NCBI GenBank assembly: GCA_951813575.1
Contig: OX638375.1
Span: 1,403,001-1,467,000 of the forward strand
DNA length: 64,000 nucleotides
Direction: 5' to 3'
Origin: Candidatus Binatia bacterium
GTDB taxonomy: Bacteria; Desulfobacterota; Binatia; UBA9968; JAJDTQ01
Made by a program: the position numbers and the translations under genes. Of the stretch, positions 1-64,000 are shown piece by piece; within the stretch, counting starts at the first letter, position 1, and the number at the start of each line of letters is the position of its first letter. The notes below the pieces were generated by a model, which had not been told where the DNA came from, did not search any database, and was given only the letters and a program-made list of their open reading frames with translations.

Positions 1-1
1 C

Positions 2-241
2 AGTTACTGGATAATGGTTGAGAATCTGCGCGCCAACGGCCATGTGAACCAGGCCGCTTACGATCAACTGCTTGACAAGCTTCATGCTCGCAAGCTCCTC
101 GACGACAACGAATACCGGCGCCGTGGCGGTCGCAACGCCCAAATCCTGGCGGACGCCGCCCTGCCGATGGTGGCAGAAGGAGGCTCAGACTACGACGCGC
201 CCTCCCCTGCTGATGATGGACAGAAGGATTTGTTCGAGTGA
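2..241 (+). CDS. C-terminal fragment of an unidentified protein (cut by window edge)
   Basis: The reading frame is open from the second base of the window and ends with TGA at 239-241. The ATG at 14 has no ribosome binding site before it, so I read this as the end of a longer gene starting to the left. The visible 79 residues are hydrophilic and charged, with a helical stretch rich in Leu/Lys/Arg and an acidic tail ending KDLFE. I do not recognise a family. The next gene starts with GTG overlapping this stop codon by four bases, so the two are translationally coupled and probably belong to one operon leading into the large helicase at 1769. Confidence 0.5.
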   Translation, partial: SYWIMVENLRANGHVNQAAYDQLLDKLHARKLLDDNEYRRRGGRNAQILADAALPMVAEGGSDYDAPSPADDGQKDLFE

Positions 242-849
242 CGCGGCCTGGTGCCTTCAATCCTGAAACACATGAGCAACCCATGAATCGCGAAGAGTAC
301 AAGGACGAACTCCTTTCCTTTGCGAAGAGACAGCGCGAAGACCGCCCCATCCCAGATGCGAAGGAGCTTACCGAAGAAAATTGGCAACGTCGCATCATTG
401 GTGGGTCCTTGATGACGTGGCTCGACCAACGGCTTTCCGGCATCCTGGCAGAACGCCGCACGTTAAGAGTTTTCGATTTTGATCAAAAGCCGGTAGTCGT
501 GTTCACGACGACACCGCCGGGTGTGGCCGCGGCCCGGGACATTCTGGGAGAATCGGAGGAGAATTTTGTATACCTGCTGCGTGAAGAATTCGAGCATTGG
601 AAAGAGAACCATCGTGACAGCGGCTTCAGGTCACATATCCACTGCTGGAGCTATTTCGACAACCCGAGCCCGGAACTCCATGAAGACCTAGTCGATGCAC
701 ACCCGTCGGTACCCCCAGATCATTTAAGGTTTCACCGGACAGGTGACATGTGGGGGCCGAACTGTGGTGTCTTCGCCGATCATCTATGGCAATGGACCGG
801 GGAGAGCATGGAGTTGCTGCTAGAAGCCTACTCCGAAGGCGTCTATTGA
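238..849 (+). CDS. Hypothetical protein, 203 aa, coupled to the upstream gene
   Basis: Unknown function. I chose the GTG at 238 because it overlaps the previous stop (GTGA) and has AGAAGGA about nine bases upstream; an internal ATG at 283 is an alternative without a clear binding site. The protein is soluble, acidic and rich in aromatic residues in its second half (several W, F, Y and H residues between about 125 and 195), with no signal peptide or membrane segment. No catalytic motif is recognised. Its place directly upstream of two antitoxin genes and a defence-type helicase suggests accessory DNA, and it may be a partner in a defence module, but that is inference. Confidence 0.6.
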   Translation: MTRPGAFNPETHEQPMNREEYKDELLSFAKRQREDRPIPDAKELTEENWQRRIIGGSLMTWLDQRLSGILAERRTLRVFDFDQKPVVVFTTTPPGVAAARDILGESEENFVYLLREEFEHWKENHRDSGFRSHIHCWSYFDNPSPELHEDLVDAHPSVPPDHLRFHRTGDMWGPNCGVFADHLWQWTGESMELLLEAYSEGVY

Positions 850-880
850 CGAGTACCCCTGGAACCAAAGAGAGCAGACG

Positions 881-1111
881 ATGCCCATCGTCAACGTCCA
901 TCAAGCCAAGACCCAACTTTCCCGCCTGTTGGCGCAGGTCGAGGCGGGCGAGGAGGTGACTATCACCCGGCGGGGCCAGCCCGTAGCGCAACTTGTTCGC
1001 TACAGGCCAAGGGGTAAGCGACAGTTTGGCGCCATGAGGGGACGAATTGCTGTAGACGACAGCATTCTCGATCCACTGCCAGAAGACGAATTGGCAGCCT
1101 GGATAGGCTGA
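881..1111 (+). CDS. Phd/YefM-family antitoxin, no toxin partner
   Basis: A 76-aa protein with the typical Phd/YefM N-terminus: it begins MPIVNVHQAKTQLSRLL, followed by a VEAGEEVTITRRGQPVAQL stretch. In the family this forms the dimeric DNA-binding fold that represses the operon, while the C-terminal tail (here LPEDELAAWIG) binds and blocks a PIN-domain (VapC) or RelE-type toxin. The tail has the LPDD-like motif usual for antitoxins of VapC toxins. No PIN toxin follows: the next gene is another antitoxin. It is therefore either an orphan left by deletion of vapC or a stand-alone regulator. The purine-rich AAAGAGAG upstream of the ATG can serve as binding site. Confidence 0.85.
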   Translation: MPIVNVHQAKTQLSRLLAQVEAGEEVTITRRGQPVAQLVRYRPRGKRQFGAMRGRIAVDDSILDPLPEDELAAWIG

Positions 1112-1112
1112 C

Positions 1113-1150
1113 TTGCGTTTTCATGCACAGTGCATTACATTGTCATGCAC
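1113..1150 (+). promoter_or_regulatory. Promoter and operator of the relB-yafQ pair
   Basis: A TTGCGT box (1113-1118) and a TACATT box (1136-1141) are 17 bases apart, a good sigma-70 promoter. The perfect inverted repeat ATGCAC-A-GTGCAT (1123-1135) lies inside the spacer and the ATGCAC half-site recurs at 1145-1150 just after the -10 box. Toxin-antitoxin operons of this type are autoregulated by antitoxin binding to such palindromes, so this is the likely RelB-family operator. Seen directly: the boxes and repeats; inferred: binding. Confidence 0.65.
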
Positions 1151-1166
1151 AAAAGGAGGGTCGACC

Positions 1167-1430
1167 ATGGCTGCCAATCAACTTGTCCAGGCTCGCATCG
1201 ACGGAGCGGTAAAAGAAGAGGCGGCTGCTGTGTTGGCTGCGATGGGGCTTACCGTGTCCGACGCCGTGCGGCTGCTGCTGACCAAGGTTGCGCAGGAAAA
1301 GGCGTTGCCGTTCGAGCCTCTGGTTCCAAACCCCGTGACTATCGAGGCCATGAAGGAGGCCCGCAAGGGTGGCCTGCCCCGGTTCGACAGCGTAAAGGCC
1401 CTCATGGACGATCTGCATGAGGACGATTGA
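1167..1430 (+). CDS. RelB/DinJ-family antitoxin
   Basis: An 87-aa antitoxin with the RelB/DinJ ribbon-helix-helix N-terminus: ARIDGAVKEEAAAVLAAMG followed by LTVSDAVRLLLTKVA. The family neutralises a RelE/YafQ-type mRNA endonuclease and represses its own operon. The start at 1167 is chosen because AAAAGGAGGG lies immediately upstream; a longer frame from 1113 would run through the promoter and operator. The C-terminal part (about residues 45-87) contains the IEAMKEARKGG segment typical of DinJ-like proteins that contact the toxin. The gene overlaps the start of the toxin gene by 14 bases. Confidence 0.9.
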   Translation: MAANQLVQARIDGAVKEEAAAVLAAMGLTVSDAVRLLLTKVAQEKALPFEPLVPNPVTIEAMKEARKGGLPRFDSVKALMDDLHEDD

Positions 1431-1698
1431 GCGGACCGGCCAGTTCAAACGCGACTACAGACGCACGACCAGGGGCCGCTACCGGGCCACACTCGACGCC
1501 GATTTGGTGCCAGTCCTGGTCGCTCTCGCCAATGACCGTCTACTGGAACCTCGACACCGTGACCATGCACTCACCGGTGAGTGGAAAGATTACCGCGATT
1601 GCCATGTGAAGCCTGACTTGGTGCTGATCTACCAAAGACCCGATGCCGACACCCTGCGCCTCGTTCGCCTCGGATCACATTCGGAACTCGGCCTTTGA
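1417..1698 (+). CDS. YafQ/RelE-family mRNA-interferase toxin
   Basis: A 93-aa protein of the YafQ branch of the RelE superfamily, which cleaves mRNA on the ribosome. It begins MRTIERTGQFKRDYRR and ends with RLVRLGSHSELGL. The family core is visible: a basic N-terminal helix, the segment HALTGEWKDYRDCHVKPDLVLIY containing the conserved catalytic His near position 50 and the Asp-Leu-Leu-Leu-type strand, and the terminal SHSEL(F/L) with the second conserved His. It overlaps relB by 14 bases, so both are translated together. Length is normal for the family and no residue appears lost, so the pair is probably functional. Confidence 0.92.
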   Translation: MRTIERTGQFKRDYRRTTRGRYRATLDADLVPVLVALANDRLLEPRHRDHALTGEWKDYRDCHVKPDLVLIYQRPDADTLRLVRLGSHSELGL

Positions 1699-1768
1699 CT
1701 TCTCCGCGGATGTTTTCTGTCGTCTCCCAGCGCGTTTCAGCCGTCGGTGATTTGATGAAGGACGTGCC

Positions 1769-4700
1769 ATGGCCCTGAACCCCGTCGCCTATACCGAGAA
1801 TGTGGTCCGGAGCTTCCTCCGCTACCAGCTTACCGCGTATCCCTTCGCCGACCCGGGACTGTACGCGCAGATGCGAGAACTCCTTTCGCTGGATGAAACG
1901 CGTCACTCACCGCTCCTGAAGGGGCCTTACGTAAGCCTGTCGCGGCCGTTCCGGGAAGGGGCGGCCGTGGATGCGCTGGTTGCCGAAGGGCTACTCCATC
2001 CGCATCTGCGGGAGCGTATTCCCAAGGACATCACCCACCTCTACAGCCACCAAGAGCACGCGGTCCGCGTCATCACCGAAGGTCGTACAACGCTAGTGTC
2101 GACGGGCACGGGCTCCGGCAAGACCGAGTGTTTTCTCTACCCCATCGTCAGTCGGTGCCTTCGCCTCAGGGACGAAGGCGCACCTTCCGGCATAAGCGCC
2201 GTGATCGTCTATCCGATGAACGCACTGGCGGAAGATCAGCTCAACCGCCTGCGCGGCCTCCTGGCCGGCACGGGGATACCGTTCGGGATTTACGTCGGGA
2301 AGACGCCGGAACATGAGGCGGAGGTGGCGGGCGTTCGGTTGCGCCCGGGATCATCCCGGGCGGACTACGAAGCCCGGCTCGAACAGGCGCGGCGCGCGAG
2401 TAGCGGCGAGACGGTCTACCCGGCGGAAGAGGTGTGCTCGCGTGAGATGATGCGCACGGCGGGCAGACAGCCGCGGATCCTCCTGACCAACGTGAAGCAA
2501 CTCGAACTGCTTCTGACACGCCAGCAGGACGTAGCACTGTTCGCCGATGCACGGCTGGACTTTCTCGTGTTCGACGAAGCGCACACCTTCACCGGCGCCA
2601 TGGGTGCGGAAACCGCGTGCCTGATCCGCCGGCTGCGGGCGTTCTGCAATGTCGATTCAGGGCACACCACCTGTGTCGCCACGTCCGCGACCATCGTTGA
2701 CCGCGACAATCCGGAGACCGCGCGCAACTTCGCGGCGCGGATGTTCGGAGTCGCCCGCGACGCGGTGACCACTGTGGCAGAGGATTACGAGCCCGAAGTC
2801 TGGTCGGGGCCACGCTCGATCCCGCCGCCACCAGCCGAAGACACCATCGCGATTCTGGATCGGTGCGTCCAGGCGGTAGAGGAAGAGAGTGACTCGGGCA
2901 CGGACGTGCGCGCGGTGTATCGCTCCCTCTCGGGTGAAGAGCTGGACGGACCGCACTCGGAGGACTGGCCGCTGGCGCTCCACGAAGCGTTGTCTAGCAA
3001 CGAGTTGGTTTTTCGGCTTAACGAGGAACTTACGTCGCCCAAGGCCCTGGATGAGCTGCCCGAGGGGCTCCAAAAGGAAATCGGGCGGCCGGTGACCGAA
3101 GCCGAAATCCTGGCCTGGCTTACGCTCAGTGCGGCGGCGCGCCGCGACGGCCGTCCCCTCTTGCGGCCCGTGGTCCACTGCTTCGTGCGCGGGATCGGCG
3201 GGGCGGTGGTCTCGTTCCCCGAGGACTCCGAAGGTGCCAAACTTTGGCTTGCTGCCGAGGACAAGGCTGAGTTCGAGGAGCCGCAAGAGCACGCGCATTT
3301 CGCCGTCACTACGTGTACCACCTGCGGGCAGCACTACTATGTGACGTTCCTCAAGGATTTCGAGTTTACGAAAAAGCAACCCGGCGGCGGCGAGGCGGGC
3401 GCGACCGGATCATGGTGGGACCCGTTGGACGAGGCCCACGGCGGCAGGCGCGTTGTTCTGATTGACCACCTCATCGGTAGTGACGACGATGATGACGATG
3501 CGCCACCCCACGCGCGCACCAGCCCGCTCCACTTCTGCCGGCACTGCGGCGCAGCGCACCCCCAGTCACAGGACCGTTGTCTTCACTGTGGGAAGTCCGG
3601 CACCACGACCCAACTCTTCGCTATTCGCCAAAACAAGGACCACCCAGGCTGGCTCACGAGTTGCCTTTCGTGTAAATCCGCCGGCCGAGCGTTGAGCAGC
3701 TACTACCGCGAACCCGCCCGGGCCGTGCGGGCCATCAACGTCGCGGATGTGCACGTTCTGACTCAGGACATGGTGCACCACGCGGAGCGCCAGCGGTTAC
3801 TCGTCTTCTGCGACAATCGCCAGGATGCGGCATTCCAGGCCGGATGGATGAAGGACCACGCGCGCCGCTTCCGGCTCAGAGCGTTGATGGCCGAGGGCAT
3901 CAAGGCACAACCACGCTCGGTGGGTGACCTTGCGGGCTATCTGGACGATCTGCTGGAAACGGACGAAACGTTGTCCCGAGCCCTTATTCCCGAGGTCTGG
4001 CAAGTCGCTCGCCGCGAAGGAAGCGGGGGGCGCCACGAGCAGGAACGCCGCAAGTACCTGCGCTTCCAGGTGCTTCGCGAAGTGGCCCTGTCACCCCGGC
4101 AGTCCCTGGGCCTCGAGCCCTGGGGACGCATGAAGGTCGAGTACGAAGGTCTCGACAACTATTCGCCATGGATACAAGAGCACGCGCACGAACTGGGCAT
4201 CTCGGCGGAGCACCTGCGCGAGGGCGTGGCGAGCGTCCTGGACTACCTGCGGCGCAAGCGCGCTTTGTACGACCCCGAGCACGGGATCTTCACGAAACAC
4301 TGGATGGACGGCGACCGGGAGATTCAGCAGGGCTACCTGCCGAGCTTTCTGTCTCCCAATGCCACGAAGCTCCGACGCGAACCCCAGGAAAAGACCAACC
4401 TGGTCACGCAATGGCTGAGCAGCGGCGGCGACACGACCCTGCGCCAGATAGCCAGAAAATGGGGCGTGGCATCGGACTCCATTGAGTCGTTCCTGGAAGG
4501 CCTGTTCGCATACCTGGTTGAGAGCCGACTCCTGGTGCCCGTGCGGCTCAGGGGCTCCAAGGGCCGCCCGTTACCCGGGGTAAGCGGCGTCTACCAGGTG
4601 AACGCCGACAAGCTGCGTCTGACTCCCAATCGGGGAGTCAGACGCTGCAAGAGCTGCCGGCGCACCACCACACGTGATCTCCCCTATGACCGCTGTCCGG

Positions 4701-7700
4701 CCTGGCGTTGTGACGGTTTTCTCGAATGGGTGCCGGAAAACAGCGACAACTACGACCTGCAATTACTCGACGGGGCGTACTCCATGCTGCGGCCCGAAGA
4801 GCACACCGCCATGGTCCCGAACGACGAACGGGAGCGGCTGGAGAACCTGTTCAAGGGGACGTCGGACGCGGTGAACAGCCTCGTGTGCACTCCGACCCTG
4901 GAGCTTGGAATCGACATCGGCCAGCTCGACTCCGTGCTCATGCGCAACGTCCCGCCCTTGCCCGCCAATTACTGGCAACGCGCCGGACGGGCGGGCCGAC
5001 GTCACCGTATGGCCGTGGACATCACCTACTGCCGACCTCTTTCCCACGACCGAGCCTACTTCACCGATCCGCCTAAGCTCTTGACCGGCCGGATCGATCC
5101 GCCCGCCTTCAACCTGCGCAATGACCTGATGATCGCCAAGCACGTGCATGCCACTGTCATCGCCGACCTGCACCGCTACGGCCGGGACCCAAGCCGTCCG
5201 GAAACGGAACGAAACGAAATACAGGGAATTCTGGCCCGGTGCCTCCCCAGGCGCGTGGAGCCGTACCTGTTCGACGCGGGAGAACTGCGCCAGGGACCTT
5301 TTGACTTCAGCTCGCTGCGGGATCTGGTTCTGGACAACGTCGAAGATCTGACTGCCCACGCGACGCGAGTCTTTGAGCAAGGGTGGCCGGAGTCGGACGC
5401 GGACGTCACAACACCTGCCGCACTGCGCGCTCACGTCGAGGTTTTCGCGGACAATCTGGAAGCCGTTGTCGCTCGTCTACGACGGCGCTTGACTTGGGCC
5501 ATGGACCAGATCAAGAGGTTGAACGAATTGCGTGAGCGAAAAGGTACGCTTCAGCCCGACGAAGAGGCCTTATTCCGTCGTTGCGACAGTTTCATCAAGC
5601 GGCTCAAGGGAGCCGAGAGGCGGCGCAACCAGGCGGAAGGCCACGACGACTCCAACACCTTCAACGTGCTGGCGGCGGAGGGTTTCCTGCCGGGCTACGG
5701 CCTTGAGGTCGGTACGGTGGTGGGTTGGGCGGAAATCCCCTTTTGGCGCACCGGCGCCATGGACTTCAGCCTGCCGAGGCCGCCAGCCACGGCCTTGCGC
5801 GAGTACGTTCCCGGCAACCTGATCTACGCCAACGGCCACCGTTTCGTGGCACGGCGCTTCCACCGTGAACTCGGGGAAGGACGGGAAGAAATGCCCTGCT
5901 ATGAAGTGTCGGCGGAACGGCAAGCCGTCAAACCGGCGCGTCAGGGTGCGGGGTCTTCGCTGAGCGGCCGGGTCGTCACGACCATGGAGGTTTGCGACGC
6001 CGACCTTGTCCACACCTCCCACATCTCCGACGAAGAGGACTTGCGGTTTCAACTGGCGGTGGCGGTCTACGGCCTCGAGCGCGGCCAGCACAGCGGAGGG
6101 CGCGCCTATCGTTGGGGTCCGCAGAAGCTACTGTTGCGCCAAGGGGTGCAAATGCGGCTGGTGAACGTGGGAGCGTCGGCGGCCATCAAGGGGCGGGGAG
6201 CATTCGGGTACCCGGTATGCACGGTCTGCGGCCAGAGCGTTTCGCCGCTTTCCTCCGTGCGCCAGCGCCAGGAGTTCGTCAAGTCCCACGAAGAACGGTG
6301 TCGGCGCAAGCCCGGGGACATCGGGTTTCATGCCGACGTGACCGCGGAAGCGCTCTCCCTGCCTGGGTGCGATGACGCGGAAACCGCGTACAGCGTGCTG
6401 GAAGCGCTACGCTTCGGGGCCACTCAGGTGCTGGACATGCACATGGACGACCTGCAGATACTCGTAGTCGGCCATGTGGATCGCGAGGATGTGGACGCGT
6501 TGCTGTGGGACCCTATGCCCGGAGGCTCCGGGCTTCTGGAGCGCCTGTGCGATCGTTTCGGGGAGATCGTTGAAACAGCCCGCGAAGTCGTCGCCAACTG
6601 CCCGGCCTTGTGCAGCTCTTCCTGCATCGACTGCCTCCAGACCTTCCGCAACGCCTACTACCATCGTCACCTCGACCGCGCCACGGCCCGGGAGCGGCTG
6701 GACCAGTGGGGCGTGAGTTTGACCTTCGAGCACGACATTCCGCCACTGCAACCCACCGAAAGGCCCCCTGACAACGCTGTGCCCGTGAACGATGCGGAAA
6801 CCAAGCTGCGCCATCGTCTGCTCGCCGCGGGCTTCGGTGAAGGGATCCGTAACGAGCAGATCCGGCTGGACCGCGCGCTGGGTACGACGACACCGGACGC
6901 CATCTACCGCGGGGAGGATCATGAGCCAGACGAAGGGGTCTGCATCTACCTCGACGGATTGAGCCGCCATCTCCACGGAAATCCTGCGACGGCTGAGCGG
7001 GACCGTGCAATCCGCGATTGGCTGCGCAACCATGGGTACGAAGTCATCGAGATTCCTGCCAACGAGCTTGACGACCTGGACGCCATGGTGCGTCATTTCC
7101 GCCGGTTGGCCAACTATCTCGGGATGCGTGACGTCCGCAAACGGCTGAGTGATGACCGCTCGTGGTTTGACAGCACTACCGAGCCGAGCCGGCCTGTGCT
7201 GCGGTTGGTCACCCCCACGGCGGACACGAGGTACGTCAACTGCGTGCCACTGGTTCCACTGAAGGCTGCCGCGGGCGCGTTCGGTGACCCTCAATCAGCG
7301 CTCGACGACTCGGAATGGGAATGGGTGGAGATCGATAACCGCCACCCGCTACGCTCCGGGATGTTCGTCGCGCAGGTGGTCGGGCATTCGATGGAACCCA
7401 TGATCCCGGACGCCGCGTACTGTCTGTTTACCAGTCCCGTGACCGGCACGCGCCAGGGGCGCACCGTGCTCGTCCAACTGCGAGACGAGGTCGATCCTGA
7501 GACCAGTCTCCGGTTCACTGTGAAGCGGTATCGTAGCGAGAAAACCGCCGACAAGGACGGCTGGCGACACGTCAGAATCGTGCTTGAACCGGTCAACCAC
7601 GAATACGCTCCCATCGAGTTGAAGACCGAAGACGAGGAGGCTGTGGCGGTTGTGGCCGAGTTCCTGGAGGTTGTCGGCACGGATTTACCTGCAGACCTGC

Positions 7701-7711
7701 TTCCCGAGTGA
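1769..7711 (+). CDS. Giant DUF1998 helicase fused to nuclease-like and LexA/S24 protease domains
   Basis: A 1,980-aa multidomain protein. Helicase motifs in order: Walker A GTGSGKT (about 113), DEAH box (about 268), SAT (about 306), FCDNRQDA (about 675), then ELGIDIG (about 1045) and QRAGRAGRR (about 1069). Zinc-ribbon cysteines sit near 515, 589-606 and 959-978. A DUF1998 region ends in the cysteine cluster CSSSCIDC near 1613, as in MrfA, DruE and DISARM DrmB-type proteins. Residues about 1680-1800 look like a PD-(D/E)XK/Vsr fold: TPDAIY, then YLDG, then RDWLRNHGYEVIEI. Residues about 1825-1980 form an S24 peptidase domain with Ser1874 (GHSMEP), Lys1919 (FTVKRY) and an Ala1835-Gly1836 bond in a LexA-like setting. 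AAGGA precedes the ATG. The size and DUF1998 resemble Druantia DruE. Role in phage defence is inferred. Confidence 0.85.
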   Translation: MALNPVAYTENVVRSFLRYQLTAYPFADPGLYAQMRELLSLDETRHSPLLKGPYVSLSRPFREGAAVDALVAEGLLHPHLRERIPKDITHLYSHQEHAVRVITEGRTTLVSTGTGSGKTECFLYPIVSRCLRLRDEGAPSGISAVIVYPMNALAEDQLNRLRGLLAGTGIPFGIYVGKTPEHEAEVAGVRLRPGSSRADYEARLEQARRASSGETVYPAEEVCSREMMRTAGRQPRILLTNVKQLELLLTRQQDVALFADARLDFLVFDEAHTFTGAMGAETACLIRRLRAFCNVDSGHTTCVATSATIVDRDNPETARNFAARMFGVARDAVTTVAEDYEPEVWSGPRSIPPPPAEDTIAILDRCVQAVEEESDSGTDVRAVYRSLSGEELDGPHSEDWPLALHEALSSNELVFRLNEELTSPKALDELPEGLQKEIGRPVTEAEILAWLTLSAAARRDGRPLLRPVVHCFVRGIGGAVVSFPEDSEGAKLWLAAEDKAEFEEPQEHAHFAVTTCTTCGQHYYVTFLKDFEFTKKQPGGGEAGATGSWWDPLDEAHGGRRVVLIDHLIGSDDDDDDAPPHARTSPLHFCRHCGAAHPQSQDRCLHCGKSGTTTQLFAIRQNKDHPGWLTSCLSCKSAGRALSSYYREPARAVRAINVADVHVLTQDMVHHAERQRLLVFCDNRQDAAFQAGWMKDHARRFRLRALMAEGIKAQPRSVGDLAGYLDDLLETDETLSRALIPEVWQVARREGSGGRHEQERRKYLRFQVLREVALSPRQSLGLEPWGRMKVEYEGLDNYSPWIQEHAHELGISAEHLREGVASVLDYLRRKRALYDPEHGIFTKHWMDGDREIQQGYLPSFLSPNATKLRREPQEKTNLVTQWLSSGGDTTLRQIARKWGVASDSIESFLEGLFAYLVESRLLVPVRLRGSKGRPLPGVSGVYQVNADKLRLTPNRGVRRCKSCRRTTTRDLPYDRCPAWRCDGFLEWVPENSDNYDLQLLDGAYSMLRPEEHTAMVPNDERERLENLFKGTSDAVNSLVCTPTLELGIDIGQLDSVLMRNVPPLPANYWQRAGRAGRRHRMAVDITYCRPLSHDRAYFTDPPKLLTGRIDPPAFNLRNDLMIAKHVHATVIADLHRYGRDPSRPETERNEIQGILARCLPRRVEPYLFDAGELRQGPFDFSSLRDLVLDNVEDLTAHATRVFEQGWPESDADVTTPAALRAHVEVFADNLEAVVARLRRRLTWAMDQIKRLNELRERKGTLQPDEEALFRRCDSFIKRLKGAERRRNQAEGHDDSNTFNVLAAEGFLPGYGLEVGTVVGWAEIPFWRTGAMDFSLPRPPATALREYVPGNLIYANGHRFVARRFHRELGEGREEMPCYEVSAERQAVKPARQGAGSSLSGRVVTTMEVCDADLVHTSHISDEEDLRFQLAVAVYGLERGQHSGGRAYRWGPQKLLLRQGVQMRLVNVGASAAIKGRGAFGYPVCTVCGQSVSPLSSVRQRQEFVKSHEERCRRKPGDIGFHADVTAEALSLPGCDDAETAYSVLEALRFGATQVLDMHMDDLQILVVGHVDREDVDALLWDPMPGGSGLLERLCDRFGEIVETAREVVANCPALCSSSCIDCLQTFRNAYYHRHLDRATARERLDQWGVSLTFEHDIPPLQPTERPPDNAVPVNDAETKLRHRLLAAGFGEGIRNEQIRLDRALGTTTPDAIYRGEDHEPDEGVCIYLDGLSRHLHGNPATAERDRAIRDWLRNHGYEVIEIPANELDDLDAMVRHFRRLANYLGMRDVRKRLSDDRSWFDSTTEPSRPVLRLVTPTADTRYVNCVPLVPLKAAAGAFGDPQSALDDSEWEWVEIDNRHPLRSGMFVAQVVGHSMEPMIPDAAYCLFTSPVTGTRQGRTVLVQLRDEVDPETSLRFTVKRYRSEKTADKDGWRHVRIVLEPVNHEYAPIELKTEDEEAVAVVAEFLEVVGTDLPADLLPE

Positions 7712-7754
7712 ACCGCCGGCAAGGCCGGCAACCGATCGGCGCCCTCTGCTCACC

Positions 7755-7783
7755 TTGACACCCCGGTAGCCGGGGCCCACAAT
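7755..7783 (+). promoter_or_regulatory. Sigma-70-type promoter with a palindrome in the spacer
   Basis: A perfect TTGACA box (7755-7760) is followed after 17 bases by CACAAT (7778-7783). The spacer contains the inverted repeat CCCCGG-TAG-CCGGGG (7761-7775), which could be a repressor site or simply a GC-rich hairpin. It would drive the small membrane gene and the TPR gene that follow. A GCCGG-CAA-GGCCGGC hairpin just after the helicase stop may separate the two units. Confidence 0.45.
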
Positions 7784-7844
7784 GGGTTACGTCGCAACGC
7801 CGCCCGGAATGCTTCCGGACGGACCGGGCGGCCGGACCCGAATC

Positions 7845-7991
7845 ATGATCGAAATGCTGGTGACCTATCCGGGCCTCGTCTTCATCGGGCTGTCGCTGCT
7901 GGTGGTTCTCGACACGGTGAGCGGGAACCTGCCTCCGGCGGCGCTGGTCCCGTTTGCCCTGGGTACGGTGCTGGCGGTGATATTGCTGTGA
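7845..7991 (+). CDS. Small membrane protein, 48 aa
   Basis: The visible product is two hydrophobic segments separated by a short TVSGNLPPAA turn: VFIGLSLLVVL and ALVPFALGTVLAVILL. It is likely an inner-membrane hairpin protein. An ATG at 7782 in the same frame would begin inside the -10 box of the promoter above, so I prefer the ATG at 7845 (or 7854); no strong ribosome binding site is seen. It lies seven bases upstream of the next gene and is probably co-transcribed. I do not recognise a family; a spurious frame cannot be excluded. Confidence 0.4.
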   Translation: MIEMLVTYPGLVFIGLSLLVVLDTVSGNLPPAALVPFALGTVLAVILL

Positions 7992-7998
7992 CAGCCTC

Positions 7999-8778
7999 GT
8001 GGGAACAACGGTGAGCGCAAGAGCGGATACGATCTTGAGGCCGGGAGAAAGGACGTTCCCCTTCGCGCGGGTGGCGTCGGGGGCGGTATTCCTGACGGCA
8101 ATCCTGGCGTGCGGGACCGCCTTTCCGCAAAACGCTCCCACCGCCGGGGAGGCCGTGTCTCCGGCTCTCCGTCAGGGCACGATCCTTGAAGAGGACCTGT
8201 CGGTAACCGTACCCGCGCCGGTGCAGCGTGACCCGCTCCCCGACCCCGCAACCGCGGCGGTTCCGGAGGCCACGGTCGAGAGCGGTCCCCGGCAGGATCC
8301 TGTCGACACGGCCGTCCCGGACGGCTCGTACGAGTTGCCCTCCCTGGCGGCTTTCGACGGCACCACCATGCCCCGGCGGAGGGCATCCGTAAAGCTGGTG
8401 CAACAGGGCCGGGATCTTCTCCGGACCGAAAACTACGGGGCCGCGCTGGGCCAGTTCGAACGCGCCATCGGCGTCGACTCCACCAATCCCTACAGCCACT
8501 ATTTCGTGGCCCGGGCACACTACTTCCTGAAGAACCACCGCGAATCCCTGAGCTTTCTCGATGTGGCGGAGTCGAGACTGGCCGCCGATGACCGCTGGCT
8601 GGCGGAGATCCATGTCCTGCGGGCGCGCAACGCCGCCGCCCTGGGCTTTCACGGACAGGCGGACGTCAACTACATCCGTGCCCTCGCCCTCCAGCCGCGC
8701 CATGGATTTGCTCTCGCCCAGCTCACCACACTCGGAACCCCGGCACGGACCGGCCGGGACCGCGCCACAGACCGCTAG
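7999..8778 (+). CDS. Secreted TPR-repeat protein
   Basis: A 259-aa protein starting with GTG. Residues about 18-45 form a signal peptide ending in a Cys (LTAILACGTAFPQN), compatible with an exported protein or lipoprotein. A low-complexity Pro/Glu-rich linker covers about 45-125, and the C-terminal half has tetratricopeptide-type helices (ASVKLVQQGRDLLRTENYG, then QFERAIGVDSTNPYSHYFVA, then ALALQPRHGFAL). TPR domains mediate protein contacts; no enzymatic motif is present. A periplasmic scaffold or envelope-assembly role is likely. The TAG stop lies inside a half copy of the MITE-like repeat at 8775. Confidence 0.7.
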   Translation: MGTTVSARADTILRPGERTFPFARVASGAVFLTAILACGTAFPQNAPTAGEAVSPALRQGTILEEDLSVTVPAPVQRDPLPDPATAAVPEATVESGPRQDPVDTAVPDGSYELPSLAAFDGTTMPRRRASVKLVQQGRDLLRTENYGAALGQFERAIGVDSTNPYSHYFVARAHYFLKNHRESLSFLDVAESRLAADDRWLAEIHVLRARNAAALGFHGQADVNYIRALALQPRHGFALAQLTTLGTPARTGRDRATDR

Positions 8779-8842
8779 TGTCCTGTCTGGTTCATTCGCA
8801 CCATAAGATGCGCAGGATTTTCCTCGTCGGCAAGGCGCCTAG
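8775..8842. repeat. Half copy of the MITE-like repeat found at 55431
   Basis: This stretch begins CTAGTGTCCTGTCTGG and continues through CACCATAAGATGCGC to GGCAAGGCGC. It matches the reverse complement of the right half of the 165-bp element at 55431-55595 with a few substitutions. It fills the gap between two convergent genes, and both of their stop codons (TAG on each strand) fall within it. Confidence 0.8.
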
Positions 8843-9924
8843 GGCGCAGGGTCGGACGCGGCCGGCAGCTTGTAGCTGATGGTCAGGCGAACGGTAAGCG
8901 GGCCCGGAGTCGCGCGGACGGGCACGGGACCGAAAGGGGCGGACTCCCGGACGTTGCGAAGGGCCTCCACATCCAGCACGATAAAGCCGGACGACTCGGA
9001 CAGCTCGACGCCGGCGAGCTGTCCGTTTTCACGCACGGCCAACACAAGCGCGACGGTCCCCTGCTGACCCGTCCGCCTGGCGTAGGCGGGATATCGCGAT
9101 CGGCCGCCGATCTTCCTCTTGAGGGATTCCACGTAGGCCCACTCCCGTGGATTGTCCGCCGCGGACGGGGGCTCGGCTCGCGCCACCTGGACCGATGGCT
9201 GACGCGGTTCCTCGGTCCCGGCGGCCGGGGCGCGACCGGGCGGCTTTTCGTCCGGCGTGGCCGGAGCACTCGCGGCCGGCTCCTCGGGAGGGGTTGTCGG
9301 GACGGACACCGGCGCCTCCACAGGCACCGGCGGCTCTCCGGTCCGGCGTGCCTCGACGGGCGCCGCCGGCACCTCCGGCGGCTTCTGCCCGGCGGACCTG
9401 ACCCGCGCACGGATTCGCTCCACCGCCTGGTCGATCGGCGAAAGGCGGTCCGGGGTTTTCGCCGCGGGTTCCTCTTGAGACGGGGCGGCCGGCTTCTCGG
9501 GCTTCTTGACCAGCCGCGTCAACATTCCGATCCGCTTCTGCGCCAGCGCGGCGCCGGCCTCGTGCCCCAACCGCCGGTAGATCCCCAGGACCCTGTAGTA
9601 GGCTTTCAGGGCATCCAGCGGCCGGCCCCGGAGCAGTTCCACTTCGCCCTTGTTGTGAAGCGCCAACGCCAGCGGCAGCTTGTCGTCCAGTTGCTCGGCC
9701 AGAGTCACCGCATCATCCAACCGAGTCAGCGCGTCGGGGTAACGCTCCGCCCGCGCGCTGCCACGGGCCTCCACGATCTTGGCGTAGGCCTGCTTCTCCA
9801 GCTCGGCGGCGGACAAGGCCTCCGGGTTGGCCCGGGCGCGGTCGGCCGCGACGCCGACGGCGAGCGCCAGCAACAGCGCGGCGCGCGTGAGGTGGCGCCA
9901 TGGGATCGGATGGTGCCGGATCAT
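8839..9924 (-). CDS. Periplasmic TPR protein with TonB C-terminal domain
   Basis: A 361-aa protein. Residues 1-33 are a signal peptide or anchor (HLTRAALLLALAVGVAA). Residues about 35-135 contain TPR-like helices, including YPDALTRLDDAVTLAEQ and RPLDALKAYYRVLGIYRR. A Pro/Ala/Glu-rich linker spans about 140-255, as in TonB proteins that cross the periplasm. The last 95 residues form a TonB C-terminal domain: SRYPAYARRTGQQGTVALVL, ELSESSGFIVLDVEALR and PLTVRLTISYKL. Canonical TonB couples ExbBD to outer-membrane receptors, but no exbBD or receptor genes are nearby and the TPR region replaces the usual layout, so it may act as a different envelope-spanning protein. Confidence 0.8.
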   Translation of the reverse strand: MIRHHPIPWRHLTRAALLLALAVGVAADRARANPEALSAAELEKQAYAKIVEARGSARAERYPDALTRLDDAVTLAEQLDDKLPLALALHNKGEVELLRGRPLDALKAYYRVLGIYRRLGHEAGAALAQKRIGMLTRLVKKPEKPAAPSQEEPAAKTPDRLSPIDQAVERIRARVRSAGQKPPEVPAAPVEARRTGEPPVPVEAPVSVPTTPPEEPAASAPATPDEKPPGRAPAAGTEEPRQPSVQVARAEPPSAADNPREWAYVESLKRKIGGRSRYPAYARRTGQQGTVALVLAVRENGQLAGVELSESSGFIVLDVEALRNVRESAPFGPVPVRATPGPLTVRLTISYKLPAASDPAP

Positions 9925-9966
9925 ACCCCTGCTATTCGTTGGTCGGGCACGGCATGCTTGCGCCCA

Positions 9967-10785
9967 CTAGTGTTCCCCTCTCCCCAAGGCTTCCGAACGT
10001 TCCGCGGCCTGCACCACCGCATCGATGACCGTCGCCCGAAAAGCCCCCTGCTCCAGGGCGAAAAGCCCCGCGGCGGTGGTTCCGGCCGGGGACGTCACGG
10101 CGTCCCGCAATTCCGCCAGGTGCTGGTCGGCATCCTGGGCCATGGCGGCGGAACCGTACACCGTCTGAAGCGCCAGCTTCAGCGCGACGTCCCGGCTGAG
10201 GCCCATCTGGACGCCGCCGGCGGCGAGGGATTCGATGAAAAGGAAGACGTAGGCCGGTCCGCTGCCGCTCAACGCCGTGACGGCGTCGAGATGATGCTCT
10301 TCCACGGCAACCGCGACCCCGACGCTCGAAAGAATCCTGCCCACCCTCTCGAGATCCTCGTCCCGGGCCCACCGGCCTCCCGCATACGCCGACGCGGCCT
10401 GACCCACGAGGCACGGCGTGTTGGGCATGACCCGGACGACCCGCGTGCCATCCGGCAACAACCCCTCGATGCGGCTCAACGGCACCCCGGCCGCGATGGA
10501 GACCAAAAGCCTTCCCTCCAGCGGCGCCGCCGCGATCTCCTTCAGAACGCCGTCCATGACCTGGGGCTTCACCGCCAGCACCACGATGTCCGACGAGTCC
10601 ACCAGGCCGATGTTGTCTTTCATGAAACGGACGCCGGTTTCCTCGACGAGGGCCTTCCCCAGCGCCTCGATGGGATCGCTGGCGGTGAGACGGCTCCGGT
10701 CCACCAGACCGGCCCGCAGCATCCCCTTGATGATGGCGCTGCCCATCTTGCCGGCGCCGATGAAGCCAATCTTGTCGTCGAGCAT
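9967..10785 (-). CDS. proC: Pyrroline-5-carboxylate reductase
   Basis: The 272-aa enzyme catalyses the NAD(P)H-dependent last step of proline synthesis. It shows the Rossmann motif IGFIGAGKMGSAII at the N-terminus, the AVKPQVM segment, RVMPNTPCLVG, and the family signature region ALSGSGPAYVFLFIE followed by TSPAGTTAAGL. Start chosen at 10785 because AAGGAGG lies directly upstream; the frame could be extended much further but would run into the next gene. It lies downstream of the cupin gene and 42 bases upstream of the TonB-type gene on the same strand. Confidence 0.95.
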   Translation of the reverse strand: MLDDKIGFIGAGKMGSAIIKGMLRAGLVDRSRLTASDPIEALGKALVEETGVRFMKDNIGLVDSSDIVVLAVKPQVMDGVLKEIAAAPLEGRLLVSIAAGVPLSRIEGLLPDGTRVVRVMPNTPCLVGQAASAYAGGRWARDEDLERVGRILSSVGVAVAVEEHHLDAVTALSGSGPAYVFLFIESLAAGGVQMGLSRDVALKLALQTVYGSAAMAQDADQHLAELRDAVTSPAGTTAAGLFALEQGAFRATVIDAVVQAAERSEALGRGEH

Positions 10786-10892
10786 ACAAGCCTCCTTGCG
10801 GACCAAGCGCGGACCGTCGCCGTTCGAACATCTTGGCGGGAACGCCGGACGTGCCCATGTGCAAGGCGCGCGCCCCGGCCGGGGGGGAGCGC

Positions 10893-11291
10893 CTACACGG
10901 TCTTGAGTTGTACGGTGCCTTGCGCCACGCCGCGGATGTAGCCCTCGAACCCCTGGGGCGAGAAGGTCCAGGTCAGCCACAAGGGCTCGTCTTCGTCGTT
11001 GACGAAACCGTGGTTGGTCTTGGGGGGGATGAACACGACCGAACCCGGCACGATCTCCGCGGTTTCGTCTCCGACCGTGGCGATGGCGCGGCCGCCGATC
11101 ACGAAGAGTATCTCTTCGGCCTCGTCGTGGGAATGCAGGGGGATCTTGCTGTGAGGATCGACTTGCTGCAGGCCCATGGAGAACTGCCGGGTCCCGGTCG
11201 TGCCGGGCTCGACGCACGGGTAGAGGGTGCGCGGCGCGTCGCCTTCGATACGCACGACTTCGGCTTCATCCTTGGAAAAGAAGTACTTCAT
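10893..11291 (-). CDS. Cupin-domain protein
   Basis: A 132-aa single-domain cupin. The first metal-binding motif is visible as PLHSHDEAEEILFV (His53, His55, Glu59), with a conserved Gly after it (GGRAIATVGDE), and the second as the VFIPPKTNHGFVN strand with its His. Small cupins of this type bind Mn, Fe or Zn and are either dioxygenase/isomerase-like enzymes or sugar/ligand-binding proteins; the substrate cannot be read from the sequence. The start at 11291 (MKYFFSKDE) is preceded by a GAGGAG binding site. It lies between the dksA-like gene and proC. Confidence 0.85.
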   Translation of the reverse strand: MKYFFSKDEAEVVRIEGDAPRTLYPCVEPGTTGTRQFSMGLQQVDPHSKIPLHSHDEAEEILFVIGGRAIATVGDETAEIVPGSVVFIPPKTNHGFVNDEDEPLWLTWTFSPQGFEGYIRGVAQGTVQLKTV

Positions 11292-11359
11292 GGCGTCCTC
11301 CTCGGGTTTCCGCCGGCAGGGTGCCGTTTCCGAAGGCGTGGAACGATTCGACCCGGATA

Positions 11360-11785
11360 CTAGTAGCTTTCCTCTTCCGTGTCCGTCGTCGTGAGCCGGC
11401 GAAAGGTCCGATCGTCGTCGAAGTTCTTCGTCATGCGGGATTCCTTCTCCAGCTCCTCCTGGCAGCGCACGCACAAACGCGTGAACGGCATCACCTTGAG
11501 CCGGCCGACGCCGATATCTTCCCCGCACTCGTCGCAGATGCCGTAGGAACCCTCGCCGAGCCGGAGCAGCGCATCCTCGATGGCCATCAGCTTCGTCCGT
11601 TCGCGATCGTTCAGTATCATGTTGATTTCACGATCCCGCTCGTCGCTGGCCAGATCGTAGGTGTCGCGACCCTCGTCCTTGGAGCTCTCCACCTCGTGCT
11701 TGAGCCGGTCCGGGATATCCTCCAACAGTTGGCCCTTCATGCCGAGGAGGGTCTCCCTAAATTTCTTCAGAACGTCTTTCCTCAT
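11360..11785 (-). CDS. DksA/TraR-family zinc-finger transcription factor
   Basis: A 141-aa protein of the family that binds the RNA polymerase secondary channel and, with ppGpp, adjusts transcription in the stringent response. The N-terminal coiled coil carries a DxxDxA tip motif (DTYDLA, near residue 41), needed for DksA function, and the C-terminal part has the four-cysteine zinc finger CDECGEDIG...LCVRC with the usual spacing. The length is close to E. coli DksA. Start at 11785 (MRKDVLKKF) follows GGAGAG. It is transcribed towards the cupin gene. Confidence 0.9.
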   Translation of the reverse strand: MRKDVLKKFRETLLGMKGQLLEDIPDRLKHEVESSKDEGRDTYDLASDERDREINMILNDRERTKLMAIEDALLRLGEGSYGICDECGEDIGVGRLKVMPFTRLCVRCQEELEKESRMTKNFDDDRTFRRLTTTDTEEESY

Positions 11786-11888
11786 CGTCGTCTCTCCTGG
11801 AAGAGACCCAATTCACCACTATTTGGTTTCGGAGTCAATACGGGAGACGCGCCCGCCACCGTCGAGCCTTCCCGAAGGTGACACGGCG

Positions 11889-12608
11889 CTAAGAGCCAAA
11901 CTCAACGATATCAACACCTTGCGGTGTACTCAACTCGAACAGCGCCGGATCCAGCCCAACCCCGTGGCGGACGTTATCGAAGCGGAAGGTCCAACCGTTG
12001 CCCGCGGCATCCTCGATGAGGACCTGTCGGATATCGTGGCTGTCCGGATCCACGGAGAGCTGGATCTCGCTCACGCCGGTATTGGCTTTTCGGGGAAAGA
12101 GCTTCAGCACGTGCGCGTCGGCAGTGGAGGCCTTCAACTCGGCCCGGAAATCCCGGTCGAGATCGCCGACGCCCAGCAGAAAGGAAAGCGGAAGGTCCGA
12201 GCGGAACACCGATCCGAGGGCGGTCTTGATCACCTGCCGTTCGGCCGGCTGGTAGAAGTAGAGGTGACGTCCGTCGGACAACACGAATTGCCCGGCAGGC
12301 TTCTCGTAACGCCACAGCATTTTCGCCGGTTTGCTGAAGTAGACCCGGCCCTTCCCTTCGATGCGCCGGTTGAGGGTGTGGTACTCGGTGGTCTGGCGGA
12401 AGTCGGCGCTGTAGTCCCGCGTGCCGTCGTAGCGACGCTGCACTTCCCGGACGATTTCGGCGGCTTGCTGTGCGCGGGGACCCTGCAACGGCAGCAACAG
12501 CGCCGCAACGCAGAGGGCGGCCGCCATCCGGCCGGGAAAGCCTGGGCCGCCACGGCTCGCGGGGAAGGCGCCCGCCGCCGCGACCACGTCCGATGCCGTC
12601 GTCTCCAT
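11889..12608 (-). CDS. lolA: Outer-membrane lipoprotein carrier protein LolA
   Basis: A 239-aa protein. LolA shuttles lipoproteins from the LolCDE complex through the periplasm to the outer membrane. The mature part has the family pattern: QRRYDGTRDYSADFRQTTEY, then KPAKMLWRYEKPAGQFVLSD, then GRHLYFYQPAERQV, then LSFLLGVGDLDRDF and a C-terminal KLFPR...ISEIQ-type strand. A signal peptide (MAAALCVAALLLPLQGPRAQ) starts at residue 28, so either the ATG at 12608 or the one at 12527 may be used. The former lies three bases after the ftsK stop, which favours coupling. It ends the plsC-rnj-ftsK-lolA operon. Confidence 0.88.
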   Translation of the reverse strand: METTASDVVAAAGAFPASRGGPGFPGRMAAALCVAALLLPLQGPRAQQAAEIVREVQRRYDGTRDYSADFRQTTEYHTLNRRIEGKGRVYFSKPAKMLWRYEKPAGQFVLSDGRHLYFYQPAERQVIKTALGSVFRSDLPLSFLLGVGDLDRDFRAELKASTADAHVLKLFPRKANTGVSEIQLSVDPDSHDIRQVLIEDAAGNGWTFRFDNVRHGVGLDPALFELSTPQGVDIVEFGS

Positions 12609-12611
12609 GGG

Positions 12612-14885
12612 TTACTCTTCGATCTTCTGCGCCAGGACCTCGCGCGGCTTGGCGCCGTCCGCCGGTCCCACCACCCCGTCCCGCTCCATCTTCTCGATCA
12701 TGCGCGCCGCGCGGTTGTAACCCACCCTGAGGCGTCGCTGTACCATGGATATGGACGCCTGGCGGGTCTCGGTCACCACCGCCACGGCCTGGTCGTACAT
12801 CTCGTCATAATCGTCATCGGCGTTCAGGAAGTCGCCGTTGGCGTCGTCCCGGGCCTCCAGGATCTCCGGGCGGTACTGGGGCCGGCCTTGCTGCTTGATG
12901 AACTCGGTGACCTTTCGGACCTCCCTGTCCGACACGAAGGGACCGTGAAGCCGGATCAACCGCGCCGTCCCCGGCGGCAGGAACAGCAGGTCCCCGTTGC
13001 CCAGGAGTTGCTCCGCCCCCTGCCCGTCCAGGATGGTGCGTGAATCCACCCGCGACGTCACCTGGAACGAGATGCGCGCGGGAAAGTTGGCCTTGATGAG
13101 ACCGGTGATCACGTCCACGGACGGCCGCTGCGTCGCCAGCACCATGTGTATCCCGGCCGCCCGCGCCTTCTGCGCCAACCGCGTGATGTGCTCCTCGATG
13201 TCACGTCCCACCGACATCATCAGATCCGCCAACTCGTCGATGAGGATGACGATCCGGGGCAGCCGTCCGTGCTCCAGCTCCTCGCGGCCGTCCAGCCGGC
13301 CTCCCACCTCCGCACCCTCGTGGGAACCGTCGTCTCCGTCCTGGCCGGCTGCCTTCTCGGGCGGCGGCTCCCGTTCAAGGATGCGGTTGTAGTTGTCGAG
13401 ATTGCGGGCCCGTTTGTCGCGCATGAGCCGGTAGCGGCGGTCCATTTCCTCCACCGCCCAGAACAACGCCGCCCGCGCCTCCTTCGGGTCGGTCACCACC
13501 GGCGTCAACAGATGCGGCAACCCTTCATAGGGCGTCAGTTCCAGCATCTTCGGGTCGATCATGATGAAGCGCACGTCGTCCGGCGTGGCCTTGTACAGGA
13601 CGCTGAGAATCATGGAATTGAGGGACACGGATTTGCCCGTGCCCGTGGCCCCCGCCACCAGCAGGTGCGGCATGCGGGAGAGATCCGTGGCGAAGGGCGC
13701 CCCGGAGATGTCCTTCCCCAACGCCAGCGACAGCATCGAGTCGGAGCCCTTGTAGACCGGATCTTCCAGGATCTCTCTCAGGTGAACGGTTTCGCGTCGG
13801 GCATTGGGCACCTCGATGCCCACCACGGACTCTCCGGGAATCGGCGCCAGGATACGGATGCTGACGGCGCTCAAGGCCATGGCGAGGTCGTCTGCCACCC
13901 CCACGATGCGGCGCACCATGACGCCGGGGGCGGGCCGGAACTCGTACACGGTGATGACCGGCCCGGGCCTCACCGCCAGCACCTCGCCCTCGATGCCGAA
14001 GTCCTGCAGCTTCCGCTGCAGCATCAGGGAATTGGCTTCCAGCGTGCCCTTGTCGATGCTGGCCTTCTCTTCCGGAGGTGCATCGAGAAAGGCCGTGGAC
14101 GGCAACGTGTAGCCGTCGGTGAGCTCGGGGAACACGAACTGCTCGGTTTCGGGCCTGGACTTCGCCTTGCTCTTGGACTTGGCCTTGGCCTTCTTCCCGC
14201 GGCCCTTGGCGGTTTCCTCCCGAGCCGGAGGTTCCTCCTCGACGACGATGGGGGGCGCCTGGAATTCCCGGCGGTCCTTCTTGACGTTGGCGGGCGGCTT
14301 GCCCTCCGCCGTCTTGCGCCACGCCGAAACCGTGTTCGCGCCCATCCTGGAACGGAGCTGTCCGGGGGCGTCCGCGAGGTGATTCCACCAACTCAGCATG
14401 GACGTCTGGGACATCAGCATGCCCGCCGCCAGCAACAGGAACAGCGTGATGGCGCAGGTTCCGGCATAGCCGAACATCTCCGTCAGGAACTCCATGGAAA
14501 ACCCGCCCAGGACGCCGCCGCTCTCCCGCGCCACCTCCACCTCGTGCACGAGGCTGACCAGGATGGCCAGGCCCCACAGAAACATCGCATATCCCAGGAC
14601 CTTGAGGAGCCCGAGCTTCCGCGGCTCCCGGCGAAAGAGCCTGACCGCGAGCAGGGCCAGGACGACGGGCAGCAGCCAGGCCGTGAGACCCAGGCCCTGC
14701 AGCAACACGTCCGCCAGGTGGGCGCCGACCACTCCCCCGAGGTTCACCGGGTCCCGGGCCCCTGACGGGACGTTGATCGACTGGTCCAGGGGGCTGTAGG
14801 AGACCAGGCTGAGCACGGCGAAACAGGCCGCCACGAGAGCCACCGAGCCCCAGAGTTCACGATTGAGCCGCGAGCCGTTCTGCAT
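12612..14885 (-). CDS. ftsK: DNA translocase FtsK/SpoIIIE
   Basis: A 757-aa septal DNA pump that moves chromosome termini and promotes dimer resolution at cell division. Four membrane segments occupy about residues 10-165 (for example SVALVAACFAVLSLVSY and TCAITLFLLLAAGMLM). A Lys/Ala/Ser-rich linker (GKKAKAKSKSKAKS) spans about 170-260. The motor follows, with Walker A AGATGTGKS near 415 and Walker B VILIDELADLMM near 550. The C-terminal winged-helix gamma domain (AVAVVTETRQASISMVQRRL to MIEKMERDGVVGP) would read KOPS-type sequences. The linker is shorter than in E. coli FtsK, as usual in this protein type. Seven bases separate it from rnj. Confidence 0.96.
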   Translation of the reverse strand: MQNGSRLNRELWGSVALVAACFAVLSLVSYSPLDQSINVPSGARDPVNLGGVVGAHLADVLLQGLGLTAWLLPVVLALLAVRLFRREPRKLGLLKVLGYAMFLWGLAILVSLVHEVEVARESGGVLGGFSMEFLTEMFGYAGTCAITLFLLLAAGMLMSQTSMLSWWNHLADAPGQLRSRMGANTVSAWRKTAEGKPPANVKKDRREFQAPPIVVEEEPPAREETAKGRGKKAKAKSKSKAKSRPETEQFVFPELTDGYTLPSTAFLDAPPEEKASIDKGTLEANSLMLQRKLQDFGIEGEVLAVRPGPVITVYEFRPAPGVMVRRIVGVADDLAMALSAVSIRILAPIPGESVVGIEVPNARRETVHLREILEDPVYKGSDSMLSLALGKDISGAPFATDLSRMPHLLVAGATGTGKSVSLNSMILSVLYKATPDDVRFIMIDPKMLELTPYEGLPHLLTPVVTDPKEARAALFWAVEEMDRRYRLMRDKRARNLDNYNRILEREPPPEKAAGQDGDDGSHEGAEVGGRLDGREELEHGRLPRIVILIDELADLMMSVGRDIEEHITRLAQKARAAGIHMVLATQRPSVDVITGLIKANFPARISFQVTSRVDSRTILDGQGAEQLLGNGDLLFLPPGTARLIRLHGPFVSDREVRKVTEFIKQQGRPQYRPEILEARDDANGDFLNADDDYDEMYDQAVAVVTETRQASISMVQRRLRVGYNRAARMIEKMERDGVVGPADGAKPREVLAQKIEE

Positions 14886-14892
14886 GGGCCGC

Positions 14893-16548
14893 CTACATCT
14901 CCATGATATAAGGCACGATCACCGGCCTGCGCCGCAGCCTCTTCTCGAAGAACTTGCGCAACGACCGGCGTATGCCTTCCTTGAGTTCCGCCGAGTCCGT
15001 ACGCATCTCGACGCCGCAGCCCTCGACGTATTCACGCAACGACTCCCGGGCGGTGCCGAGGACGTCGTCCTCTTCCTCCAGCCGCATGAACCCACGGGCC
15101 ATCAGATCCGGGCCCGCCGTGACCTCGCCGGTCCGCTGGTGAACCGCCATGGCCACCACCACCAACCCATCCTCGCTCAGATGCCTGCGGTCCCGTATGA
15201 CCACGTCCTCCACGTCGCCGATGCCGTTCCCGTCCACGAAGACCTTGCCGGTGGCCACCGGCTCCACGCGCCAGGCGTCGTGCTCGGTGAGCTCCAGCAC
15301 GTCGCCGTTCTCCATGAGAAAGCAGTTGCCCGCGGGCACCCCCACGGAGCGCGCCAGCTCGATGTGCTTGCAGAGCTGGCGGAACTCTCCGTGAACCGGC
15401 ACGAAGTACCGCGGCCGGGTGAGTTGAAGCATGGTCTTCAACTCTTCCTGGCTGGCATGTCCCGACACGTGGATCTCCGACGTGCGTTCGTAGTGCACCC
15501 GGGCGCCCCGCCGGTAGAGGTGGTTGATGAGATTGCTGATGATCTTCTCGTTTCCCGGGATGAACCTCGCCGACAGCACCACCGCGTCTCCGGGCCGGAC
15601 CTTGATGGAGCGGTGCTCGTCGAAGGCCACGCGGTGGAGCACGGAAAGGGGCTCCCCCTGGCTTCCGGTGGTGAGGAAACAAAGCCGGTCGTCGGCTACA
15701 TCCTGCCAGCTCTGGCTGTCCGTCATGACGTCGGCCGGCAGGCGCAGATAGCCCAGGTCGGCGGCGATGGCCGTGTTGTTGATGATGCTCCGTCCGCTGA
15801 GCACCAGCTTGCGTCCGAAGTCGGCCGCCAGCTCCGCCACCTGCTGGATGCGCGGGATGTGGGAGGCGAACGTCGACACGAAAACCCGGCCCGGGCTCGC
15901 GCTGAAGATGCCCCGGAGCCCCTCTCCGACCGTGCGCTCGGAGGGCGTGCTGCCGGTGCGCTCGACGTTGGTGGAGTCCGACAGCAGCAGCAGAACCCCC
16001 TTGTCGCCGTAGGCCGCGAAGCGGTGGAAGTCGAAGCTCTCCCCGGCCATGGGCGTGTTGTCGATCTTGAAGTCGCCGGTGTGGACGATGACTCCCACGG
16101 GCGTTTCGATGGCGAGGGCGATGCAGTTGACCAGGCTGTGGGTTACGGGAATTCCCTCGATGGTGAAGGGGCCCACGGAAAACCGCTGTCCGGGGACGAT
16201 TTCCACCAGCTCGGTGGACTCTTCGAGCCGGTGCTCCCGCAACTTGTGGCGCAGGAACCCCAGGGTCAGCCGCGTGCCGTAGACCGGCACCTGGAAACGC
16301 CGCAGGACGTAGGGCAAGGCGCCGATGTGGTCCTCGTGGGCATGGGTCAGGATGATGGCCCGGGGAGCCTTCCCCCGCTCCTCGAGGTAGCTGATGTCCG
16401 GGATGACCAGATCGATGCCCAGCAGCTCGGGGCCGGGGAACATCACGCCGCAGTCCAGGGCGATGACGGAGTCGCCCCACTCCACCGCCAACATGTTGGA
16501 GCCGAACTCTCCCAGCCCTCCCAGGGGAACGATCCTCACGGACTCCAT
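14893..16548 (-). CDS. rnj: Ribonuclease J
   Basis: A 551-aa metallo-beta-lactamase/beta-CASP ribonuclease with endo- and 5'-exonuclease activity in mRNA turnover and rRNA maturation. The zinc motif HAHEDHIG is at residues 69-76, followed by GIPVTHSLVNCIA, VIVHTGDFKID, the beta-CASP segment with LSGRSIINN, the SGHAS motif near 360 and PVHGEFRQL near 385. The start at 16548 (MESVRIVPLGG) is used; the longer open frame upstream overlaps plsC. RNase J is more typical of Firmicutes and Actinobacteria but also occurs in deltaproteobacterial and related lineages, where it accompanies or replaces RNase E. Five bases separate it from plsC. Confidence 0.95.
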   Translation of the reverse strand: MESVRIVPLGGLGEFGSNMLAVEWGDSVIALDCGVMFPGPELLGIDLVIPDISYLEERGKAPRAIILTHAHEDHIGALPYVLRRFQVPVYGTRLTLGFLRHKLREHRLEESTELVEIVPGQRFSVGPFTIEGIPVTHSLVNCIALAIETPVGVIVHTGDFKIDNTPMAGESFDFHRFAAYGDKGVLLLLSDSTNVERTGSTPSERTVGEGLRGIFSASPGRVFVSTFASHIPRIQQVAELAADFGRKLVLSGRSIINNTAIAADLGYLRLPADVMTDSQSWQDVADDRLCFLTTGSQGEPLSVLHRVAFDEHRSIKVRPGDAVVLSARFIPGNEKIISNLINHLYRRGARVHYERTSEIHVSGHASQEELKTMLQLTRPRYFVPVHGEFRQLCKHIELARSVGVPAGNCFLMENGDVLELTEHDAWRVEPVATGKVFVDGNGIGDVEDVVIRDRRHLSEDGLVVVAMAVHQRTGEVTAGPDLMARGFMRLEEEDDVLGTARESLREYVEGCGVEMRTDSAELKEGIRRSLRKFFEKRLRRRPVIVPYIMEM

Positions 16549-16553
16549 CCGGA

Positions 16554-17324
16554 CTAGACCTCTCGCCCCGTCGCCGGCGGAAACCCCTCGGCGTGCCAGG
16601 CGCCGCCGCTGCCGCCCGGGGCGGAGGCCGGAGGCACCAGGTGTGAGCCGATGGCCTCCCGCACGCGGCGCATCTGCTGGCGCGAACGGTCGTCGCCGTC
16701 GTCCGGCGGGATCGCCTCGCCGATGACGACTTCCACTTCGCCGGGCCTGAGACGCCAGTCTCCGCGCCGCATGAGGGCCCCCGACCCGTTGAGGGTGACG
16801 GGCACGATGGGGACCCCCGCCTTCTCCGCCATACGGAATCCTCCGCGCTTGAACGGCAACAGCCGTCCGTCCGTGCTCCGCGTCCCTTCCGGAAACACCA
16901 CGACGGACATGCCCCGGGCCAGCCTGTCGCACGCGCCGGCCATGGCGGCCGCCACATCCTTCGACCGGGCGCGCTTGACGATGATGTGCTTGGAGGCCCA
17001 CAGCGCCCAGCCGAAGAACGGCAACCGGAGGAGCTCCCGCTTGGCCATCCAGCGCAACTGGAACGGCCCCAGTGCCCGCACCAGCACGGGAATGTCGATG
17101 TTGCTCTGGTGATTGGCCATGAAGATGTACGCCCGCCGGGGATCCAGCTGCCCGGTCTCGCGCACCCTCAACTCCACCCCGCCGGTCCTGAGAACGCACC
17201 ACGACCAGAACCGGAACATCGGATAGACCCGCTTGCCGTAGGGGTCCACGAGCCCAAGTGCAATGATGGGAATGCTCTGGAATATGCTTGAAATAACGAT
17301 CAGCGCCAGCTTTAGCGTGTACAT
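16554..17324 (-). CDS. plsC: 1-acyl-sn-glycerol-3-phosphate acyltransferase
   Basis: A 256-aa membrane acyltransferase that makes phosphatidic acid from lysophosphatidic acid. An N-terminal hydrophobic helix (LALIVISSIFQSIPIIALGL) anchors it. The four acyltransferase blocks are visible: NHQSNID (HX4D, His72 and Asp77), FFGWALWASKHIIVKR, VVFPEGTRS and VPIVPVTLNGS. The ATG at 17324 is chosen since a longer frame gives an atypical N-terminus; no perfect binding site is visible. It is the first gene of the plsC-rnj-ftsK-lolA cluster. Confidence 0.93.
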   Translation of the reverse strand: MYTLKLALIVISSIFQSIPIIALGLVDPYGKRVYPMFRFWSWCVLRTGGVELRVRETGQLDPRRAYIFMANHQSNIDIPVLVRALGPFQLRWMAKRELLRLPFFGWALWASKHIIVKRARSKDVAAAMAGACDRLARGMSVVVFPEGTRSTDGRLLPFKRGGFRMAEKAGVPIVPVTLNGSGALMRRGDWRLRPGEVEVVIGEAIPPDDGDDRSRQQMRRVREAIGSHLVPPASAPGGSGGAWHAEGFPPATGREV

Positions 17325-17452
17325 GCGGGTGAAGGCGTGTGCGCCCGGACTACTCGGCGGCCTGAATGTACGGGCGGTTTCATTGTAGGGGATATGCGCG
17401 CCGAATGCAATTTTGGCGGATCGGCAAGCCGCCGGAGGAAGGAGAACCACGT

Positions 17453-17481
17453 GTAGGGGCGGGTTTCAAACCCGCCTCTAC
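17453..17481. repeat. Palindromic repeat GTAGGGGCGGGTTT / AAACCCGCC (copy 1)
   Basis: An almost perfect palindrome of about 29 bases, built from GTAGGGGCGGGTTT and its complement around a central C. The same element occurs at 20870-20896 and, degenerate, near 55634-55659. The TAG stop of the minus-strand binding-protein gene at 17478 is taken from the terminal CTAC of this repeat. Confidence 0.85.
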
Positions 17482-18485
17482 AGCTCGATCTTCTCGGAGT
17501 ACAGTCCCTTCACGAAACCAGCCTGCTGAAGCCGCTTCAGGGCCTCCAGCTCCAGGAGCTGATGCGGAATAAGCCTTCTCGCGCGCGAGTCCGTGACGGA
17601 GACCGCATCGATAAGCGCCTGCACCCCCTCGGCACGCGGCACCGGCAGCGGTTCCAGTTGGTTGGCCAGGAACCCATAGGCGCTGGAGAGGGTGGTCCCT
17701 TCGGCCAGCGTGCCGTATTTTTTTATGATACGCATGCTGTCCGCGCGATCGGTCAGGAAGTGTTGGACACCGTTCAGGTAGGCCATCAGGAAACGCCGCA
17801 ATACGTTGGGGCGACCTTCGGCGAAGGACCGCGTCGTGACCAACAGGTCGGTGACGAGATGGACCTCCCCGACGTCGAGTACCTTGATGCCCGCCCGTTG
17901 CGCCTGCGCCGCCACCTGAGGAACCAGGGGCGCTCCCTGCACGACGTCGCGGAAGATGGCGGCGGCCCGCTGGGGCGAGTAGCCGATGGGAACCATCTCC
18001 ACGTCGTCCACCGGATCGAGCCCGGCCCGCCGCAACGCCACCCGCGCGATCAGGTCCGACTTCCTCCCGAGACCCGACACTCCCACCTTCTTGCCCTTGA
18101 GCTGCGCCAGGTGATCGACGTACGAAGCCACGCCGAAACGATAGTTTTCCGCGCTCCCGTGTCCTCCGAAGAAAACCAGGTCGGCGCCGTTGCTCACGGC
18201 CTCGAGGGGAGGCAGCACGTCCCGGGACGACACCAGGATGTCGATCCCGAGCAGCGACTGCACGCCGCCGGCGGCGGCTCCCTCGATGTAGGCGGCCTCG
18301 ACGTCGACGCCGTACTTGGCGAACAGGTCCGTGTCGTCGGCGACCCAGGTGATGACGGTGCCTACCCCGAACCCGGTCAAGCCGACTCGAACCGGCGGTC
18401 TGGCTTCGGATCCGAGAGCGACGGAGACGACCGTCACCGCCGCAACCGCTGCCGCCGCAAGTGACCTCAGGAATCTCGAGAACAT
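17478..18485 (-). CDS. NMT1/THI5-type ABC transporter substrate-binding protein
   Basis: A 335-aa periplasmic protein. The start at 18485 gives a clear signal peptide (MFSRFLRSLAAAAVAAVTVV, cleaved after about residue 28). The mature part follows the SsuA/THI5/NMT1 fold: VRVGLTGFGVGTVITWVADD, then DLFAKYGVDVEAAYIEGAA, QSLLGIDILVSSRDVLPPLE, and the LKGKKVGVSGLGRKSDLIAR segment. This family delivers alkanesulfonates, pyrimidine precursors, nitrate or aromatic compounds to ABC permeases; the ligand is not evident. No permease or ATPase gene lies next to it, so it is an orphan binding protein. It lies downstream of hemH and ends in a palindromic repeat. Confidence 0.82.
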   Translation of the reverse strand: MFSRFLRSLAAAAVAAVTVVSVALGSEARPPVRVGLTGFGVGTVITWVADDTDLFAKYGVDVEAAYIEGAAAGGVQSLLGIDILVSSRDVLPPLEAVSNGADLVFFGGHGSAENYRFGVASYVDHLAQLKGKKVGVSGLGRKSDLIARVALRRAGLDPVDDVEMVPIGYSPQRAAAIFRDVVQGAPLVPQVAAQAQRAGIKVLDVGEVHLVTDLLVTTRSFAEGRPNVLRRFLMAYLNGVQHFLTDRADSMRIIKKYGTLAEGTTLSSAYGFLANQLEPLPVPRAEGVQALIDAVSVTDSRARRLIPHQLLELEALKRLQQAGFVKGLYSEKIEL

Positions 18486-18580
18486 GATCCCCTCCCGCGC
18501 CGTGGACATGAGTGGGAAGCGCGGTCGACCGGCGACCGCACCAGAATCCTATCGGCAGACCGCCCCCGGGTCAACACGAT

Positions 18581-19540
18581 CTATGAGCCTGAAGCGAGCG
18601 CGGCCAGCAGGTCCATGAACAGCGGATGATCGTTCACGGCAGGGGCCCGGTAGAAGCCCATTCCCAGCGCCTCGGCCCGTTGCCGCGCCTCCACGTCCAG
18701 ATCGTAGAGCACCTCGACGTGGTCACAGACGAAACCGATGGGGACTACCACCACCGCCCGCTCCCCGTCTCCCGCCAGGGTCTCGATGACTTCGCACACG
18801 TCGGGCTCGAGCCACGGGTCGTTGGGGTTGCCGCTCCGGCTCTGGTAGGCCAGCGTCCACCGGGACCGTCCCAACCTCTCCGCCACCCCTTGGGAGGCCC
18901 TCCGAAACTCCGCGGCGTATGGGGAGTCATCGGCCATGGAACGGGGAATGCTGTGGGCGGTGAACACGAGAGGCGCATCCCGCCGGGCCGGCGGCATCCG
19001 GTCGATGGTGGCGGCCGCCCGGTCGGCCACCGCCTGAACGTACAGCGGGTGGTCGGACCAAGCGCCCGAGTACGCCACCGCCGGCTCGCCGGCGGCGGTC
19101 CGGGCTGCCTCCACGCTGCCGACGTACCGGTCCCACGAGGCCTCCGCCCGGAACGCGGAGAGGATGATCGCCGACACGCGGCGGCAACCGTCCGCCCGGA
19201 GCGCCGCCAGGGTCTGGTCCAGAAACGGGTGCCAGTTACGCATGCCGACGTGGACGGGGACGGCGACACCGTCCCGCGCGAGCCTCTCCCGCAGCGCCGC
19301 CGCCTGCCTGCGCGTGATCTCGTTCAGCGGCGAGCGGCCGCCGATGATCTCATAGTGGTGCGCCACCTCGTCGAGACGGGACGGCGGTATACGCCGTCCG
19401 GCGGTGACGCGCTCGATAAACGGCCGGACCTCGTCGGGATTCTCGGGACCGCCGAACGCGATCAGGAGAACCGCGTCGAAAACGTCCTTCGCGCGCCCGG
19501 GCGCCGGCCGTTTTCCCCGGGGTGATGGATTATGGTCCAT
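18581..19540 (-). CDS. hemH: Ferrochelatase
   Basis: A 319-aa enzyme that inserts Fe(II) into protoporphyrin IX, the last step of haem b synthesis. Visible features: LLIAFGGPENPDEVRPFIERV near the N-terminus (family LLmnlGgP), HYEIIGGRSPLNEITRRQA, VHVGMRNWHPFLDQTLAAL, the active-site region VFTAHSIPRSMAD (catalytic His), and VVVPIGFVCDHVEVLYDLD with the conserved Glu and Asp. A fairly basic N-terminal extension of about 20 residues precedes the core. No membrane segment is seen. It is divergent from the TPR gene at 19576 with a very short shared upstream region. Confidence 0.93.
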   Translation of the reverse strand: MDHNPSPRGKRPAPGRAKDVFDAVLLIAFGGPENPDEVRPFIERVTAGRRIPPSRLDEVAHHYEIIGGRSPLNEITRRQAAALRERLARDGVAVPVHVGMRNWHPFLDQTLAALRADGCRRVSAIILSAFRAEASWDRYVGSVEAARTAAGEPAVAYSGAWSDHPLYVQAVADRAAATIDRMPPARRDAPLVFTAHSIPRSMADDSPYAAEFRRASQGVAERLGRSRWTLAYQSRSGNPNDPWLEPDVCEVIETLAGDGERAVVVVPIGFVCDHVEVLYDLDVEARQRAEALGMGFYRAPAVNDHPLFMDLLAALASGS

Positions 19541-19575
19541 GGAGTTGCTACACTGGCGTTGTGGTTACCACCCAC

Positions 19576-20487
19576 ATGCCGTTTCGTCGAGCTTTCCAAG
19601 ACCGCGGCAACGCCCGCGCCCTGCCCTTGATCCACGGACCGTTGCACCAAGCCGCCGTTGTGTTGCTGGCGCTGTTCCTCGTTGCCGGCGGCGTCCCCGC
19701 CGGCGCCGCGTCCGTGGCGGACCCGGCGGCCGTCAACGGAACCGTCCGGAACGACGGCGGGGAGGCGGCCGAGGCCTTGGCGCGCGCCGCCGCCCTTTAC
19801 GGACAGTTCAAGTCCTCGGAAGCCCTGGTCGAGCTCAAGAAGGCGTTGGCGCTGGCGCCCGACGATCCGGAAGTCCTGGTCTGGACCGCGCGGACCTACA
19901 TCGACGTGGGCGACATGATCCCCGAGACGGTCCCCGACTGGCAGCAGAAACGCCAGGAGCAGTACCGCACCGCCGAGCGTTACGCGCGCGCGGCGGTCAA
20001 GGTCGATCCGAAGTCGACCTGGCCCCACTTCTTCCTGGCCGTGGCGTTGGGGAAGGTGGCCGAGTTCTCCGGCGTCAAGAAGCAGATCGCGCTGGCCGGT
20101 GACATCCGCAAGGCCACCGACACCGCCATCGCCCTCGACCCCGACAACGGCTTTGCCTATCACGTCCTGGGCGTATGGCACCGGCGCATGGCCGAGATCA
20201 ACCAGGCCGAACGCCTGCTGGCGAAGTTGTTCTTTCTGGGCTCGGTCCCGCCCGGGCGCATGGACGACTCGGTCCGCTACCTGAAGAAGGCCATCGACCA
20301 CAACCCCGACGTCATCAACCACCACCTGGAGCTGGCAAGGACCTACCACGCGCTCGGCAAGCCGGAACTGGCCCGCCGGCACCTGGAGACCGTGGCCGAG
20401 CTACCGATCAAATTCTCCGACGACGCGATACACAAGCGGAAGGCGCAGCAGTTGCTGCAGGAGATCGGCCGCAACGGCAGCGGCTGA
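19576..20487 (+). CDS. Exported TPR-repeat protein
   Basis: A 303-aa protein starting at the ATG at 19576; the frame is open further upstream but would overlap the divergent hemH start. Residues about 20-48 are a signal sequence (AAVVLLALFLVAGGVPAGAA). The rest consists of helical repeats: YGQFKSSEALVELKKALALA, DPEVLVWTARTYIDVGDM, AERYARAAVKVDPKSTWPHF, DTAIALDPDNGFAYHVLGVW, SVRYLKKAIDHNPDVINHHL and ARTYHALGKPELARRHLETV. It resembles the RMD-type TPR proteins of Gram-negative bacteria, which are periplasmic with unknown partners. Confidence 0.75.
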   Translation: MPFRRAFQDRGNARALPLIHGPLHQAAVVLLALFLVAGGVPAGAASVADPAAVNGTVRNDGGEAAEALARAAALYGQFKSSEALVELKKALALAPDDPEVLVWTARTYIDVGDMIPETVPDWQQKRQEQYRTAERYARAAVKVDPKSTWPHFFLAVALGKVAEFSGVKKQIALAGDIRKATDTAIALDPDNGFAYHVLGVWHRRMAEINQAERLLAKLFFLGSVPPGRMDDSVRYLKKAIDHNPDVINHHLELARTYHALGKPELARRHLETVAELPIKFSDDAIHKRKAQQLLQEIGRNGSG

Positions 20488-20518
20488 GGCGAGTGTGGTC
20501 AGGCACGGCGCCGCCGCA

Positions 20519-20836
20519 CTACCACTCGATACGGACGCACACCTCTTCTCCCCTCTCCTCCACCGGCAGGACCGTCAGCGGGTCGCCGCCCTTGGGCAGC
20601 ACGCAGTCTCCGGTGCCGAGATCGAAACAGTAGCCGTGATTGTCGCAACGGACCTTCCCCGCGACGATGGGGCCGTTCATCAGGTCCGCGCTCTCGTGCG
20701 GACAATAACGCGAGAACGCGACGTAGCCGTCGTCCATGCGAGTGAGGACGAGAGCCCGCCCGTTGAGGTCCACCGCCTTCCGCTCTCCGGGCTCCAGCTC
20801 ACCGGCGCGGGCCACCGGAATGTACGTCAATCCCAC
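20519..20836 (-). CDS. Rieske [2Fe-2S] ferredoxin
   Basis: A 105-aa soluble Rieske protein. Cluster ligands are Cys45 and His47 (CPHESADL) and Cys64 and His67 (CDNHGYCFDL), the standard CxH...CxxH pattern. Small proteins of this form serve as electron carriers for ring-hydroxylating dioxygenases or nitrite-reductase-like systems. No oxygenase gene is next to it; the neighbouring gene on the same strand is an amidohydrolase, so its partner is not known. There is no signal peptide, so it is cytoplasmic. Confidence 0.9.
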   Translation of the reverse strand: MGLTYIPVARAGELEPGERKAVDLNGRALVLTRMDDGYVAFSRYCPHESADLMNGPIVAGKVRCDNHGYCFDLGTGDCVLPKGGDPLTVLPVEERGEEVCVRIEW

Positions 20837-20869
20837 CGGGTTCCCCCTTGTTTCCAGTCCTCAACCACA

Positions 20870-20896
20870 CAGGGGCGGGTTTGAAACCCGCCCCTG
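20870..20896. repeat. Perfect 27-base palindrome (copy 2 of the GGGGCGGGTTT repeat)
   Basis: The sequence is CAGGGGCGGGTTT-G-AAACCCGCCCCTG, a perfect 13-1-13 inverted repeat lying in the gap between the deacylase and Rieske genes. It could fold into a strong hairpin in RNA but has no T-run after it, so it is better seen as a dispersed repeat than a terminator. Confidence 0.9.
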
Positions 20897-20941
20897 CCCG
20901 TATCGAACGATAAAGCTCCGAGGAATCTGTCCGAGCCGGCG

Positions 20942-22642
20942 CTACGCGGCCGCCGCGCGGCTCGGAGCGTACGCCGAGCCGCGCAGCACCTGGCCCGGGA
21001 GGTCGCCGCTGAGACGGCCGTCCTCGTAGATCACGCCGCCGTTGACGATCGTGTAGTGGATGCCGTCGGAGCGCTGGATCAGGCGCTTGGTGCCGGCCGG
21101 GTAGTCCTCGGCCCACTCGGGCTCGTAGGCGCGCACGGTGTCGGGATCGAACAGGGTCAGATCCGCCGCGTAGCCGGGCCGGATCAGGCCTCTGCCCTCG
21201 AGTCCGTACACCGAAGCGACGTGGAAGGTGAGCTTGTGCACCGCCTCCTCCAGCGTCATGAGGCCGCGCTCCCGGACCCACAGGCCCAGGAGCGTGGTGC
21301 CGTAGCCGAAGTCGGCGCCGTACAGCACGTGGGCGCCGGCGTCCGAGGTGCCCACCAGCACGTAGGGGCTGCGCAGGATCTCGCCCATGGCCTGGGCATC
21401 GCCTCCCGTGTTGGCGTTCTGGAAGGTCGTGAGCAGACCCTCGTCCAGCGACAGGTCCAGGAAGGCGTCCACCGGATCCTGATTGCGCATGGCCGCCATC
21501 TCCGCGACGCTCTTTCCCTCGTAACGCTTGTTCTCTTCCTTGACGACCTTCTCCACCTGCACGATGTCCCAGCGCCTGTGGAAATTGGTCATGCGCTTGG
21601 TGGCCAGGTCCTCGCGCAGCTTCTGGCGCGTGGCCGGATCGGCAAACGCCTGCTGGCGCACCTCCACCGGCAGAAACATGATGTTCTTCCAGGTGGGGAA
21701 CTCGTCGAAGAGCTGGGCGTTCTGCAGGTTGAAGTGACGGACCAGGGGGACCGTCTGGGTGAGCCCGTAGGCGCGGTAGCCGTCGCGGAAGATCCGCGAC
21801 ACCGCGTCCAGTTGCTCCTGCCAGAGGGTGGGCTCCGCCCAACGGTGATGCACGCTCTGCCAGATGATCGGCCGCTGCGTCCGGCTGGCCAGGTCGTGAT
21901 AGGTGTCGAAGTGCTCCAACTTGTTGCGGCCCAGGATGGTCTCGATGATGCCGCTGTTGAGCTCGCCGAGCACGTCGCAAAGGGCGTACAATTCCTCGTC
22001 GTCCGCCAGCCGGCTGGCCACGGGCTTGCCGTCCTCCCGCATGTGGCGCTCGTTTCGGTTGGTGGAGAACCCAAGCGCGCCCGCGTCCATGGCGTCCCGC
22101 ACCAGGGCCTTCATCTTCTGCACTTCCGGCGCGGTGGCCTTCCGCTCCACCGACTCCTCGCCCATGACGTTCTGGCGCACGGCGATGTGCCCCACCAGGC
22201 CGCCGACGTTGATGCCGAGCCGGCCCTCCAGGGCGTCGAGGTACTCGCCGTAGCTGTGCCAACCCCAGGTCACGCCCTTCTCCAGGGCGAAACGCGGGAT
22301 GGCCTCCACCCGCACGAAGCTCTTGACCAGCGCGTCCTCGCCGCCGTCGCTGACGGGCGCCAGCGCCAGGCCGCAGTTGCCCATGACGATGGAAGTGATG
22401 CCGTGTTGGGGCTCGGAGGTGCCGTAGGGATCCCAGAGGATCTGCGCGTCCATGTGGGTATGGTGGTCGATGAAGCCCGGAGACACCACCAGCCCGGCGG
22501 CGTCGATGGTCCGGGTCGCCGAGCCCTTGAGACGGCCCACCTCGGCGATCTTGCCGTCCTTCACGCCCACGTCCGCCGTGTGAGACGGCAGTCCGGAACC
22601 GTCGGCCACGCGCCCGCCACGTATCAGCAGATCATATTCCAT
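20942..22642 (-). CDS. N-acyl-D-amino-acid deacylase family amidohydrolase
   Basis: A 566-aa enzyme of the D-aminoacylase branch of the amidohydrolase superfamily, which hydrolyses N-acyl-D-amino acids or related amides. It starts MEYDLLIRGGRVADGSG, with GGAGGA upstream. Metal-site features: FIDHHTHMD (His61, His63), VMGNCGLALAP (the Cys that replaces the carboxylated Lys in D-aminoacylases, near residue 95), GALGFSTNRN, a later WQSVHHRW segment and VGTSDAGAHV with the conserved Asp near 455. The C-terminus returns to the beta-sandwich (YAADLTLFDPDTV, IHYTIVNGGVIYEDGRL). The true substrate is unknown; many members in this lineage are annotated by homology only. Confidence 0.88.
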   Translation of the reverse strand: MEYDLLIRGGRVADGSGLPSHTADVGVKDGKIAEVGRLKGSATRTIDAAGLVVSPGFIDHHTHMDAQILWDPYGTSEPQHGITSIVMGNCGLALAPVSDGGEDALVKSFVRVEAIPRFALEKGVTWGWHSYGEYLDALEGRLGINVGGLVGHIAVRQNVMGEESVERKATAPEVQKMKALVRDAMDAGALGFSTNRNERHMREDGKPVASRLADDEELYALCDVLGELNSGIIETILGRNKLEHFDTYHDLASRTQRPIIWQSVHHRWAEPTLWQEQLDAVSRIFRDGYRAYGLTQTVPLVRHFNLQNAQLFDEFPTWKNIMFLPVEVRQQAFADPATRQKLREDLATKRMTNFHRRWDIVQVEKVVKEENKRYEGKSVAEMAAMRNQDPVDAFLDLSLDEGLLTTFQNANTGGDAQAMGEILRSPYVLVGTSDAGAHVLYGADFGYGTTLLGLWVRERGLMTLEEAVHKLTFHVASVYGLEGRGLIRPGYAADLTLFDPDTVRAYEPEWAEDYPAGTKRLIQRSDGIHYTIVNGGVIYEDGRLSGDLPGQVLRGSAYAPSRAAAA

Positions 22643-22781
22643 GGACAAGTCCTCCTTCGTCGCAACGCCTGGAAGGAAACGGGCGGACCGGGCGTCCGCC
22701 GCGACCTTTCTTTGCGGGATGCAGCATATTGAATCGCGCGCGGTTGTGCAACATGCGAATCCCCGTCCAATGGTGCCCCTT

Positions 22782-22907
22782 CCCGTCACGCCGGGCTTGA
22801 CCCGGGGTCCAGAGGCCCCCCTCCCCGTCACCCCGGCCTTGAGCCGGGGTCCAGAGGCCCCCTTCCCCGTCACCCCGGCCTTGAGCCGGGGTCCAGAGGC
22901 GGGCCGG
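22782..22907. repeat. Three tandem copies of a 42-base GC-rich repeat
   Basis: Copies start at 22782, 22824 and 22866, each CCCGTCAC followed by CCGGCCTTGAGCCGGGGTCC and AGAGGC. Copy 1 differs by a few bases (GCCGGGCTTGACCCGGGGTCC). Each unit contains an internal inverted repeat (CCCGG...CCGGG) able to form a hairpin. There are no unique spacers, so this is not a CRISPR array. Confidence 0.85.
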
Positions 22908-22979
22908 GCATGGCGGCTCCACCTCCCCGGTCCCCTTCCTGGTTTTCGGATCAAGTCGGAATGACGAGGAGGGTACGCC

Positions 22980-23155
22980 TGGACCCCGGGTCAAGCCCGG
23001 GGTGACGGGAAGGGGCGCCCGGGGGGTGACCGGGAAGGGGCGCCCGGTGACGGGAAGGGGCGCCTGGGGGGGTGACCGGGAAGGGCGCCCGGGTGGCGGG
23101 AAGTGGCGCCTGGGGGTGACCGGGGAGGGCGCCTGGGGTGACGGGGAGCGTACGC
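22980..23155. repeat. Degenerate inverted array of the same GC-rich repeat family
   Basis: The block opens with GACCCCGGGTCAAGCCCGGG, the reverse-orientation form of the upstream unit, and then repeats a G-rich motif of GGTGACCGGGAAGGGGCGCC type at least six times with variable length. The two arrays in opposite orientation can pair over more than 100 bases. The motif recalls dispersed intergenic palindromes known in several proteobacteria. Confidence 0.75.
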
Positions 23156-23284
23156 CTGCGTTCGAGGATCAGGTGCGTTTGGCCGCTTCAATGCCGGCGT
23201 TCTCATTGCCCTTTTCGGATCAATCAGCCAAACTTTCCAGCCGGGGTCGCCGACCCAATACCGACACAACCAACAGGAGCAACC

Positions 23285-25501
23285 ATGGAACTCAAGGTCG
23301 TAGGGCAACCGGTAGGACGCGTGGAGGGTCCGGACAAGGTTTCGGGGGCGATGGTTTACACCGCTGACGTGCCGGCACCGGAGGCGCTGTGGGGCAAGTG
23401 CCTGCGCAGCACTATGGCCCATGCCCGGCTGGCGCGCGTGGACGCGTCCCGGGCCCGGCAGGTTCCGGGGGTCCACGCGGTGCTGACGGGGGCGGACGTC
23501 CCCGATCTGCGCGTGGGCATCAGCCTTCAGGACCTGCCGGTGCTGGCCCGCGACAAGGTACGCTTCATCGGCGACAAGATCGCGGCGGTGGCGGCGGAGA
23601 CGGCGGACGCGGCCGAGGAGGCGCTGGGGCTCATCGAGGTGGAGTACGAGGAGCTGCCCGCCGTGGCCGGCATCGAAGAAGCCCTGGCGGACGGCGCCCC
23701 GGCGATCCACGAGCAACTCGCCGGCTATGCCGGCGTACCCGGCCGCCCGGAGGACCAGCCCAACGCCCTGTCCCTCAAGGAGCACACGGCCGGCGACGTC
23801 GCCCAGGGAATGGCGGACGCCGAGGTGGTGGTCGAGCACACCTTCCGCACGCCCGGGGTGCACCAGGTGTACCTCGAGCCCCACGCCACCGTGGTGTCGG
23901 GCCGCGACCCGGGCCGCATCGACGTGTGGGCGTCGTGCAAGGCGCCGTTCCGCCTCAAGCAGATGCTGGCCGCGCAGCTCGGTCTCGAAGAGGCGAACAT
24001 CCACGTCCACGGCGTGGCCCTGGGCGGCGATTTCGGCGGCAAGGGCTCCCAGATGGACGTGCCGGTCTGCTACTACCTCTCCAAGGCCGCGGGCCGCCCG
24101 GTAAAGATGGTAATGAACTATACCGAAGAGCTCATGGCCGGCGACCCGCGCCACCCTTCGGTCATGCGCGTCAAGCTCGGGGCCGGGCGGGACGGAACCC
24201 TGGTGGCCCTGGACAGCGACATCTACTTCGACAGCGGCGCCTACTCGGGTTTCAAGCCGTCCGAGATCGACGGCACCTTCATCGTCAACGCCTACCGCAT
24301 CGCCCACTACGCCATCCGCACCTACAACGTCTACACCAACGGTGTGCCCGGCGGTTACATGAAGTCGCCGGGGCAGCCGCAGACCGTGTTCGCCATCGAG
24401 TCGCTGCTGGACATGCTGGCGCGGAAGCTCGGTATGGACCCGGTGGCACTGCGCCTCAAGAACCTGATGCGGGACGGCGATGAGCTGCCCAACAAGCGCG
24501 CCATGCAGAAGATCCGCTGCCGCGAGACCGTCGAGGCCGCCCTGGCGGCGGCGGGATGGGATGCGGCGCCGGCCGGTCCCGACACCGGCAGGGGCATGGC
24601 CCTCTCCTTCCGCCACACCGGCGGCAGCGGCACCGTCAATCTGGAGATCACCTGCGACGCCGGCGGCGAGGTTACGGTGCTCACCGCCATCCCCGACATC
24701 GGCACCGGCACTCATACCCTGCTGCGCCAGATCACCGCGGAGATGCTGACCCTGCCGGCGGACCGGGTGCAGGTGGCGCGCGGCGACACCGACACCTTCG
24801 ACACCGACGCCGAGCCCGGCGGCAGCAAGATCACCGCCATGGCGGGGCGCGGCCTGGTGGAAGCCGTGGAAGAGCTGCGCGACAGGATGACGGAAGCCGC
24901 GGCCCAGGCCCTCGGCTGCAAGCCCGAGGCGGTGGCCCTGGCGGACGGTCGCTTCGCGGCGGGCGACGCGTCCCTGGCGTTCGCGGACGTGGCCGGGAAG
25001 CTCATCGCCGAGGAGCAGGCGCTTTCGGTGCGCAAGTCCTACCGGCCCGAGCGCTCCCCGGTGCCGGCCTTTTTCGTCCAGGTGGCGGAGGTCGAGGTGG
25101 ACCGGGAGACCGGCACCGTGGACGTGAAGAAGGTGGTGACGGCCCACGACGTGGGCACCATCATCAACCCGTTGGGCCACCAGGGCCAGATCGACGGCGG
25201 CTTCGTGCAGGGGCTGGGCTACGCGGTGATGGAGGAGATGGTCAAGGACGGGCCGCGGGTCACCACGCTCAATCTCGGCGACTACTGCGTGCCGTGCGTC
25301 AAGGACCTGCCGCCGCTGGAGACCGTGCTGGTGGAGGACCAGACCGGACCCGGCCCCTACAACGCCAAGGCCATCGGCGAAATGAGCATCGTGCCCACGG
25401 CCCCGGCCATCGCCAACGCGGTGGAAGCCGCGGTGGGCGTGCGCATCCTGGACTTGCCCATTACCGCGGAGAAGGTGTTCAACGCCTTGCGGGAGGGGTA
25501 A
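23285..25501 (+). CDS. Xanthine-dehydrogenase-family molybdenum hydroxylase, large subunit
   Basis: A 738-aa molybdopterin-cytosine-dinucleotide-type catalytic subunit (CoxL/XdhB-like). It begins with VVGQPVGRVEGPDKVSGAMVY. Molybdenum cofactor contacts include VHGVALGGDFGGKGSQMD (the family's GGGFGxK region), PGGYMKSPGQPQ, the TAIPDIGTGTHTLLRQI segment, and AKAIGEMSIVPTAPAIANAV with the expected catalytic Glu699. These enzymes oxidise purines, CO, aldehydes or N-heteroaromatics with two partner subunits carrying 2Fe-2S and FAD. Neither partner gene is adjacent, which is unusual. ACAGGAGCA precedes the ATG. Confidence 0.88.
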   Translation: MELKVVGQPVGRVEGPDKVSGAMVYTADVPAPEALWGKCLRSTMAHARLARVDASRARQVPGVHAVLTGADVPDLRVGISLQDLPVLARDKVRFIGDKIAAVAAETADAAEEALGLIEVEYEELPAVAGIEEALADGAPAIHEQLAGYAGVPGRPEDQPNALSLKEHTAGDVAQGMADAEVVVEHTFRTPGVHQVYLEPHATVVSGRDPGRIDVWASCKAPFRLKQMLAAQLGLEEANIHVHGVALGGDFGGKGSQMDVPVCYYLSKAAGRPVKMVMNYTEELMAGDPRHPSVMRVKLGAGRDGTLVALDSDIYFDSGAYSGFKPSEIDGTFIVNAYRIAHYAIRTYNVYTNGVPGGYMKSPGQPQTVFAIESLLDMLARKLGMDPVALRLKNLMRDGDELPNKRAMQKIRCRETVEAALAAAGWDAAPAGPDTGRGMALSFRHTGGSGTVNLEITCDAGGEVTVLTAIPDIGTGTHTLLRQITAEMLTLPADRVQVARGDTDTFDTDAEPGGSKITAMAGRGLVEAVEELRDRMTEAAAQALGCKPEAVALADGRFAAGDASLAFADVAGKLIAEEQALSVRKSYRPERSPVPAFFVQVAEVEVDRETGTVDVKKVVTAHDVGTIINPLGHQGQIDGGFVQGLGYAVMEEMVKDGPRVTTLNLGDYCVPCVKDLPPLETVLVEDQTGPGPYNAKAIGEMSIVPTAPAIANAVEAAVGVRILDLPITAEKVFNALREG

Positions 25502-25525
25502 CCCTTCCGGCCTGGCCCCGCCCCG

Positions 25526-25555
25526 CCTGGATTCCCGCTTTCGCGGGAATGACGG
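25526..25555. repeat. 30-base palindromic repeat, copy 1 (identical to 62847-62876)
   Basis: Core ATTCCCGCTTTCGCGGGAAT, a palindromic hairpin flanked by CCTGG on the left and GACGG on the right. An identical copy occurs at 62847-62876 and a diverged one near 62780. It is the dispersed intergenic type whose translation in one frame gives VIPAKAGIQ. Here it lies 24 bases past the hydroxylase stop and could act as a 3'-end stabilising hairpin. Confidence 0.9.
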
Positions 25556-25630
25556 AGGGGGCGCGGGAATGACGGAGGGGGCGCGGGAATGACGGAGGGG
25601 GCGCGGGAATGACGGAGGGGGCACGGGAAC
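25541..25630. repeat. Tandem array of a 20-base unit (about 4.5 copies)
   Basis: The unit GCGCGGGAATGACGGAGGGG is repeated head to tail, first copy TCGCGGGAAT..., last partial copy GCACGGGAAC. It grows out of the right arm of the palindromic repeat at 25526, as if a short piece of that repeat had been amplified by slippage. It lies between two convergent genes and codes for nothing evident. Confidence 0.9.
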
Positions 25631-25661
25631 GATGATCTGAAGGGTTCGTCGTGGCTACGTC

Positions 25662-26309
25662 CTACGACTTGGGCCAGGACCTGATCTGTGACTCGGGGCG
25701 CAGCTTGCTGTTGTCGTAGGTTTCCCAGTGGACGAAGTCGTCGACCTTGCGGCGCGGCTTGGGCTTGGGCCAGGCGCGCGGGCGCCCCACGGGCATCACC
25801 CAGAGCAGGCGTAGCGATCGCGGCACCTTGAACAGGGCGCGCAACTCCGGCTCCACCTCCTTGCGCACCGAGACCCACACCGTGCCGAAGCCCATGCTCG
25901 CCGCCGCCAGCATCATGTGTTCCACCGCGTTGGCCACGTTGGCCTGAAACAGCTTCTCCCGGTCCGCGGGCTGCCGCGTGGTGAGGTAGACCCGCTTGGT
26001 GCGGGCGTCGCCGCAGACGAGGACGAGCGCGCTCACGTCGCCTACGTAGTCTTTCTTGAGACCCTTGTAGTGCACCGGGTCTTCGAGCTTGCGCTGCTTC
26101 CACTCGTCGGAATAGATCTGCCGGACCCGCCTCATCTTCGCCCGATCGCGCGTCACGACGAATTCCCAGGGCTGGCTGTTGGCGCCGGAAGGCGCGAGCC
26201 GCGCCGCCTCGAACATGAGCTGAAGCTGCCCGTCGGCTACCTGCCCGCTTCTGTACACGCGCACGCTGCGCCGCGCCGCCATCACCTCCAACAATTCCCC
26301 TGTGTCCAT
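25662..26309 (-). CDS. Nitroreductase-family FMN oxidoreductase
   Basis: A 215-aa flavoprotein of the nitroreductase superfamily. The N-terminal FMN-phosphate motif is RRSVRVYRSG and the substrate loop is LAPSGANSQPWEFVVTRD; later come MMLAAASMGFGTVWVSV and the LLWVMPVGRPR strand. The family reduces nitroaromatics, quinones or enones or acts in cofactor biosynthesis; the substrate is not evident. A charged C-terminal extension (KPKPRRKVDDFVHWETYD) follows the core. It is divergent from nadK with less than 100 bases between them. Confidence 0.87.
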   Translation of the reverse strand: MDTGELLEVMAARRSVRVYRSGQVADGQLQLMFEAARLAPSGANSQPWEFVVTRDRAKMRRVRQIYSDEWKQRKLEDPVHYKGLKKDYVGDVSALVLVCGDARTKRVYLTTRQPADREKLFQANVANAVEHMMLAAASMGFGTVWVSVRKEVEPELRALFKVPRSLRLLWVMPVGRPRAWPKPKPRRKVDDFVHWETYDNSKLRPESQIRSWPKS

Positions 26310-26403
26310 GCGTACCCCCTTGCGGTCCCTGTCCTATCCCATGCCCGCCGCCACCTGCAAGATGGCATCCTTCGCCACCCTGTGGTAGTTCTCCCGCAGG
26401 ACC

Positions 26404-27255
26404 ATGGTCAAGACCGTCGGAATCGTCGCCAAGTACGGGGAGGAGAAGGCCGAGCAGATCATGAGGACCACCATTCCGTGGCTCGAGGGCCGCGGCATGG
26501 AGGTGCTGGTGGAAGCCGAGTTCGGCACCACCGGGGGCCGGGTGGCGCTCAAGGCGGAAATGGCGGCGCGGGCCGATCTCGTCGTCGTGCTGGGGGGAGA
26601 CGGCACGTTGCTGAGCATCGCCCGCTTGGTGGAGCGGCCCGAGGTGCCCATCGTCGGCGTGAACCTGGGCGGGCTCGGCTTTATCACCGAGATCGCGCTC
26701 GACGAACTGGAGCAGGTCCTCGACAGCACCATTTCCGGAAACTACACCATCGAGAAACGCATGACCCTGAACGTGAGCATCTCGGGCAAGGCCGGCTCCC
26801 GGCACATGAGGATACTCAACGACGCGGTCATCACCAAGGGCGCCCGTTCGAAGATCATCGACCTGGAGACCTACGTCGGCAGCGACTATCTGTGCACCTA
26901 CAGGGCTGACGGCCTGATCATTTCCACGCCCACCGGCTCCACCGCCTACTCGCTCGCGGCCGGCGGCCCGATTCTCCATCCCGCCATGGGGGCCATCATC
27001 CTTTGCCCCATCTGCCCTCATACCCTTACCACCAACCGGCCCATCGTCATCGCCAGCGACGCCAGGATCCGGTCCACGCTGACGTCCGCCGGGGACACGG
27101 TGGTGCTGATCCCGGACGGCCAGGAGGGCATCCTCCTGCACAACGGCGACCGCGTGGAGGTGCGTCGCCACAAGTCACCGGTCTCACTGGTAAGGATACC
27201 CACCCGATCCTACTTCGACGTGCTCCGCAACAAGCTCAAGTGGGGCGAGCGGTAG
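26404..27255 (+). CDS. nadK: NAD kinase
   Basis: A 283-aa ATP- or polyphosphate-dependent kinase that makes NADP from NAD. The nucleotide motif GGDGT is at residues 64-68; IVGVNLGGLGFITEI follows, then ILNDAVITKG with the conserved NE/ND motif, and the signature YRADGLIISTPTGSTAYSLA with GGPI after it. Length and order are standard. It is followed by recN after only seven bases, an arrangement widely conserved in bacteria (nadK-recN), supporting both calls. Confidence 0.95.
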   Translation: MVKTVGIVAKYGEEKAEQIMRTTIPWLEGRGMEVLVEAEFGTTGGRVALKAEMAARADLVVVLGGDGTLLSIARLVERPEVPIVGVNLGGLGFITEIALDELEQVLDSTISGNYTIEKRMTLNVSISGKAGSRHMRILNDAVITKGARSKIIDLETYVGSDYLCTYRADGLIISTPTGSTAYSLAAGGPILHPAMGAIILCPICPHTLTTNRPIVIASDARIRSTLTSAGDTVVLIPDGQEGILLHNGDRVEVRRHKSPVSLVRIPTRSYFDVLRNKLKWGER

Positions 27256-27262
27256 GACGCCG

Positions 27263-28969
27263 ATGCTGCAGCAACTCCGGATCAGCAACGTCGCCGTCAT
27301 CGATAGCGCCGAGCTGGAGCTGGGGCCGGGACTGAACGTCCTCACGGGAGAGACCGGCGCCGGGAAGACCATCGTCCTGTCCGCCCTGGGGCTCATCCTC
27401 GGAGCCCGCGGCTCGTCCGACCTCATCCGCGAAGGAGAGGACGAGGCCGTCGTGGAGGCCCTGTTCTCGGACCTGCCCGCGGTTACGCACGACGCCCTGG
27501 CGGCGGCCGGTTGCAACGCCGACGACGAGCTGGTGTTGAAGCGGGTGGTCACCCGCGGCGGCCGTAACCGGATCTACCTCAACGGTAGCCTGAGCCCCCT
27601 GTCCGTTCTGTCCAGGGTGGGCCCCGGCCTCATCCACATCTACGGGCAGCATGAGCAGCACACCCTGCTCCGCACCGAGAGCCACCTGGGGCTGCTGGAC
27701 GCGCACGGCGATCTTGAAGAGAAGGCCGCGGCCATGAAGCAGCGGTTCGGTGAGTTCGCGGCGGCGTGGAAACGGATGTGCGACCTCAGGGAGAAGCTGA
27801 CGGACAAGGCCCGTGAGGAAGCCCTTCTGCGCGCGCAGCTCGAGGAGATCGACGATGCCAGGCTCGATCCCGAAGAGGAAGAGAAGCTGCTGCACCGGCG
27901 CGAGATCTTCTCCCATTCCGAGAAGCTCTACCAGACCTGCAAGGAAGGCGAATCGACCCTCTACGAAAGCGACAACGCCGTCGCCGGCGAGTTGGGCCGG
28001 TACATCCCGCGCCTTCGGGACATGGCGGCCATCGACCCGGCCCTGACCGAAGCCGTGACGCTGCTGGAAGGGTCGGCCGCGCAACTGGACGAAGCCATCG
28101 CCCTGATCCGCCAATACTCGGACCGGTTGGAGTTCGACCCGGGGGATTTGGAACACATCGAGGACCGCCTGGCCGAGATCCACCGGCTGAAGCGGAAATA
28201 CCGGATGCCGGTGGATGAAATCCTGGCCCTGGCGGAGACGGCGAGGCAGGAGCTGGCGGTACTCGCCACCGGCGAGGAAGAGCTTGCCGTCCTCACGGAA
28301 CGATGCGAGGCCGCGCGGGACGCGGCGTGGAAGATGGCGGAGGAACTGTCCCGGGCGCGGAAACGCGCCGCCAAGACCCTGAAGAGCCGGATGGAGCGGG
28401 AGGTCCGCGATATAGGCCTCTCCGACACGACTTTCGAGGTGCGTTTCCACGGAGGCGACCCGGCCCGGGACGACCCTCCATTCGTCATAGGAGGCGTCCG
28501 GATCGGCCAGGAAGGCATCGACGACCCCGAGTTCTACTTCTCTCCGAACCCCGGAGAACCCGTGAGGCCCCTGGCCCGGATCGCCTCCGGCGGCGAGCTG
28601 TCGCGGCTCATGCTGGCGATCAAATCGCTGGTTCTGACCCGGAGCGGGATTCCCACCCTGCTGTTCGACGAGGTGGACGCCGGCATCGGCGGCAGGGTGG
28701 CGGAAATGGTGGGCAAGAAGCTGGCCGGGGTGGCCGAGGCCCATCAAGTGCTGTGCGTCACGCACCTGGCGCCCATCGCCGCCCTGGCGGACTCCCACCA
28801 CGTGGTGGAGAAACGGGTGCGGGGCGGGCGGACCTTCACCACCGTACGCCAACTCGATGAGACGGAGCGTGTCCGGGAACTGGCGCGCATGCTCGGGGGC
28901 GCCGAGATCACCGCGCAGGCGGAACGCCACGCGGCCGAGATGCTCAGGACCCATGGCGCCGGCAGGTAG
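27263..28969 (+). CDS. recN: DNA repair ATPase RecN
   Basis: A 568-aa SMC-like protein for recombinational repair of double-strand breaks. Walker A is LTGETGAGKT (about 31-40), the ABC-type signature is ASGGELSRLMLAIK, Walker B is LLFDEVDAGIGG, and the middle carries two long coiled-coil arms (about 155-400, rich in Glu, Leu, Arg). IYGQHEQHTLL near the end of the first ATPase half is the conserved Q-loop region. It is co-directional with nadK. In many bacteria recN is LexA-controlled, but I see no SOS box upstream here. Confidence 0.96.
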   Translation: MLQQLRISNVAVIDSAELELGPGLNVLTGETGAGKTIVLSALGLILGARGSSDLIREGEDEAVVEALFSDLPAVTHDALAAAGCNADDELVLKRVVTRGGRNRIYLNGSLSPLSVLSRVGPGLIHIYGQHEQHTLLRTESHLGLLDAHGDLEEKAAAMKQRFGEFAAAWKRMCDLREKLTDKAREEALLRAQLEEIDDARLDPEEEEKLLHRREIFSHSEKLYQTCKEGESTLYESDNAVAGELGRYIPRLRDMAAIDPALTEAVTLLEGSAAQLDEAIALIRQYSDRLEFDPGDLEHIEDRLAEIHRLKRKYRMPVDEILALAETARQELAVLATGEEELAVLTERCEAARDAAWKMAEELSRARKRAAKTLKSRMEREVRDIGLSDTTFEVRFHGGDPARDDPPFVIGGVRIGQEGIDDPEFYFSPNPGEPVRPLARIASGGELSRLMLAIKSLVLTRSGIPTLLFDEVDAGIGGRVAEMVGKKLAGVAEAHQVLCVTHLAPIAALADSHHVVEKRVRGGRTFTTVRQLDETERVRELARMLGGAEITAQAERHAAEMLRTHGAGR

Positions 28970-28979
28970 CCTTCCGCGC

Positions 28980-29009
28980 TTGCCTCCCGGCGCGTCGATC
29001 CGGTATGCT
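28980..29009 (+). promoter_or_regulatory. Probable promoter of the tRNA-Ala gene
   Basis: A TTGCCT box (28980-28985) and a TATGCT box (29004-29009) are 18 bases apart, about 60 bases upstream of the tRNA. A GCGGTGGC / GCCACCGC hairpin (29023-29052) lies in between, in what would be the tRNA leader. Confidence 0.4.
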
Positions 29010-29068
29010 GAAAGTGCAACAGGCGGTGGCTTTCGCCCGATTCCGCCACCGCTTCGATTCGTGAGCGT

Positions 29069-29144
<76 letters not shown>

Positions 29145-29169
29145 CGAGTCGGAATCATCCGGAGGCCGT

Positions 29170-30630
29170 GTGTCCCAAGTTCCAGCAGCGGATGGAGGAG
29201 TCTTCGCGGACTACGACCTGGACCCCGCCTACTACGACGAGATGTTCGGTCCGGACGGGGACCCGAGGGAGGCATCCAGCCGCCTCAACGCGGCCCTGGC
29301 CGATCTCGCGTCCGATGATCTGACCAAGCTCCAGGAAGGCGTCTACCGCCATTTCCTGCACGAAGGCATCACCTTCACCGTCCTCGACGCCGACAAGGCC
29401 ACCGAGCAGATCATTCCCATCGACTGCGTACCCCGCCTGCTGACGGCGGCCGAGTGGGATCACATCGAGCGCGGCCTCAAGCAACGGCTGGCGGCGCTCA
29501 ACCTGTTCCTCAAGGACGTCTACCACGACGGGCGGTGCCTGCGGGACGGGATCGTGCCCATCGACCTGGTGCTGGGCTGCCCCCAGTACCGCATGGAAAT
29601 GCGGGGGCTGAAGGTCCCGCACGACGTCTACGTGGCCGTGTGCGGCACCGACATCGTGCGCACCCACGACGGTTTCGCCGTCCTCGAGGACAATCTGCGG
29701 GTCCCCTCCGGCGTGTCCTACATGCTCGCCTGCCGCAACGCCATCAAGGATGCGTTCCCGAGGTTGTACCGGGCGCATCGGGTACGCGAGGTGGCGGACT
29801 ATGCCGAACGCCTCTACGCCACGCTCGCGTCTCTGCGCCCCTCGTTGCAGGACCCGAACGTGGCGATCCTGACCCCCGGCATGCACAACTCCGCGTACTA
29901 CGAGCACGCCTTTCTCGCCGGCGAAATGGGCATCGACCTGGTGGAAGGACAGGACCTGGTCCTGCGCGACGGCGCGTTGCATGCGCGCACCACGGCGGGG
30001 CTCCGCCGGGTCGACGTGCTGTACCGGCGCATCGACGATGACTTTCTCGATCCGGTGCAGTTCCGAAGCGAATCGATCCTGGGGACGGCCGGGCTCTTCC
30101 ACGCCTACCGTTCGGGCAACGTCGTGCTCGCCAACGCGCCGGGCACCGGCGTGGCCGACGACAAGAGCCTCTACTCTTACGTGCCCCGCATCATCCGTTA
30201 TTTTCTCGATGAAGAGCCGATCCTGGCCAACATCGAAACCCATCTCTGCCGCGAGCCGGAGGGGTTGGCCTACACCCTGGAGCACCTCGACGAGTTGGTG
30301 GTCAAGGAGGTCGGCGGCGCGGGCGGCTACGGGATGCTGGTGGGACCCCACGCTTCCGCGGACGAGCGGGCCCGCTACGCCGAACGGCTGCGCGCCGATC
30401 CCGCCAACTTCATCTCGCAGCCGGTGCTGGCCCTGTCCCGCGCGCCCTGCTTCATCGGCGGCGCCATCGAGCCGCGCCACGTCGACCTTCGGCCATTCGT
30501 GCTGCAGGGACGCGACGAGCAGCACGTGGTGCCGGGCGGGCTGTGCCGGGTAGCGCTCCGGCGCGGCAGCCTGGTGGTCAACTCCAGCCAGGGCGGCGGC
30601 TGCAAGGATCTGTGGATACTTGAGGACTGA
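29170..30630 (+). CDS. Circularly permuted ATP-grasp protein (DUF404/DUF407 family)
   Basis: A 486-aa protein of the circularly permuted ATP-grasp type 2 family. It begins with the family's FADYDLDPAYYDEMF-like segment and contains the ITFTVLDADKATEQIIPIDC region, DVYVAVCGTDIVRTHDG, FAVLEDNLRVPSGVSYML, DVLYRRIDDDFLDPV, and VVKEVGGAGGYGMLVGP, which supplies the ATP-binding Lys and Gly-rich loop. The family is predicted to form amide bonds; the substrate is unknown. It heads the conserved trio with alpha-E and transglutaminase genes, six bases apart. The GTG start follows GGAGG closely. Confidence 0.9.
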   Translation: MSQVPAADGGVFADYDLDPAYYDEMFGPDGDPREASSRLNAALADLASDDLTKLQEGVYRHFLHEGITFTVLDADKATEQIIPIDCVPRLLTAAEWDHIERGLKQRLAALNLFLKDVYHDGRCLRDGIVPIDLVLGCPQYRMEMRGLKVPHDVYVAVCGTDIVRTHDGFAVLEDNLRVPSGVSYMLACRNAIKDAFPRLYRAHRVREVADYAERLYATLASLRPSLQDPNVAILTPGMHNSAYYEHAFLAGEMGIDLVEGQDLVLRDGALHARTTAGLRRVDVLYRRIDDDFLDPVQFRSESILGTAGLFHAYRSGNVVLANAPGTGVADDKSLYSYVPRIIRYFLDEEPILANIETHLCREPEGLAYTLEHLDELVVKEVGGAGGYGMLVGPHASADERARYAERLRADPANFISQPVLALSRAPCFIGGAIEPRHVDLRPFVLQGRDEQHVVPGGLCRVALRRGSLVVNSSQGGGCKDLWILED

Positions 30631-30636
30631 GGAATC

Positions 30637-31611
30637 ATGCTGGCACGGGTAGCCGCCGAGTTCTACTGGCTGGGACGTCACGTCGAACGCATCGAGCACA
30701 CGGCGCGCCTTCTCCGATTCCAGCTCACCCGTCTCGCCGACTGCCCGGTGGACGACCTGAACGTCGGCTGGCAAGCGGTGTACCGGATCCTCGGACAGGC
30801 GCCGGTGGGTGCAACCGCGAGCGGCGAAGAGGCGGAAGCCATCGTCATCCCGGACGCCTACACGCTGGCCGGCGAGTTGGTGGAAGAGCGGTCCAATCCG
30901 GACTCGCTGCTTTCATGCTGGGAGCTGGGGCGGGAGAACGGGCAGCGCGTACGCGCGCAGTTGCCGTTGCCGGTGTGGACGTGTCTCAACCAGGGTTATC
31001 TCTGGATACGGGAGAGCGACTTCAGCGCGGCCTGGTCCAAGGCGCCCGACGCCCTGGTGAACGACGCCATCGACCGGCTGCGGCTGTTGGCCGGGGTGGT
31101 GCAAGACGTCATGCCGCGGGACGACACGTGGCGTTTTCTCGAGTTGGGCCGGTTCACCGAACGGGTCCAGCATCAGGCAGCGCTACTCGCTTCCTGGGCG
31201 GAGCTGAATTCCGAGGAACGGGCCAGCGGCCTCTCGTGGGCCGAGCTTCTGCGGGTGTGCGGCGCATACGAAATCTATTGCCGCCGCCACTCCACCGACG
31301 TGGAGAAAAAGGAAGCCGTCCGTTTGCTCACCCAGGACCCGGAGATCCCTCGCTCGCTGCGCTTCTCGGTCCAGCGCATCGAGGAGTTGCTGGCGGGTAT
31401 CGACCCGGTGGGCGCCCGCTACCCCCTGGCGCCGCCGCACCGGATGGCGCTTCGCCTCACCGCGACGGTCGAGGTGGAACCCGCGGGCCTTTCGGCGGAG
31501 TCCGCCGCCGGTGACTATTTCCGCTCGGTGGAAGATGACGCCCGGACCCTCCACCACCTGACCATGGCCGCCTACGTGACCCATACGCCGGCCGAGGGGC
31601 TTGCCACTTGA
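30637..31611 (+). CDS. Alpha-E domain protein (DUF403)
   Basis: A 324-aa, largely helical protein. It opens with MLARVAAEFYWLGRHVERIE, the characteristic start of the alpha-E family (usually MLsRvAe.lYWmgRyvERaE), and later shows ARENGQRVR-like (GRENGQRVRAQL) and FLELGRFTERVQHQAALL. Alpha-E proteins always occur with the permuted ATP-grasp and a transglutaminase and may serve as the carrier or structural partner in peptide ligation; biochemical function is unproven. Its stop overlaps the start of the next gene (TTGA). Confidence 0.9.
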   Translation: MLARVAAEFYWLGRHVERIEHTARLLRFQLTRLADCPVDDLNVGWQAVYRILGQAPVGATASGEEAEAIVIPDAYTLAGELVEERSNPDSLLSCWELGRENGQRVRAQLPLPVWTCLNQGYLWIRESDFSAAWSKAPDALVNDAIDRLRLLAGVVQDVMPRDDTWRFLELGRFTERVQHQAALLASWAELNSEERASGLSWAELLRVCGAYEIYCRRHSTDVEKKEAVRLLTQDPEIPRSLRFSVQRIEELLAGIDPVGARYPLAPPHRMALRLTATVEVEPAGLSAESAAGDYFRSVEDDARTLHHLTMAAYVTHTPAEGLAT

Positions 31612-32462
31612 TCGTCACCTACGCCATCGAGCACCGCATGCGTTTCCAGTACGCCGCGCCCGCCAGGGACTCCGTGATGACGCTGTACGTGTGTCCCGTC
31701 CGCGACCGCACCCAGCTTGTCCGGGAGTTCTCCATTTCCACCGATCCGGACGGTTCGCTGTTCGATTTCACCGACCCCTTCGGAAACACCGGGCACTTCC
31801 TCGACCGGGCCCGTGACCACGAACAGTTCACGGCCACCGCCCGCTCAACGGTGGAGGTGGGCCCGTTGGCGCCCACGCCCGAGCGGCTGGACGCCGGCGC
31901 GACCGAGGCGCTCCGGCGCGCGGCTGCGACCGTCGAACTCTGGCCGATGGCCCATCCCAGCCGTTTCGTCGATGGGACGCCGGCGCTGGCACAATTCATG
32001 GAGACCCACGGCATCGTCCCGGGAGGCGACCCTCTGGTGGACGCCCGGGCTCTCTGTGCCACGCTTCACCAGGTGTTCGAGTACGTCCCGGGAGAAACCC
32101 AGGTGGATTCCCCCATCGACCGGATACTGAAGACCGGACGGGGCGTATGCCAGGACTACGCTCACGTCATGGCCGCCATTCTGCGCGGCTGGGGGCTGCC
32201 GTGCCGGTACGTGTCCGGTTACCTCGGTCCTCCCGAGGCGGGGGTCGCGAGGTGCGAGAGCCACGCCTGGGTGGAATGCTGGTTCCCGGGACTCGGCTGG
32301 GTCGGCTTCGACCCCACCAACGACACCGAAGGCGACGAGCGTCACATACGGGTAGCGGTCGGGCGCGACTATGCCGACGTCCCGCCGACCCGCGGCGTCT
32401 TCCGCGGGGCCCCCGGCTCGAACCTGGAGACCGAGGTCGTCATCGAGAGAATCGCGGACTAG
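31608..32462 (+). CDS. Transglutaminase-like cysteine protease family protein
   Basis: A 284-aa protein with the bacterial transglutaminase N-terminal domain (YAIEHRMRFQYAAPARDSV) and a papain-like transglutaminase core: GRGVCQDYAHVMAAILRGWG (catalytic Cys), CESHAWVECWFPGLGWVGFD (His) and PTNDTEGDERHIRVAVGRDY (Asp). TTG start overlapping the alpha-E stop. In this cluster it is thought to cleave or transfer peptides made by the ATP-grasp enzyme. The stop codon overlaps that of the convergent DUF1501 gene by four bases. Confidence 0.92.
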   Translation: MIVTYAIEHRMRFQYAAPARDSVMTLYVCPVRDRTQLVREFSISTDPDGSLFDFTDPFGNTGHFLDRARDHEQFTATARSTVEVGPLAPTPERLDAGATEALRRAAATVELWPMAHPSRFVDGTPALAQFMETHGIVPGGDPLVDARALCATLHQVFEYVPGETQVDSPIDRILKTGRGVCQDYAHVMAAILRGWGLPCRYVSGYLGPPEAGVARCESHAWVECWFPGLGWVGFDPTNDTEGDERHIRVAVGRDYADVPPTRGVFRGAPGSNLETEVVIERIAD

Positions 32463-33718
32463 GTCTTCATCAACCTGCGCCGCTGACCCTCCCAACCGGG
32501 GAACACCAAACCGTCGTGGGAACGGGGGATGCCCAGATGTTTGCCCGCCACCTCGGCGAACACGGAACGGAAATCGGTGGTGACGGGCAGGTCGCGGCCG
32601 TCTTCAAGCGCATCCTTCACCAGCCGCTCCGGCACCGTGCCGTGCACCCGGCCGCCGTCCACCTCGTTGCCGAGGACGAACAGGCAGGACCCGCGGCCAT
32701 GGTCGGTGCCCAGCGAACCGTTCTGTTCCACGGTGCGCCCGAACTCGGTCATGGTAAGAACGGTCACGTCGTCCTGGTACGGCCCGAGGTCGGTCCAGAA
32801 AGCCGCCAACGCCCCTGACAGTTCGGCGGCCCGGTCCGCGAAGGAACCGGCGGCGGTGCCCTGCCTCACGTGCGTATCCCAACCGCCGGCGTCGGTGAAG
32901 GCCACCTCGAGCCCCACCTCCGCCTTGATGAGCATGGCCACCTGTCTCAGGCGCCGGGCCAGCGCCGAATCGGGGTACACGGCTCCGTCTCCGGGACGGT
33001 AGCCGCTCCAGTCGGTCTTCCTCAACACCTCGACGGCCTCGAAGCTTTCCTTGCCGACCCGGCGGGCGAGACGTTTCGCGCTTCCGGCGTACATGGACGC
33101 AAAGCCCGCCCGAAACCTCTCCGAAGCTTCCGGGCCGTCCGGCACCCGGATGCCGAAGGACTGCAGGTCATCCACGGCGATGGCGGGGCGGTCGCCGTAG
33201 AACGACCGTGGCAACTTGTCGGTGAGCGCCACCATCCGGGCCGAAGACGCCCGCGGCCCGAGCAGCCCGGCGGCCCGATTGAGCCATCCCGACGGCGTGC
33301 TCTTCACGCCCGGCGTGCCCATCTCCATGTAGTCCTGCGCGTCGAAATGCGAGCGCGTCTTGTGGACCGACCCCACCCCGTGCACCACCGCCAGACGCCC
33401 TTCCCTGTACAGCGGCAACAGCGGCGCGAACGCGGGATGCATGGCGAAACGTCCGTCGAGGTCCGTTTGCCCCTGCCTCAAACCCATGAACAGGTTGGGA
33501 CGCGCGGCGGCCAGCGCCGGATCGTGGACCGGCGTCACCGCCATCAGCCCGTCCATGGCGCCCCGCTGAAACAGCGCGACCAGCACTTTCCGGCGTCCGT
33601 GAGGCAACGGCTCGGCGGCGGCGGCGGCGCGGCGCAGGAACGGCGGCGTGCCCCCCAGGGAAAGCGACAGCAGCGCCAGCCCGCTCCCCTTGATCAAGGC
33701 TCTTCGGGTCCATCCCAT
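32459..33718 (-). CDS. DUF1501 protein with Tat signal
   Basis: A 419-aa exported protein. The N-terminus has a twin-arginine signal (RRALIKGSGLALLSLSLGG). The body has the DUF1501 hallmarks: KVLVALFQRGAMDGLMAVTP, VVHGVGSVHKTRSHFDAQDYME, LEVAFTDAGGWDTH, VTVLTMTEFGRTVEQNGSLGTDHG. The family is related to alkaline-phosphatase/sulfatase folds, usually paired with DUF1800, and its function is unknown. It starts 14 bases after the DUF1800 gene in one operon. Only the last four bases overlap the convergent transglutaminase gene. Confidence 0.9.
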   Translation of the reverse strand: MGWTRRALIKGSGLALLSLSLGGTPPFLRRAAAAAEPLPHGRRKVLVALFQRGAMDGLMAVTPVHDPALAAARPNLFMGLRQGQTDLDGRFAMHPAFAPLLPLYREGRLAVVHGVGSVHKTRSHFDAQDYMEMGTPGVKSTPSGWLNRAAGLLGPRASSARMVALTDKLPRSFYGDRPAIAVDDLQSFGIRVPDGPEASERFRAGFASMYAGSAKRLARRVGKESFEAVEVLRKTDWSGYRPGDGAVYPDSALARRLRQVAMLIKAEVGLEVAFTDAGGWDTHVRQGTAAGSFADRAAELSGALAAFWTDLGPYQDDVTVLTMTEFGRTVEQNGSLGTDHGRGSCLFVLGNEVDGGRVHGTVPERLVKDALEDGRDLPVTTDFRSVFAEVAGKHLGIPRSHDGLVFPGWEGQRRRLMKT

Positions 33719-33732
33719 GACGGTGCCTTCCG

Positions 33733-35469
33733 CTACCGGTACTGAAACTCGGGCGAGGCCAACAACATGCCGGCCACCTTCATGTCCTTGCGCTCGGCAT
33801 CCCGGGGGATCGTTTTCCGGACCTCCGACGCGATCTCGCGGGTATCCCGCGCGGGCAGCAGCAGCGCGCCGTAGACCGCCAGCGCCTTGTCCGTCGTCAT
33901 CACGTCACGGCGCCGCCGTTTGGGCAAACGCTTGAGGGAAATCCCCCTGATGCGGCCGCCGGCGAGATGAACGCCGAAGTTGATGCGCGCGATCAGGGCA
34001 CCCGAGTTCATCCACGACGCGGCATAGTCGGGATGGCCCGTGGGGGGCGTGTAGCCGTAAAGGGGCTGACCCATGCGCTCCAGCCACTGCATGACCGGCC
34101 GCGAGCGCCTCACGTCGGCGTCCAGCGCGCGCAGGGAGCTCGCCACCAGCTCGAACGGCGATTTGATCTTGCCGCGCGTCCGGGCCTCGGCCCAGAAGGC
34201 GCGCGATTGCGCCAGGGTCGCCATCACCGCGGCGAGGTCGCCGCCGGTCCGGGCGAAGGTTCCGGCCAGGCGCGCCACCAGCGCCTCCGGCGGATGGTCG
34301 CTCACGAACCGGCGCGCCAGCTTGGTCGCGATGAAGCGCGCGGTGGACGGATGCTCCGCGAGCAGGTCCAGGACCCGCTCGCCTTCCGCCGCGCCGCCGC
34401 CCGACGGGAACGTCACGCCCAACACCTCCTTGGCTCCGGTGTCATGCCAGCGTTTCCGGAACAGGAACTCCCCCTGCTGGACGAGGTTCCGGTTTCCCCT
34501 CGCGATGCGCTGCTCTATTTTCGTTCGCCGCTCGCCGTAGGGCATGACGCCCCATCCGGTCAGCACACGCGCCACCTCCGTGACGTCCCGTTGCGTGTAG
34601 CCGCCGTCCACGCCCAGCGTGTGCAGCTCCATCAGTTCCCGGGCGTAGTTCTCGTTCAAACCGAACTTGCGCGGCCGCTCGGCAGGAGCGGCGGCCATCA
34701 TCCCTCCCGCCAAGCCTGTCCCGCCTCCGGCGGCGCCCCGGACCGGCCGGTTCCGGCCCGGCGGCGCCATGCGCGACCGCACGTTGTCCAGGTAATACAG
34801 CATCGCCGGATGCTTCGCCGTCGCCCCCAGCATCGTGCGGAACTTCCCCAATACGTGAGGGCGGATGGCCTCGCGTTCATAGGTCAGCACGCGGCTGCGC
34901 GCGCCGCGATTGCGCGTGGTGACGTTGAAGTGGTTGAACCAGAAGCTCGTCAGCACCTCCGCGAGCTGGTCCTCGCCGTGGACGGCCCGCACCAGCTTTT
35001 GCCCGCGGAGCTCCCGGTTGAAGAGGCGGTGGTAAGGTTGCAGGCCGTGCTCCTCGCGGTACTGCGCCATCTTCCTCCTCATCTCCGCGCGCGACGTGCC
35101 CGCCGGATCCAGCACCCCTTCACTCTGCATCCGCCGGCGGAGCCGTCCGTTGGACACGTAGACCTCGTGTATCTCCGCCTGCGTCATGGACAGGGCGGGG
35201 AACACCTTCAGCCGTTCGTCGAGCCCGGGGTCCGGCAGCCCGCCCGTCAACTGCCGCGCCAACCACTTCGCCGGTCCCAGCCCGGCCACCCGCTCCACCT
35301 CTCCCGGCCGCGGGCCGAAGGCGAAACGCTCCAGGAGATGCGCGGCGGCTTGTTGGCGGCTCAACCCCTCTTCCCGATAAGGCAGATTCAACTCGACGGC
35401 ATGGGCCGAGCCCCCGGCCAGAACGGCGAACAACGACACGGCGAGCCCGAGACGCCACGTCATGACCAT
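33733..35469 (-). CDS. DUF1800 protein
   Basis: A 578-aa exported protein. The start at 35469 is preceded by GGAGG with six-base spacing and gives a signal peptide (TWRLGLAVSLFAVLAGGSAHA). Family landmarks: AAHLLERFAFGPRPGEVERV, the LTSFWFNHFNV core, YLDNVRSR, GLNENYARELMELHTLGVDGGYTQRDVTEVARVLTGWG, and the C-terminal MNSGALIARINF. DUF1800 proteins are abundant in environmental Gram-negatives, almost always with a DUF1501 partner, and may handle extracellular polymers; the role is unproven. Confidence 0.9.
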   Translation of the reverse strand: MVMTWRLGLAVSLFAVLAGGSAHAVELNLPYREEGLSRQQAAAHLLERFAFGPRPGEVERVAGLGPAKWLARQLTGGLPDPGLDERLKVFPALSMTQAEIHEVYVSNGRLRRRMQSEGVLDPAGTSRAEMRRKMAQYREEHGLQPYHRLFNRELRGQKLVRAVHGEDQLAEVLTSFWFNHFNVTTRNRGARSRVLTYEREAIRPHVLGKFRTMLGATAKHPAMLYYLDNVRSRMAPPGRNRPVRGAAGGGTGLAGGMMAAAPAERPRKFGLNENYARELMELHTLGVDGGYTQRDVTEVARVLTGWGVMPYGERRTKIEQRIARGNRNLVQQGEFLFRKRWHDTGAKEVLGVTFPSGGGAAEGERVLDLLAEHPSTARFIATKLARRFVSDHPPEALVARLAGTFARTGGDLAAVMATLAQSRAFWAEARTRGKIKSPFELVASSLRALDADVRRSRPVMQWLERMGQPLYGYTPPTGHPDYAASWMNSGALIARINFGVHLAGGRIRGISLKRLPKRRRRDVMTTDKALAVYGALLLPARDTREIASEVRKTIPRDAERKDMKVAGMLLASPEFQYR

Positions 35470-35663
35470 AGCGGGCCTCCAACGGCCTTGCGGCCACCTT
35501 GGCAACCCCGGGCGATTCGAACGTAAATGACGAAAAGTGACGGCAGGAAACCTATCCAATCCGTGATCCTCGTTACCATTTGCGACATGTGCTATGCGAT
35601 AGAAAGCAGATTTTGGTATCTGACTGCAAGACGCCCGGAGCAACCGGCTGAAGGAGAACCATT

Positions 35664-37079
35664 ATGACGCTTGAGGACGTTCAGAAACTGATTTCGGACA
35701 ACAACGTACGGCGTATCGACTTGCTGGTCACCGACCTTATCGGGCGTTGGCAACACTTTTCCATACCTCCTTCCGCAGTGAAGGAAAGCCTCGTGGAACG
35801 CGGTCAGGGCTTCGACGGCTCCAGCCTGCGCGGCTTCCAGTCCATCGACCAGTCCGACATGCTGCTGGTTCCGGATCTGGACACCGCCCGGATCGATCCG
35901 GTGGAGTCGGAACCCTCCCTCAAGCTCATCTGCGACGTGGTGGACCCGGTGAACGGTGACCGCTACACCCGCGACCCACGCTACGTCGCCACCAAGGCGG
36001 AAGCTCACCTCAACGCCTCCGGCATCGCCGACAAGGCGTACTTCGGTCCGGAGCTCGAGTTCTTCGTATTCGAGAACGTGCGCTTCGGCATGAAGCTCAA
36101 CTCGTCGTTCCACATCGTCGACTCCGACGAGGCCGACTGGAACTCGGCCCGGGAGGAGGACGACCACAACCTGGGCTACAAGATACCGCCCAAGCAAGGC
36201 TATTCGCCCATTCCCCCGTTCGACCAGCTCTCCGACCTGCGCTGGGAGATGGCGGAGAAGATGGAGCAGGTGGGCCTCGAGTTCGAGGTCCATCACCACG
36301 AGGTGGCGACGGGCGGTCAGGGCGAGATCGCGACCCGCTTCCAGACCCTGCGCCGGAAGGCCGACGAGACCCAATGGTACAAGCACATCGTGCGCAACGT
36401 GGCCAGGGCCCACGGCAAGACGGCGACCTTCATGCCCAAGCCCCTGTTCGGCGACAACGGCAGCGGCATGCACGTGCATCAGTCGCTGTGGCTCGGCGAT
36501 ACGCCGCTCTTCTACGAGGCCGGAAGCTACGCCGAGCTGTCGGAGGTGGCGCGCCACTACATCGGCGGACTGCTCAAGCACAGCCCGTCCTTGCTGGCCT
36601 TTTGCGCCCCCACGACCAACTCCTACAAGCGCCTGGTCCCCGGCTTCGAAGCGCCGGTCTACCTGGCCTACTCGGCGCGCAACCGCTCGGCCGCGGTCCG
36701 CATCCCCACCTACGAGACCTCGGCTGCCAGCAAACGCATCGAGTTTCGTCCTCCGGACCCTTCCGCCAACACATACCTGGCCTTCTCCGCCATGTTGATG
36801 GCGGGCCTTGACGGCATACGCAACCGCATAGATCCGGGGGATCCCACCGACACGGACATCTACGAGCTTTCCGCCGAAGAAGCCGCCAGGATTCCTTCCG
36901 TTCCCACGTCCATGGAGGAAGCGGTAGCCGCCCTCGGCGCGGACCACCAGTACCTGCTGGAGGGGGGAGTCTTCACGCAGGACGTCATCGACCACTACAT
37001 CGCGTTCAAGGAGCAGGAATCGAAGGATGTCTTCATGCATCCCGTCCCGGCGGAGTTTTTCCACTACTACCACATCTAA
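35664..37079 (+). CDS. glnA: Glutamine synthetase type I
   Basis: A 471-aa GSI enzyme that makes glutamine from glutamate, ammonia and ATP. Motifs: RGQGFDGSSLRGF with FQSIDQSDMLLVPD, YFGPELEFFVF, GQGEIATRF, the glutamate/ATP region GSGMHVHQSLW, NSYKRLVPGFEAPVYLAYSARNRSA, and the KRIEFRPPDPSANTYLAFSA signature. Tyr400 in DIYELSAEE corresponds to the adenylylation Tyr of GSI-beta enzymes, so regulation by GlnE is likely. AAGGAG precedes the ATG. amt follows after 92 bases; no glnK/glnB lies between. Confidence 0.96.
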   Translation: MTLEDVQKLISDNNVRRIDLLVTDLIGRWQHFSIPPSAVKESLVERGQGFDGSSLRGFQSIDQSDMLLVPDLDTARIDPVESEPSLKLICDVVDPVNGDRYTRDPRYVATKAEAHLNASGIADKAYFGPELEFFVFENVRFGMKLNSSFHIVDSDEADWNSAREEDDHNLGYKIPPKQGYSPIPPFDQLSDLRWEMAEKMEQVGLEFEVHHHEVATGGQGEIATRFQTLRRKADETQWYKHIVRNVARAHGKTATFMPKPLFGDNGSGMHVHQSLWLGDTPLFYEAGSYAELSEVARHYIGGLLKHSPSLLAFCAPTTNSYKRLVPGFEAPVYLAYSARNRSAAVRIPTYETSAASKRIEFRPPDPSANTYLAFSAMLMAGLDGIRNRIDPGDPTDTDIYELSAEEAARIPSVPTSMEEAVAALGADHQYLLEGGVFTQDVIDHYIAFKEQESKDVFMHPVPAEFFHYYHI

Positions 37080-37171
37080 CAGCATGGCCGGCGGGACAGG
37101 ATCGGCGAAACCCTGGACCGGCCTTTTGGAGGTTTGCAGGCGAATTCGATGAAAACGGAGGTACCGTAGAC

Positions 37172-38599
37172 ATGAGAAGATACGGTATTCCCACGAACGT
37201 ATTCGGCCTCGGCGGGCACTTCGGCCGCCTGGCCGCGGCAGGGGCGCTCGTTGCGGCGTTGGGGTTCTTCTGGTTGGCGACGGCGGCGGACGCCGCCCTG
37301 GACAAGGAGGCGCAGTTCGTGTTGAACACGTTCTCCTTCCTCATCTGGGGCGCCTTGGTGATGTGGATGTGCGCGGGCTTCACCATGCTCGAGTCGGGTT
37401 CGGTGCGGACGAAGAACGTCTCCATGATCTGCCTCAAGAACATGGGCCTCTACGCCATCGCCGGGATCATGTACTTCTTCATCGGCTACAACCTGATGTA
37501 TGTGGACGTGGGCAGCTTCATCGGCACCTTCACTCCCTTCTACGGACCTACGGCCGAAGAAGTCGCCCTCTTGGCGGCTACGGATCAGACCAGGGCGGCG
37601 GCCACCGAGGCGGTGATCAAGTCCGACTACGCGACGATGTCGAACTGGTTCTTCCAGATGGTGTTCGTGGCCACCACCGCCTCCATCGTTTCCGGCACCC
37701 TGGCCGAGCGCGTGAAGCTCTGGACCTTCTTCGTGTTCATCATCCTTCTGACGGGCATCCTCTATCCCATCGTCGGCGCCTGGACCTGGGGCGGCGGATG
37801 GTTGGCCGCCATGGGCTTCAAGGACTTCGCGGGCTCCACCATCGTCCATTCCACCGGGGGCTGGGCGGCTCTGGCGGGGGCCATCGTGGTGGGGGCACGG
37901 CGCGGCAAGTTCCGCACCGACGGCAGCGTCAAGGCCACGCCTCCTTCCAACATCCCCATCGTCACCCTGGGTGTCTTCATTCTGTGGTTCGGGTGGTTCG
38001 GGTTCAACGGTGGATCGCAACTGGCCCTGGGCGGCGCCGCCGATGCGGTGGCCATCAGCCACATTCTGGTCAACACCAACCTGGCCGGGGCCGCGGGTTT
38101 TCTGGTCGCCCTCTTGATCGAGCGTCCCCTGCTCGGGCGCATCGACCTGATGGCGGGCCTCAACGGCGCCCTGGCGGGCTTGGTGTCCATTACGGCGGGA
38201 CCCGACTTCGCAAGCCACTACTGGGCGGTGATCATCGGCGCGGTCGGCGGGGGCATCTGCGTGGCCGGCTTGAGGCTGCTGGACCTGCTCAAGGTGGACG
38301 ACGTCGTGGGCGCGATTCCGGTCCACCTGTTCGCGGGCATCTGGGGGACCCTTGCCACCTGCATCGTGGCCGGAGGCCACTTCGGCGTGCAACTGCTGGG
38401 AGTGGTGGCCATCGGCATCTTCGTGTTCTCGGTGTCGTGGCTGCTCTGGATGGGGCTGAAGCAACTCATGGGAGTGCGGGTATCGCTGTCCGTGGAGGAG
38501 CTCGGCCAGGACGCCGGGGAACTCGGCATCGAAGCGTATCCCGAGTTCGTGGTCATGGCCGATCCCGACGACGCCGACGCGGTCCGCAACAGCGGCTGA
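37172..38599 (+). CDS. amt: Ammonium transporter
   Basis: A 475-aa Amt/MEP/Rh channel. Residues about 18-45 form a signal-like segment, followed by eleven membrane helices starting at NTFSFLIWGALVMWMCAGF (the AGF after the first helix is the conserved Phe-gate region). The twin pore histidines are present in STIVHSTGGWAALAGA and in VGAIPVHLFAGIWGTLA. It takes up ammonium for glutamine synthetase encoded just upstream. The usual PII gene glnK is absent from the neighbourhood. A strong hairpin follows at 38607. Confidence 0.95.
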   Translation: MRRYGIPTNVFGLGGHFGRLAAAGALVAALGFFWLATAADAALDKEAQFVLNTFSFLIWGALVMWMCAGFTMLESGSVRTKNVSMICLKNMGLYAIAGIMYFFIGYNLMYVDVGSFIGTFTPFYGPTAEEVALLAATDQTRAAATEAVIKSDYATMSNWFFQMVFVATTASIVSGTLAERVKLWTFFVFIILLTGILYPIVGAWTWGGGWLAAMGFKDFAGSTIVHSTGGWAALAGAIVVGARRGKFRTDGSVKATPPSNIPIVTLGVFILWFGWFGFNGGSQLALGGAADAVAISHILVNTNLAGAAGFLVALLIERPLLGRIDLMAGLNGALAGLVSITAGPDFASHYWAVIIGAVGGGICVAGLRLLDLLKVDDVVGAIPVHLFAGIWGTLATCIVAGGHFGVQLLGVVAIGIFVFSVSWLLWMGLKQLMGVRVSLSVEELGQDAGELGIEAYPEFVVMADPDDADAVRNSG

Positions 38600-38606
38600 C
38601 ACAGGT

Positions 38607-38636
38607 TTCCGCCGGGACCGACGGGTCCCGGCGGAA
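38607..38636. terminator. Strong hairpin between convergent amt and kinase genes
   Basis: The arms TTCCGCCGGGACC (38607-38619) and GGTCCCGGCGGAA (38624-38636) form a perfect 13-bp stem with a four-base GACG loop. It lies between convergent stop codons at 38599 and 38643. There is no T-run on either side, so it is not a classic rho-independent terminator, but it may stop or protect both transcripts. Confidence 0.5.
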
Positions 38637-38642
38637 GGCCGG

Positions 38643-40796
38643 CTACCCGCCGGCCAATGCCGAACCGTCGGCCGGGATGGTGACCCAGAACTCCGTGAAC
38701 ACGCCCGGCTCCGACTTCACGCCCATGAGGCCTCCGTGCTGGGCGACGATGTCCTGGGAGAGGGAGAGTCCGAGTCCGGTGCCTTCCCCGGTGGGTTTGG
38801 TGGTGACGAAAGGCTCGAAGATCTTCTTGACCATGTCCTCGGGAATCCCGGGTCCGTTGTCCCAGATCCGGAACTCCACCTGGTTTTCCTCGCGCTTGCT
38901 GTACAAGCGTATCCGCGGCTCGTAGTCGCCGTCCGATTTGGCCCGTTCGAAGGTCGCATGGCAGGCGTTGGTCACGAGGTTGAGGAAGACCCGGCTCAAG
39001 TCCTGGGGCACGACCTCGATCTCGCCCATCCCGCCGTCCAGCTCTTCTTCCCAAGTCACGTTGAACTGCTGATCCTTGGCGCGCATGGCGTGGTAGGCGA
39101 GATCGGCGTACTGCTTGAGCAGTGCGTTCAGATCCACCGCGCGCCGCTCGCCGGACTGAGCCCGTGAGTGGTCCAGCATGCTGCGCACGATGCCGTCGGC
39201 GCGCTTGCCGTGCTGGTTGATCTTCTCGAGATTGGCGGTCAAGTCGTCGAGGATCCCCTCGATCTCGTCACGGGCGTCGTCGGGGACCTGCTCGCGGATC
39301 TCCCCCAGCAACTCCCGCGCCTCCTCGATCAACTCGCCGGAAACCTCGGAGAAGTTGTTGACGAAATTGAGAGGGTTCTTGATCTCGTGGGCGATGCCGG
39401 CGGTGAGCTGTCCCAGCGATGCCAGCTTCTCCTGCATGATGACCTGGTGCTGGGCGGTCTTCAGGTCCTTGAGCGTCTGCTCCAGCTCGACGTTCTTCTC
39501 CTGCAGCTCGTCGGCGAGCTTCTCCACCAGATTGAGCCGCTGCACCTCCAGGGCATGCTTCCGGAACACTTCCAGAGCATCCGCCATGTCGTTGACCTCG
39601 TCGTTGCCCCCGACCTCCACGGGCACCTCGAGGTTGCCTTCGGCCATGGAACGCATGGACGCGGCCAGTCCGGTCAGGCGGCGGATCAGGTAGCGGCCGA
39701 CGAAGATCCAACCGAGCGCGACCGCCCCGATGACGTTCACCACGTTGAGGACCACCAGCACGATCATGCTCGTGTTCACGGCCGATGTGGAGGCGCTGCT
39801 GGCTTCGGCCGCCTGACGGTCCGCCACCGCCACCACCCGGTCCATGGCCGCCAGCAGCCTGGACGCGGTGGCCCGGTTCTCCTCGATGTAGCGGGTCTCC
39901 ATCTCCACTTCTCTCAGGATGGCTTCCTGAAGGCCGAATATCCCCTCCGGGCCCTCTCCCAACGACTTGAGCCGTTCGAACTCGAAGTCGAGCATCCGGG
40001 TGGGAGAAGCACGGGCCTCGGAGGCCCGGAACGCGCGCTCGAAGGAGCCGAGGGCGGCGTTGTAGCGCTCCCGGAGAGGCTGGATCAGGGTCCGGTCGTT
40101 CAGCACCGCGGCCTCCGCCAGCAGCCTCGCGGCAAGGTTGGCCTGGGTATGCAGGGTCAACAGATCCCGATAACGCACCAGCTCGGCGTAGGACGTGCGC
40201 TCCCCCGGAGGCACCGGCCGGTCGTCGAGCTCCCTTAGCCCGGTGGCGAGAAAGAACTGCTGATCGTCGATCTCCGGGACCAGAATGCGATCGATCTGCC
40301 GGGTCATTACCGGAATCTCGGCCTCGCGGACATCCAGCCGCCGCTGGGTCTCCCGCCGTAGCGACGAAGCCTGCTCGATCTTCTCCAGAGTGGTGGCAAG
40401 GGCGTCGGAAAGGGTACGGAGGGCGCGCGCCTGTTCCTGATTTTCCAGCGACTCGCGGACCCGGAGCTCGTCGATCAGCTTGTCGAGCAGTTCGCGGTCC
40501 TTGGCGATGGCGGCCTGGACCTCGGCGAGCTCGGCTTCGGAGGAGGCGGAAACGAGGCGCGGCGCCGCGTCGACGAGAGCCGAGCTCGCCTGCGCGGCGC
40601 GGATGGCCGCCATCAGACTGGGGACGCTCTGCTCGGTAATGTACCGCTGTGAATTGCTGACGACCCCGAACGCCACCAGGGCCACGGCGCTGGCTGCCAG
40701 CATCAGCAGCACTCCGGCGCCGAAAGCGGCGTACATCTTGGCGCCGAGGCCGATGCGCCGGCCCTCGACCCGCCTGAAGAGGTCCGCGAGACTCAC
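38643..40796 (-). CDS. Membrane sensor histidine kinase with large extracytoplasmic domain
   Basis: A 717-aa kinase. Membrane helices lie at about 23-46 and 341-364; about 295 residues between them form a helical periplasmic sensor. HAMP covers about 365-420 (RRLTGLAASMRSMAEGNLEV), then a coiled coil (KLADELQEKNVELEQTLKDL). HisKA carries His470 in LTAGIAHEIKNPLNF; the ATPase shows the N box (FLNLVTNACHATFERA), G1 (WDNGPGIPEDM) and GEGTGLGLSLS. Its start overlaps the stop of the binding-protein gene by four bases (ATGA), so the two are made together. It likely phosphorylates the REC domain of the PP2C protein encoded in the same operon. Confidence 0.93.
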   Translation of the reverse strand: MSLADLFRRVEGRRIGLGAKMYAAFGAGVLLMLAASAVALVAFGVVSNSQRYITEQSVPSLMAAIRAAQASSALVDAAPRLVSASSEAELAEVQAAIAKDRELLDKLIDELRVRESLENQEQARALRTLSDALATTLEKIEQASSLRRETQRRLDVREAEIPVMTRQIDRILVPEIDDQQFFLATGLRELDDRPVPPGERTSYAELVRYRDLLTLHTQANLAARLLAEAAVLNDRTLIQPLRERYNAALGSFERAFRASEARASPTRMLDFEFERLKSLGEGPEGIFGLQEAILREVEMETRYIEENRATASRLLAAMDRVVAVADRQAAEASSASTSAVNTSMIVLVVLNVVNVIGAVALGWIFVGRYLIRRLTGLAASMRSMAEGNLEVPVEVGGNDEVNDMADALEVFRKHALEVQRLNLVEKLADELQEKNVELEQTLKDLKTAQHQVIMQEKLASLGQLTAGIAHEIKNPLNFVNNFSEVSGELIEEARELLGEIREQVPDDARDEIEGILDDLTANLEKINQHGKRADGIVRSMLDHSRAQSGERRAVDLNALLKQYADLAYHAMRAKDQQFNVTWEEELDGGMGEIEVVPQDLSRVFLNLVTNACHATFERAKSDGDYEPRIRLYSKREENQVEFRIWDNGPGIPEDMVKKIFEPFVTTKPTGEGTGLGLSLSQDIVAQHGGLMGVKSEPGVFTEFWVTIPADGSALAGG

Positions 40797-41995
40797 GGCC
40801 GCTCCAGGCGCCGGATCGAACGAAACCGCTCGGAGTCGTCGATCACGGTCAGATACACTCGATCGGAGCCCTGGTTGTCCGATTCCCCGTAGAGCAGCAT
40901 GAAGCCGCCCAGATCCATGGTGCCGGCCATTTGGAGGGCGGCAATGAACCCCCTGCGGGTGATCCCGGGTCCCGCCCGGCGCAGCGCCTCCACCGCCACC
41001 CGGCCCGTCAGGTATCCTTCGAGTGAAACGAAGCCGGGCTCCGCGTCCGGCGCCACGGCGTGAAGGGACTCATGGTATCGGGCGACGACGGGAATCCACT
41101 TGTCGTGGGGGAAAGGCACCACCTGGGTGACGATGACATCCTTGCCCGAAGAGCCCAGGGCCTTGGCTAGCGCCGAGCTGCCGACGAAGGAGATGTTCAC
41201 GAAGATGGGATTGAAACCGAGGCGCCGGGACCACTTGATGAATGTGGCCACCGGCTGGTAGGCGCCCACGATGATGACCGCCTCGGGGTCGCCGAGCTTC
41301 AGGTCCAGCACCGCGGTCTTGACGGCCCGGGTGTTGCGCGGATACGTGGCCTCCGCGGCCAGCGTCATGCCGCGACGGTGCAGCGCCTGAAGCGTGCCCG
41401 AAAGCCCCGCGCGGCCGTAGGAGTCGTCCTGATAAAGGATGCCGATGCGCTCCACCCCAAGATCCCGGGTGAGGCGCTCCACCATCTCCTCGGTCTCCTG
41501 ATAGTAGGAGGCGCGTACGTTGATGACGGTGGGACGTTTGCGCGCGTCGCGCAGGAACTCCGCGCCGGTGAAGGCGCCCACATAGGGAACGCCGGCTTCC
41601 GTCGCGATGGGCTCCGCCGCCTTCGAGGTCGGCGTCCCCACCGCGCCGATCAGGGCGAAGACACGTTCTTGGTTGATGAGGCGGTCGGTGTTGGCGATGG
41701 CCGTCTCGGGCTCGTAACGATCGTCGAGGGTGGTAAGACGCAACCGCCGGCCGTGGATGCCGCCGGCTCGATTCGTCTCCTCGAAAGCGGCCGTGATACC
41801 CCGCCGCATCCCTTCGCCCAAGGCCTTGGCGGGCCCGCTCAGGGCACAGGACTGGCCGAACATGACGCTGGCCGGACCGATCCCCTGTGTGACGGAACCC
41901 GGTGGCGGTGTCTGTGCGGTGGAGTGCGGGACGGTGGCCAACGATGACATCGCCACCAGCAACGGCACGACAGCGAACCGCACAAAGACATGCAC
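40793..41995 (-). CDS. Branched-chain-amino-acid-type periplasmic binding protein
   Basis: A 400-aa LivJ-like (Peripla_BP_6) protein. The signal peptide is HVFVRFAVVPLLVAMSSLAT. The fold follows: ASVMFGQSCALSGPAKALGEG, AFEETNRAGGIHGRRLRLTTLDDRYEPETAIANT, LIGAVGTPTSKAAEPIATE, RIGILYQDDSYGRAGLSGT and VIIVGAYQPVATFIKWSRRLG. Such proteins bind amino acids, amides or aromatic acids. There are no permease or ATPase genes; instead it is translationally coupled to the sensor kinase, so it is best read as a ligand receptor for signalling rather than for transport. Confidence 0.9.
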   Translation of the reverse strand: MHVFVRFAVVPLLVAMSSLATVPHSTAQTPPPGSVTQGIGPASVMFGQSCALSGPAKALGEGMRRGITAAFEETNRAGGIHGRRLRLTTLDDRYEPETAIANTDRLINQERVFALIGAVGTPTSKAAEPIATEAGVPYVGAFTGAEFLRDARKRPTVINVRASYYQETEEMVERLTRDLGVERIGILYQDDSYGRAGLSGTLQALHRRGMTLAAEATYPRNTRAVKTAVLDLKLGDPEAVIIVGAYQPVATFIKWSRRLGFNPIFVNISFVGSSALAKALGSSGKDVIVTQVVPFPHDKWIPVVARYHESLHAVAPDAEPGFVSLEGYLTGRVAVEALRRAGPGITRRGFIAALQMAGTMDLGGFMLLYGESDNQGSDRVYLTVIDDSERFRSIRRLERP

Positions 41996-42008
41996 GAACT
42001 TCGGTTCC

Positions 42009-43217
42009 CTAGTGTCCGTGATAACGCAGCGCCACGCAGGTGATATCGTCCGATTGCGGATTCTCGCCCGCGAATTCCCGCACGTGATCCAACACCCGTG
42101 AAGTCACCTCTGCGCAGTCGGCCTGATCGATCCTGCCAAGCAAATCATCGAGACGTTCTTCGCCGAACTCCTCCGAGCCCGGCCCCTCCGCCTCGGTGAC
42201 GCCATCGGTGTAGAGGAACAGTGTGTCCTCGGCCTGGAGTTGGAGGGAGTCGTGGTTGAAGCCGTGGCCGGGAAGCACGCCCAGCGCCACGTCCCGCGTG
42301 GTGGGCAGGGCCGCAACTTCACCATCTCCGTGCACAACCCTCGGCGGATTGTGTCCGCCGTTGCAGTAGTTGAAGACGCCGCTCGCGGTATCGAGGACGC
42401 CGTAAAAGAGGGTGACGAACATGCAGTTTTCATTGTCCTCGGACAACACGTCGTTGACATAGCCCAGGCACTGGTCGGGTGCTCCGCCCTCCAGGGCCCG
42501 GCTCCGGAGCAGGGTCCGGCAAGCCATCATGAACAGCGCAGCGGGGATGCCCTTGCCCGATACGTCGCCGATGGCCACACCGAGCTTGTCCTCCCCCAGC
42601 GTGAAAAAATCGTAGAAGTCGCCGCCCACTTCCTTGGCCGGGATCATCAGGCCGTGGGTCTTGTAACGGTCGGTGGCGGGGAAGCTCCGGGGCAGCACCG
42701 AAGCCTGCATGTCCCTGGCCACGTCCAGCTCATGGCTGAGGGCCACCAACTGGTCCCTGTTGGACAACGCCTCACGCACCAGGGCCAGGTGCTTGAGGGT
42801 CTTGTCAATGGTGATCTCGAGATCGGTGAAGTCGATGGGTTTGGTAACGAAATCGAACGCTCCCCGGTTCATCGCGGTCCGGATGTTGTTCATGTCGCCG
42901 TAGGCGGACACGATGACGGAACGGATGTTGGGTTTGGTCTCGTTGAGTTGCTTGAGCAGCGCGAGGCCATCCATCACCGGCATGTTGATGTCGGAGATGA
43001 CCATCGCGATGTCGTCGTCTTCGTCGAGCCTGGCCATGGCCTCCTTGCCGTTGTGGGCAAAATCGAACGCCAGCTCGTTCCTGCGGATACGCCGGCGAAA
43101 CTTCTGGAGCACCAAGGCTTCCAGGTCCACTTCATCGTCCACCACCAAGATCTTGATGGGTCCGCCCGCAGACGACGAAACGACCTCGGCTATCGTTGTT
43201 TCCAACTCATCCGGCAT
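42009..43217 (-). CDS. Response regulator with PP2C/SpoIIE serine phosphatase domain (RsbU-like)
   Basis: A 402-aa two-domain protein. The receiver domain has the acidic pair ILVVDDE (27-28), phospho-acceptor Asp76 (ISDINMPVMDG) and the conserved Lys in FVTKPID. A coiled linker of about 40 residues (ALSNRDQLVALSHELDVARD) leads to the SpoIIE-type phosphatase: QASVLPRSFP, GGDFYDFFTLGEDKLGVAIGDVSGKGIPAALFM, YCNGGHNPP, LFLYTDGVTEAEGP and SDDITCVALRY, with the metal Asp residues kept. Likely role: dephosphorylate the STAS protein when its receiver is phosphorylated. Its start lies inside the STAS gene (11-base overlap). Confidence 0.94.
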   Translation of the reverse strand: MPDELETTIAEVVSSSAGGPIKILVVDDEVDLEALVLQKFRRRIRRNELAFDFAHNGKEAMARLDEDDDIAMVISDINMPVMDGLALLKQLNETKPNIRSVIVSAYGDMNNIRTAMNRGAFDFVTKPIDFTDLEITIDKTLKHLALVREALSNRDQLVALSHELDVARDMQASVLPRSFPATDRYKTHGLMIPAKEVGGDFYDFFTLGEDKLGVAIGDVSGKGIPAALFMMACRTLLRSRALEGGAPDQCLGYVNDVLSEDNENCMFVTLFYGVLDTASGVFNYCNGGHNPPRVVHGDGEVAALPTTRDVALGVLPGHGFNHDSLQLQAEDTLFLYTDGVTEAEGPGSEEFGEERLDDLLGRIDQADCAEVTSRVLDHVREFAGENPQSDDITCVALRYHGH

Positions 43218-43557
43218 TGATTGCGTCCTGACGCGTGGGGTGAATGGCCAGGATCTCACTGAAGCCACTGATCTTGAACACCTCGGCGATGTGGTCCCGC
43301 ATGGCGCAGAGCACGATCTTCCTGCCGCCGGCCTGAAGCTGCTTGGCGGCCATCAACAGGACCCGAAGCCCGGCGCTGCTGATGTACTCGATGTTCTCGA
43401 AGTCCACCACGAGCGAGCCTTTCCCGTCCTCGATCAGCTTAAGGAGAGCCTCCTGGAACGGGCTTGCCGTACTGCCGTCGATCCGGCCTGTGGGGATGAC
43501 TACCGTGGTATCGCCGTCCGTCTCCGTGCTGAGATCCAAAACACTTCCGTTTGCCAT
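43207..43557 (-). CDS. STAS-domain anti-sigma-factor antagonist (RsbV/SpoIIAA-like)
   Basis: A 116-aa single STAS domain. The pattern matches SpoIIAA: VVIPTGRIDGSTASPFQEAL, GSLVVDFENIEYISSAGLRVLLMAAKQL, IVLCAMRDHIAEVFKISGF. Ser61 in YISSAGL corresponds to the regulatory Ser phosphorylated by the cognate kinase. AAAGGAG precedes the ATG at 43557; a TTG one codon earlier is an alternative. The start overlaps the stop of the RsbW-like gene (TGATG). Unphosphorylated antagonist would bind the kinase and free its target. Confidence 0.94.
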   Translation of the reverse strand: MANGSVLDLSTETDGDTTVVIPTGRIDGSTASPFQEALLKLIEDGKGSLVVDFENIEYISSAGLRVLLMAAKQLQAGGRKIVLCAMRDHIAEVFKISGFSEILAIHPTRQDAINAG

Positions 43558-44006
43558 CAACTATCTCCTTTCACAGGTGCGCGCAGGGAAATACGGTTGA
43601 ACCCATCCGTACGTTGGTAGTCGGGATCGGGGAACAGGGTCTTGGTCAGGAAAACCCCGAGACCGCCGATGGGCCGGTCTTCGAGCGCCGCGTGTATGTC
43701 CGGTGCGGCGGCTTCCTCGAACGGATTGAAAGGGATGCCCGTGTCATCCAGTTGCGCGACGACCTCGTCCTCCTCGATTCGCAACTCCACCCGGAGCTCC
43801 TGCCTGTCCACCTCGGCGAAACCGTACGATATGGTGTTGGTCGCCAACTCGTCCAAGGCCAGGCTCAAATTGTGTATCTGCACCTTTGAAAGGCCGTTAG
43901 CCTCTCCAAAGCGCGCCACCCCCTCGGCCAACTCCTTGAGGGCGGACGAAAGCTCCGGTTCGAGGTCCAGCGAAAGGCGGGGAAGCGACGCCTTCATAGT
44001 GCCCAT
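43557..44006 (-). CDS. RsbW-like anti-sigma serine kinase (GHKL ATPase)
   Basis: A 149-aa ATP-binding protein of the HATPase_c_2 family. The N box is LALDELATNTISYGF, with the helix VQIHNL before it; the G1 region is LDDTGIPFNPFE and the G2 loop is RPIGGLGVFLTKTLF. Such kinases phosphorylate the STAS antagonist and otherwise hold a sigma factor or other target. No sigma gene lies nearby, so the output is not visible. Start at 44006 or at an ATG nine bases in (43997); neither has a strong binding site. First gene of the five-gene signalling operon. Confidence 0.9.
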   Translation of the reverse strand: MGTMKASLPRLSLDLEPELSSALKELAEGVARFGEANGLSKVQIHNLSLALDELATNTISYGFAEVDRQELRVELRIEEDEVVAQLDDTGIPFNPFEEAAAPDIHAALEDRPIGGLGVFLTKTLFPDPDYQRTDGFNRISLRAPVKGDS

Positions 44007-44160
44007 CTCGAACGAACGGCGTCAGTCATGCCGGAACTTGCCATCACTTTGAGGTATCAGTGGAAAACCCTTGCAACAGAGCGGTTCGGGCTCATCCGCT
44101 TTCCGCATCCGCGCCACCCCGGAATACGCCGCAAATGATAGTCGATCGAGCGACGCCGTG

Positions 44161-44634
44161 TCAAATGTTCAGCCAACGCGCCAGCGCCTTCTCGGGGTCC
44201 GCGATCTCCGCCACCGAGGTATACCAGCAGGCTTCCCAACCGACCTCCGGAAGGCCGCTGAACACCATCAGGTTCAACGGATACGCCTCGCTGTCCGTGC
44301 AGCGGCGAAAGTCGTCCCGAAAGAGAAAGACCGGTTTCTTCCAGGCAACGGCCATGCCCAGCTCGACCATCACGCCCTCGTCCGGAGGGCAGCCGTTGAC
44401 GACGGCGAACAAGCCGTCCGCTTCGCGCACGTCGCGCAGGTCGGCCTGTCCGATGCGGTACGCCCAGCCGGCCTCGGCCTTGTCCACCTGGTGGTTGCGC
44501 GCGAACGGCTCCCACACCTCCGCGCCCAGCGCTTCCAGCGCCCCCGTCAGCACCGCCAGCGGGCCCTCGCGCTGTTGCGACGAAAACCCGTAGGGGTTGG
44601 CCAGGTAGAGGGTTTTTTTGGAAGCCCGTTCCAT
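44161..44634 (-). CDS. Nucleoside 2-deoxyribosyltransferase family protein
   Basis: A 157-aa protein with the NDT fold: TLYLANPYGFSSQQREGPLA at the N-terminus (nucleotide-binding start) and the active-site region NGCPPDEGVMVELGMAVAWKKPVFLFRDDFR, whose Asp and Glu match the catalytic DxG...E(L/I)G pattern. NDTs swap the base on deoxynucleosides or hydrolyse nucleotides in salvage pathways; related proteins also act in nucleotide sanitation. The genes around it are unrelated. Between it and the signalling operon lie 154 bases with no gene. Confidence 0.85.
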   Translation of the reverse strand: MERASKKTLYLANPYGFSSQQREGPLAVLTGALEALGAEVWEPFARNHQVDKAEAGWAYRIGQADLRDVREADGLFAVVNGCPPDEGVMVELGMAVAWKKPVFLFRDDFRRCTDSEAYPLNLMVFSGLPEVGWEACWYTSVAEIADPEKALARWLNI

Positions 44635-44695
44635 CAGCGCACCGGTATGCGGATGACGCCGAGAGCCGTGGCGACAACCAGGGCGGCGGACGCGT

Positions 44696-46198
44696 TCATC
44701 GGAGCATCATGAAGGTTGATAGAGGAAGAGTGACGATCCGCGGATCGTCCAACGTTCCAGAATAGTCTTGAGTCACGAGAATACCAAAAGGCGCATTGTT
44801 CAGGGATTTTTCCAGGAATGATCGTATCCCCAACGTGTCCCTGAATGGATCGATCCGCCTCTGGTACTTGACCTCCACCGGGATACGCGTGCCGCCAACC
44901 GTCAACACAAAATCCACCTCCCGGTCCGTCCCTCTCTCCGGGAAATGCGCCACGTCAAGGCCATGTATCGTCGACGCCACCGATCCAAAGATACTCTCCG
45001 CCAAATGGCCGGCCAGCGTGGTCAACTCGGGACGTTTCGCCAAATCGTCGGGCACGAGGGGAATGTGTTCCTGGAGCCAGCTTGCTCTCAGTCCGTGGTC
45101 CACAAGACACAGTTTCGAGCTGCCTCGGCTCCGCTTCAGGCGAATTTCCAGAGGGGGAATCAGGCGCACGAGCAAAGTATCCCCCAGAAACTTAAGATAT
45201 TGGGTAACCCGTTGAGAACCGATGTTCGCACCCAGCGTAAATCGGGTTTCTTCGGCCAGGGTGCCCATCCGCGGCGTCTGACCCGCATAGCGACAAACCA
45301 AACGGAAGAGTTCCTCAAGCAGGTCGGGGTCTCGCTTCCGGCCGCGCTCACCGATCCTCAAATCGTGCTGAATGACCCTCTTTATCACCGTTTCGTTGAG
45401 ATGGTCCGCCAGTTGGGCGAAGTCCACGTCCTGTTCACGATGGACAACGGGATAACCACCACGTTCCGCGAAATGTCTGAAGGCCTCTTCACGGACCTCT
45501 GCATGCTCGAACCCATGGGTCCGCAAGCCGGTCCAGAACGCCTTGTCCAGGAGATCGGCCAACCCGTTGTCCCTGAGAAACGGCTCGGGGGTGCCATACC
45601 CTCGCAACGCGCAGATCTCGGTCAGCGACAATACCCCGGCCTCGATGGTGTTGATTCTTCCAGCAAGGCTGTCCCTTCCCAACTCAATGCGCAACGCCGA
45701 GCTTCCGGTGACCACCGCCTTTACCGACGCGTTGTCCACCAATGACTTGAGTTGGGCGTCCCACCGGCCCAGGTTCTGTACCTCGTCAAAGAACACGTAT
45801 GCCGCTGTCCCGGCCTGGGCCAGCGCATTGAACCGCATGGGTGTGACACGCCGCTCGAACCAGTCCGAAATCCGGAGGATGGGTTCCTTCAAGCTCGTCA
45901 GCGTACCCAGGTCGTCGAACTGCACCCGAAGGATGCGTCTCGGGTCCACGCCCTCCTGAAGCAAATCTTGAATGATCTGGAACTGCGCCGTGGTTTTGCC
46001 GATCTGCCGTGGACCTCGAACGACGACGATCGGGGCCACAGACGTATCCAGCCGTCGACGGATCTGGCCCACCAAGTGGCGTCGGGTAGGCGGTTGCACC
46101 GGCATTGCCTCGCCTTCCCACCACGGGTTGAAACGCCGGAGATTGTCCACCAGAGCAGTCGGAAGGCCGGAGTCGGCGAAAAGGGTCGGTTGCGTCAT
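44696..46198 (-). CDS. AAA+ ATPase with DUF4143 domain
   Basis: A 500-aa protein of the large archaeal/bacterial ATPase family linked to DUF4143. Walker A VVRGPRQIGKTT is near residue 60, Walker B AYVFFDEVQNLGRW near 133, and an arginine-sensor segment VTGSSALRIELGRDSLAGR near 170. The C-terminal part carries the DUF4143 nuclease-like region (LAGHLAESIFGSVAST, then DREVDFVLTVGGTRIPVEVKY), whose E-x-K resembles a PD-(D/E)XK core. Function unknown; often found in mobile or accessory DNA. Its base composition appears less GC-rich than its neighbours, suggesting transfer. Confidence 0.9.
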   Translation of the reverse strand: MTQPTLFADSGLPTALVDNLRRFNPWWEGEAMPVQPPTRRHLVGQIRRRLDTSVAPIVVVRGPRQIGKTTAQFQIIQDLLQEGVDPRRILRVQFDDLGTLTSLKEPILRISDWFERRVTPMRFNALAQAGTAAYVFFDEVQNLGRWDAQLKSLVDNASVKAVVTGSSALRIELGRDSLAGRINTIEAGVLSLTEICALRGYGTPEPFLRDNGLADLLDKAFWTGLRTHGFEHAEVREEAFRHFAERGGYPVVHREQDVDFAQLADHLNETVIKRVIQHDLRIGERGRKRDPDLLEELFRLVCRYAGQTPRMGTLAEETRFTLGANIGSQRVTQYLKFLGDTLLVRLIPPLEIRLKRSRGSSKLCLVDHGLRASWLQEHIPLVPDDLAKRPELTTLAGHLAESIFGSVASTIHGLDVAHFPERGTDREVDFVLTVGGTRIPVEVKYQRRIDPFRDTLGIRSFLEKSLNNAPFGILVTQDYSGTLDDPRIVTLPLSTFMMLR

Positions 46199-46400
46199 GA
46201 TCTCCGTTCTTCAACTGAAAAACGAGTACAAGCTACGCAACGCGGACATCACAAGCAAGCGCGTGCGATCACCGTGCGGTCCGCTTTGCGTCTGCCCATC
46301 GTTTGGCGAATCAGGGGCGTATACACTCTTCGATTGAGCCTGATGATCAATGCTTGCTTCGTTACGGGATACACCCTGATGTGGCAATGTTCACCATGTC

Positions 46401-47741
46401 TCATGTGCCGGCGTCGCCGCTCTTGGCCCTGGCGGTGACCGCGAGCAGCACCAGCATGACCGCCAGCAGAAACGCGCAGCTCAGCCCCAGGGACCACTGG
46501 ATGCCGATGACGCCGCCCGCGATCCCCACGGTGACGCCGCTGAAGGTGCGGAGCCCGAGGCCGGACATGATGAACAGGCCGATCAACTGGCCGCGCAGGT
46601 GGGCCGGCGAGACGAGCTGCACCAGGGTTTGCGACATGGTCAGGTAGGCCAGGTTGAGGAAGCCGGCGGCGAACAGGAGCGCCACCGCCAGATAGTAGTG
46701 GGACGTGAACGCGAACATGCCCAACGCGGCGCACCAGAGGAGCGCCAGGACGATGGCGGTGCGGGCCCGGGCCTGGAGAAACCCGCGGCTCTCAAGCAGG
46801 ACGCCGCTCACGAAGGCGCCGGCGCCGTTGGCGGCGAGCAGCACGCTGTAGCCCGCCTCCCCCACTCCGAGGTTGATGGCGAACCCCGGCATCTGGGCCT
46901 GGAAGGCGTTGCCGACCACCAGCGAGGAAAGTCCCACCAGGCAAACCATCGAGACGATGACGTGGTTGCTCCGGGCCTCCCGGAGCGCCTCCAGGGCCCG
47001 GGCCCAGGTGACCCGGCGCGCCTGCACCTGCTGGGCGCCGCGTCCGGTATAGGGTACTCGGGACAGCCACAGGGTCAGTGGAATATAGAACAGCGCGTTT
47101 ATCACCAGACCCCACGCCGCGCCCAGCCCGCGCATCATGAATCCGCCCAGGGCCGGCCCCGCGAGGATCCCCAGTTGCCGGCTGGTGGCGCTGAGGCGGA
47201 CGGCGCTTTGCAGATGCTCCGGACCCACCATGTCGTGAAGGATGAGCTGGCTTCCGGGGCTCCACAGGACGCCGGCGACGCCGTGCACCACCAGCAGCGC
47301 ACAGGCGTGCCAGACCGTGAGCGTCCCGGTGATGATGAACCAGGCCCAGGCGATGGTGAGAACGAAATAGAGGATCATCGCCCACTGGATCACCCGGCGG
47401 CAGTCGAAGCGGTCCGACAGGAGGCCGACGTACCAGGAAAGCAGCAGGAACGGCGACCAGTGGCTGATGACCGCGAACCCCTGCAGCTCCTCCCACTTGA
47501 ACAGGTCGTAGATCACCCAGTAGCTGATCACGTGCTCGATGTTGTCGGCCATCATGGCCAGCATGGTGTAGGAGAAGTAGGCGCGGAAGTGCGGTTGCCG
47601 GAGCGCGCCGAAGGACACCCGGGACTGTTGGACGTCCTTGAGAGAGCGGGTCTGTCTGGAGTCACCGGCGGCAGGATCGGGGCGTGTGGACGAGGATTGC
47701 GGCACGGTGGCAGTGTGGCACGAAGCCGGGCGGGGAGACAA
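46401..47741 (-). CDS. MFS transporter (MFS_3/enterobactin-exporter-like)
   Basis: A 446-aa, 12-helix major facilitator. After a polar N-terminal stretch of about 45 residues comes GALRQPHFRAYFSYTMLAMM and the loop GLLSDRFDCRRVIQWAMIL (helix 2-3 motif GxLaDRfxRR), then ILAGPALGGFMMRGLGAAW and, in the second half, VLLAANGAGAFVSGVLLES. Related proteins export siderophores, macrolides or other small molecules. The longest frame starts with TTG at 47741; a GTG at 47618 is equally possible. Divergent from the binding-protein gene at 47879. Substrate unknown. Confidence 0.85.
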   Translation of the reverse strand: MSPRPASCHTATVPQSSSTRPDPAAGDSRQTRSLKDVQQSRVSFGALRQPHFRAYFSYTMLAMMADNIEHVISYWVIYDLFKWEELQGFAVISHWSPFLLLSWYVGLLSDRFDCRRVIQWAMILYFVLTIAWAWFIITGTLTVWHACALLVVHGVAGVLWSPGSQLILHDMVGPEHLQSAVRLSATSRQLGILAGPALGGFMMRGLGAAWGLVINALFYIPLTLWLSRVPYTGRGAQQVQARRVTWARALEALREARSNHVIVSMVCLVGLSSLVVGNAFQAQMPGFAINLGVGEAGYSVLLAANGAGAFVSGVLLESRGFLQARARTAIVLALLWCAALGMFAFTSHYYLAVALLFAAGFLNLAYLTMSQTLVQLVSPAHLRGQLIGLFIMSGLGLRTFSGVTVGIAGGVIGIQWSLGLSCAFLLAVMLVLLAVTARAKSGDAGT

Positions 47742-47878
47742 GATCGGGGTTTTCCGCCTTCCGGACCGATACGGGATGCCGTTGCAAACCGGTCGGGATT
47801 TGTGTTAGGGGATTCACAACTGGGCCGGCTTTCGCCACGCCCCCTCCGGTACGCAAAAACATTCCAAAGGAGAGCAAG

Positions 47879-48796
47879 ATGAAGAAGCTGGTTCTTGAGA
47901 GCACCGCGCCGTTCCAGGGTCTGTGCGAGCTGGTCGCATACAACGAGGGACTCTTCGAGAAGGAAGGGCTCGAGATCGAGTTTGCCGACCGCGGCCCCGG
48001 CGACAAGAACACCCATACCGACGTGACCGACCCCAAGGACGCGAACCCGCACGCGAGCCACGGCATGCTGTTCGAGCAGGGCAAGGCCGACATGTACAAC
48101 GCCTGCGAGTGGGGCAACTACTGCCGGGTGCAGGACTCCAGCGTCGACACCGGACGGCAGATCGGCCGGCGCTCCATCATCGCCTACGCCGGACTCGTGG
48201 TACGGCCCGACTCGGAGGTCTACACGGCCCAGCAGCTCGCCCACAAGCTGGTGGGCGTGCCCTTTTATTTCGGCACCCACTACCTGACCCTCCACATGCT
48301 CGAGGGCTTCCTCACCCGTGACGCGATCAATCTCTGCCAGGCGCCCCGCGGTTCCCGCTACCGCCTGGACTCGGTGATGAAGGGTGAGATCGAGTCCACG
48401 CCACTGACCGAGCCGTATCTCACGCTGGCGGAGAAGAAAGGCTGCCGCATCGTCGTGGCCGCTTCCCTCCACGGCACCGAGGTGGCGTCCGAGAACGTGG
48501 ACGCGGAAACCTACGGCATGTTCAACCGGGCCGTGCGCGAGGCCGTGCGCCGCGTCAACGCCGACAAGAAGAAGTACATGCAGTACTTCATCGACTACCA
48601 CAGCGACGACCCGGAGATCGCCGCCCTGCGCGCGGACGAGCTTCGCGAGAGCCGCATCGTGGTGGTGGATCCGGCGCCGATCCCGGCCAACGAGCTGGAG
48701 CGTACCGCCGCCTGGATCAAGAGTTGGGGCATGCTGGCGGAGGATCAGGCGGCCACGGAGCTGGTGAACCTGAATGTCCAGGAGTCGGCCCACTAG
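47879..48796 (+). CDS. NMT1/THI5-like substrate-binding-domain protein without signal peptide
   Basis: A 305-aa protein that begins MKKLVLESTAPFQGLCELVAYNEGLFEKEGLEIEF, the start of a type-2 periplasmic-binding fold like those of NMT1/THI5 proteins. AAAGGAGAGCAAG lies just upstream, fixing the start. Unlike other members there is no signal sequence, so the protein should be cytoplasmic: an enzyme or a cytosolic ligand binder (THI5 itself is a cytosolic pyrimidine synthase). Later landmarks: GKADMYNACEWGNYCRVQDS, TAQQLAHKLVGVPFYFGTHYL, KKYMQYFIDYHS. A terminator hairpin follows at 48879. Confidence 0.75.
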   Translation: MKKLVLESTAPFQGLCELVAYNEGLFEKEGLEIEFADRGPGDKNTHTDVTDPKDANPHASHGMLFEQGKADMYNACEWGNYCRVQDSSVDTGRQIGRRSIIAYAGLVVRPDSEVYTAQQLAHKLVGVPFYFGTHYLTLHMLEGFLTRDAINLCQAPRGSRYRLDSVMKGEIESTPLTEPYLTLAEKKGCRIVVAASLHGTEVASENVDAETYGMFNRAVREAVRRVNADKKKYMQYFIDYHSDDPEIAALRADELRESRIVVVDPAPIPANELERTAAWIKSWGMLAEDQAATELVNLNVQESAH

Positions 48797-48852
48797 AACC
48801 GCCGGCGCTTGCGCCGCTCCGGGACGGTTCTCCCAGAGGACTGCCCGGAAAC

Positions 48853-49695
48853 ATGAACACGACAGCCAACTTCATCCGAATCGGGAAGGTCCGCAAGGGC
48901 CTTCCCGATTTTGTTTTTTCGAAACCGGCGGCGCGCCGGCCCGAGGTTGATCCGAGACCTCGCCGGGCGCTCGCCGCAGCTCTGGTGCTGGCCGCTCTCT
49001 GGTTCGTCGCCGGCGACGCCGCGGGGCAGCCCGGCGGCCGAATCGCCGCATCGCGTCCCCTTCCCTACACGACCGGGACCCTTGCCGGGACCGTACGCCT
49101 TTCCGGCCCGCCGCCTCCTCCCGGCGTCTTGCGGGTCCACAAGGAGCAGGCCTTCTGCGGCTCCCTGGTGCCCGACCAGAGCCTGGTGGCGGCTTCCGGG
49201 GGCGCCTTGAAAAACGTCGTCGTCACCCTGCGAGGGCCGGGCCTCGACGGGCGGACGGGGCAACCCCGGAACCTCCAGCTCGACAACATCGGCTGCCGGT
49301 TCGCGCCCCACGTCCAGGCCGCCCCCGTGGGCAGCAACCTGCTGCTCCTGAACAGCGACGTCATCCTCCACGACGCTCACGCCCGGATCGGAGCCCGGAC
49401 CCTGTTCAACGACGGGATCCCCCGCTGGCGCCGGGTGACGAGGACACTCCGGCAGCCCGGCCTCGTACGGATCATCTGCGAGCTGCACCACGCCTGGATG
49501 AGCGCCTACATCGTGGTGACGCCGAACCGGTTCTTCGCGGTGACCGGCTCCCGCGGCCGCTACGCCATCGACGGGATCCCGCCGGGAACCTACGATGTGC
49601 GGTTCTGGCACGAGCGACTGGGCGAGGTAGAGCAGCGGGTGGTGGTGAGCCCGGGAACGACGCAACGGCACGACGTGACCCTGCCCATGCGGTAA
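48853..49695 (+). CDS. Exported cupredoxin-like / carboxypeptidase-regulatory-fold protein
   Basis: A 280-aa protein. A hydrophobic segment at about 40-59 (ALAAALVLAALWFVAGDAAG) exports it. The middle has a beta-sandwich with LNSDVILHDAHARIG (possible His ligand) and IICELHHAWMSAYIVVT, a C-x2-H-x3-M arrangement like the copper site of plastocyanins. The last 60 residues (FAVTGSRGRYAIDGIPPGTY, DVRFWHERLGEVEQRVVVSPG) look like a carboxypeptidase regulatory-like domain. Proteins of this type often sit in methylamine or multicopper modules; none is seen here. A perfect terminator hairpin lies inside the first 25 codons, so the true start may be later (for example a GTG at 48985). Confidence 0.7.
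   Translation: MNTTANFIRIGKVRKGLPDFVFSKPAARRPEVDPRPRRALAAALVLAALWFVAGDAAGQPGGRIAASRPLPYTTGTLAGTVRLSGPPPPPGVLRVHKEQAFCGSLVPDQSLVAASGGALKNVVVTLRGPGLDGRTGQPRNLQLDNIGCRFAPHVQAAPVGSNLLLLNSDVILHDAHARIGARTLFNDGIPRWRRVTRTLRQPGLVRIICELHHAWMSAYIVVTPNRFFAVTGSRGRYAIDGIPPGTYDVRFWHERLGEVEQRVVVSPGTTQRHDVTLPMR
48879..48919 (+). terminator. Rho-independent terminator, overlapping the 5' end of the next ORF
   Basis: The arms AATCGGGAAGG (48879-48889) and CCTTCCCGATT (48900-48910) pair perfectly over 11 bp with a ten-base loop and are followed by TTGTTTTTT. It is the strongest classic terminator seen in the window and would end the transcript of the binding-protein gene at 47879. It also falls within the annotated beginning of the cupredoxin-like gene. 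Confidence 0.85.
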
Positions 49696-49733
49696 GCGGG
49701 GAAGGCGCCCCGCCGGTCGGTCGGTGGACCGCC

Positions 49734-50408
49734 CTATGGCGCGGAAGGAATGCTGGCCCGTAGCCGCCGGACGCCTTGGGCGGCGCCGCCGGGCGCCTTG
49801 TAGACCGATGACCCGGCCACCAGCAGCGTGGCGCCCGCCGCGACGACCCGGGCGGCATTGTCCGGACCCACCCCGCCGTCGATCTCGATGGCGGTTTCCA
49901 GACCCCGCTCGTCCAGCATGCGCTTGAGGCGGCGCACCTTGTCCACGCTGCCCTCGATGAAGCTCTGGCCGCCGAACCCGGGGTTCACGCTCATGATGAG
50001 GACCTGGTCCAGGTCCGGCAGGATGTCCTCCAGTGTCGCCAGCGGCGTGGCGGGATTGAGCACCACTCCGGCCTTGCTGCCCAGCGACCTGATCTGCTGC
50101 ACCGTGCGATGGAGGTGCGGGCACGCCTCCTGGTGGACCAGGAGGGTGTCGGCTCCGGCCTTGGCGAAGTCCTCCAGGTAGCGCTCCGGTTCCACGATCA
50201 TCAGGTGCACGTCCAGCGGCAGCGTGGTGCTGCGGCGGGCGGCCTCCACCAGGAGCGGGCCGATGGTGATGTTGGGCACGAAGCGGCCGTCCATGACGTC
50301 CACGTGAATCGCATCCGCTCCCGCTTCGTCCACCTCGGCGATCTGCTGTCCGAGAATGCAGAAGTCCGCGGAGAGAATGGAAGGAAGAATCTTAACCTGC
50401 CTGGCCAT
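49734..50408 (-). CDS. rpe: Ribulose-phosphate 3-epimerase
   Basis: A 224-aa TIM-barrel enzyme that interconverts ribulose-5-P and xylulose-5-P. Motifs: [37 protein letters not shown] (catalytic Asp and His), [29 protein letters not shown] and [20 protein letters not shown] with the phosphate-binding GSSVY later. Third gene of the tkt-tal-rpe operon; its start overlaps the end of tal by 17 bases. Together the three enzymes form the non-oxidative pentose phosphate branch. Confidence 0.96.
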
Positions 50409-51537
50409 GGTCCGCCGCCTTCCGGCATTCCTCCTCCACGGCCGCGAGCAGCTTGTCGAAGGCCTCGGAAAAGAGCCGGACCCCGTCCTCCAGCAGCTTG
50501 TCGGTGATTTCCCTCATCGACACGCCCGCACGCTCCAGGCCATCCATGGTCGCTGCCGCGTCTTCGACGTCCTCTTCAAGGCTCTTGCGAATCTTCCCGT
50601 GATCGCGGAACGCGTCCAGCGTGGCCGGCGGAATGGTGTTCACCGTGTCCTCGCCGATGAGCTCGTCGACGTACAGGACGTCCGGGTAGTCGGGGTTCTT
50701 GGTGCTGGTGCTGGCCCACAGGAGCCGCTGGGGCCGGGCCCCCTTGCCTGCCAGCGCCTGCCAGCCCTCGCCCTGCATGATCTCCTTGTAGCGCTTGTAG
50801 GTGAGCTTGGCGTTGGCGATGGCGACCTTGCCCTTCAACGCCCGCAGGCGCTCCTTCTCGGCTTCGCCGTCCGCGTTCTCCAACCGCTTGTCGAGAGCCC
50901 CGTCCACCAAGCTGTCGATGCGGGAGATGAAGAAGCTCGCCACGCTGGCGATGCGGCCCACGTCCAGCCCGTCGGCGGCCGCCTTGGCCAGCCCCCGGAT
51001 GTAGGCCTGAGCCACCTGCTCGTAGGCTTCCCTTGCGAACAGCAAGGTCACGTTGACGCTGATGCCCTCCCCGATCAACTGCTCGATGGCCGGCACCCCC
51101 GCGGGCGTGCCGGGCACCTTGATCAGCAGGTTGTCCCGCGAAACGGTGTTCCACAGCCGCCGCGCCTCCGCCACGGTCCCCTCGGTGTCGTGGGCCAGAT
51201 AAGGGGACACTTCCAGGCTGACGTATCCGTCACGCCGCCCGGTCTCGTCGTACACCGGCCGCAACACGTCCGCCGCGTCCTGGATGTCGCGGGTGGCGAT
51301 GGCCTCGTACACCCCCTTGGGGTCCGCCGACCCGTCGCCGCCCATCTCCGCGATGACGTCGTCGTAGTCGTCGCTGTCGGCGATGGCCTTCTCGAAGATG
51401 GCCGGATTGGACGTGACGCCCTTGAGTCCGTCCTCTTCCACCAGACGCTTCAGTTCGCCGCCGGTGAGAAGCTTCCGCTGGATGAAGTCCAGCCACACGG
51501 ACTGCCCGAACTCGTTCAGGTCCTTCAATGGGTTCAT
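50392..51537 (-). CDS. tal: Transaldolase
   Basis: A 381-aa transaldolase of the longer, mycobacterial-like type. It transfers a dihydroxyacetone unit between sugar phosphates through a Schiff base on Lys in [13 protein letters not shown]. Other landmarks: [83 protein letters not shown]. The start at 51537 overlaps the tkt stop by four bases (ATGA). The longer open frame upstream lies inside tkt and is discarded. Confidence 0.95.
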
Positions 51538-53645
51538 GTTGCCTCCACGCTCCCTGCCGGGACGGGTCCGCCGCCCCGCCGCTGCCGCGCCCGGCCGATC
51601 TGCTCCCTGGCCGCCGCGACCACGTCGTCGGCGGTAAAGCCGAACTTCTTCTGCAGGTCCTTGAGCGGCGCCGACGCGCCGAAGGACCGCATGCCGATCT
51701 GGTGTCCGTCGATGCCGGTGTACTTGGTCCAGCCGAACACCGAGGCCTGCTCCACCGACACCCGGGCCGTCACCTCCGGCGGGATCACGCTGTTCCGGTA
51801 GCTCTCGTCCTGATCGTCGAACAGCTCCCAGCAGGGCATGCTCACCACCCGCGCCTTGATCCCCTCCGCCGCCAGCGCCTCGTGGGCCTCCACGCACAAC
51901 GACACCTCGCTGCCGGTGGCGAGCAGCAGGACGTCGGGCTTGCCGTCCGGCGCGTCCGCCAACATGTAGGCGCCGCGGGCGACGCCGTCCGCCGAGGCGT
52001 ACCGGGCGCGGTCCAGGGTCGGCAGCGCCTGGCGCGTCACCACCAGCACCGCCGGCTCGTGGTGCGCCTCCATGACCAGCTTCCAGGCGGCCGTGACCTC
52101 GTTGGCGTCCGCCGGGCGGATCACCATCAGGCCCGGCACCGCGCGCAGCGAGGCCAGGTGCTCCACCGGCTGGTGCGTCGGCCCGTCCTCCCCGACCCCG
52201 ATGGAGTCATGGGTGAAGATGTGGACCACCGGCAACTCCATGAGGGCGCTCAAGCGGATGGCGCCCCGGGCGTAGTCGCTGAAGATCAGGAAGCCGGACC
52301 CGTAGGCGCGCACCTTCACCAGCGCCATGCCGTTCAGGACCGAGGCCATGGCGTGCTCCCGCACGCCGAAATGGAGGTTGCGCCCGGCCGGGGTCTCCGC
52401 CGAGAAGTCGCCGGCCCCCTCGAAGGTCAGACGGGTCTTGGTGGAGGGCGCCAGGTCCGCCGCGCCGCCCATGAGCCATGGGACGTTCCCCGCCAGCGCG
52501 TTCAGCACCTTGCCGGAGGCGTCGCGGCCCGACAGTCCCTTGGGGTCCGCGGGAAACTCGGGCAGGTCCCGGTCCCACCCCTCGGGAAGCTGGCGGTGCT
52601 GCATCCGGTAGAGCTCGTCGGCGAGTTCCGGGTACCGTGCCCGATAGTCATCGAGGCGGTCGAACCACGCATCGCGCAGGGACTTGCCGCGGTCCCCCAT
52701 GCCTTGCCCGAAATGCTCCCGCACGCCGTCGGGGACGTGGAACCACGCGTCCTCCGGCCAGCCGTAGCGCTTCTTGGTGAGCTTGACTTCCTCCACCCCC
52801 AAGGGCTCGCCGTGGGCGCCGCTGGTGTCCTGCTTGTTGGGCGAGCCGTAGCCGATGTGGCTGTCCACGATCACCAGGGTCGGCCGGTCCGTGGTGTTCT
52901 GGAACGTGCGGAAGGCCCGCTCCAGCATCTCCAGGTCATTGGCGTCGCCGACCCGGACCACGTTCCATCCGTAGCCCAGGAAACGGGTGGCGACGTCGTC
53001 GGAGAAGGCAAGCGCGGTGTGGCCCTCGATGGTGATGCGGTTGTTGTCGTAGATCCAGCAAAGCTTGGACAGCTTCAGGTGCCCCGCGAGCGACGCCGCC
53101 TCGTTGCACACGCCTTCCATCATGCAGCCGTCGCCGCACAGCGCGTACACGTCGAAGTCGACGAGATCCTCGAAGCCGGGCTGGTTGTAGCGGCTGGCCA
53201 TCCAGCTCCCGGCGATGGCCATGCCCACGCTGGTGGCGACCCCCTGCCCCAGGGGCCCGGTGGTGGTCTCCACTCCAGAGGTCCAGCGGTACTCGGGGTG
53301 GCCGGGACAGCGGCTGTCGAGCTGACGGAACTGCTTCAAGGCTTCCAGCGGCACGGACAGGGAACCCAGCGTCTCGTAGTCCTTGCTGACGGCCTTGACG
53401 CCGGTCAGGTGGAGCATCGAGTACAGCAGCATGGACGCGTGCCCCGCGGACAGCACGAACCGGTCCCGGTTGGGCCAGATGGGATCGTCGGGATCGAACC
53501 GCAGAAAACGCTGCCACAGGCAATACGCCACCGGCGCCATGGCCATGGGCGTGCCCGGGTGGCCGGAGTTGGCCTGCTGGACCCCGTCGATGGAGAGGGT
53601 ACGGATCGTGTTGATGCACAACTCGTCGAGATTGACGTCGCTCAT
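51534..53645 (-). CDS. tkt: Transketolase
   Basis: A 703-aa thiamine-diphosphate enzyme that moves two-carbon units in the pentose phosphate pathway. Landmarks: [50 protein letters not shown], the ThDP motif [20 protein letters not shown] ending in YDNN, and [17 protein letters not shown] and [20 protein letters not shown]-like [15 protein letters not shown] in the second half. The ATG at 53645 is used; a TTG two codons earlier sits nearer the AAAGGAG and is possible. First gene of tkt-tal-rpe, divergent from the ThyX-like gene. Confidence 0.96.
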   Translation of the reverse strand: [703 protein letters not shown]

Positions 53646-53783
53646 GGACAATGGACTCCTTTGATGGCCGGCTTTCGCGACTCTCCTTGAACAAGTTTGC
53701 CAGATGAGTCAGGCAGCATACAACGCGTATCAACGCTTTCGATTGGATTTTTCCCTCGCCAACCGATAATCTCCGGAATCCCC

Positions 53784-55430
53784 ATGGAAAACTTCACTCC
53801 GGCGGAACGCGAGCGACTCGCGCGGTTCTTCACCAACGTGGACCGGCCGGTCTTCGGCCTCAGGCTGCCGCAAGAGGTGGCCGGAGCGCTCTTCTCGCGC
53901 TACAGCCGGTCGGCCAAGGACCTCCGGCGCACGTTCCTCGACGAGTTTCTCCGTGACGAGGACCTCTCCGCCGCCCTGGACACCCCGGCAGCGGCCGGCC
54001 GCGACGACCCCGCGGTGCGCCGGGCCCGGGCCTTCTACGAACGGGTGCTCATCGGATACGGCGACGACTCGGTTGCCCAGCTCGGGGGCGCCCACGTGGC
54101 CTGCGAGGACATCTCCAACGTGGCCGCCAAGGCCCTCGAGGACGCGCGGATCGGCATGGCGCCGCTGGAGAAGTCCACCCGTTACGTGCGCTTCGACCGG
54201 AAGGACGCCTCCGGCCGGCACCTGTTCTTCATCGAGCCGACCCTTGCCCGGTCGAGACACGGCGAGGCCTACCTGGAGCTCATGGAGCTCCTGTTCGACA
54301 CCTACTCGCGGCAGATGGAACCCATGATCGAGCACGTCCGGAAGTCCGTTCCGCTGGAGGAAACGGAACTGCGGCACCCCGGAACCGGCGACGCCGTCAC
54401 CTACGCCGAAGCCCGCAAGGACGAGAAGCTCGCCCGCTGGGCGGAGACCGCGTACCGGTCCACGGTACGGGCCCATGCCTGCGACATCCTGCGGGGCTAT
54501 CTGCCGGCGGCGACCCGCACCAACGTCGGGCTGTTCGGAGTGGGACAGGCCTTCGAGTACCTGTTGTCCAAATGCCATTCCAGCGACCTCGCGGAGCTCC
54601 GCGACCTCGGCGGCGCCATGCGCCGGGAGCTGGACACGCTGATCCCCTCGTTCGTGAAGCGGGCTCAGCGGAGCCCGTACCTGTCGGAGACGTTCAGCCG
54701 CACCCGCGCGCTGGCGGAGGAGTTGGTGACCGAACCGGTGCGGGAAGGCCCCAGCGTGACGTTGGTGGATCACGACGGGCAGGCGGAAGAGCGGATCATC
54801 GCCGCCGTCCTGTATCCCCACGCGACGCACCCGCTGCCACAGTTGCGGGAGTTGGCGGCGCGGCTGCCGGATGAACGGAAACAGGCGGTGCTCGACGCCT
54901 ACATGAAGGGCCGGCGGCACCGGCGCGAGAAGCCCGGGCGCGCGCTGGAGCAGGTCTATTACACCTTCGACATCATCGGCAACCTCGGCGCCTATCGCGA
55001 CCTCCAGCGGCATCGCCTGCTGAGCCAGGAACGGCAGGACTTCACCACGGCCCACGGCTACGACACCCCGCCGGAGATCGCCGAGGCGGGATTCGACGGC
55101 GAGTACCGCCGCTGCATGGACCGCGCCGCCGAACTCCATGAACGGATCCGGGGAGACCATCCGCGGGAGGCGCAGTACGTGGTGCCGTTCGCCTATCGCA
55201 CGCGATGGTACATGAAGATGAACCTGCGGGAGGCGGTGCACATCGGCGAGTTGCGGACGATGCCGCAAGGGCATCCCGACTACCGCTCGATCACGCAGGA
55301 GATGTGGCGTCAAATTGCGGCGGTGCACCCGCGGCTGGCGGGCTACGCGAGGTTCATCGACTGGAAGACCTACCGCCTCGGGCGGCTTGCGTCCGAGCTG
55401 CGGACGGAGTTCAAGAAATCCAACCGGTAG
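53784..55430 (+). CDS. Double-length ThyX-like flavin thymidylate synthase family protein
   Basis: A 548-aa protein, about twice the usual ThyX length. The C-terminal half has the ThyX motif as RDLQRHRLLSQERQDF (family RHRxxSxxxxSxR, with changes) and PFAYRTRWYMKMNLREAVHIGELR, the dUMP/FAD-region helix. The N-terminal half has matching but diverged pieces: MAPLEKSTRYVRFDRKDASG (the SxRY segment) and GYLPAATRTNVGLFGVGQAFEYLLS, without an RHR motif. It therefore looks like an internal duplication in which the active site may be shared between halves. ThyX makes dTMP from dUMP with FAD and methylene-folate; whether this protein does so is uncertain. Confidence 0.8.
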   Translation: MENFTPAERERLARFFTNVDRPVFGLRLPQEVAGALFSRYSRSAKDLRRTFLDEFLRDEDLSAALDTPAAAGRDDPAVRRARAFYERVLIGYGDDSVAQLGGAHVACEDISNVAAKALEDARIGMAPLEKSTRYVRFDRKDASGRHLFFIEPTLARSRHGEAYLELMELLFDTYSRQMEPMIEHVRKSVPLEETELRHPGTGDAVTYAEARKDEKLARWAETAYRSTVRAHACDILRGYLPAATRTNVGLFGVGQAFEYLLSKCHSSDLAELRDLGGAMRRELDTLIPSFVKRAQRSPYLSETFSRTRALAEELVTEPVREGPSVTLVDHDGQAEERIIAAVLYPHATHPLPQLRELAARLPDERKQAVLDAYMKGRRHRREKPGRALEQVYYTFDIIGNLGAYRDLQRHRLLSQERQDFTTAHGYDTPPEIAEAGFDGEYRRCMDRAAELHERIRGDHPREAQYVVPFAYRTRWYMKMNLREAVHIGELRTMPQGHPDYRSITQEMWRQIAAVHPRLAGYARFIDWKTYRLGRLASELRTEFKKSNR

Positions 55431-55595
55431 CTAGTGTCCTGTCCGGTTAATTCACACCATAATCTGCTTGTCTTTTTCGCCGTCGGCTGCGTTGCTCTTC
55501 CTCGCGTGGTAACCGCCACTGCTCGTCATCGCGCCTTGCCGACAACGAAAAATCCGGCGCATCTTATGGTGCGAATTAACCGGACAGGACACTAG
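55431..55595. mobile_element. 165-base MITE-like element with 32-base terminal inverted repeats
   Basis: The ends at 55431-55462 and 55564-55595 are inverted copies starting CTAGTGTCCTGTCCGG and differing at one of 32 positions. The interior has no coding capacity. A diverged copy of the right half lies at 8775-8842. Terminal CTAG on both sides and the lack of a gene suggest a non-autonomous element moved by a transposase encoded elsewhere. It starts immediately after the stop codon of the ThyX-like gene. Confidence 0.85.
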
Positions 55596-55633
55596 GGCGA
55601 ACCTCACCCCCCTGAATGGCGAAATGCGGGCTG

Positions 55634-55659
55634 CGGCAGGTTCGAAACCCGTCCCTACG
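55634..55659. repeat. Degenerate copy 3 of the GGGGCGGGTTT palindrome
   Basis: The sequence CGGCAGGTTCGAAACCCGTCCCTAC is a diverged copy of the palindrome at 17453 and 20870. As at 17478, the TAG stop of the minus-strand gene (55655-55657) is the CTA of its terminal CTAC. Confidence 0.65.
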
Positions 55660-56086
55660 CCGCTTCGGCCGGGGCGTTGGTCTTGACCTTGCGCCTCTTC
55701 CACTCCACCAGGCCCCGCCGCAGGTAGCTGGGCTCTATTCCCAGCGCTCCGCAAACGGACTCGAAGCCCAGGAAACGCTCATCGTCGGTGGCGAAGATCC
55801 ATTCCTCCGCGTCCCGATAGGCCGTCCGCTTCTTGGCGGTGCGGGCAAAGATGTTCTTTCGGTAACAGGCGAGGGCATCCTCGAGGATGGCGAGAAGCAG
55901 CTGCTTCTCGGGCTCCAGCGGCGTCTTGCGCTGGACCGTGTCGGTATACAGGTCCGCGTCCACGCCGTCGGCATCGAACAACGTCACGGCATCGAATGCA
56001 TCGGCCATTGCACGCTCCCGAGCAGGGCTGTCGCCGGGCTCCTTGTCCTGGGCCGCAAGAACTGAAACTTTCGTATCTTCCCTCAT
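55655..56086 (-). CDS. Conserved hypothetical protein, 143 aa
   Basis: I do not recognise a named family. The N-terminal 45 residues are acidic and probably flexible. The C-terminal part is well ordered: LLLAILEDALACYRKNIFAR, then KKRTAYRDAEEWIFATDDER, FLGFESVCGALGIEPSYLRRGL and the basic end VEWKRRKVKT. The pattern of a Trp-containing helix, a hydrophobic helix and a basic tail suggests a small nucleic-acid-binding or regulatory protein similar to short proteins seen in deltaproteobacteria. The start at 56086 is supported by the promoter at 56160-56188; the open frame further upstream would run through it. Confidence 0.65.
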   Translation of the reverse strand: MREDTKVSVLAAQDKEPGDSPARERAMADAFDAVTLFDADGVDADLYTDTVQRKTPLEPEKQLLLAILEDALACYRKNIFARTAKKRTAYRDAEEWIFATDDERFLGFESVCGALGIEPSYLRRGLVEWKRRKVKTNAPAEAA

Positions 56087-56159
56087 CGCTGTTACCGCCG
56101 TTCCATTAGACTGAAACCGGTTCCCGCGCCTCCTTTTCAACCCTTCTTTCACTAAGAAA

Positions 56160-56188
56160 AATTTAAGGTCCCAGCCGCACTCTGTCAA
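56160..56188 (-). promoter_or_regulatory. Sigma-70 promoter of the small hypothetical gene
   Basis: On the minus strand TTGACA (56183-56188) is followed after 17 bases by TAAATT (56160-56165), giving a predicted start about 70 bases upstream of the ATG at 56086. The surrounding 239-base gap is clearly more AT-rich than its neighbourhood and contains no gene. Confidence 0.65.
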
Positions 56189-56325
56189 GGATTTCTTTCG
56201 GGCCACGCGGACAAATAATCTCATTTCTCGAAGTTTTATTCTGAAAAACGCAACGTTTCGGAACAGCGGGGTGCCGCCGTAATGGTTGCCATTCCCGCGA
56301 CGCACCAGTAAACCAACTCGATATA

Positions 56326-57618
56326 GTGACCCGCAAGATCTTCTACGGCTGGTACATCGTCGGCGTCGGCTTCATCTGCTACCTGGGCTCGTCCTTCGCG
56401 CTATCCAGCACCCTCAGCATCTTTCTGAAACCCCTCACGGCCGAGTTCGGCATTTCCCGGGGAGTCTTCTCGTTCATCCGCAGCGGCGAGGTCATGTTCT
56501 CCTCGGTGATAGCGGCCCTGGTAGGACCCCTCATCGACAGTTACGGAGCCCGATGGCTCATCGTGACCGGGGCGCTGGTGGGAGGGACCGGCTTCATCCT
56601 GCTCAGCCAGATCCAGGAGTTCTGGCAGTTCATGTTCATACGATGGCTCCCCGTCACCGTGGGCGACACGCTCATGAGCTACATGGTGGTCAACGTCATG
56701 ATCTCGCGCTGGTTCGTCCGCAAGCGGGGCCGCGCCATCTCCATCGCCAACACCGGAAACGGTCTCGCCAAGGCGACCATGCCCCTGCTCGCCGTGTGGC
56801 TCTTCGCGCTGGTGGGGTGGCGCAACACCTGGATGGTGTTCGGCCTGTTGACCCTGGCCATGGTGGTGCTGCCGGCCTTCCTGGTGGTCCGGCGGAGCCC
56901 GGAGGATATGGGCCTGCAACCGGACGGCGCGCCGGCGTCTCATCAGCCCTTCCCGGGCAAGACTCCGGAACAGGAAGCCCACCAGGCGCCCGCGGCCGAA
57001 ATCACATGGACGCGAAGGGAGGCCGTCCACACCGGCACGTTCTGGCTGCTGGTCGTCACCTACGGCACCGTCACGTTCGGGATCATCGGGTTGAACCTGC
57101 ACATCTATCCCTACATTACGGACATCGGCTATTCGCCCGAGGTCGCCGCCACCGTAATGGGGGCGATGTCCCTGACACAGATGGCCGGCAACCTCATCTG
57201 GGGAGTGGTGGGCGAGCATATCGACGTGCGCAAGGCGGCCGCCGCCCAGTTCCTCCTGCAGGTTTGCGGCCTGGCGCTGGCCCTTGCGTCCCTGGGGCTG
57301 GGCTCGGTCTACCTTGGTTTCATCATCTACGGTTTCGGCCTGGGCGGGATCCTGGTGATTCGCGAGCTGCTGTGGGCCAACTACTTCGGCCGCGTCTCCC
57401 TGGGCCGGGTGCGCAATCTGGGCATCATGATCACCCGGATAGGCACGACCGTCGGCCCGCCCTTCTTCGGCTTCTTCCACGACTACACCGGCAGCTATTT
57501 CCTGTCGTTCAGCGTCTTTATCGGCGCCTTGCTGCTGTCGGCGTTCCTCGTCCTGGCCGTGCGCCCCCCGCGCAAGCTCCACCTTCCGGGCGACGTTCAC
57601 CAACCGGAGTCCGCATGA
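56326..57618 (+). CDS. MFS transporter, OFA/monocarboxylate-type (paralogue A)
   Basis: A 430-aa 12-helix permease starting with GTG. The opening FYGWYIVGVGFICYLGSSFA is typical of the oxalate/formate-antiporter and monocarboxylate group. The loop LVGPLIDSYGARWLIVTG replaces the usual motif A, RSPEDMGLQPDG marks the central loop, and NYFGRVSLGRVRN and FFGFFHDYTGSYFLSF the second half. Strongly similar in order and wording to the proteins at 58992 and 60315, so it is one of three local paralogues. Its stop overlaps the start of the next gene (ATGA). Likely substrates are organic acid anions; the exact one is unknown. Confidence 0.9.
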   Translation: MTRKIFYGWYIVGVGFICYLGSSFALSSTLSIFLKPLTAEFGISRGVFSFIRSGEVMFSSVIAALVGPLIDSYGARWLIVTGALVGGTGFILLSQIQEFWQFMFIRWLPVTVGDTLMSYMVVNVMISRWFVRKRGRAISIANTGNGLAKATMPLLAVWLFALVGWRNTWMVFGLLTLAMVVLPAFLVVRRSPEDMGLQPDGAPASHQPFPGKTPEQEAHQAPAAEITWTRREAVHTGTFWLLVVTYGTVTFGIIGLNLHIYPYITDIGYSPEVAATVMGAMSLTQMAGNLIWGVVGEHIDVRKAAAAQFLLQVCGLALALASLGLGSVYLGFIIYGFGLGGILVIRELLWANYFGRVSLGRVRNLGIMITRIGTTVGPPFFGFFHDYTGSYFLSFSVFIGALLLSAFLVLAVRPPRKLHLPGDVHQPESA

Positions 57619-58868
57619 CGCGCCAAACCAACCGGCCGTGGGTCATCGCCGGGACCGCTTCCCTGACCTTCGGCTTCGTTCGCGGCCTTCACACCTCCTT
57701 CGGGGTCTTCTTCGTGGCGCTCCTCGACACCTTCCACTGGAGCCGCGCGGTCACCGCCGGGCTCCAGACGGCGAACCTGGTGACCGACGCCCTCGTATCG
57801 CCCTTCATCGGACGGCTCACCGACCGCCTGGGGCCGCGACGGGTCGTGATGGCGGGCAGCGTGGTCCTGGCCGCCGGCCTGCTCCTGTGCAGCCAGGTCA
57901 GCACGGCGTGGGAGCTCTATCTCTACTTCGGGGTGGTGGTGTCGATGGGGTTCGCGGCCGGCGGGGTGATCCCCCACGTGGTGGTGGTGTCGGAGTGGTT
58001 CCCTTCCCGCCGGGGTCTCGTCCTGGGCATCGTCTACGGCGCGGTGGGGGTGGGCACCCTGATCCTCTCGCCCCTCTGTCAGGGGCTGATCTCCCTGTGG
58101 GGCTGGCCGCGGGTGTTCCAGGCGCTGGCCGCGGCAATCCTCATTTTCATCATACCCCTGGTGTGGAACACCTACCGGCCCAGCCCGCAAAGCGCACGCG
58201 AGCCGGCGGGCGCCAAGGGCGGCGCCGGGGCCGGGGAATGGTCGGCGTCCCTGGCGTTGAGGAGCATACAGTTCTGGAGCGTGTTCATCTCCCGGATGCT
58301 GGGGTCGGTGGGCACCATGCTGATCGTCACCCATCAGGTCGCCCACGTGGTGGATATCGGTTACAGCCACATCTGGGCCGCCGGGGTCTTCGGCGTCATG
58401 GCGTTCGTCAGCGCCGGCGGACGCGTGGCCTTCGGCTACATCGCCGACGCCTTCACCAAGACGACGGCCTACACCCTCAACATCGCCTGCGCGGCGGTCG
58501 GGGTCCTGGCCCTCACCCTGGCCACGGACACCTCGCAGCCCTGGCTGCTGTACGTCTACGTCGGCGGCTTCGGCATCGCCTTCGGCTCCCGCGCCGTGAT
58601 CCTGTCGGCCATCACCGCCGACATCTTCGCCGGCAGGGGCTTCGGCACCATCTTCGGGTTCTCGGTCATGAGCGTGGGCGTCGGCGGCGGCCTGGGCGCC
58701 TGGCTGGGAGGAGCGCTGCACGATCTCACCGGCAGCTACTACGTGTCGTTCACCGTGGCCAATTCGCTGCTTCTGGTCTCCGTGCTGGCGGTGTGGATCA
58801 CCGGGCTCGACTGGATGCGCCGGTTCGACCGGCGGCTGTGGCCGGCTCCCGACAGGACACTGGATTGA
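57615..58868 (+). CDS. MFS transporter, divergent type (paralogue B)
   Basis: A 417-aa permease translated by ATGA overlap with the previous gene. It begins NRPWVIAGTASLTFGFVRGL; motif A is clear (GRLTDRLGPRRVVMAG), with WFPSRRGLVLGIVYGAVGVG later and ALHDLTGSYYVSF near the end. It lacks the YGWYIVG start and the RSPEDMGL loop of its neighbours, so it belongs to a different subfamily. Coupled translation of two MFS genes suggests a linked role, perhaps uptake and efflux of related acids. Confidence 0.9.
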   Translation: MTRQTNRPWVIAGTASLTFGFVRGLHTSFGVFFVALLDTFHWSRAVTAGLQTANLVTDALVSPFIGRLTDRLGPRRVVMAGSVVLAAGLLLCSQVSTAWELYLYFGVVVSMGFAAGGVIPHVVVVSEWFPSRRGLVLGIVYGAVGVGTLILSPLCQGLISLWGWPRVFQALAAAILIFIIPLVWNTYRPSPQSAREPAGAKGGAGAGEWSASLALRSIQFWSVFISRMLGSVGTMLIVTHQVAHVVDIGYSHIWAAGVFGVMAFVSAGGRVAFGYIADAFTKTTAYTLNIACAAVGVLALTLATDTSQPWLLYVYVGGFGIAFGSRAVILSAITADIFAGRGFGTIFGFSVMSVGVGGGLGAWLGGALHDLTGSYYVSFTVANSLLLVSVLAVWITGLDWMRRFDRRLWPAPDRTLD

Positions 58869-58991
58869 CTCGGACCGAGCGATTGCCTACTTAAGTAGTC
58901 TTCCTGAACGCACCCAGCCCGCGCGCACCGCACCCGTTGCCGGAGGAGAGAAGCATGAGCCGACCGCCCGTCTTCGACGCCCAGGACCGCC

Positions 58992-60293
58992 GTGACCCCT
59001 GATTCCACCCACCGTTCCGGAAGCCCGGGGATCTTCTACGGCTGGTACATCGTCGGCGCCGCCTTTCTGGCCAACATCTCCTGCGCCTTCTTCCTCTCCA
59101 GCACCCTCAGCGTCTTTCTCAAGCCCGTCACCGCCGATCTCGGGGTGTCCAGGGGCATCTTCTCGCTGCTGCGATCCGGTGAGCATCTCCTGTACGCCCT
59201 CATGGCTCCCTGGGTGGGGACCAAGCTGGACCAGTACGGCCCGCGCGGCATGATGGTCGCGGGCGCGATCCTTTCGGCCGTCGGGTTTCTGTTGCTGGGG
59301 TGGGTGTCCTCCTTCTGGCAGTTCGCGTCCGTGCGCGTAACCCTGATGGCCGTGGGTCATGCGCTGGTCTGCTACTTCGTGGTGAACGTCACGGTGGCCC
59401 GATGGTTCGTCAGGATGCGGGGCCGGGCCGTGGCCATCTCCCACCTCGGGCACGGCGTCGCCAAGGTGGCCATCTCCGCGGTGGTGGGCTGGCTGCTGAC
59501 GTTCATCGCATGGCGCCAGGTGTGGACCCTGTTCGGCGTGCTGGTGGTGGCGCTGGCGGTGATCCCGGTGGCCATCTTCATGCGACGGAGCCCGGAGGAC
59601 ATGGGGCTCCATCCGGACGGGGACGCCGCCCGCGAGCCGGTCGACGGGCAGAGCCGGACGGCGACGACGGAGGACCAACCGGAGCCCGACGTCCGCTGGA
59701 CCCGAAAGGAAGTGCGGCGCACGTCCACCTTCTGGCTGATCATCCTGGCATTCGGCATGGTGGACATCGGCATCACCGGCCTCAACCTTCATGTGGTCTC
59801 CTACGTTTCGGACCTGGGATTCGGCGGTTTTCCGGCCGCCCTGACCATGACCGTCATCGCCGGGACGCAAGCGACCTCGGGGCTGTTGTGGGGCTTCGTC
59901 GGCGAGCGCGTCAGCGTCCGCAAGGTCATCTCGTTCCTGTTTCTCGTGGAAGCCGCCGGGCTGTACGTGGCGGCGAACGCGCAGGACCTCCCGACCATCT
60001 ACCTCGGGTTCTTCTTCTACGGGCTGGGGCTCGGCGGCGCCCAGGTGCTGGAAGAGGTCATGTGGGCCGACTATTTCGGCCGTATCTCCCTCGGCACCGT
60101 CCGCGGCGCGGCCCTGCAGATCGTGCTGTTGTGCGGGGTCTGCGGGCCGCCGTTCTTCGGTTTCGTGTACGACTACACCGGGTCCTACAGGATCTCGCTC
60201 TTCCTGTTCATGACCATGCTGCTGATTTCATCCGCGCTGACGCTGACGATACGGAGGCCGCGGCACCCGGCAACGCCCGAAGCGTCCCGGTAA
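58992..60293 (+). CDS. MFS transporter, OFA/monocarboxylate-type (paralogue C)
   Basis: A 433-aa permease beginning with GTG. FYGWYIVGAAFLANISCAFF, LSSTLSVFLKPVTADLGVSRG, RSPEDMGLHPDG, WTRKEVRRTSTFWLII, GLLWGFVGERVSVRKV and DYFGRISLGTVRG match the other two paralogues block by block. The 123-base gap before it has no gene. Local triplication of one transporter type suggests recent expansion, possibly for different but related substrates. Confidence 0.9.
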   Translation: MTPDSTHRSGSPGIFYGWYIVGAAFLANISCAFFLSSTLSVFLKPVTADLGVSRGIFSLLRSGEHLLYALMAPWVGTKLDQYGPRGMMVAGAILSAVGFLLLGWVSSFWQFASVRVTLMAVGHALVCYFVVNVTVARWFVRMRGRAVAISHLGHGVAKVAISAVVGWLLTFIAWRQVWTLFGVLVVALAVIPVAIFMRRSPEDMGLHPDGDAAREPVDGQSRTATTEDQPEPDVRWTRKEVRRTSTFWLIILAFGMVDIGITGLNLHVVSYVSDLGFGGFPAALTMTVIAGTQATSGLLWGFVGERVSVRKVISFLFLVEAAGLYVAANAQDLPTIYLGFFFYGLGLGGAQVLEEVMWADYFGRISLGTVRGAALQIVLLCGVCGPPFFGFVYDYTGSYRISLFLFMTMLLISSALTLTIRRPRHPATPEASR

Positions 60294-60314
60294 TCGAACC
60301 GCCCGCTGGAAACG

Positions 60315-61604
60315 ATGCAGAAATCCACAAGACCCAGGCTGTTCTACGGCTGGTACATCGTCGGCACCGGCTTCGTGGTGCAGCTCGCGTGCCCCTTCTA
60401 CCTTTCCAGCACCCTCGGGGTGCTGATGAAGTCCATCACCGCCGATTTCGGCGTCTCCCGGGGCAGGTTCTCGCTCATGCGCGCCATGGAACTGGTGAGC
60501 TACGCCGGCGTGGCGCCGTGGATCGGCTCCCTGCTGGATCGCTACGGCGCCCGCTGGCTCATGGTCATCGGCGCGGCCATCTCCATCGCCGGGTTCCTGC
60601 TGCTGGGATACGCCCGAAACTTCTGGGAATTCGCGCTGATACGGGTGGGCCCGGTGTCCATCGGCCACGCCCTGGTGTGCTACTTCGTGGTCAACGTCAC
60701 CATCTCCCGCTGGTTCGTGAAGAAGCGCGGCCGGGCCGTGGCCATCGCGCACCTGGGACAGGGCATCTCCAAGACCGCCATTGCCCTGGTGGCCGCGGTG
60801 CTCCTGACCGCCATCGGCTGGCGTTACGTGTGGATCCTGTTCGGGTGCCTGGTGATCTTCCTCATCCTGATCCCGGCGGCGGTGTGGATGCGGCGGAGCC
60901 CGGAGGACCTCGGGCTTCACCCTGACGGCGCCCCCGAGCCTTACGGATCCCAGGACTCGGACCGGCCCGGCGGCACTCCGGTGCTCGCCGACGTGAGCTG
61001 GACCCGGCGCGAAGCCATGCGCACGTCGACCTTCTGGCTCATCACCTTCATCTTCAGCACCGTGGACATGGGGGTGGCGGGTTTCAACCTCCACCTGGTC
61101 CCGTTCATTTCCGACATGGGCTACTCGCCGGTCTGGGCGGGCTCCGTGCAGACGGTCACCGCCGCGACCCAGCTCGGATCGGGCCTTCTGTGGGGGTTCA
61201 TCGGGGAACGGGTCAGCGTCCGCAAGGCCACGGCGCTGATGTTCGTGATACAAGCCTCGGGGCTCGTCCTCGCCCTGCAGACCACCGAGTTGCGTTGGCT
61301 CTATGTAGCCTTCTTCCTCTACGGGGCCGGCCTCGGCGGTGCACAGGTCCTTCAAGAGGTCATGTGGGCAAACTACTTCGGCCGCATAACCCTCGGCACG
61401 GTCCGGAGCCTCAGCGTGCCGATCCTCCTGCTCTGCGCCGCCACCGGCGGCCTCGCCTTCGGCTACCCCTACGACTACACCGGCAGCTACGACCTGTCCC
61501 TGATCCTCTTCATCGCCGTGCAGATCCTGTGCTCGGGAGTCACGCTGCTCATCCGGCGGCCAGTGAAGCCCGCGGCGCTTCCGGCCGGCGGCGTCCTCGG
61601 CTGA
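60315..61604 (+). CDS. MFS transporter, OFA/monocarboxylate-type (paralogue D)
   Basis: A 429-aa permease starting with ATG 21 bases after paralogue C. LFYGWYIVGTGFVVQLACPF, YLSSTLGVLMKSITADFGVS, RSPEDLGLHPDG, WTRREAMRTSTFWLITF, GLLWGFIGERVSVRKA and NYFGRITLGTVRS repeat the pattern of A and C; it looks closest to C. It ends 54 bases before the convergent cyclodeaminase gene. The genes probably form one transcript from 56326 onward. Confidence 0.9.
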   Translation: MQKSTRPRLFYGWYIVGTGFVVQLACPFYLSSTLGVLMKSITADFGVSRGRFSLMRAMELVSYAGVAPWIGSLLDRYGARWLMVIGAAISIAGFLLLGYARNFWEFALIRVGPVSIGHALVCYFVVNVTISRWFVKKRGRAVAIAHLGQGISKTAIALVAAVLLTAIGWRYVWILFGCLVIFLILIPAAVWMRRSPEDLGLHPDGAPEPYGSQDSDRPGGTPVLADVSWTRREAMRTSTFWLITFIFSTVDMGVAGFNLHLVPFISDMGYSPVWAGSVQTVTAATQLGSGLLWGFIGERVSVRKATALMFVIQASGLVLALQTTELRWLYVAFFLYGAGLGGAQVLQEVMWANYFGRITLGTVRSLSVPILLLCAATGGLAFGYPYDYTGSYDLSLILFIAVQILCSGVTLLIRRPVKPAALPAGGVLG

Positions 61605-61658
61605 CGGTTCGACTCGAGGGTATGCGATGAAGTCGTCAGTTCGACCTGACCGACGGAA

Positions 61659-62732
61659 CTACGGCGAGTAGGTCTTGCCCTTGCGGTCGGTGACGAACAG
61701 CTCGGACGGGAGCTCGGTGCCGATGCCCTTCTTGCGGGCGGCCTCGTAGAGGATCCGGGCGGTGGCGGCGAACTGGATGCCCATGCCGGTGTTGTTCTTG
61801 AAGACGATGATCTCGTCGTCGTTCTCACGGCCGCGGCACTGGCCCGTCAGGAGTTCGCCCAGTTCGTGCAGGTCCTCCTCCTTGATGAGGCCGCGCTCGA
61901 TGCGGGGGAACAGCTCCGCCTGCTTGTCGAGAAAGACCTGCCTGCGAAAACCCACCACGATCAGGCCGGCGCGCTCGATGACGGCGTCGTCCAGCTCGTG
62001 GCGCGACAGGTAGCTGTCGCCGCCCACGATGCTGTTGACGAACGCGCCCTTCTCGAGCCACTCGCCGTTGATGACCGGGTCCACCGTGTTGGTGGCGGCG
62101 GTGACGATGTCGCTGCCGCGCACGGCCTCTTCCGCCGTGTGCACCGGCACGATCTCCACCCCGGCCTTCTCGGTCATCTCCTCGGCGAAGCGCTCCCGGT
62201 TGGCGCGGGTGGGGCTGAACACCTTGACCGTGTCGAGCTGGCGCACGGCGCAGGCCGCCAGTAGCTGCGTCTTGGCCTGCTCTCCGGAACCCACCAGCCC
62301 CATGACCCGGGCATCCGCCCGCGCCAGGTGCTTGGCCGCCACTCCGCTGGTGGCGCCGACCCGGAAGATGGAGATGAAGTGGTCGTCCATGATGGACAGA
62401 AGCGAGCAGTCCTCCATGTCGAACAGGAAAACGAGCCCGACGTAGTCCCCGGGGTAGATCCGCCGCTTGGTGCCGGCCACCTCCTCCTCGTCGGAGAAGG
62501 TCGAGTCGATCCGGAGCCCCATCGACTTCATCCCGGGCACGAGGCCCATGATGTTGTTGAAGTAGTACTGGAAGCCGGGCTTCTTCCCCGGCGCCTGCAC
62601 CCGCAGCCGGGCCCGGGGTGAATTCACCGCGCTGCCCTCGCCCATCTCCCGATAGGCCTGTTCGATGGCGTCGATCTCGTCCGTCATTGGGACCAGATCT
62701 TCCAGTTGTTCATTCTTGAGGACTAGAACCAT
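61659..62732 (-). CDS. Ornithine cyclodeaminase / mu-crystallin family protein
   Basis: A 357-aa NAD(P)-dependent protein. The Rossmann motif is VMGLVGSGEQAKTQLLAACA, preceded by DDHFISIFRVGATSGVAAKHLA (conserved R-T/V-GA region) and followed by KVFSPTRANRERFAEEMTEK, SDIVTAATNTVDPVINGEWL and GDSYLSRHELDD. Family members convert ornithine to proline or act as ketimine reductases or amino-acid dehydrogenases; the substrate is not certain. GGAGGAGACGA before the ATG at 62732 fixes the start. Confidence 0.9.
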   Translation of the reverse strand: MVLVLKNEQLEDLVPMTDEIDAIEQAYREMGEGSAVNSPRARLRVQAPGKKPGFQYYFNNIMGLVPGMKSMGLRIDSTFSDEEEVAGTKRRIYPGDYVGLVFLFDMEDCSLLSIMDDHFISIFRVGATSGVAAKHLARADARVMGLVGSGEQAKTQLLAACAVRQLDTVKVFSPTRANRERFAEEMTEKAGVEIVPVHTAEEAVRGSDIVTAATNTVDPVINGEWLEKGAFVNSIVGGDSYLSRHELDDAVIERAGLIVVGFRRQVFLDKQAELFPRIERGLIKEEDLHELGELLTGQCRGRENDDEIIVFKNNTGMGIQFAATARILYEAARKKGIGTELPSELFVTDRKGKTYSP

Positions 62733-62779
62733 TCGTCTCCTCCGGGAAAGTCTCGGCGGAACCATTTCCGCCTCTTTCT

Positions 62780-62806
62780 GTCATTCCCGTGGGGCGGGAA
62801 TCCAGG
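62780..62806. repeat. Diverged palindromic repeat of the ATTCCCG family
   Basis: GTCATTCCCGTGGGGCGGGAATCCAGG, an inverted and diverged relative of the 30-base repeat at 25526 and 62847, about 45 bases from the latter. The two copies at this spot face each other across 40 bases and can pair. Confidence 0.75.
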
Positions 62807-62823
62807 GGTGGGCACGGGGCGGC

Positions 62824-64000
62824 CTACGTCTGGCGCCCGCCCTCCGCCTGGATTCCCGCTTTCGCGGGAATGACGGTTGTTGGGACGTCAGCGTCATCGG
62901 CCGGGCGCACGCGGCACAGGGACGACCGGTGCGGCAGCGATCCGCTGATGGGGTCGCGGTGCTCCGCGTCCACCAGCCCGTTGGGGTTTGCTCCAAGCCC
63001 CGAGAAGGGATCATGACCCGGCAGCTCGAGCTCCCGGCACGGCTGCCACCAGCCGTGCTGCAGGCAGACCACGCCGGGGATGATCCGGGCGGTGAGGTTC
63101 GCCCGCACCTTGACGGCGCCCTTCGGGCTTTCCACGACCATCCATTGCTTGTGCTCGATGCCCTGCTCCCGCGCCGTGTCCGGATGCAGCTCGGCGGTGG
63201 GCTCCGGCGCCGCCTTGCGGAGACTGGGAAGAGCCCGGTGCTGGCTGTGGATGAAGGTCGTGAACTTGGCGTTGGTGAGGACCAGGGGATACTCCGCGGC
63301 AAGGTCCGGCCGGCTCGTGGGGCTCAGGGCCGGCTCCTGGTATTCCGGCAGCGGCGCAAACCCGTGCTGCGCAAGCCGATGGGAATAGATCTCCACCCGG
63401 CCGGACGGGTTGTTGAAGCCCTTCGGCCGACCCTCGTCGTCGGTGTCCGCATACTTGCGGTAGCGCCGGGGACTCTCCAAGGTCACGCCCCCCGGGTGCG
63501 CCCTGAGCTCGTCCAGGGTCATGCCGGTGGGTTCCAACTGGTGGGCATAGGCCGCCTCCACGTCGCCGTCCCAGAAATCGTCGGCGAAGCCCATGCGTTT
63601 GGCCAGCTCGAACACCACCCATGTGTCCGACCGCCGCTCCGCCAGCGGCTCCACGGCCTTGGGCCGGTACTGGACGTGGGTGCGGGCATCCACCCGGTGG
63701 CGGAAACCGCCGCAGAGGTGTTCCATCTCCAGGAAGCTCGTGGCCGGCAGCACGTAGTCGCAGAGCTGGGCCGTCGGAGTCATGAACAGCTCGGTGGCCA
63801 CCCCGAGCTCCAGCGCGCAGAGGGCGTCGTGCCCGCGTGCCGGGTCGCCGTTGGAGAGCACGGTATTGGAGCCCAGGTTGATCAGGGCGCGGACCGGATA
63901 CGGGCGGTCCTCCAGGATGGCGTTGTAGACGTCGTGGGCCGCACACGCGCCCGCGGTCGCCGGCGGGCCCAGCGGCTTCTCGTCGAGGCCGATGCGCCTG
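62824..64000 (-). CDS. Molybdopterin oxidoreductase, C-terminal part (cut by window edge)
   Basis: About 391 residues of a DMSO-reductase-family molybdoenzyme; the N-terminal part with the Fe-S site lies beyond the right edge. Visible: VRALINLGSNTVLSNGD, FMTPTAQLCDYVLPATSFLE (cofactor-domain signature LPAtsfxE), YPLVLTNAKFTTFIHSQHR, ELHPDTAREQGIEHKQWMVV and the end-domain GVVCLQHGWWQP. The final residues TTVIPAKAGIQAEGGRQT are not enzyme sequence but the translation of the repeat at 62847. The substrate cannot be told; relatives include formate dehydrogenases and thiosulfate, arsenate or other oxyanion reductases. Confidence 0.85.
   Translation of the reverse strand, partial: RRIGLDEKPLGPPATAGACAAHDVYNAILEDRPYPVRALINLGSNTVLSNGDPARGHDALCALELGVATELFMTPTAQLCDYVLPATSFLEMEHLCGGFRHRVDARTHVQYRPKAVEPLAERRSDTWVVFELAKRMGFADDFWDGDVEAAYAHQLEPTGMTLDELRAHPGGVTLESPRRYRKYADTDDEGRPKGFNNPSGRVEIYSHRLAQHGFAPLPEYQEPALSPTSRPDLAAEYPLVLTNAKFTTFIHSQHRALPSLRKAAPEPTAELHPDTAREQGIEHKQWMVVESPKGAVKVRANLTARIIPGVVCLQHGWWQPCRELELPGHDPFSGLGANPNGLVDAEHRDPISGSLPHRSSLCRVRPADDADVPTTVIPAKAGIQAEGGRQT
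62847..62876. repeat. 30-base palindromic repeat, copy 2 (identical to 25526-25555)
   Basis: Identical over 30 bases to the copy at 25526 although 37 kb away. It lies within the reading frame of the molybdoenzyme and is translated as VIPAKAGIQ near its C-terminus. Confidence 0.9.

Follow-up and report, generated by a model that had tools for sequence, protein, structure and literature searches.

The locus raises two questions: to which defence system does its giant helicase belong, and what is a LexA-type protease domain doing at the end of that protein? We analyzed a window of 64,000 nucleotides (G000:C1 1403001-1467000) together with the DNA upstream of it, since the operon starts approximately 10 kb before the window. 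Upstream positions are given on the segment L015 (G000:C1 1390001-1405000), where the window position equals the L015 position minus 13000. The gene for the giant protein, which we call armC following the assignment below, is a single intact reading frame of 1,980 codons with no internal stops. Its features, in window positions or residues, are as follows.

1769..7711, + strand: armC, YprA-like helicase, Vsr nuclease and S24 module (1,980 aa; PADLOC DruE3, E 3.4e-107)
2045..2314, + strand: DEAD match, RecA1 (aa 93-182; Pfam, E 1.1e-20)
aa 113: Walker A motif GTGSGKT of RecA1 (motif scan)
aa 269: DEAH motif of RecA1 (motif scan)
4808..5002, + strand: Helicase_C match, RecA2 (aa 1014-1078; Pfam, E 4.5e-11)
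aa 1070: QRAGRAGR motif of RecA2 (motif scan)
6401..6637, + strand: MrfA Zn-binding domain (MZB, DUF1998 core; aa 1545-1623; Pfam, E 1.5e-9)
6785..7123, + strand: Vsr-type nuclease domain (about aa 1673-1785; alignment and structure match)
7217..7678, + strand: S24 (LexA/UmuD-like) module (about aa 1817-1970; Pfam, LexA Z 12.9)
7271..7276, + strand: predicted self-cleavage bond A1835-G1836 in LKAAAGAFG (Ala-Gly in 23/23 modules with this region)
7388..7390, + strand: predicted catalytic Ser S1874 in GHSMEP (invariant)
7523..7525, + strand: predicted catalytic Lys K1919 in TVKRY (invariant)

The domain order of ArmC is a YprA/MrfA-type helicase, a Vsr-type PD-(D/E)XK nuclease and a LexA/UmuD-type S24 domain. 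The same order recurs in eight ArmC loci from several phyla, one of which (L009) is a contig-end fragment with the C-terminal part alone, and the fusion is therefore not an accident of assembly. Pfam, AlphaFold2 and the eight loci thus agree with the sequence-only reading of a helicase, a nuclease-like fold and an S24 domain joined in one 1,980-aa protein. Its classification of the helicase as a DUF1998-type defence helicase was likewise supported. A BrxA-like helical insertion after RecA1, a feature of ARMADA helicases, was sought in a model of aa 300-940 (pLDDT 69), for which all structure matches had Z scores of 4.5 or lower.

A Pfam scan gave no nuclease model for the region 1650-1800. An AlphaFold2 model of aa 1651-1980 (pLDDT 77) was used for structure comparison. 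The Vsr region of this model matched I-Bth0305I (Z 10.5, 95 residues, 3.1 A) and Vsr itself (1cw0, Z 7.9), and residues E1677, D1710 and D1729 are invariant in the alignment of ArmC C-termini. The PD-(D/E)XK-like domain suggested earlier is thus, in the predicted structure, of the Vsr type. Following this domain, Peptidase_S24 was matched at aa 1833-1959 (E 2.4e-5), which exceeds the Pfam gathering cut-off. The model of this part matched LexA of Thermotoga and E. coli with Z scores of 12.9 and 12.7, cleavage region included, the best match spanning 122 residues at 2.4 A; RecA-bound LexA (Z 11.7), lambda CI and UmuD were also matched. A PDB sequence search with a Vsr+S24 profile returned weak matches only, to UmuD/LexA. 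Structure comparison of the last ~300 residues thus recovered both of the folds, Vsr-type PD-(D/E)XK and S24/LexA, that had been proposed for them.

The predicted cleavage bond and catalytic dyad occupy alignment columns A185-G186, S224 and K269 (A1835-G1836, S1874 and K1919 in this protein), all invariant in the eight ArmC loci. The module shares the S24 fold, the Ser-Lys dyad and the Ala-Gly cleavage bond with LexA, UmuD and lambda CI, but differs from them in having no HTH, in being a C-terminal appendage and in a longer loop before the catalytic Lys. Between this genome and the related locus L002, the dN/dS values, which are approximate due to partial saturation of synonymous sites, were 0.107 for the helicase, 0.063 for Vsr, 0.341 for the linker before S24 and 0.141 for S24. 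Thus, the S24 domain is maintained by purifying selection. The ArmC proteins that lack S24 (L014, L011, L066/L018) stop just ahead of the linker, so that the module is an addition to an otherwise complete enzyme. It is also dispensable, being rare and missing from close ArmC relatives (L014, L011, L066).

The genes upstream of armC were used to assign the protein to a system.

L015 3014-6301: ArmA, SNF2-type helicase of 1,095 aa (DrmD 6.2e-194, BrxHII 5.2e-72)
L015 10417-11664, - strand: transposase of an IS3-type element inside armB, upstream of the window (Pfam rve/HTH_21)
1..241, + strand: 3' end of armB, ArmB/DrmMI-like methyltransferase (tblastn with ArmB of L002)
238..849, + strand: gene of 203 aa, overlapping the armB stop (no Pfam, PADLOC or NCBIfam match)
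1113..1430, + strand: RelB/DinJ antitoxin (Pfam RelB, E 1.6e-19)
1417..1698, + strand: YafQ toxin (Pfam YafQ_toxin, E 1.5e-28)

Because an ArmA/DrmD-type helicase and an ArmB/DrmMI-type methyltransferase lie upstream, the giant protein is ArmC of ARMADA, the core helicase-nuclease of that system. ARMADA was described in a 2025 bioRxiv preprint by Bell et al. (PMC12458937) as consisting of a BrxHII-like ArmA, a PglX-like ArmB and a YprA-like ArmC with a C-terminal Vsr domain, with ArmD in type II; in the type II system of E. coli all four genes are required for defence, and protection is non-abortive (PMC12458937). The locus has the YprA-like helicase with MZB/DUF1998 and C-terminal Vsr, the BrxHII/RapA-like ArmA and the PglX/DrmMI-like ArmB, the latter two upstream in the type II order. 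It departs from ARMADA as described in carrying S24 after Vsr, in the absence of ArmD beside S24-bearing copies and in the cargo between armB and armC. No ArmD (RelE-GajB-like UvrD helicase) was found after armC in this genome or in the loci that bear S24; L004 and L013, both from planctomycetes, possess ArmD but lack S24. In the ArmC tree, whose long branches leave the exact position unsure and which holds no Druantia row except possibly Nostoc, this ArmC clusters with E. coli and Streptomyces plasmid helicases that adjoin an ArmD-type gene, and a helicase in the type I order falls apart from it.

The sequence-only reading had offered two other affiliations, a new defence system or a subtype of Druantia. 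The former gives way to the operon partners, which identify the known ARMADA system (PMC12458937). The latter draws on the likeness to type III DruE, a homologous YprA-like helicase whose profile ranks first in PADLOC (3.4e-107). However, ARMADA helicases are known to resemble Druantia helicases most (PMC12458937), and the tree, with Nostoc as its only possible Druantia row, sets this helicase among ARMADA type II-like helicases. A PADLOC scan of the neighbours found no DruH, DruABCD or DruMFG partners, the neighbours being ArmA, ArmB or unmatched. Druantia III combines a PLD-type nuclease tail with DruH, in contrast to Vsr, S24, ArmA and ArmB here (PMC12458937, PMC13192584). Membership in Druantia was rejected on the partners ArmA and ArmB, which define ARMADA, and a Druantia subtype is accordingly very improbable. 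DISARM class 1 was also rejected: it has separate DrmA and DrmB and a PLD nuclease, DrmC, whereas here helicase and MZB form one chain and the nuclease is of the Vsr type.

The whole armB, encoding an Eco57I-like methyltransferase, extends from about G000:C1 1396381 to 1403241. With the intact ArmB of L002 as a tblastn query, aa 1-1319 aligned to L015 6381-10358 and aa 1311-1839 to L015 11673-13238; relatives of ArmB match type IIG methyltransferase (E 0) and DrmMI (2e-124) profiles. The gene is whole in L002 but interrupted by the IS3-type element in this genome, and this copy of ARMADA may therefore not work. L002 carries its locus at the same place in the chromosome, and DNA identity is approximately 80% both within the locus and in the flank downstream of it. 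Relatives showing 48-86% identity come from Binatia, Spirochaetia, Nitrospirae, Spartobacteria, Verrucomicrobia, Gemmatimonas, Thermoanaerobaculia, Aminicenantes, Betaproteobacteria, Planctomycetes, Lentisphaerae and Pseudomonadales. Most of them have both upstream genes as well; by profile, the two partners were recognised in this genome, L002, L005, L006, L011, L014 and L066, and in part in others. A single scan of viral contigs yielded no relatives, and a viral origin was set aside.

Between armB and armC, the toxin-antitoxin genes noted earlier are real, as seen from their RelB and YafQ matches, but do not belong to the system: the loci of relatives lack both genes, which rules out the pair as a component and marks it as local cargo. 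The 203-aa gene, found by tblastn among the collected relatives in this genome only, is probably cargo as well. In L003 and L012 the distance from armB to armC is about 11-12 kb, a gap that therefore contains cargo. An Rfam scan of the upstream region gave no match.

When the relatives' host genomes were searched with the Vsr+S24 profile, the S24 part also turned up on further large proteins, namely HsdR with the order HSDR_N, SWI2_SNF2, S24; hsdM lies near the S24-bearing hsdR in L053 and L054. Other hosts were identified in genome samples from two phyla.

L044: second HsdR lineage
L045, L047-L049, L061-L064: Schlafen-group-3 (SLFN-g3) helicases
L046, L051: ResIII helicases
L052, L050: stand-alone or fragmentary copies

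Overall, the hosts comprise ArmC, two type I HsdR lineages, SLFN-g3 helicases and ResIII helicases, and in the large proteins the module lies 0-13 aa from the C-terminus. The other modules are only about 35-60% identical to the S24 of this ArmC, and the Ala-Gly bond, the preceding Ala/Val (P2), the Ser and the Lys are all kept in 23 of 24 modules; the exception, L050, is a reading frame without the cleavage region. The module is present in 10 of 395 sampled genomes of the same phylum and in 5 of 349 of a second phylum, and one partial match is plasmid-borne (Halomonas). Most ArmC modules are placed with HsdR modules in the S24 tree, at a distance from the module of the L006 ArmC (moderate support), whereas L006 ArmC itself is a member of the same helicase clade. 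Exchange of the module between hosts is therefore likely, although not proven.

What the S24 tail does can be approached from these comparisons, and we infer that a damage-sensing or self-cleaving switch, as the sequence-only reading suggested, is its best-supported reading. Our proposal, to which we give nearly even chances, is that this restriction-like ARMADA system carries S24 on ArmC as a DNA-damage-responsive off-switch. ArmB, which is adenine-methyltransferase-like, would mark self DNA, and ArmA and ArmC would engage unmarked DNA, to be cut by the Vsr domain. When the chromosome is damaged or attacked, RecA-ssDNA filaments would promote S24 self-cleavage at A1835-G1836, and the cleaved helicase-nuclease would end in ...LKAAA, a putative ssrA/LexA-like ClpX degron leading to its removal. 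Across the effectors, the predicted ends after cleavage include LKAAA, LQAVA and LKIAA. Because LexA-type cleavage sites normally have Ala at P2 too, this residue is weak evidence for a degron. In LexA-type S24 proteins, RecA filaments promote self-cleavage and ClpX signals are exposed next to the cut (PMC10584840, PMC5742171). ClpXP also removes HsdR in restriction alleviation, where for EcoKI HsdR no simple terminal degron was found (PMC4231737). The proposed cleavage would be a built-in counterpart of this process, a DNA-translocating restriction subunit being removed in both cases when self DNA is endangered; for EcoKI HsdR the signal was not found and an S24 domain is not described (PMC4231737), whereas the degron proposed here would be built in and exposed by self-cleavage.

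The opposite effect of cleavage deserves consideration. S24 domains are known to form dimers in LexA, UmuD and CI, and paired S24 domains could keep the effector as an inactive dimer until phage-induced RecA filaments trigger self-cleavage and free an active helicase-nuclease. The product would resemble the natural S24-less ArmC of L014, L011 and L066 and would thus be a complete enzyme. However, the predicted new C-terminus is -AA or -VA in 23/23 cases and degradation-signal-like, and a methylation-guided restriction system needs no damage for switching on, making activation unlikely. We rank the off-switch above activation in view of this C-terminus and of the danger that a methylation-guided system poses to its host after damage.

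The module might also not cleave at all and serve as a scaffold for dimerisation or RecA docking, for example bringing the nuclease to RecA-coated ssDNA. The structure matches of the model to RecA-bound LexA, CI and UmuD are consistent with this, but a pure scaffold needs neither the dyad nor the Ala-Gly, which are invariant despite identities of ~35-60%; we consider this reading quite improbable. LexA-family domains can cleave in trans, and the S24 domain could accordingly act on another target, such as a phage or host regulator, yet all 23 of the copies that have the region contain a cleavage bond of their own, placed as in LexA, and such a role seems highly unlikely.

The off-switch need not be confined to ARMADA. 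The same S24 tail on other restriction enzymes suggests that some bacterial immune nucleases may carry a built-in DNA-damage-responsive switch. A broader form of the proposal, which we hold tentatively and slightly doubt, is that several unrelated helicases of restriction and defence (ARMADA ArmC, type I HsdR, SLFN-g3 and ResIII) have acquired, at their C-termini, a portable self-cleaving module of the LexA kind as a general DNA-damage fuse, in which RecA filaments would trigger self-cleavage, a latent ClpX degron would be exposed and the immune nuclease would be destroyed. ARMADA and the S24 family are already known, and the new part is apparently the S24 tail on ArmC. The lack of a standard description noted in the sequence-only reading agrees with the absence of the S24 fusion from the ARMADA paper; helicase plus Vsr is the standard ArmC layout. 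The words LexA, peptidase and protease do not occur in the main text of that paper (PMC12458937), and searches of open-licence full texts gave no account of S24 on HsdR, ArmC/DUF1998, DUF2075 or SLFN-g3 helicases, which does not prove priority. It has long been asked how bacteria survive DNA damage without being killed by their own powerful DNA-destroying immune enzymes. If the proposal is true, a LexA module on the effector would be a direct and genetically separable answer to it, with predictions testable by single-residue mutants in several systems, and immune effectors would join transcription repressors and a polymerase subunit as proteins subject to S24 self-cleavage.

The genome encodes its own LexA, with the palindrome ACCAGACNNNNGTCTGGT at the start of the lexA gene. 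A search with this palindrome found no box of the SOS type ahead of the operon, and the sole site with 2 mismatches to ACCAGACNNNNGTCTGGT, at window position 2787, is in coding sequence and at chance level. Any link to damage would therefore be post-translational, and the SOS signal would, if the proposal is true, be coupled to immunity after translation, by destruction of the immune nuclease.

The armB gene of the source genome contains an IS3-type transposase, and inverted ends (ggtggtcc / ggaccacc) flank the insertion near positions 10358 and 11690 of this locus (L015). With armB interrupted in this way, the ARMADA system of the source genome may be inactive. Between armB and the toxin-antitoxin pair lies a 203-aa gene that matches no known family and was found in the source genome alone among the loci examined.

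L015:10417-11664 (source contig G000:C1 1400417-1401664), IS3-type transposase
Window 238-849, 203-aa gene
L014:7614-8996, Schlafen AlbA_2 + HATPase_c_4 protein, between armB and armC
L010:279-1208, same kind of protein, upstream of armC
L003:439-1935, ThiF (E1-like), near armC
L012:15810-17645, ThiF (E1-like), near armC
L080:14280-15694, ThiF (E1-like), near armC
L062:6874-9123, SLFN-g3-type helicase + S24, with an N-terminal stretch
L063:3930-6125, as L062
L071:2089-2106 (G000:C1:3516171-3516188), perfect palindrome ACCAGACAAAAGTCTGGT at lexA start

The Schlafen gene, whose Pfam domain calls were made on the L014 copy, is further cargo in the position of RelB/YafQ in the window. The ThiF genes possibly represent recurrent ubiquitin-like defence cargo. 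They occur in three distant loci, and a JAB-type peptidase accompanies ThiF in two (L003, L080).

SLFN-g3 (DUF2075) helicases of 796-829 aa carry the same C-terminal S24 module as ArmC (L045, L047, L048, L049, L061 and L064); the L045 protein gave only weak PADLOC matches. By eye, the N-terminal stretches in L062 and L063 appeared GIY-YIG-like; Pfam made no GIY-YIG call in that of L063.

The lexA palindrome, which differs from both the E. coli and B. subtilis forms, is probably the SOS box of the source lineage.
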